Virus record (IMG/VR): IMGVR_UViG_3300006802_000804
Span: 1 to 20,090 of that record
Strand: one strand, 5' to 3'
DNA length: 20,090 nt
From: a virus
The notes below the pieces were generated by a model that was not told where the DNA came from, made no database searches, and saw nothing but the letters and a program-made list of their open reading frames with translations. Within the stretch, counting starts at the first letter, position 1, and every line of letters starts with the position of its first letter. This document shows positions 1-20,090 of the stretch, one piece after another. A program made the translations under genes and the position numbers.

Positions 1-123
1 ACGTACTCCAACGAGCGATACCGGAACCTCAAAGGCAAACGGCAGTGGATCGATGCGATATGGGTAGGGCCACAGGAGGCTGTGGTCGGGAAGAACAAGT
101 ACATTGTGAGGCTGGATAAGTGA
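1..123 (+). CDS. 3' end of an unrecognised gene (partial)
   Basis: Frame 1 is open from the window edge to a TGA at 121-123, giving the last 40 residues of a protein whose start lies outside the window. The visible tail is basic and contains two Trp and several Lys/Arg (for example KGKRQWIDAIWVGPQEAV), ending in IVRLDK. The following gene begins with GTG inside this stop codon (GTGA overlap), which supports it as a real coding end in an operon. No domain can be recognised from so short a piece, so no function is assigned. Confidence 0.6.
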   Translation, partial: TYSNERYRNLKGKRQWIDAIWVGPQEAVVGKNKYIVRLDK

Positions 124-308
124 TTACCGTCCATCAAATTGAAACATTCGAAGACCTGATGGAATTCAAGCCTGAGAAATTCATGGACCAGAAGATTCTG
201 AAAGGACTTTCCCGAAGTTTACGAGCAGGCGGAACGATGGAGATTGAGACCGAAGACGGATACCGGGGAACGATCCACCCCCCTGGGGCAGGCGAAGAAT
301 CCTCTTGA
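120..308 (+). CDS. Small hypothetical protein, 62 aa
   Basis: The gene starts with GTG at 120, overlapping the upstream stop by four bases (GTGA), a usual sign of translational coupling. The product is 62 residues, acidic overall, without a signal peptide or membrane segment. A short Gly-containing hydrophilic part (AGGTMEIETEDGYRG) could form a beta hairpin. It is the last gene before the terminator at 366-399, so it probably closes a transcript that begins upstream of the window. I do not recognise the family. Support comes from the coupled start and the position, not from homology. Confidence 0.5.
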   Translation: MITVHQIETFEDLMEFKPEKFMDQKILKGLSRSLRAGGTMEIETEDGYRGTIHPPGAGEESS

Positions 309-365
309 CATTCCCGTCAGGATAGCGAAACTTCACAGGACGTTCCTTGAGTAGAGTGAGCGACT

Positions 366-399
366 AAGGCCAGCAGATGAATTTCTGCTGGCCTTTGTT
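366..399 (+). terminator. Strong intrinsic terminator
   Basis: A perfect 12-bp inverted repeat (AAGGCCAGCAGA at 366-377 and TCTGCTGGCCTT at 384-395) encloses a 6-base loop and is followed by a T-rich run (TTTGTTG). It lies 58 bp after the stop of the 62-residue gene and about 100 bp before the next start. It therefore probably ends the upstream transcript and separates it from the late genes. Confidence 0.85.
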
Positions 400-451
400 G
401 TGCGCTGGCAAGCTCTTGCAGAAACCGTTGCATTCTGACAAAAATACATTC

Positions 452-473
452 TTTGCGAGGGCAGGGTCGCAAA
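452..473. repeat. Perfect 7-bp inverted repeat upstream of the membrane-protein gene
   Basis: TTTGCGA (452-458) and TCGCAAA (467-473) are exact inverted copies separated by the purine-rich spacer GGGCAGGG. The pair lies between the terminator at 366-399 and the ribosome binding site of the next gene (485-490). It could be an operator for a dimeric DNA-binding protein or a short RNA hairpin in the leader. No convincing -35/-10 pair is visible nearby, so a regulatory role is an inference. The stretch from 309 to 497 otherwise holds only the terminator. Confidence 0.35.
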
Positions 474-497
474 CGCATTTTCGTAAAGGATGCAGAA

Positions 498-791
498 ATG
501 CAACTCCTGTTCTGCAGCACACTCTGCCTTGGGATTATCTGTACATCCTACTCAGGATATCGGTTCATCTATTTTCTGCGATCTGATAAGGTTGCAGGCA
601 AAGCGGTCTGCTGGATCTTGGGAGGAGAGTTTGTAGGATTGCTGATTTACTGTAGCTTTTCGCTCATGGAACTGTTGAAGATAATACCCGACCCCCTTAC
701 TTCCACAGTGCTTAGAGGGATCGCGTTCGGGTCAGCTCTGGCGGCTTCAATTCACATGACCCATGCGATCCGGAAAATTGAAAATGAGTAG
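498..791 (+). CDS. Small three-segment membrane protein, candidate holin
   Basis: The chosen ATG at 498 has AAAGGA seven bases upstream; the frame is open further back to a TTG at 453, but that start has no ribosome binding site. The 97-residue product has three hydrophobic stretches (about residues 3-27, 33-60 and 67-90) joined by short charged turns (RSDK near 28-31) and ends in a charged tail, RKIENE. Size and topology are like class I phage holins, which form the membrane lesion at lysis. It is followed with an 8-bp overlap by a second small membrane protein, a common lysis-cassette arrangement. No endolysin is visible in the window, so holin is a suggestion based on topology; an unrelated small membrane protein remains possible. 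Confidence 0.6.
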   Translation: MQLLFCSTLCLGIICTSYSGYRFIYFLRSDKVAGKAVCWILGGEFVGLLIYCSFSLMELLKIIPDPLTSTVLRGIAFGSALAASIHMTHAIRKIENE

Positions 792-1116
792 CATTCTGGC
801 ACAAATGCATGGAGCCCCCCAGGACTGGGCAGAATTTGGCCTGGCAGGGCTGGTCATTTTCGCATTGTTTTGCCTCACCTTTTTTCTGCTGAAGAATCAC
901 AAATCAGAGCGATCTGAGTGGGCGTCTGACGCTCGGTCCCGTGAAGATGTCAGAGTCTCTCAAAACGAGAGATTCATCAGGGTGCAGGAAGAGTTCAGCA
1001 GCGCGATCAAAGAACTCTCGGAAAGTCAGAAAGAGACATTGCGATTGCAGCGAGAGTTTCGGGAAGACACTATCCGCAAACAGGCCATACATGAAGCAAC
1101 TCTTGCCAGGCAGTAA
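784..1116 (+). CDS. Single-pass membrane protein with coiled-coil tail, holin-like (BhlA/UviB type)
   Basis: Starting at the ATG at 784, which overlaps the upstream gene by 8 bp, the product is 110 residues. A short N-terminal stretch with Pro and Trp leads into one strongly hydrophobic segment (about residues 19-36, GLAGLVIFALFCLTFFLL). After it come about 70 highly charged residues rich in Glu, Arg, Gln and Ser that should form an amphipathic helix or coiled coil. This layout matches the BhlA/UviB group of small phage and bacteriocin-release membrane proteins, which act in the inner membrane. A spanin-like or other envelope role cannot be excluded. An ATG at 763 in the same frame lacks a ribosome binding site and would put seven basic or polar residues in front. 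Confidence 0.6.
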   Translation: MSSILAQMHGAPQDWAEFGLAGLVIFALFCLTFFLLKNHKSERSEWASDARSREDVRVSQNERFIRVQEEFSSAIKELSESQKETLRLQREFREDTIRKQAIHEATLARQ

Positions 1117-1126
1117 GGAATAGAAG

Positions 1127-1456
1127 ATGAATACTCCGGACAATCAGATTTGGAACACTGCCGAGGCTGCGGACAACACGGCGACCGTAATTACGATCGC
1201 TCCTGCTTCGAATCGCAGAGTTGCCCTGCACTACCTGCTCTTCGGATACGACGCAACGGTCACGGCAGGCCGTCTCACAGTCAGCATTGGGGGAGTGACG
1301 GTGCTCAGCATGCCGGTCACCCAGACTGGCCCTGGCCCACTTCCGTTACCCGGAATGAGAAGTCCTCGACTGGGAGAGACGATGGTAATTACCCTTGCGG
1401 CTGCAGGGGCCAGCACTCAGGGATCATTGACCTCAATGCATACTCTGGAATCATGA
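1127..1456 (+). CDS. Small beta-rich hypothetical protein, 109 aa
   Basis: The ATG at 1127 has a good AAGGAA six bases upstream and lies 10 bp after the previous stop. The product is rich in Ala, Thr, Val and Gly, with alternating hydrophobic residues that suggest beta strands (VALHYLLFGYDATVTAGRLTVS, broken by short turns) and a Pro-rich middle (GPGPLPLPGM). It has no signal peptide, and its single hydrophobic stretches are too short to be membrane segments. The composition resembles small phage virion or decoration-like proteins, but no specific family is recognised. The glycosyltransferase begins 13 bp downstream, so the two are probably co-transcribed; this protein could be a substrate, which is only speculation. 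Confidence 0.6.
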   Translation: MNTPDNQIWNTAEAADNTATVITIAPASNRRVALHYLLFGYDATVTAGRLTVSIGGVTVLSMPVTQTGPGPLPLPGMRSPRLGETMVITLAAAGASTQGSLTSMHTLES

Positions 1457-1469
1457 CAGGAAGTGCATT

Positions 1470-2891
1470 TTGTACAAAGCTAATTTCGGCACGTCGGGCA
1501 CATCAGGAATCTCCGCATCCCTGGGCCAGAAGCATCTTTCCGCATCGGTGGCCATTATCAGCCACAACTACGGCAAGTATCTTGCGCAGGCGATTCGCAG
1601 CGTGCTGGCTCAGACGCTGAAGCCGGAGCGGATTCTGGTGATCGACGACAACAGTACCGACAACACCGAAGCGGTAGCTAAAAGTTTCGCTGCCCGTGGA
1701 GTCGAGTACCTGCGAGTCCACACGGGCAATGTCTGGGAGAATCGTCTGACGGCCTTTCGGGAACTGGAGTCCGAATGGGTACTCTGTCTGGATGCCGACA
1801 ATTACCTGTTGAACAATTACCTGGAAGAGGGTGTCAAGGCAGGCCGATCGTCTGATACCTGTGGCATCGTTCGGATGGACCTTCTGCGATTCGGCACGGA
1901 GTCACGCCTGTTAAAGCCGTCGCAGAAAAACCTGTGGGCCACGAATCACGTCGACGCGGGATCGATCTACCGTCGTGAGGCGGTACTTCAGCAGGACATG
2001 GGCAGTGTCCTGATCAACCCGATGAACGAGGCGGAAGACTGGCTGCTGGCAAGGAAGGTCTGCGAAACAGGCTGGACCCTCGCACAGAATCCTGTTCCGC
2101 TGATGTATCGGAAGCACAACGATAACAAGCACGTCAGAAGGCTGGCGAGAACGCGGGACTACTATCACGACGCCTCGTTGAGAAACGAGCCAGTTACGCT
2201 GATCTGTCTGCTCAGTGGCAGGTGGAACTGCCTGCGAGACACCTGTCGGTGGCTCGGTGCTCAGACATGGCCCAGAAGGCTGTGTCGGCTGGTTATGGTG
2301 GACAACTCCAACGACCCGTCCTTCGGAGAGCAGGTACGGCAATGGCTCACCAGTTCCGGGTATCGAGACTTCAGATACATCGAATCTTCACTGGGCGAAC
2401 GGGGACTGGGAGAAAGGCGTCGCGAGGGACAACGGGAGACCAGCAGAAAAGTCAATCAGGTTGTGGCGGCGCACTATAATCGCGCCATCCATGAAGCCAG
2501 TACCGAATACATCTTCTCGCTGGAAGATGATGTTTTCCCGGAACGGTTCGACGCGATTCAGCATCTTCTGTTCGGCATGTCTCACGACGTGGCAGGTGTC
2601 ACCGGAGCGTATCCTCACCGGGACAGTGATCGCTGGCTGGCGTGGACAGGGACAGGAGCCCAGCACACATACCCCGAGCAGCTTGGGGAAGGTATCAAGA
2701 ACATCGACGGCTGCGGCTTTGGATGCTTCCTGTTCAGGAAGTCCGCAATGTCACAACAGAAGCTGGTAGCTGATGCAAAGCCGACCATCTTCTTTGACTG
2801 CAACGGATGCGACAGTCTGCGACAGAAAGGCTGGAAGCTGAGGATCAACTGGGATGTGGTCTGTGAACATCGAGCAGGAGTCCATGTGTGA
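1470..2891 (+). CDS. Tandem two-domain family 2 glycosyltransferase
   Basis: The 473-residue product has two GT-A type domains in a row. The first (about 24-235) carries the nucleotide-binding VIDDNSTDNT motif (D59, D60) and a metal-binding DxD motif, LDADN (108-111). The second (about 240-440) repeats the pattern with VMVDNSND (D278) and LEDDVF (352-355). Family 2 glycosyltransferases move sugars from nucleotide-sugar donors in the cytoplasm. No membrane segment is seen. The start is TTG at 1470, supported by AGGAAG six bases upstream just after the previous stop at 1456; no in-frame ATG gives the full first domain. The first 20 residues are Gly/Ser/Thr-rich (GTSGTSG). It lies between lysis-like and packaging genes, so a role in glycosylating virion protein, phage DNA or a host surface glycan is possible. 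The substrate cannot be read from sequence. Confidence 0.85.
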   Translation: MYKANFGTSGTSGISASLGQKHLSASVAIISHNYGKYLAQAIRSVLAQTLKPERILVIDDNSTDNTEAVAKSFAARGVEYLRVHTGNVWENRLTAFRELESEWVLCLDADNYLLNNYLEEGVKAGRSSDTCGIVRMDLLRFGTESRLLKPSQKNLWATNHVDAGSIYRREAVLQQDMGSVLINPMNEAEDWLLARKVCETGWTLAQNPVPLMYRKHNDNKHVRRLARTRDYYHDASLRNEPVTLICLLSGRWNCLRDTCRWLGAQTWPRRLCRLVMVDNSNDPSFGEQVRQWLTSSGYRDFRYIESSLGERGLGERRREGQRETSRKVNQVVAAHYNRAIHEASTEYIFSLEDDVFPERFDAIQHLLFGMSHDVAGVTGAYPHRDSDRWLAWTGTGAQHTYPEQLGEGIKNIDGCGFGCFLFRKSAMSQQKLVADAKPTIFFDCNGCDSLRQKGWKLRINWDVVCEHRAGVHV

Positions 2892-3175
2892 CGGAGCGGC
2901 GAACAGTCGTTCTGGTGGGAGGCAGGCACCACGGAAAGAAAGCGACTCTGGACCTGCCTACCTACACCAATGTCGGAGGCTACTCGCAGCCGAACATTGT
3001 CGTGGACGGAGAACCGTATCTGATTGAGCTGATGCATCTCAGAGACGGATCAATGGTCCGTTTTCTTCGTGCTCCGGAAATGACGGTTCGTTCCGCAGCC
3101 GATGCTCTGATGTCACTGACATTACAGGCTTCTGAGCAACTGCCGAAAATACTGCATGACTGGCAACTTTCATGA
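2888..3175 (+). CDS. Hypothetical protein, 95 aa, coupled to terminase
   Basis: The start is GTG at 2888, overlapping the glycosyltransferase stop (GTGA), with CAGGAG seven bases upstream. Its own stop overlaps the terminase start (ATGA at 3172). The protein begins RRTVVLVGGRHHGKKATLDL, which superficially looks like a Walker A loop but lacks the consensus spacing, so nucleotide binding is not claimed. The middle appears to be mixed beta strand and the end an amphipathic helix. Similar short proteins with a VxLxGGxxHG opening occur beside phage packaging genes, but I cannot give a function. The double overlap shows that it belongs to the packaging operon. Confidence 0.65.
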   Translation: MTERRTVVLVGGRHHGKKATLDLPTYTNVGGYSQPNIVVDGEPYLIELMHLRDGSMVRFLRAPEMTVRSAADALMSLTLQASEQLPKILHDWQLS

Positions 3176-5766
3176 CAGCGTCCACAAGCATTCTGGAAGA
3201 GGCTCCAAAAACCCTGTGGGGCAGAATAGACGGTCAGATACGGCCCTACGTCCGGGATGAAGAAGGCAGAATACACGTCCTGACTTGGGCTCCCATGCCG
3301 GGCTCGCAGAAAAGCTTCATGGAATGCTCTGTCCAGGAAGTCTGTTATGCTGGAACCCGTGGCCCTGGTAAGACTGATGCGCTGCTGATGTCCTTTGCCC
3401 AGCACATCGGGAAATGGGGGAAAGACTGGCGAGGAATCATCTTCAGGCGGACCTATCCGGAACTGGAAGACATCATCGGCAAGGCTGATAAGTGGTTCTC
3501 GGAAATCTTTCCGGAAGCAACGTACAACAAAGGAAAGCACTTCTGGGAATGGCCCACCGGAGAACGGCTTTACTTTGGACACATGCGGGTGCCGTCTGAC
3601 TACAACAAGTACCACGGACATAATTATCCATTCATCGGCTGGGAAGAACTCACGACATGGCCCTCCAAAGACTGCTTCGTGGTCATGCTGTCGACGAACA
3701 GAACTACGAATCCCAACGTACCCAAGATGATCAGGGCCACAACTAACCCTCACGGATGCGTTCCGTACGGAGAGGTGCTGACCGACAGGGGATGGGTAGA
3801 CATTGCAGAAGTGGCGGCAGGAGACACGGTTCTTTCTGTGGACGCTTACGGACAGCAGGTATGGAAACCTGTTTCTGACGTGATTCGTCAATACTGGGAA
3901 GGAGACATGATTTCCCGACAGGGCAGGGGCATGCACATGGTCTTTACTTCGGACCATCGACTGCCTCACCTCAACACTTCGCGAACAGAGCATTCCGTCA
4001 AATCCTTCGAAGATTTACCTGGGGACGCCAGCATTCGAAGAACGGGGTTGCCGGTAGAAAGGCTTCGGGAAGAAGACCGCTTTGCTCCTGACGCCGCCTT
4101 TAATTCAGAAGGCCAGCAGAGCCCGGTAACGTCTTTGACGGCATATCAGTACGCCTCAGTTTTAGGATGGATGCTGGCAGAAGGCTCGACCTGTCCTCGT
4201 GAGAGAGCCTTCTGCATTGCGCAGACGAAGCCGCATACCGTTCAAATGATTCGTGACTTGCTGAATGACTGCGGATTCAAGTTCAGATACGACGGCCAGC
4301 AGTTCTGGGTTTACGAAGGCTCTTGGATGAAGGAGTTCGAGAAGTACGGAAAGTGCAGGGACAAGTACATTCCGAGAAGAATCTTTGATTGCGGGACTGG
4401 CCCTTTAACTGCTCTCTTCGAAAGCCTGATGCTGGGAGACGGATGCGGTCAGACTTACTACACGACTTCCAGAAAACTGGCAGACGATGTCGCAGAGCTT
4501 TGTACGAGGCTGGGGTATGCGACGTACGTTTCTTTTCGTCAGCGGGAAGACAGGAAAGGTCTTTCATGGTCAGTCAGTTTCTCGGAAAGAGCGGCTACGA
4601 AACTGATTACTGGAAACCATCTCTATGATGTTTCTTCGAGACATGGTGGAGTTAATTGCACGCGAGAAAAGTTTTCAGGGGAAGTGTATTGCCTGACCGT
4701 CCCCGACACGGAGACTTTTTTTCTGCGACAGAAAGGATGCGTCTGGCTGTCAGGGAACTCAGGTCATAACTGGGTTAAGGCCCGCTACAAGCTTCCGGTC
4801 AAGGCAGTAAACGAGTCTGGTCAGAAAAATTACTTCGGAGAACTCTGCGGCGGCGAGCAGATGGTCGACGAGAAGGGCAAGCCGATACTGGACGGCATGG
4901 GTCGCCCCATGTACCAGCCGGAGCGAATTGCCATTCATGGGGACATCGACGAGAACTTTCTGCTACTCGACGCCGACCCTGGGTACAAGGCGACCATTGC
5001 TGCTTCGGCAAGCTCTCCCAGCCAGCTGAAAGCATGGCTGCACGGTTCCTGGGATGTGGTGGCAGGCGGCATGTTTGACGACCTGTGGGATTCCCAGATT
5101 CACATTGTGGAGCCGTTCAAAATTCCCCCATCCTGGAGAATCGACAGGTCGTTCGACTGGGGATCGTCCAAGCCTGCATCCGTAGGCTGGTGGGCAGAGT
5201 CGGACGGAACCGACTACATCAACGCAGCAGGATTCAGAATCCCTACGGTCAAGGGAGACATCTTCAGAATCCATGAATGGTACATGTGTAAAAAAGGCGA
5301 AGAGAACAAGGGGCTGATGCTGACAGACCGGGAAATTGCAGCAGGCGTGAAAGACATGCAGCTTCAGCATCCCACACTGATGGGAAAAACGGTGCATCCA
5401 GGTCCGGCAGATACCAGTATCTTCGACACCACCAATGGACAGTCCATTGCAAAGGCGATGGCTGACATGGGAGTCCGCTGGACCCGCGCCGACAAATCAT
5501 CAGGCAGCCGCATCCTGGGCTGGCAGCGAATCAGAAACAGACTGCAGGCGTCCATCAAAAAGGACGGACTACCCAGAGAGAATCCTGGGCTGTATGTTTT
5601 CGACACCTGCGAGGCGTTTATTCGCACAGTTCCGGTACTGCCCCGAGACGAAAGAAACACGGAAGACTGCGACACCGAGGCAGAAGACCATATCGCAGAC
5701 GAAATGCGCTACCGTCTATACAGTAGGACCGGAAAAATGGTCAATAAGAAAATTCGAGGCAGATAA
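3172..5766 (+). CDS. terL: Terminase large subunit interrupted by an intein
   Basis: This is the ATP-driven motor and nuclease that translocates and cuts phage DNA at the portal. The 864-residue precursor has Walker A GTRGPGKT (61-68), a Walker B region ending WEEL (157-160), and the coupling motif ATTNPHG that ends at residue 195. Residues 196-529 are an intein, and the ATPase fold resumes at SGHNWVKARY. The C-terminal RuvC-like nuclease shows FDWG (D662) and EDHIADEMRY (D839, D843). The spliced protein would be 195 + 335 = 530 residues, a normal size for phage terminases. The start ATG overlaps the previous stop (ATGA). The portal start overlaps the stop by one base (TAATG), so packaging genes are translationally coupled. 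Without splicing the motor should be inactive, because the insertion separates the coupling motif from the rest of the ATPase. Confidence 0.95.
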   Translation: MTASTSILEEAPKTLWGRIDGQIRPYVRDEEGRIHVLTWAPMPGSQKSFMECSVQEVCYAGTRGPGKTDALLMSFAQHIGKWGKDWRGIIFRRTYPELEDIIGKADKWFSEIFPEATYNKGKHFWEWPTGERLYFGHMRVPSDYNKYHGHNYPFIGWEELTTWPSKDCFVVMLSTNRTTNPNVPKMIRATTNPHGCVPYGEVLTDRGWVDIAEVAAGDTVLSVDAYGQQVWKPVSDVIRQYWEGDMISRQGRGMHMVFTSDHRLPHLNTSRTEHSVKSFEDLPGDASIRRTGLPVERLREEDRFAPDAAFNSEGQQSPVTSLTAYQYASVLGWMLAEGSTCPRERAFCIAQTKPHTVQMIRDLLNDCGFKFRYDGQQFWVYEGSWMKEFEKYGKCRDKYIPRRIFDCGTGPLTALFESLMLGDGCGQTYYTTSRKLADDVAELCTRLGYATYVSFRQREDRKGLSWSVSFSERAATKLITGNHLYDVSSRHGGVNCTREKFSGEVYCLTVPDTETFFLRQKGCVWLSGNSGHNWVKARYKLPVKAVNESGQKNYFGELCGGEQMVDEKGKPILDGMGRPMYQPERIAIHGDIDENFLLLDADPGYKATIAASASSPSQLKAWLHGSWDVVAGGMFDDLWDSQIHIVEPFKIPPSWRIDRSFDWGSSKPASVGWWAESDGTDYINAAGFRIPTVKGDIFRIHEWYMCKKGEENKGLMLTDREIAAGVKDMQLQHPTLMGKTVHPGPADTSIFDTTNGQSIAKAMADMGVRWTRADKSSGSRILGWQRIRNRLQASIKKDGLPRENPGLYVFDTCEAFIRTVPVLPRDERNTEDCDTEAEDHIADEMRYRLYSRTGKMVNKKIRGR
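3757..4758 (+). other. Intein with LAGLIDADG homing endonuclease inside terL
   Basis: The 334-residue insertion begins with Cys1 in the context NPHG-CVPYGEVLTD and ends VWLSGN before Ser (+1). Block A is CVPYGEVLTDRGWVDI; block B is the TxxH motif FTSDHRLP. The endonuclease has both LAGLIDADG motifs: LGWMLAEGS (331-339, acidic E337) and FESLMLGDGC (416-425, D423). Block F is GEVYCLTVPDTETFF. Removing the insert joins NPHG to SGHNWVKAR, which restores a continuous terminase sequence. The penultimate residue is Gly instead of the usual His, so Asn cyclisation may be slow or assisted by another residue. Both endonuclease acidic residues are present, so the element looks mobile. By hand count, GC is 84/180 at 4561-4740 against 33/60 at 4921-4980, consistent with foreign origin but a small sample. 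Confidence 0.9.
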
Positions 5767-7298
5767 TGGAAACTGACCGACCAAAAATTCAATCCACGCA
5801 TCCACAGTACGATCGAATCGCACCTGTGTGGAAAAAGGTGCGGGATGTGATCGAAGGCGAGCCTGCGGTACTTGCTCCTGAAAACGTCAAAGACTACCTG
5901 CCTCCGCCCCCAGGTATGCAGCCCGGACCTGAGCTGTCCATCAACGATAAGCTGACCAACAGATTGCAGACACGATACGACTTCTACAAGTCGTTCGCCG
6001 ACTTTCCGGAAATCACTGCGCCCATGATTCAGGGCATCATGGGGCTGGTCCATGAAAAGCCACCTGAGTATCAGCTGCCGGAAAAACTGAAATACCTGGA
6101 AGAAAGGGCCACGGGGGACGGAGACTCTATTGAAGAACTCTGGCAACTGGTTACCCAGGAGCTGTTCTATACCGGGCGCATCGGACTGCTGGCCGACGTG
6201 GAAGGAGGTCTCGGAACCCAGGGAGCCCGGATGCATCTTTGTCCGTATGTGGCGGAGAGCATTCGAAACTGGAGACTTGCTCCACGCTGCGACGGCGAGA
6301 TGCCGCAGATGGTCGTACTGGGCGAACATGGCATGGCTCCGGACGAGCACGATGACTTTAAGCATGTCGAAGTCATGTTTTACCGCGAACTGAGAGTGTT
6401 CAACCAGGAATACTGGGTTCGGGTGTGGAAGAAAGTGAAAGAAGGTCGTCCTGAGGTGATGGTTACCGAGGACACCAATGGAGAAGGCTGGCTGCGACCC
6501 GAGATATTCGGAACACCAATGGGCCAGATTCCGTTGACCATTCTCAACGCCACGGATATTGGATTTTCTTATGGCCCTGTACCTGCATGGCCGATGGCGA
6601 AACGCGCACTTGCAATTTTCAGAAAAAGTGCAGACGTGAATCGGTCGCTGTACATTAAAGGCGATCCCCAGGCGTGGATCACCGGAGTGTCCGAGGATGA
6701 CATTCCTACAGAAATCGGTGGTAGCTCTATCTGGGGATTCCCGGACTCTGAAGCCAAGGTGGGATACCTGGACATTGATGGTCAGGGAATTCCTCTTCAG
6801 TTGAAGGCAATTGATTCAGAATACAGTCGATTCTATGGAGAGGCTGGGCATCTTCTGGAAAGCCATTCCAAAGGCGCAGAGGCGGCAGAGGCTCTGCGTA
6901 TTCGGCAGGGCATGAAGCAGGTCTCGGTCAAGGCTCTGGTGAAAAATGCAGGGGCCGGGATGACCGAAGCCCTGAAAATGATTGGCCGCATGTCCGGTCT
7001 CGGGGAAGAGGAAATCAAAAGCATTCGGTTTGATCCGAATGTTAATTTCACCGAAGGTTCGATGGGCTACCAGGAACTGCTGTTCCTGATGCAGGCCAAG
7101 GACCTGGCGATTCGAAACGGCGTGCCTCTTTCGAACGAAACGATTCACGCGCAGATGCGAAAGCGTCAGCTTACGAATCTGACTTACGAGGAAGAACTTA
7201 CAGGCTCAACGTCAGACATCGATACTGCGTTTGGCCTGATGGGAAGACTGTCAAAGGAACAGAATGTCGGCACGAGCACTGCAGAGGGAACTGGCTAA
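5766..7298 (+). CDS. Portal protein, DUF4055 type
   Basis: The portal is the dodecameric ring at one head vertex through which DNA enters and leaves and on which terminase docks. The 510-residue product opens with a HPQYDRIAPVWKKVRDVIEG segment typical of DUF4055 proteins, followed by a Pro-rich loop (YLPPPPGM), a helical stretch with the RLQTRYDFYKSFADF pattern, and a long helical C-terminal half (SHSKGAEAAEALRIRQG) suited to the crown or stem. Length fits the family. It directly follows terL with a TAATG overlap, and the next gene starts inside its last 35 bases. Family assignment is by pattern memory; position next to terminase makes the portal role secure even if the family name were wrong. 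Confidence 0.88.
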   Translation: METDRPKIQSTHPQYDRIAPVWKKVRDVIEGEPAVLAPENVKDYLPPPPGMQPGPELSINDKLTNRLQTRYDFYKSFADFPEITAPMIQGIMGLVHEKPPEYQLPEKLKYLEERATGDGDSIEELWQLVTQELFYTGRIGLLADVEGGLGTQGARMHLCPYVAESIRNWRLAPRCDGEMPQMVVLGEHGMAPDEHDDFKHVEVMFYRELRVFNQEYWVRVWKKVKEGRPEVMVTEDTNGEGWLRPEIFGTPMGQIPLTILNATDIGFSYGPVPAWPMAKRALAIFRKSADVNRSLYIKGDPQAWITGVSEDDIPTEIGGSSIWGFPDSEAKVGYLDIDGQGIPLQLKAIDSEYSRFYGEAGHLLESHSKGAEAAEALRIRQGMKQVSVKALVKNAGAGMTEALKMIGRMSGLGEEEIKSIRFDPNVNFTEGSMGYQELLFLMQAKDLAIRNGVPLSNETIHAQMRKRQLTNLTYEEELTGSTSDIDTAFGLMGRLSKEQNVGTSTAEGTG

Positions 7299-8049
7299 AC
7301 GGCCAACCGGGTCGGCTCCAATGCTGACCGTCAGGCAGCATCTGGAAAAACAGCTTTTCAAGGAACCCTCGAAAGCTGTTACGGAGAATTTCCAGGAACT
7401 GCAGGAGATGATCGCGAAGACTTTCGAGAACGATCCTGTGGCCGATGAGCTGGCACAGAGAATCGAAGGTCTGGCTACTGCGAGGGTGGCGGACCTGACG
7501 GTCACGTCGCATCAGATTCCTGTGGAAGGAAAGCTCAACTCCTGGTTCATGAAGAAAGCCTTTCGCCTGACACTGAAAGGCTGCAGTCGATCTGCAGTCG
7601 CCCGTCAGCTGGGAGTTGATGCCAGCACGCACTCGAACTGGCTCAAACTGGGACACAAAACACTGCAGAAATACATCAAAGACCCGGACATCGAGGTCAC
7701 CGAGCATCAGCTCAACTGCATGATCTATTACGAAGGAATCACTACTGCGGAAGGCATCAATGCAAACGAGCTGACCGGAATGATCTACGATGCGGCTAAA
7801 GACGACTGGCGGGCCGCAGCACATCTTCTGGCCAGACGACACCCCGAGGAATGGGGGTCAGGTCGAGAAAAGATGCAGGTCGAAGTGTCCGGGCAGGTTG
7901 AGGTCAAGCACAGCGGAATTCTGGCCGTGGCTCCCGTGGCAACTAACTTCGAGGAGTGGAAGACACGCGCTCTGGAAACGGTGGACGTTGAGATAGAAGC
8001 CTTGCCGGACCTTACGGAAGAAATGAAACGGCAGGAAGAAGATGTCTGA
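7264..8049 (+). CDS. terS: Helix-turn-helix protein, probable terminase small subunit
   Basis: The ATG at 7264 has AAGGA five bases upstream and overlaps the portal gene by 35 bp. The 261-residue product has a helix-turn-helix at about 106-127 (GCSRSAVARQLGVDASTHSNWL) and the segment DDWRAAAHLLARRHPEEWG (180-198), a signature often found in phage small-terminase-like proteins. The N-terminal 80 residues are charged helix; the C-terminal 50 residues are acidic. Small terminase binds the packaging site on phage DNA and loads the large subunit. The gene normally lies before terL; here it follows the portal, which is unusual. A phage DNA-binding regulator is the main alternative. The stop overlaps the next gene by 8 bp. 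Confidence 0.72.
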   Translation: MSARALQRELAKRPTGSAPMLTVRQHLEKQLFKEPSKAVTENFQELQEMIAKTFENDPVADELAQRIEGLATARVADLTVTSHQIPVEGKLNSWFMKKAFRLTLKGCSRSAVARQLGVDASTHSNWLKLGHKTLQKYIKDPDIEVTEHQLNCMIYYEGITTAEGINANELTGMIYDAAKDDWRAAAHLLARRHPEEWGSGREKMQVEVSGQVEVKHSGILAVAPVATNFEEWKTRALETVDVEIEALPDLTEEMKRQEEDV

Positions 8050-9130
8050 CACCACAGAAGAGTCGCGATCGGACAGACTTCAGGACTTGCTGATTGGTCA
8101 TCAGATTGGACTGCTGCGACTTGCAGACGGGACGACACGCGCCGTTGTTACTCGGATGAATCAGCAGGAAGACGAGTTTCTTTCGAAAGTGCTGGTAGCC
8201 CTGGGAGTGATTGGGGCCATTAACGCTTCCAATTACATCCAGCAGCAGCCGAAGATCGAAAAGGCACTGAAAGAAATTTCTTTGGAAAGGTCGCAGTCAT
8301 GGCAGGAAGCGAAGAACCTGATCACAAAAGAAATGATCGCACTGGCCCTTTGGGAAGCAACGTGGCAGCAGAATGCTGTGCGGACGGTCTTGACCGAATC
8401 GCCTGCCACTCTTGCTCCCTTCCAGACTTTACCCTTCACGGAATTGTCAGCGAGGACACTGACACGAAGAGTCCCGATACAGGGCCAGCCCCTGGGGGAA
8501 TGGATTAAGGTGCTGGAGGCCAATGACATTGCGCAGGTCCAGCAGACGATTCGCCTTGGACTTCAGGAGTCCAGCCCTGTGGCGGAAATCGTAGACAGCA
8601 TTCGAGGAACCGCCGCCAGCCAGTTCTCGGACGGCATCTCCGAAAGACTTCGAAAGAAGGTCGATGCTGTAATCAAGACCGCCACCGTTGAAGTCTCGCA
8701 GGCGGTGCGTGAAAAGGTGTGGCAGAAAAACAGGAAGCGAATCAGTGGGCTCGTCTGGTCCGCAATTCTCGACAGTCGTACCAGCAGCATCTGCAGAGGA
8801 CTGGACGGCAGGGTAGCTCCGCTGTTCGGCGAAGAAGACACCCTGCCCCCTGGGCTTCCGCGACTGGAGCCTCCGGACAAACGCCCGCCTGCACATTTCA
8901 GATGCAGGTCCATTGTTGCGGCAATTGTGGATGACACTCTGCCCAGAGAAACGTCATATGGGGACTGGCTGTTGAGACAAAGCAGCGAAGTACAAAAAGA
9001 TGTATTAGGGCCACTTAGATTTAATATGCTGAAAAGTGGGAAGCTGGACTTTAATAGTCTGTTTGATGGTCCTACTGGTAAGCCTCTTACACTGGCAGAA
9101 TTGAAAGAACGGGAAAATTTTCAGGAGTAA
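8042..9130 (+). CDS. Phage head morphogenesis / minor head protein (Mu F, SPP1 gp7 type)
   Basis: The ATG at 8042 has AGGAAGA upstream and overlaps the preceding stop. The 362-residue product is helical in its first 230 residues. It then shows the family's conserved C-terminal block: ILDSRTSSICRGLDGR (about 242-256, C251) and PPAHFRCRS (282-290, H285, C288), likely metal-binding or structural residues. Proteins of this group sit inside the head, often bound to the portal, and in some phages help DNA ejection. Position between packaging genes and scaffold is typical. The last 40 codons (9001-9130) are noticeably AT-richer than the rest (22/60 GC at 9001-9060) and use codons such as TTA and AAT, unlike upstream parts. 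Confidence 0.88.
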   Translation: MSDTTEESRSDRLQDLLIGHQIGLLRLADGTTRAVVTRMNQQEDEFLSKVLVALGVIGAINASNYIQQQPKIEKALKEISLERSQSWQEAKNLITKEMIALALWEATWQQNAVRTVLTESPATLAPFQTLPFTELSARTLTRRVPIQGQPLGEWIKVLEANDIAQVQQTIRLGLQESSPVAEIVDSIRGTAASQFSDGISERLRKKVDAVIKTATVEVSQAVREKVWQKNRKRISGLVWSAILDSRTSSICRGLDGRVAPLFGEEDTLPPGLPRLEPPDKRPPAHFRCRSIVAAIVDDTLPRETSYGDWLLRQSSEVQKDVLGPLRFNMLKSGKLDFNSLFDGPTGKPLTLAELKERENFQE

Positions 9131-9149
9131 AATTTTTTCGTAACGGCAC

Positions 9150-9179
9150 TTGAGTTATTTGTCAAAGTCGTTCTATAGT
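9150..9179 (+). promoter_or_regulatory. Sigma70-like promoter before scaffold and capsid genes
   Basis: TTGAGT (9150-9155) and TATAGT (9174-9179) match the -35 and -10 consensus at four and five of six bases, separated by 18 bp. They lie in the 136-bp AT-rich gap between the head morphogenesis and scaffold genes, the only long intergenic gap in the packaging-to-capsid block. A dedicated promoter here would fit the high demand for scaffold and coat protein. It is a consensus match only. Confidence 0.5.
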
Positions 9180-9249
9180 TAATCGCAGCAGCAGAATGTC
9201 TGTGACACTCTGTGTATTTTCCGCAGTCCCAGAAGGGGCTCACACCACT

Positions 9250-9263
9250 AACCCAGGAGGGTT
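9250..9263 (+). promoter_or_regulatory. Ribosome binding site within a small hairpin
   Basis: AGGAGG (9255-9260), an ideal ribosome binding site six bases before the ATG at 9267, overlaps a perfect inverted repeat AACCC-AGGA-GGGTT. The site decides between GTG at 9264 (spacing 3) and ATG at 9267 (spacing 6), favouring ATG. The hairpin has only five pairs, so any control of translation is speculative. Confidence 0.4.
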
Positions 9264-9266
9264 GTG

Positions 9267-10079
9267 ATGACAACTCTGTTATCCATCTCAACGTGTAAAA
9301 GTTCTCGAAAACTGAGTGTTCCTTTTGGAGACGAAGACCCTCCTCAGGATGACGACATCCAGGCCAAAATTGAGGCCGCTGTGGAGGCTGCTACAGCACC
9401 ACTGAAGCAGAATCGAGACGCAATTCTCGAAGAGAAGAGAAGGGCTGCGGAAGAGCTGAAGAAGGCCCAGTCTATTCTGGGACAACTGGGCGGCGAAGAA
9501 GGGATCAAAAATCTCATCGAGCTGCGCAAAAAGACGGAAGGCGACGAAACGCTGCAACGCATCCAGAAGGGTGAGTGGCAGGAAGTGTTCCAGGAGAAAA
9601 ACCAGGAACTCATCAAGAGCTACGAAGGAAAGCTCAAGGAGCAGCAGGACGCTGTGGAAGCCATTAAGGCTGCAGAGCAGGCTGCGAAAGACAAGTACGT
9701 CAAGAAAATGCGGGAAGTGGAAGTGTTGTCTGTGACGGCAGCTTCCGAAGGCTTCCAGAAAGCTGCGACGATCGATGTCATGTCTCGCGCAGAAGGAGTG
9801 TTTAACTTCTTCAACGAGGAGACAGGTCGTCAGGAAATTCGCGACAAGAACGGAGTCGTGAAACTTGGGAAAGACGGAGTCAGCCCTTACTCGGTGGAGG
9901 ATTGGCTGGAAGCTCAAAAAGAATCCTGTGCCCACTGGTGGGCACCCTCAAAAAGCTCGAATGCTTCTGGTTCCGGAGCCGGAACTCCTGGCGGAGGAAT
10001 AGACACCTCCAAAATGAGTTTCGAAGAGTTCGAAGCTCATCGGCGAGAACAGCTTGCCAAAAAGAAAAAGCCTTACTGA
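9267..10079 (+). CDS. Capsid scaffolding protein
   Basis: The 270-residue product is almost entirely charged alpha helix with coiled-coil character (about residues 30-160; Glu, Lys and Ala rich), as expected for an internal scaffold that templates procapsid assembly and is later lost or cleaved. After the coiled coil comes a conserved-looking block (DKNGVVKLGKDGVSPYSVED, then WLEAQKE), a Ser/Gly linker (SGSGAGTPGGG), and a basic C-terminal tail ending AKKKKPY. In P22-like phages a basic scaffold C-terminus binds coat protein. It lies immediately upstream of the coat gene, the usual place. The start is the ATG at 9267 with an ideal AGGAGG; the GTG just before it is less well spaced. Confidence 0.85.
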   Translation: MTTLLSISTCKSSRKLSVPFGDEDPPQDDDIQAKIEAAVEAATAPLKQNRDAILEEKRRAAEELKKAQSILGQLGGEEGIKNLIELRKKTEGDETLQRIQKGEWQEVFQEKNQELIKSYEGKLKEQQDAVEAIKAAEQAAKDKYVKKMREVEVLSVTAASEGFQKAATIDVMSRAEGVFNFFNEETGRQEIRDKNGVVKLGKDGVSPYSVEDWLEAQKESCAHWWAPSKSSNASGSGAGTPGGGIDTSKMSFEEFEAHRREQLAKKKKPY

Positions 10080-10080
10080 C

Positions 10081-10107
10081 GGTGGAGTGTTCGCCAACAC
10101 TCTCACC
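10081..10107 (+). other. RNA hairpin between scaffold and capsid genes
   Basis: GAGTGTT (10085-10091) and AACACTC (10096-10102) form a perfect 7-bp stem with loop CGCC, extended by GGTG/CACC (10081-10084 and 10104-10107) past one bulged base. No T run follows, so it is not a standard terminator. It could stabilise or mark a processing point of the coat mRNA, or partially end transcription. It is seen directly; the role is inferred. Confidence 0.45.
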
Positions 10108-10138
10108 TCATCTAAATCCTGAATAGGGGAGAGTTATC

Positions 10139-11317
10139 ATGGCGAATACGATTTTGACGATCGACGACATTGCTCGCGAGGCACTGATGCTTCTGCGATC
10201 CACTCTGGTGGGCGTCAAGTTGTTCGATCGTCGCTACGAAGCGAACTTCACTGGCAATGAAATGGTTGGCGATACGATTCGTATTCGCCGACGTGGCTCG
10301 GGAACGGTTCGGGAATTCACCTCTTCGATCACCGTTGACGACATCACTGAATCGAACGTCAACCTGGTGCTTGAAAAGCACTACGACCTGTCGTTCGCAG
10401 TGACCTCGAAGCAGTGGACGCTGGACCTGCAAAGCTTCAGCGAGCAGTTGCTGGCTCCGAATGTTCTGAAGATGGCCGAGCAGATTGACGCCTATGCGTT
10501 GACCAAACTCAAGCATCTTCCGAACATCGGCGGAACGGGAGAAACTTCCTGGAACGACAGTGCGGCTGTTCTTCCAGGAGCCTTGCCGAGCACCATCGGA
10601 CATCTCGCAGCCATCAACCGCAAGCTCGACGAGCAGAAGGTTCCGATGGCAGAGCGAGTTCAGCTGGTGAGTCCTGCTTACAAGCAGGCACTGCTGAGCA
10701 TCGACAGCTTTGTCGAAGCCGACAAGCGTGGTGACGGCGGAACCGCTCTGGAGCAGGCTCGCATGGGCCAGCTCATGAGCATGAGCCACTTCATGGATCA
10801 GAACGTCGACAGCGCGACGATCCATACGGCAGGTACGATGGCTACTGCGGCCTGTTCCGCAGCGATCCCTGTGGGTGCCACGACAATTCCTTACGACACC
10901 GGGGACAAGGCGACCGGCACATGGAAGGAAGGCGACATCGTGTACATCACCGGCTACGGCAACGTCGTCGTGGCGGCGGATAACACGGCGGTCTCAAACG
11001 CTGGTACGCTGACCATCGTCGAGCCGATTCGTACAGTGATTCCGGACACGACTGTTCTGACGATGTACGATCCGGCAGGCACGCGAACGCTGCAAGGTGC
11101 GGCATTCAATCCTCGCGCATTTGCCTTCGCGGCAGTTCCTCTGGAAATTCCACAGGAAGCTTCTGGCGCAGTGGTCACCTACGAAGACCTCAGCATCCGC
11201 CTGATCCGGGACTACAACATCACGACCAAGACATCGACGATCTCGATGGACTGCCTGGTCGGTGGTGTTCTGGTCGATGGCAACCTCGGCTGCCAGATCG
11301 TTCGAGGGGAAGCCTGA
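10139..11317 (+). CDS. Major capsid protein, P22 coat family
   Basis: The main shell protein, 392 residues, HK97 fold of the P22 coat type. Its start MANTILTIDDIAREALMLLR and the block VNLVLEKHYDLSFAVTSK are typical of P22-like coat proteins. Residues about 223-322 form an inserted beta-rich region (GTWKEGDIVYITGYGNVVV and neighbours), at the place where P22 coat carries its I-domain. The fold resumes with NPRAFAFAAVPLE. The ribosome binding site AGGGGAGAG lies about six bases before the ATG. Codon choice is even and GC-rich, as expected of a highly expressed gene. It is followed by a strong terminator at 11338-11373. Loss of the scaffold and expansion of this shell accompany DNA packaging. 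Confidence 0.92.
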   Translation: MANTILTIDDIAREALMLLRSTLVGVKLFDRRYEANFTGNEMVGDTIRIRRRGSGTVREFTSSITVDDITESNVNLVLEKHYDLSFAVTSKQWTLDLQSFSEQLLAPNVLKMAEQIDAYALTKLKHLPNIGGTGETSWNDSAAVLPGALPSTIGHLAAINRKLDEQKVPMAERVQLVSPAYKQALLSIDSFVEADKRGDGGTALEQARMGQLMSMSHFMDQNVDSATIHTAGTMATAACSAAIPVGATTIPYDTGDKATGTWKEGDIVYITGYGNVVVAADNTAVSNAGTLTIVEPIRTVIPDTTVLTMYDPAGTRTLQGAAFNPRAFAFAAVPLEIPQEASGAVVTYEDLSIRLIRDYNITTKTSTISMDCLVGGVLVDGNLGCQIVRGEA

Positions 11318-11337
11318 CCCTCATTAACTGAGAACTG

Positions 11338-11373
11338 ATGCCGGGCAGGTTCTTCCTGCCCGGCATATTTTTG
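11338..11373 (+). terminator. Strong intrinsic terminator after the capsid gene
   Basis: A perfect 12-bp inverted repeat (ATGCCGGGCAGG at 11338-11349, CCTGCCCGGCAT at 11355-11366) with a 5-base loop is followed by ATTTTTG. It starts 20 bp after the coat stop codon. It should end most transcripts there, making the capsid mRNA more abundant than the connector mRNAs unless readthrough is controlled. Confidence 0.9.
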
Positions 11374-11400
11374 ATTTCTACAGACACACAGGAATTCAAG

Positions 11401-11937
11401 ATGCCTAAGATAATCTTCATCAGCAACGGCCAGAAAACTCTTCGCTGCGGCGAAGGGCAGCTGGAAGTCTTTACGTCCCAGAAGGACGGGGACGGAAACC
11501 CCGTATGGGTGGTCGTGGATGATCCGAATCCTCCCGTGCTGTCGCAGCAGGAAATTGCGATCAATGATCACACTGGTCAGATTTGCATTCGACACAATGC
11601 CACCGGAAAAGAGGCCTGGTGCGGCAAGGGCCAGCTCGAAAGTATGCTGGCCACCGGATGGTCGAGGAAGAGCGAAGTCTCTCCAGCAAAGAGCACTGCC
11701 GCTCCCATCTCAGAAGTCGCTCAGCAGGACGCCTTGAAGTTTCAGGACGCCGCCGACAAAGAAGCTTCGGACGCGGTCGCCAGCCTTCGCAAGGTGCTGG
11801 AAGAGCTGCCTCGCGACGAAGACAAGTATTGGAAGTCGAACGGCGAAATCAACATCACCGGCCTGCGGGAAATCGTTCCCAACGTGACTCGAAAAGAAGT
11901 GGACGAAGCTTACCCTGGGCTGACTCGAACGAAGTAA
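11401..11937 (+). CDS. Hypothetical connector-region protein with internal repeat, 178 aa
   Basis: The start is the ATG at 11401, with AGGAA six bases upstream. An in-frame ATG at 11338 is rejected because it lies inside the terminator stem. The motif CGxGQLE occurs twice, at residues 16-22 and 74-80, each after a beta-like stretch (IIFISNGQKTLR and ICIRHNATGKEAW). This suggests duplication of a module of about 58 residues. A Ser/Ala-rich linker and an acidic helix follow, then a C-terminal part (DKYWKSNGEINITGLREIV) that looks like a small helical domain. Position between coat and head-tail adaptor genes suggests a virion or head-completion role. I do not recognise a named family. Confidence 0.7.
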   Translation: MPKIIFISNGQKTLRCGEGQLEVFTSQKDGDGNPVWVVVDDPNPPVLSQQEIAINDHTGQICIRHNATGKEAWCGKGQLESMLATGWSRKSEVSPAKSTAAPISEVAQQDALKFQDAADKEASDAVASLRKVLEELPRDEDKYWKSNGEINITGLREIVPNVTRKEVDEAYPGLTRTK

Positions 11938-11973
11938 TCGTCCAGAACCAAGTGACAGGCCCAGGAGAACGCT

Positions 11974-12534
11974 ATGGCTATGATCGTCGAAGATGGAACG
12001 GGAGTAGCAAATGCCAATTCCTACACCACCGTGGCGTTCGTCCAGGCCTATTTCGACGATCGAGGAGGCAATGCGGCATGGGATGCTCTGGCCACGGACA
12101 CGGACAGAGAGCACATCCTGATCAAGGCTACGGACTACATTGAAAAGAGGTTCAGCGAAAAGTGGATCGGCGCAAAAAACGACAACACCAACGCATTGTC
12201 CTGGCCGAGACACAACGTCTATGACAGACACCAGAGACTCCTCTACTCGAATGTGGAGATTCCAGTAGAGCTGCAAAGAGCGGTTGGAGAGTACGCCGTC
12301 AGAGCCATTACTGCCGCGCTGATTGCAGACCCTTCTACCCAAGGGCTGGAAGTCGAAGAGGTGGAAAAGAAGATTGGTCCAATCGAGAAACGAGAGAAGT
12401 TCATGAAAGGCGGAGGGCTCCGTCAACGATCCTCTCTGGTCAGGGACTCGGTCTTCAAAGAATATCCTGCAGCTGATCTGCTGATTGAAAAATTCCTTGC
12501 TCCTACAAATTCGAAAAGACTCTTGCGAATCTAA
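11974..12534 (+). CDS. DnaT-like head-tail adaptor protein
   Basis: The 186-residue product shows the pattern of the phage DnaT-like (DnaT_2) family: an opening VEDGTGVANANSYTTV, a helix YFDDRGGNAAWDAL, the segment KATDYIEKRF followed by WIG, then ALSWPRHNVYDR and a helix EYAVRAITAAL, and KKIGPIEKR near the end. Despite the family name, members encoded just after the coat gene are generally taken as head-tail adaptors that bind the portal, and replication is unlikely here. CAGGAGA lies six bases before the ATG. A hairpin terminator follows the gene. The family call is fairly secure; the adaptor role is inferred from position. Confidence 0.8.
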   Translation: MAMIVEDGTGVANANSYTTVAFVQAYFDDRGGNAAWDALATDTDREHILIKATDYIEKRFSEKWIGAKNDNTNALSWPRHNVYDRHQRLLYSNVEIPVELQRAVGEYAVRAITAALIADPSTQGLEVEEVEKKIGPIEKREKFMKGGGLRQRSSLVRDSVFKEYPAADLLIEKFLAPTNSKRLLRI

Positions 12535-12546
12535 GACGCCTGTGTG

Positions 12547-12600
12547 AGGGAGGCAGTCAGGCTGTTTCCTGGCAGTTGCTTGTCTGACTGCCTCCTTTAA
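12547..12600 (+). terminator. Hairpin terminator inside the connector block
   Basis: GGAGGCAGTCAG (12549-12560) and CTGACTGCCTCC (12584-12595) are perfect 12-bp inverted copies with a 23-base loop, followed by TTTAAG. The stem is strong but the T run is short, so termination is probably partial. It fills the gap between the adaptor and neck genes. Confidence 0.65.
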
Positions 12601-12611
12601 GAAAGCAATTC

Positions 12612-13037
12612 ATGGCCACGTTCGACTACACAGAATTCACTGAGCTGGTGAATGAGCTGGTCGACGAGTTCGGGCAGGAAGTCTCCTTCCTGAAAGTTCC
12701 GAGAGCAGTGGTGGATAACGATGCTCCGCATCGAGCACCTGCCACAGTGGTCTGGGATGCGGACAATGCTCCTGCAGGACACCTCGTAACGGCCAACGCA
12801 GTCTCCATTGGAGAGATACGTTCTACGGTACAGGGACAATTCATTACGCAGGCTTTGCAGGACTTGATTCAGACGCAGACGGACGGATGGCTTACTAAAG
12901 GGCCAGATGCACTGGGAGTGGAACTGGACGACTTTACCTCAGTTCAGCAGGGAGAAAAAACATGGGCCATCAAATCTGTATATGGAATTAACCCAGGGGG
13001 GACTGTCCTGTTCTATTGGCTGGAGGTGGAAGCCTGA
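12612..13037 (+). CDS. Probable neck / head-closure protein, 141 aa
   Basis: The 141-residue product starts with an amphipathic helix (residues 5-20), then QEVSFLKVPRAVVD, a compact beta region with Pro-rich turns, and ends in GTVLFYWLEVEA. Small beta-barrel proteins with such an outline encoded between the head-tail adaptor and tail terminator are usually head-closure (stopper) proteins that seal DNA in the filled head. The assignment rests mainly on size, strand pattern and gene order; I see no diagnostic motif. The ribosome binding site is weak (AAGAAAG). The stop overlaps the next start (TGATG), so the two are coupled. Confidence 0.6.
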   Translation: MATFDYTEFTELVNELVDEFGQEVSFLKVPRAVVDNDAPHRAPATVVWDADNAPAGHLVTANAVSIGEIRSTVQGQFITQALQDLIQTQTDGWLTKGPDALGVELDDFTSVQQGEKTWAIKSVYGINPGGTVLFYWLEVEA

Positions 13038-13534
13038 TGCCTGCCTCAGAATCAGAAGCATACGATCAAAGCGTGCTGCAACTCCTGAGCGTGTGGGAGC
13101 ATGATCCAGAAGCGAATTGGACAGTAGAGCATGTCGACGGAGACCTGGTTATTCCGGGAGTCCCTATTCAGTTTCCGAACAAGGTAGATGCAGTAGTTCG
13201 TGACAGGGAGTCCGCCACAGGAAACAACATTGCCCCCTGGGCACAATTGCTGTGGCAGCCTGCCACTTCTCGCCAGACAAACGTGGGACGTAACTCAGGC
13301 AACCGATTTGAGCACACTGGCACATTGACACTGCAGATCAATGTGCCTGCTGGAGACGGGCTATTTCTTGCAACGGCATTGGCTACAATGGCAGGAAAAG
13401 CATTCAAAGGACAGTGTACTTCTGGAGGGGTATTTTTTAAGAATCCCCGAACACAAGTCATTGGCAAGATTAGTGGAGGCTTCGTGTTTCGCGTAGACTT
13501 CCTGACAGAATTTCAATTTGACGAGGTGACCTGA
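13037..13534 (+). CDS. Probable tail terminator / completion protein
   Basis: With ATG at 13037 in a TGATG overlap and AGGTGGA six bases before it, the product is 165 residues. An N-terminal helix with LLSVWEHDP precedes a beta region (IQFPNK), the segment PWAQLLWQPATSRQTNVG, a strand GTLTLQINVPAGDG, a helix (ATALATMAGKAFKG), and a last beta hairpin (GKISGGFVFRVDFLTEF). This alpha/beta order resembles gpU-like tail terminators, which form a ring that stops tube growth and joins the tail to the head. Gene order, directly before the tail tube protein, agrees. Another start at 13016 would read through the ribosome binding site and is not used. Confidence 0.72.
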   Translation: MPASESEAYDQSVLQLLSVWEHDPEANWTVEHVDGDLVIPGVPIQFPNKVDAVVRDRESATGNNIAPWAQLLWQPATSRQTNVGRNSGNRFEHTGTLTLQINVPAGDGLFLATALATMAGKAFKGQCTSGGVFFKNPRTQVIGKISGGFVFRVDFLTEFQFDEVT

Positions 13535-15093
13535 TGCCCCAGCTACAAGCGATCTCCAGCAATAAAACTCAACTCAGCATCGCCGTCGAAAGTTCGATTG
13601 GTGTTTTGCCAGGTACTCCGGTGTGGACCCCGTACGAGCCGAACGGCTACGACGACCTGGGAGGCGAGATTACCACGGCACCTCGCAAGCCGATCAAGTC
13701 CGACCGTATGGGTCGAAAAGGACCAGTCGTTGACGTGGAAGCCAAGGCAGGCTTCAACAGCGACCTGACATACGGCAACATGTTTGAGTTGCTGGAAGGC
13801 TACCTGTATGCGGCAGCCCGGCGTAAGTCGGAAAAGCTCAATACCAACGGCACCGAAATCACTGCCGTCACAGCATCCAGCGAAACATTTACGGTGGATG
13901 CGGATGGGGATACCTTGTTCCTTGTCAATGACCTGGTACTTGCCTCAGGCTTTACAAACTCCGGCAACAATGGTGTTTTCACGGTGGCCAGTTCTACCGA
14001 CACCACAGTGGTGGTTGATGAAGATGTGACGGTCGATGAAACTCCTCCTACGACTGCCAAACTGGTAGTCGTAGGTCACGAGTTTGCCTCAGGAGATGCT
14101 GAGATTCTCACCACGTCCGGTTTTCCGACGCTGATCACCACGACGAAAGATTTGACCGAGCTTGGCATCCTTCCCGGCGAGACCATTTACATCGGAGGAG
14201 ACTTGACGGGCCAGAAGTTTGCCACTGCCGCAAATAACGGATACGCCCGAGTCCTGTCGGTGACCGCCAATGAAATGGTGCTGGACAAGACCTCTGACAC
14301 AATGGTGACAGATGACGGAGCAGGGAAAACAATCAGAATTTTCCTGGGGCGACTTCTCAAGAACGAAGTCGGGTCGAGCATTGTTCGTAAGACGTTTCAG
14401 ATCGAACGTCAATTGGGTGCTCCCGACGACACCTACCCTGCAGCTATCCAGGCAGAATATGTCACTGGCGCAGTTTGTTCAGAGTTTGCTCTGAATATCC
14501 CGGAAGCAGAAAAGGTCAATGTGGACCTGTCGTTCATGGGACTGAATCACGAGACTCGTGAGGCAGCAGGTGCGGTGACCGGCATTAAGGCAGGCACTCG
14601 ACCCGCACTTGTTGCTGAAGATGCCTTCAATTCTTCGTCCAGTGTTCCACGCATCAAGATCAACGTGGTTTCTTCCAGCAACAGTTTTCCCGATCCTCTG
14701 TTTCAGCAGATCGGCGAACTGACACTGACCATCAACAACAACCTGTCTCGAAACCTGGCGATTGGTACGACAGGGGCGTTTGAAATGTCGGAAGGCGACT
14801 TCGGTGTACAGCTTGAGCTGGAAGCCTTTTTCGCCAATCTTTCCGCGTTGGCTGCGGTGCGAGCCAACAGCGATCTGACGGTCGATTTCAGCCTGTACCA
14901 TCAGAACACCGGCATCAGTTTCGACATTCCATTACTGGCAGGTTCAGGGGCACTGGCAAATGTGGAAGCGGATACGCCCGTCAAGATTCCACTGACCAGC
15001 GAAGGGGCAAACGGCATTGATGTGGCTCCGACGCTGAACCATATTCTTGCCATTGTGTTTTTTGACTACCTTCCTACAGCGGCAGGTGCGTAG
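13534..15093 (+). CDS. Major tail tube protein with inserted domain
   Basis: The 519-residue product starts by TGATG overlap. The opening resembles siphophage tail tube proteins: KTQLSIAVESSIGVLPGTP, then PRKPIKSDRMGRKGPV and a GYLYAAAR segment. Residues about 110-272 form an insertion with the pattern DLVLASGFTNSGNNGVFTV and a second related strand set (FATAANNGYARVLSVTAN), two related beta modules. The tube fold resumes with VRKTFQIERQLG and SEFALNIPEAEKVNVDLSF, and ends with small hydrophobic strands. Tube subunits stack in hexameric rings around the tape measure; the inserted domain probably faces outward. A strong terminator follows at 15116-15150. Confidence 0.85.
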   Translation: MPQLQAISSNKTQLSIAVESSIGVLPGTPVWTPYEPNGYDDLGGEITTAPRKPIKSDRMGRKGPVVDVEAKAGFNSDLTYGNMFELLEGYLYAAARRKSEKLNTNGTEITAVTASSETFTVDADGDTLFLVNDLVLASGFTNSGNNGVFTVASSTDTTVVVDEDVTVDETPPTTAKLVVVGHEFASGDAEILTTSGFPTLITTTKDLTELGILPGETIYIGGDLTGQKFATAANNGYARVLSVTANEMVLDKTSDTMVTDDGAGKTIRIFLGRLLKNEVGSSIVRKTFQIERQLGAPDDTYPAAIQAEYVTGAVCSEFALNIPEAEKVNVDLSFMGLNHETREAAGAVTGIKAGTRPALVAEDAFNSSSSVPRIKINVVSSSNSFPDPLFQQIGELTLTINNNLSRNLAIGTTGAFEMSEGDFGVQLELEAFFANLSALAAVRANSDLTVDFSLYHQNTGISFDIPLLAGSGALANVEADTPVKIPLTSEGANGIDVAPTLNHILAIVFFDYLPTAAGA

Positions 15094-15115
15094 TTAAAAT
15101 TCAAAGACGGACTTC

Positions 15116-15150
15116 GGGCTCGGTCCATTGTAGGGCCGAGCCTTTTTTAT
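15116..15150 (+). terminator. Strong intrinsic terminator after tail tube gene
   Basis: GGCTCGGTCC (15117-15126) pairs with GGGCCGAGCC (15133-15142) over 10 positions with one G-T wobble and a 6-base loop, followed by TTTTTTAT. It lies in the 82-bp gap between the tail tube and tail chaperone genes and should reduce transcription of downstream tail genes relative to the tube gene. Confidence 0.9.
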
Positions 15151-15175
15151 TGATTCCTTCACACAGGAAACTCCA

Positions 15176-15670
15176 ATGGGACTTTGCAGCAATTTCGGGA
15201 CTTCCCCGACACGAGAGGCAGAAGGAGCCTGGTTCGAACTGGACGAGGACACGAAGGTCAAACTTCGTCGAGCAGGCGGTGGCAACAAAGATTACGACAA
15301 GCTGCATGCAAAGCTGCTGCAGCCTCACATGCAGCGACTCCGCATGGCAAGGGGGCTACGAATCCCCTCTGGGCTGGAAGAGCCGCTGAAAGAAATTCAG
15401 CGGACCTGCTATGCCCGTACCATCATTGTCGGATGGCAGACCAAAGTTGACGGAGAATGGTGTGACGGCATCGAGCCCTATCGACTGAACGAAGACGATG
15501 CTCCTGTGGGCATTCCTTATCAGTCCGCGAGTGAGCTTCTGCCTGTCACGGAAAAAAATCTTGTGAAGCTGCTGAAAGATTTCCCGGAAGCCTTCACGAC
15601 GATCCTTGAACTGTGTGCCGATGCCACTGCCTTCAAGGACGAGGCTTTAGAAGTAATGGAGGGAAACTGA
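15176..15670 (+). CDS. Tail assembly chaperone, upstream frame (lambda gpG-like)
   Basis: ATG at 15176 has AGGAAA five bases upstream. The 164-residue product is mixed: a polar start, a basic helical part (KLRRAGGGNKDYDKLHAKLL), a YARTIIVGWQTKVDG strand region, and a C-terminal helical part (LVKLLKDFPEAFTTILEL). It occupies the place of the siphophage tail-assembly chaperone, between tube and tape measure genes. In lambda this protein coats the tape measure during tail assembly. Its last codons contain a slippery heptamer that lets a fraction of ribosomes enter the next frame, giving a 280-residue fusion. The family call rests on gene order and the frameshift layout. Confidence 0.8.
   Translation: MGLCSNFGTSPTREAEGAWFELDEDTKVKLRRAGGGNKDYDKLHAKLLQPHMQRLRMARGLRIPSGLEEPLKEIQRTCYARTIIVGWQTKVDGEWCDGIEPYRLNEDDAPVGIPYQSASELLPVTEKNLVKLLKDFPEAFTTILELCADATAFKDEALEVMEGN
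15661..15667 (+). promoter_or_regulatory. Programmed -1 frameshift site (G_GGA_AAC)
   Basis: The heptamer GGGAAAC sits with correct phase: zero-frame codons are GGA (15662-15664) and AAC (15665-15667), followed at once by TGA (15668-15670). Slipping back one base continues at CTG (15667) in the downstream frame, which is open to 16017 and has no good start of its own. This X_XXY_YYZ layout is the classic one; lambda G/T uses GGGAAAG. The predicted junction is EVMEGN followed by LTEVLEWN. Confidence 0.85.
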
Positions 15671-16017
15671 CAGAAGTCCTGGAATGGAATCTGGCGTGGG
15701 GCAAGCATCGAGAAGTGATGCACATGAGGTATCAGGACAAGGACGAGTCGGAGATACCTCCTACGCTTCTCAATGAGCCAGAACTCCTGCCAGGACTTGA
15801 TATTTACTATTCCGCCTTCTGGGAACTTTTTTCGGACAGGCAGCTGGGAATGGGTGTTGGTCCTATCCCTTACTCTGCGATGAGAGCCTACTGTCTCGAC
15901 TGGGAAATGGATGACGAACAGGCATCTGACTTGAAGAGACTGGTTCGAAAAATGGACTATGTATTTCTTGACTGGCAGGAAAAGCAGTCCAAAAAAACCA
16001 AAAAGGTAGGTAAGTAG
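15667..16017 (+). CDS. Tail assembly chaperone, downstream frame (gpT-like, made as -1 fusion)
   Basis: This frame encodes 116 residues joined to the preceding gene through the -1 slip, giving a 280-residue protein. The frame opens earlier, with a GTG at 15613, but that lacks a ribosome binding site and the codons before the slippery site overlap the first gene. The first ATG inside (15718) is also poorly placed. The T part contains LTEVLEWNLAWGKHREVMHM, an acidic Pro region, an aromatic helix (YYSAFWELFSDRQLG), and a basic tail (KQSKKTKKVGK). In lambda the T part recruits the tail tube protein to the tape measure complex. The fusion is expected as a minor product. Confidence 0.8.
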   Translation: MTEVLEWNLAWGKHREVMHMRYQDKDESEIPPTLLNEPELLPGLDIYYSAFWELFSDRQLGMGVGPIPYSAMRAYCLDWEMDDEQASDLKRLVRKMDYVFLDWQEKQSKKTKKVGK

Positions 16018-16019
16018 CC

Positions 16020-16484
16020 ATGTCAACTCCCGAACGATTTGCAATCGAGATGAATCTTCGGGCAGAAGAGATGGAAGAGTCCATCAACAGGATTGTGGAG
16101 TTGGCCGGACGTGAGATCGCCAGGGAAGTAATCGCTCTCACTCCGGTCGACACCAGTCAAGCACTCAGCAACTGGACCGCATCCCTGGGCTCTCCTGCCA
16201 CAGGAACAAGAGCAGCCTTCTCCCCTGGAGAGTTTGGCAGCACGGCATCCGCTTCGGGATCAGCCGCGCAGGCAGCAGCATGGACGGCAATCCGAGGCAG
16301 AACGACAGGACAGGATGTCTGGCTCAGCAACAATCTTCCCTACATCAATGACCTGAACACAGGTAAGATTACGCCTCGTTCCAGCCCAGCTCCTGATCGT
16401 ACGCCGTACCCAAGATTTGCCGAACGAGCCGTACTGTTTGGAGCTGCCTCTGTCGTTGCGAACTCCAGAAAGATTTTCAAGTAA
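16020..16484 (+). CDS. HK97 gp10-like neck/tail protein
   Basis: The 154-residue product begins just after the T-frame stop, with AGGTAGG nine bases upstream. An N-terminal amphipathic helix (FAIEMNLRAEEMEESINRIV) leads to the diagnostic LTPVDTSQALSNW motif, a variable loop rich in Ala, Gly and Ser, then WLSNNLPYINDLNTG, and a C-terminal helix with FAERAV. This order is typical of the HK97 gp10-like family found at the head-tail joint or tail completion region. Here it lies between the tail chaperones and the tape measure and not in the connector block. The next gene starts by TAATG overlap. Confidence 0.8.
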   Translation: MSTPERFAIEMNLRAEEMEESINRIVELAGREIAREVIALTPVDTSQALSNWTASLGSPATGTRAAFSPGEFGSTASASGSAAQAAAWTAIRGRTTGQDVWLSNNLPYINDLNTGKITPRSSPAPDRTPYPRFAERAVLFGAASVVANSRKIFK

Positions 16485-19400
16485 TGGCTACAAACACCCT
16501 GCACATCCGAGTTCGTTCTGACGGCACTCGCGTAGTCAGCAAAGAAATAAAAAGCATCGGGGAGTCTGCTAACCTGGCTTCCCGTCAAATCTTTTTGATG
16601 CGCAGGGCAATTACAACTCTCTTCGCAGCCGCAGGGATTCGCGCAGGCTTTCGCATGATTGAGCAGTTCACCGAACTGAACAACAAGCTGAAAACCGTTA
16701 CTTCCAGCACGGAAGAACTGATCAGAGTTCGAACAAGGCTTCTTCAGATTTCAAACGCTTCTCGAACAGCTCTTTCTGCAAATGTTCAGCTTTACGCAAG
16801 AACGACAAGGGCCATAGAGTCTCTTGGAATTTCTGAAGAAAACAGACTGAAATTCACAGAGCTGCTGGCCAAAGAGGCAGTGATCGGCGGAGCTACGACT
16901 GTGGAAGCCACGAACGCCATCCGGCAGTTGACTCAGGGTATGGGCGCGGCTGGATTGAAGGGAGAAGAGCTGAGGTCTGTGCTTGAACAGCTGCCTACGG
17001 TTGCGAAGAGAATTGCAGATTTCCTGGGAGTGTCTACCGGCGAACTTCGAAAACTGGGAGAAGAAGGAAAGCTCACCGGAGAAGTGGTAGTTGCAGCAAT
17101 GCTGGCAGCGGAAAACGCTATTCAACAAGCCTTTGGAGAAACGACGGCCACCGTAGGCGGGTCATTTGAAGTTTTGAAAAACAGCTTCATTGAATTTACA
17201 GGCAACATTGATCAGTTCACGGGAGGCTCTAAGACACTTGCAGCTTCTCTTCAACTTGTCGCAAGAAATCTGGAAATCATTTCTGCACTTGTCCTCGGAC
17301 TTGCTGCCCGAGCAGTGTTTGTGGCCCTTGCAAACAATGGACTTACTCTGGCAGCAGCAATTGGAATAGCCACCGGAAAAGTCTTCACTTTTGTAAAATC
17401 TTTATTTGTCGTAGGAACTGCAGTTCCTGTAGTGCGATCTGCGACTGCTGCCTTTTTACAAATGACCGCTGCAGCAAGCGTAAGCAGTGCCGCCGCGTTG
17501 CCCACTGTAGCAGCCCTTAGTCTTCCTGTAATGTTTGGACTGATTGCCGCAGTAACTGCACTGACGCTTGGATTTACCTACTTGTCTTCTAAGCAAAATA
17601 AGTACGTTACGGAAGTAGAAGCTGCAACAAGAGCAGAAAAAGCGCACGAAGAAGCCATTCGTAAAAAGATGCAGGCAATGCAATGGACATTTGGAGGAGG
17701 GCCAGAGACTTCGGGAGATTTGCTCAAAGAAGTCGAGAAAAGAAACAAAGACCCAATGGAAAGGCTTAAAAGCCAGTTGCCTGAAGTAGAAAGAGACTTG
17801 CGAAAAATTCAGGCACTTTACATGTCTATTGGGACAGAAGAGCTGAACATTGCCTTTAATCGAGACAATCCTTTGAAAGCAGAGTCTGTAGAAAGGTCCA
17901 GACAAAAAGTTGTTCAACTCAACAAAGAAATAACAGACCTTAAAGAAAGCATTAAAAAGGTAGACATTGCCTCTACTAAAGATTTCTCTGTAGCCAAAGT
18001 TCTAGCAGAAGCAGAGGCAGCTGCCAAAGGACTGGGAGGACAGTTGCAGTTTGCAGAGCAGGCTGCCAGAGGACTCATGAATCTAATGGATAGGGGAAAC
18101 GGTCGTCCTTTATTTTCGCTAACCGAAGATGAACTTAAAGGAACCTCTGCTCAGCAAAAAGCTAACGAAATTCAAAGCATTGTTTCTCGCATGAAGGAGC
18201 TTAGAACAGAGTGGGACGAAAATGCTCTTAGCTCAGAAAAATTTCAGCAGGCAATGCAAGTCAACAGGGAAAGGCTTGACGAGCTTACCGGAGGAGCTTC
18301 TGCCGCCACTCAACAACTAGCTCAGGAAAACGCACTGTTCGAACAATACGGCGGAGACATGGAAGTCATTGCAATGAAAATTGCAGGGGCAACTGATGCT
18401 AAGATTGCAGCGTTTATCAAAGAGAAGAACATTCAACAGGAACTGAAGGATGCAAGAGACGCAAATCTTGCGTCCCAACGTCAGGAAGAAGCAGTTCGAA
18501 GACAAAACACGGCTGCCATTAACGGAACCATTGACGCATTGAAAGAAGAGCTTCGTCTGTTTGGACTGGTAGGAAGAGCCCGTCAGCTTGCTCAGTTTGA
18601 AGCCTTGCCAGGAGTGTCGGAGACTGACGTAAATCAGTTTAAGCAATTACAGAATCAGCTCGGACAACGAGAGACGGAGGCCGCTGCGCAAGCCGCAGTG
18701 ACTCAGTTGCAGGCCCGCATTGAAGCATTTGCAAAGCAGTCAGAAGAGCTGAAAAAAATTGCAGCCTCTGCACCACCAAAGGTTGCAGAAGACATTGCTA
18801 ATCTGCTCAAGGAAGGTCAGGCAAAGATTGATCTCGCCGCACAGACTCTGGCTGAGAAGCTGGCCACAGAGGTAGGTGCATCTGCTTCTACGATGGTGGC
18901 AGAAGCAGAAAGAGTATTGGTGGCAGGAGGGACTACTGTAGGTGCCGCAGTAGGAGGAGCGTTTGCTTCTGCATTTAAGGCAGCTCTTGCAGGAGCCATT
19001 CCTGGCATCAGTGCCCTCAATGTTCCAGGGGGCGGATTCCCGGTTGCTCCGGGAGACCCTTCCGGAGCAGGAGGACTTACTGCAGAGCAGTTGGCGCAAC
19101 AGGAAGCATCTACTCAAACTTTGCAACGACTTGGTTCAGAAATTGACTCCAATACGGAAAGAATGAGGGCACTTACGGAACAGTTCAATCTGTTTGGATT
19201 TCAAGCAGAGACTTCTTCAGGAAGGGCCAGCAATGCACTTTCCGGATTCGGAGACCAGGCCACCAATCTGGGACAGGAACTGCAAGGCACGTTCAACTCC
19301 ATCTTCAGCAGCCTTGAAGACGCGCTCGTGGGATTCGTTACGACCGGAAAGCTGGACTTCAAGTCGCTGATCAACTCGATTCTTGCAGATCTTGCCCGCA

Positions 19401-19918
19401 TGGTCGTCAGGATGCTGATCATTCAGCCCTTGATGGGATTCTTCAGCGGGTTCTTCGGGGGGATTTTCGGATTCTCGGGAGGAGGTTCAGTAGGAGGAGC
19501 CTTCGGACTCCCTGGGTTTGCGAGCGGCGGGTTTGTTAATGACGATCCTTCCGTTCCTCAGCGATTCGCAACGGGAGGCAGAGTCTACGGACCAGGCACA
19601 GGTGTCAGTGATTCGGTGAACGCGCTGCTGTCTCGCGACGAGTTCGTGGTTAATGCTGCAGCCAGTCGACGCAACATGGCCGGACTGGAGTATCTCAACG
19701 AGACAGGCAGAATGCCTGGAGGCGGCTCCGTCACATCAGTAACCTACTCTCCGAACGTAAATGTTACCGTAGAAGGTAACAGTGATCGGGCTGCAGGTAA
19801 CGGAGCCCAGATTGCTCGGGATATGGAGCAACAGATGCGAGCGCAGTTCAATGAGTTTGTCGCCCAGGAGCAGCGGCCTGGGGGCGCATTCTCCAAGACA
19901 AATGAGGATGTACTATGA
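16484..19918 (+). CDS. Tail tape measure protein
   Basis: The 1144-residue product sets tail length and is threaded in the tube lumen. Residues about 25-240 match the tape-measure N-terminal domain (TELNNKLKTVTSSTEELIRV, LTQGMGAAGLKGEELRSVLE). Hydrophobic segments lie at about 268-366 (GLAARAVFVALA; SLPVMFGLIAAVTALTLGF) and could insert in the host membrane during DNA entry. Long charged helices and an Ala/Gly region occupy about 375-900. A lambda-type C-terminal block follows from about 929 (TFNSIFSSLEDALVGFVTTG, IIQPLMGFFSGFFGG), then a Gly-rich tail with the ATGGRVYGPG and DEFVVNAAASRRNM motifs. At roughly 0.15 nm per residue the tail would be near 170 nm. GC falls to 22-23 per 60 bases in parts of 17581-17940 but is 33/60 at 19321-19380. 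Confidence 0.95.
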   Translation: MATNTLHIRVRSDGTRVVSKEIKSIGESANLASRQIFLMRRAITTLFAAAGIRAGFRMIEQFTELNNKLKTVTSSTEELIRVRTRLLQISNASRTALSANVQLYARTTRAIESLGISEENRLKFTELLAKEAVIGGATTVEATNAIRQLTQGMGAAGLKGEELRSVLEQLPTVAKRIADFLGVSTGELRKLGEEGKLTGEVVVAAMLAAENAIQQAFGETTATVGGSFEVLKNSFIEFTGNIDQFTGGSKTLAASLQLVARNLEIISALVLGLAARAVFVALANNGLTLAAAIGIATGKVFTFVKSLFVVGTAVPVVRSATAAFLQMTAAASVSSAAALPTVAALSLPVMFGLIAAVTALTLGFTYLSSKQNKYVTEVEAATRAEKAHEEAIRKKMQAMQWTFGGGPETSGDLLKEVEKRNKDPMERLKSQLPEVERDLRKIQALYMSIGTEELNIAFNRDNPLKAESVERSRQKVVQLNKEITDLKESIKKVDIASTKDFSVAKVLAEAEAAAKGLGGQLQFAEQAARGLMNLMDRGNGRPLFSLTEDELKGTSAQQKANEIQSIVSRMKELRTEWDENALSSEKFQQAMQVNRERLDELTGGASAATQQLAQENALFEQYGGDMEVIAMKIAGATDAKIAAFIKEKNIQQELKDARDANLASQRQEEAVRRQNTAAINGTIDALKEELRLFGLVGRARQLAQFEALPGVSETDVNQFKQLQNQLGQRETEAAAQAAVTQLQARIEAFAKQSEELKKIAASAPPKVAEDIANLLKEGQAKIDLAAQTLAEKLATEVGASASTMVAEAERVLVAGGTTVGAAVGGAFASAFKAALAGAIPGISALNVPGGGFPVAPGDPSGAGGLTAEQLAQQEASTQTLQRLGSEIDSNTERMRALTEQFNLFGFQAETSSGRASNALSGFGDQATNLGQELQGTFNSIFSSLEDALVGFVTTGKLDFKSLINSILADLARMVVRMLIIQPLMGFFSGFFGGIFGFSGGGSVGGAFGLPGFASGGFVNDDPSVPQRFATGGRVYGPGTGVSDSVNALLSRDEFVVNAAASRRNMAGLEYLNETGRMPGGGSVTSVTYSPNVNVTVEGNSDRAAGNGAQIARDMEQQMRAQFNEFVAQEQRPGGAFSKTNEDVL

Positions 19919-20090
19919 CATTCCCTACGCATCCGGACATTCAATTCACCCAGGACTCTGGTGGCGAAGAGGTCAATTACCAGTTCAAGGAAATGCAGTT
20001 CGCAGGTTATCGTCAAAGGGCCATTACTGGCACCAATAACATTCAGAACGTATGGAACCTCAGTTGCACCGACATGTCGCTGGAAGATTC
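19915..20090 (+). CDS. Lambda gpM-like minor tail protein (partial, 5' end)
   Basis: ATG at 19915 overlaps the tape measure stop (ATGA), and the frame is open to the window edge for 58 codons. The opening contains EMQFAGYRQRAITGTNNIQN then VWNLSCTDM, close in order to the family's F-G-x-GY-x-QR, short Gly-Asn turn, and W-x-L pattern. Lambda gpM-type proteins join the tail tip to the tube and are encoded directly after the tape measure in many siphophages. The rest of the gene lies beyond the window. Confidence 0.8.
   Translation, partial: MTFPTHPDIQFTQDSGGEEVNYQFKEMQFAGYRQRAITGTNNIQNVWNLSCTDMSLED

Follow-up and report, generated by a model that had tools for sequence, protein, structure and literature searches.

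The window, by which we mean the whole 20,090-nt stretch analysed here, belongs to the metagenomic IMG/VR virus record IMGVR_UViG_3300006802_000804, which is probably a fragment of a virus genome. Between its major tail protein and tape measure genes lies a pair of overlapping open reading frames (ORFs) that, judged from sequence comparisons, very probably encodes the tail assembly chaperone pair of a long-tailed phage, expressed via programmed -1 ribosomal frameshifting. The features of this pair, hereafter G (upstream) and T (downstream), are as follows.

15165..15169, + strand: AGGAA, likely Shine-Dalgarno site of G, 6 nt 5' of its ATG, from reading the sequence
15176..15670, + strand: G-like tail assembly chaperone ORF, 164 aa (phrog_313, E 2.9e-13)
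15661..15667, + strand: slippery heptamer G_GGA_AAC, with a heptamer at the equivalent junction of 103/103 distinct loci
15668..15670, + strand: zero-frame stop TGA, directly 3' of the heptamer (adjacent in 75/103 loci)
15667..16017, + strand: T domain, read in the -1 frame, 116 aa and stop (PF23812 Phage_TAC_18, E 1.2e-15; phrog_3817, E 5.8e-28; AlphaFold2 pLDDT 91.3, first helix at residues 2-21)

The G ORF starts at ATG 15176 and its 3' end reads ATG GAG GGA AAC TGA. GGGAAAC therefore stands in X_XXY_YYZ phase with the zero-frame stop adjoining it, as a sequence-only reading of this DNA had claimed, and the -1 frame is open for 116 codons past the heptamer, from CTG 15667 to TAG 16015-16017. 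The products of 164 and 280 residues given in that reading, with EGN|LTEV as their junction, follow from the ORF coordinates. It had further held that the -1 frame has no credible start, and we find the same: after GTG 15613, 18 codons 5' of the slip point, no ATG, GTG or TTG occurs in this frame until GTG 15715, which is followed by ATG 15718 and ATG 15724.

That the two frames would form a G/GT pair of the lambda kind, made by a -1 frameshift, is supported by domain families, gene order, conservation and published site predictions in relatives. The upstream protein matches a tail assembly chaperone family (phrog_313), and the downstream protein matches a tail chaperonin family (phrog_3817) as well as Phage_TAC_18, with a score of 57.8 bits that lies above the Pfam gathering cut-off of 27. 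In addition, phrog_8233 (271 positions) matches first G and then T, the pattern that a family of fused proteins would produce. The AlphaFold2 models of both domains are confident (mean pLDDT 91.4 for G and 91.3 for T), and the G model resembles viral tail chaperones in BFVD, including proteins of 262 and 268 residues, which are fusion-sized. Searches of the PDB with the G and T models returned nothing significant and no solved homologue, and profile searches of PDB sequences with both domains likewise gave nothing significant. In Pfam, G had no match and T matched PF23812 alone, so that neither matches the lambda G or T families. The gene order is tail tube, G/T pair, HK97-gp10-like gene and tape measure, one gene intervening before the tape measure gene.

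13534..15093, + strand: tail tube gene (PF18906 Phage_tube_2, E 1.3e-22)
15116..15143, + strand: hairpin with T run resembling a terminator, in the gap that separates the tail tube gene from G
16020..16484, + strand: tail completion / HK97-gp10-like gene, between GT and tape measure (phrog_169, E 6.3e-25)
16484..19918, + strand: tape measure gene (PF20155 TMP_3, E 4.9e-51)

Loss of the heptamer or of the open -1 frame in close relatives had been named as evidence that would speak against frameshifting; both are kept in the nearest relative, IMGVR_UViG_3300006916_000712 (G 77% and T 68% identical), where GGGAAAC is retained and the zero-frame stop lies one codon further 3'. We also fetched 15 phage regions, 14 of them annotated and one (L013) without annotation. 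Across these regions, the window and the nearest relative, an in-register heptamer is present in 17/17 loci (GGGAAAC in 14 and AAAAAAC in 3) and is followed by 104-130 open -1 codons. The expectation that automatic annotation would miss the fusion held for the most part, as 11 of the 14 annotated regions have no joined CDS, and failed for the remaining three, namely those of the Rhodobacter phages RcSimone-Hastad and RcRudolph and of phage KL1.

A wider survey was based on scans of IMG/VR and GTDB contigs, in which the queries were peptide patterns within T, one of them at its very start, and the heptamer was not required; because the patterns lie inside T, the survey favours loci with a recognisable T start. 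The scans enlarged the set to 124 loci, of which 21 were dropped as identical over the junction, leaving 103 distinct loci with the window included. One contig scan contributed the best 80 of 86 confirmed loci, and a scan of genome contigs contributed two, titled Anaerolinea thermophila MAG. Smaller alignments (A3-A6) were also built, and A4, A5 and A6 were used for scanning; the A4 scan returned only the already known relative. L001, L002 and L019, which are the window itself and the contig of the nearest relative again, were left out of the survey.

Conservation of the heptamer among relatives, proposed earlier as a check, extends to every distinct locus in this survey: 53 have AAAAAAC at the junction, 48 GGGAAAC, one GGGAAAT and one AAAAAAT. 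Among 57 representatives, loci under 75% identity, 55 have RRRAAAC at this place. As a control, we considered the same G genes at least 10 codons upstream of the junction, where any in-frame X_XXY_YYZ occurs at 19 of 10,300 codon positions, and GGGAAAC or AAAAAAC in frame at none of the 10,300, against 101 of 103 at the junction. The zero-frame stop follows the heptamer directly in 75 of the 103 loci, one codon later in 15, four codons later in one and 13 codons later in 12. These 12 loci (L042, L046, L050, L055, L056, L061, L062, L064, L071, L073, L092 and L094) form a subgroup with phage M6 (Yuavirus), in which a stop at +13 codons, elsewhere mostly at 0-1, would leave a 13-residue tail on the short product.

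Our analysis adds to the sequence-only reading a structured stretch of RNA: the 141 nt after the heptamer fold far beyond synonymous-codon shuffles.

15674..15798, + strand: predicted stimulatory RNA structure in which 15674-15682 pairs with 15790-15798 as the outer stem and the inner hairpins lie at 15705-15721 and 15726-15760 (codon-shuffle z -5.76, 0/1000; dinucleotide-shuffle z -3.47, 0/200)

The stricter null permutes synonymous codons within T and thus preserves both protein and codon usage. Under it, none of 1000 shuffles of the window's 141 nt was as stable as the native sequence, the nearest relative reached z -2.66 (5/1000 as stable), and the representatives (56 of 57 were usable in the fold tests) gave a mean z of -2.72, with 43 of 56 at p<=0.05. 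In shorter stretches of 40-80 nt from the window, dinucleotide shuffling revealed no signal (z 0.93 to -0.32), so the window's folding signal needs the long-range stem. The signal is also local. Foldings of 60 nt that start 6 and 61 nt past the heptamer have mean dinucleotide-shuffle z values of -1.47 and -1.62, against -0.13 to -0.45 for four other 60-nt positions, and under codon shuffling the first 40 codons past the slip point have a mean z of -2.62 (a fraction of 0.68 of the 56 at p<=0.05), compared with -0.46 and -0.19 further along T. Within the contig, the junction ranks first of 319 folding windows over 13 genes, with ranks 2 and 3 in the following gene; the start of that HK97-gp10-like gene (16020-16205) is the second most structured stretch of the 319 (codon-shuffle z -4.1 and -3.73).

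The geometry of the folding has a constant and a variable part. Over the 56 representatives, mean pairing probability rises from 0.51 at +7 to 0.92 at +9, where the null gives 0.73, and the 5' arm begins 6-8 nt past the slip site across the family (6 nt past the heptamer in the window). The partner of this arm depends on lineage, lying mostly at +30-37, +39-51 or +109-115, and at +123-131 in the window. An alignment of the Septimatrevirus group comprised 25 of 28 loci (L120 and L125, whose matches begin inside T, and L072 were left out). In these 25 relatives the named helices contain 30 cells with changes on both sides, against a shuffled mean of 14.7 (0/500), and 81.8% of cells are paired, against at most 40.8% in slid versions, a control that leans towards the structure and is partly circular because the structure was picked after viewing the folds of the same 25 relatives. 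When structures compete on this alignment, structure 1 (outer stem 8-18/105-115) pairs 81.8% of cells and structure 2 (9-18/41-50) 70.8%, which indicates that subgroups differ. RNAalifold found no common structure on the same alignment, and this result, together with partner strands that differ between lineages, makes the exact fold uncertain. By eye, a pseudoknot is possible in the window, with GTCCTG pairing to CAGGAC inside the second hairpin. A search of 15000-16100 against Rfam gave a single hit, which scored far under its gathering threshold and lies outside the RNA element.

We consider it likely, on the strength of these predicted folds, that RNA structure past the heptamer stimulates frameshifting. 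The frameshifting may instead be real and the folding a by-product of codon choice with no stimulatory effect, which appears unlikely but deserves serious weight, given that the 25 relatives lack an RNAalifold consensus, that 13 of the 56 representatives stay above p 0.05 and that the partner strand changes between lineages. Against it, the synonymous shuffles preserve protein and codon usage, the effect lies at the junction and not later in T, and the window's junction ranks first of 319. The excess of both-side changes over column shuffles and slid controls points the same way, with the partial circularity already described. The KL1 paper describes a predicted stem-loop at its own junction; in the literature searched, we found no report of a family-wide RNA structure at this position.

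Relatives commonly have a Shine-Dalgarno-like element 12-13 nt 5' of the heptamer that, on average over the 57 representatives, goes beyond codon choice, whereas the window has none at -14..-10 of its heptamer (duplex energy 0). In dnaX, such an element is combined with a slippery site and a hairpin (PMC3711429). The window resembles this three-part cassette in its slippery site and, by prediction only, its downstream structure, and many of its relatives share the upstream element too; it differs from dnaX in being an unrelated gene, in having C instead of G at position Z and in lacking the upstream element. This lack counts against frameshifting in the window, as does a report that in E. coli ribosomes shift far less readily on A_AAA_AAC than on A_AAA_AAG (PMC5009743). 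Haloarchaeal tailed viruses are described as using both G_GGA_AAC and A_AAA_AAC (PMC5009743).

Translation of the -1 frame appears to begin at the slip point itself. The first residue after the slip is Leu in 102 of the 103 loci, including both with a T-ending heptamer, and in T codons 2-16 third positions account for 53% of differences between 137 representative pairs, against 44% in the G end, the positive control; in the single comparison of the window with its nearest relative, this preference is weak (4 differences at position 3, 3 at position 1 and 2 at position 2). It is very unlikely that T is translated alone from an internal start, with the heptamer incidental. Candidate codons are present in the window (GTG 15613, or GTG 15715, ATG 15718 and ATG 15724, the last three of which also fit locus L003), and in some phage records T is annotated as starting independently, further downstream. 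However, both conservation and the first predicted helix start at the slip point, and a start at 15715 or later would truncate that helix; as for GTG 15613, the nearest relative's -1 frame is closed there and is open only 8 codons 5' of the slip. Moreover, in 42 of the 103 loci the stretch from the upstream -1 stop through codon 20 of T contains neither ATG nor GTG nor TTG, and an independent T start therefore cannot explain the family.

Transcriptional slippage on the A/G run, in place of ribosomal slippage, is a still less probable source of the fusion: the heptamer is a homopolymer-like run and 53 of the 103 loci have six consecutive A, but GGGAAAC, which offers no run longer than three bases, is the heptamer of the window and of 47 other loci, and the codon-frame register and downstream structure suit slippage by the ribosome. 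That the two ORFs are a single gene that is decaying, or that an indel from sequencing or assembly has split, might be entertained for a metagenomic contig but has a negligible chance of being right and is refuted by the split at the same heptamer in all 103 distinct loci, isolate phages with complete genomes among them.

The preferred reading, a programmed -1 ribosomal frameshift, describes a mechanism found in phage textbooks, and predictions of the same site already exist for named relatives. For gp18/gp19 of Burkholderia phage KL1, a 142/264-aa pair, GGGAAAC is predicted directly 5' of the TGA of the short protein, along with a downstream stem-loop (PMC3483164). The G and T of KL1 are homologous to those of the window and are likewise followed by one gene before the tape measure gene, an arrangement reported for KL1 and HK97 (PMC3483164); they differ in having only 28% (G) and 36% (T) amino-acid identity to the window's proteins and in a published structure that spans only 35 nt (PMC3483164). 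In Acinetobacter phage Loki (gp12/gp13), the predicted heptamer also adjoins the tail chaperone stop and is AAAAAAC where the window has GGGAAAC (PMC5313236), and the model of the window's G matches the fold of the fused protein (262 aa) of Loki. The printed predictions for KL1 and Loki thus assign the window's frameshift pair to a known type (PMC3483164, PMC5313236). RcSimone-Hastad and RcRudolph likewise have GGGAAAC adjoining the stop in a homologous pair, at low identity to the window (G 23-26%, T 36-37%), and a paper on Rhodobacter phages states that a programmed frameshift is usually present in tail chaperone genes (PMC8601537).

A review covers the G/GT mechanism of lambda and how widely it is conserved; in lambda, as would hold for the window, the longer chaperone arises by a -1 frameshift near the end of a gene that follows the major tail protein gene (PMC5009743). 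The window differs from lambda in that its G has no Pfam match and its T belongs to another family (PF23812). The slippery heptamer of lambda is GGGAAAG, and we know of no gene between GT and the tape measure gene in that phage. Measured frameshifting was 6% and 7% for two genes belonging to a tail chaperone cluster of a phage (PMC3711429), and sites of this sort are treated generically by PRFect (PMC10885494).

In the window, we infer that most ribosomes would halt at the TGA and release the 164-aa G-like chaperone, whereas a minority would slip by -1 on G_GGA_AAC, the Gly and Asn tRNAs re-pairing with GGG AAA, and would continue into the 280-aa GT-like fusion. The RNA structure, with its start 6 nt 3' of the heptamer, may aid this slippage, and the neighbouring stop codon possibly does so too. 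Judging from lambda, the G part may bind the tape measure protein and the T part may recruit tail tube subunits. For the whole branch of phages with a Phage_TAC_18-type T, we tentatively suggest, in a proposal about as open to failure as to success, one cassette of fixed geometry, consisting of RRR_AAC, usually an adjacent stop, a 5' arm 6-8 nt later and often an upstream Shine-Dalgarno-like element. The partner of the fixed arm would have been exchanged between lineages (about +30-37, +39-51 and +109-115, and +123-131 in the window). The stimulator would thereby be kept by partner switching within coding sequence and would set the G:GT ratio at an Asn-codon slip site that is weak by itself.

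Specialist interest may lie less in the frameshift than in the structured element with its fixed 5' arm and changing partner. If this element is real, it offers many natural versions of a single stimulator that share slip site and 5' arm and differ in the partner strand, and these could be used to quantify what structure, spacing and a neighbouring stop each contribute to a low rate of frameshifting in bacteria. For annotation, a simple rule emerges for Phage_TAC_18-type pairs, namely to join the frames at RRRAAAC, which 3 of the 14 annotated records follow.

Further parts of the window deserve mention. At the place matching the hairpin at 15116-15143, a strong hairpin was seen by eye in 13 of the 17 loci (the window, L003-L012, L017 and L018) and was not clear in L013-L016; lying between the tail tube gene and G, it may damp transcription ahead of the chaperones. 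Far upstream, the terminase large subunit ORF (3172-5766, 864 aa) seems to harbour an intein: it has terminase matches at residues 40-194 and, weakly, at 625-683 and 803-858, between which phrog_85 matches at 166-285, and it also has a weak LAGLIDADG match. A glycosyltransferase family 2 ORF (1470-2891; PF00535, E 4.4e-31) lies upstream of the terminase gene.
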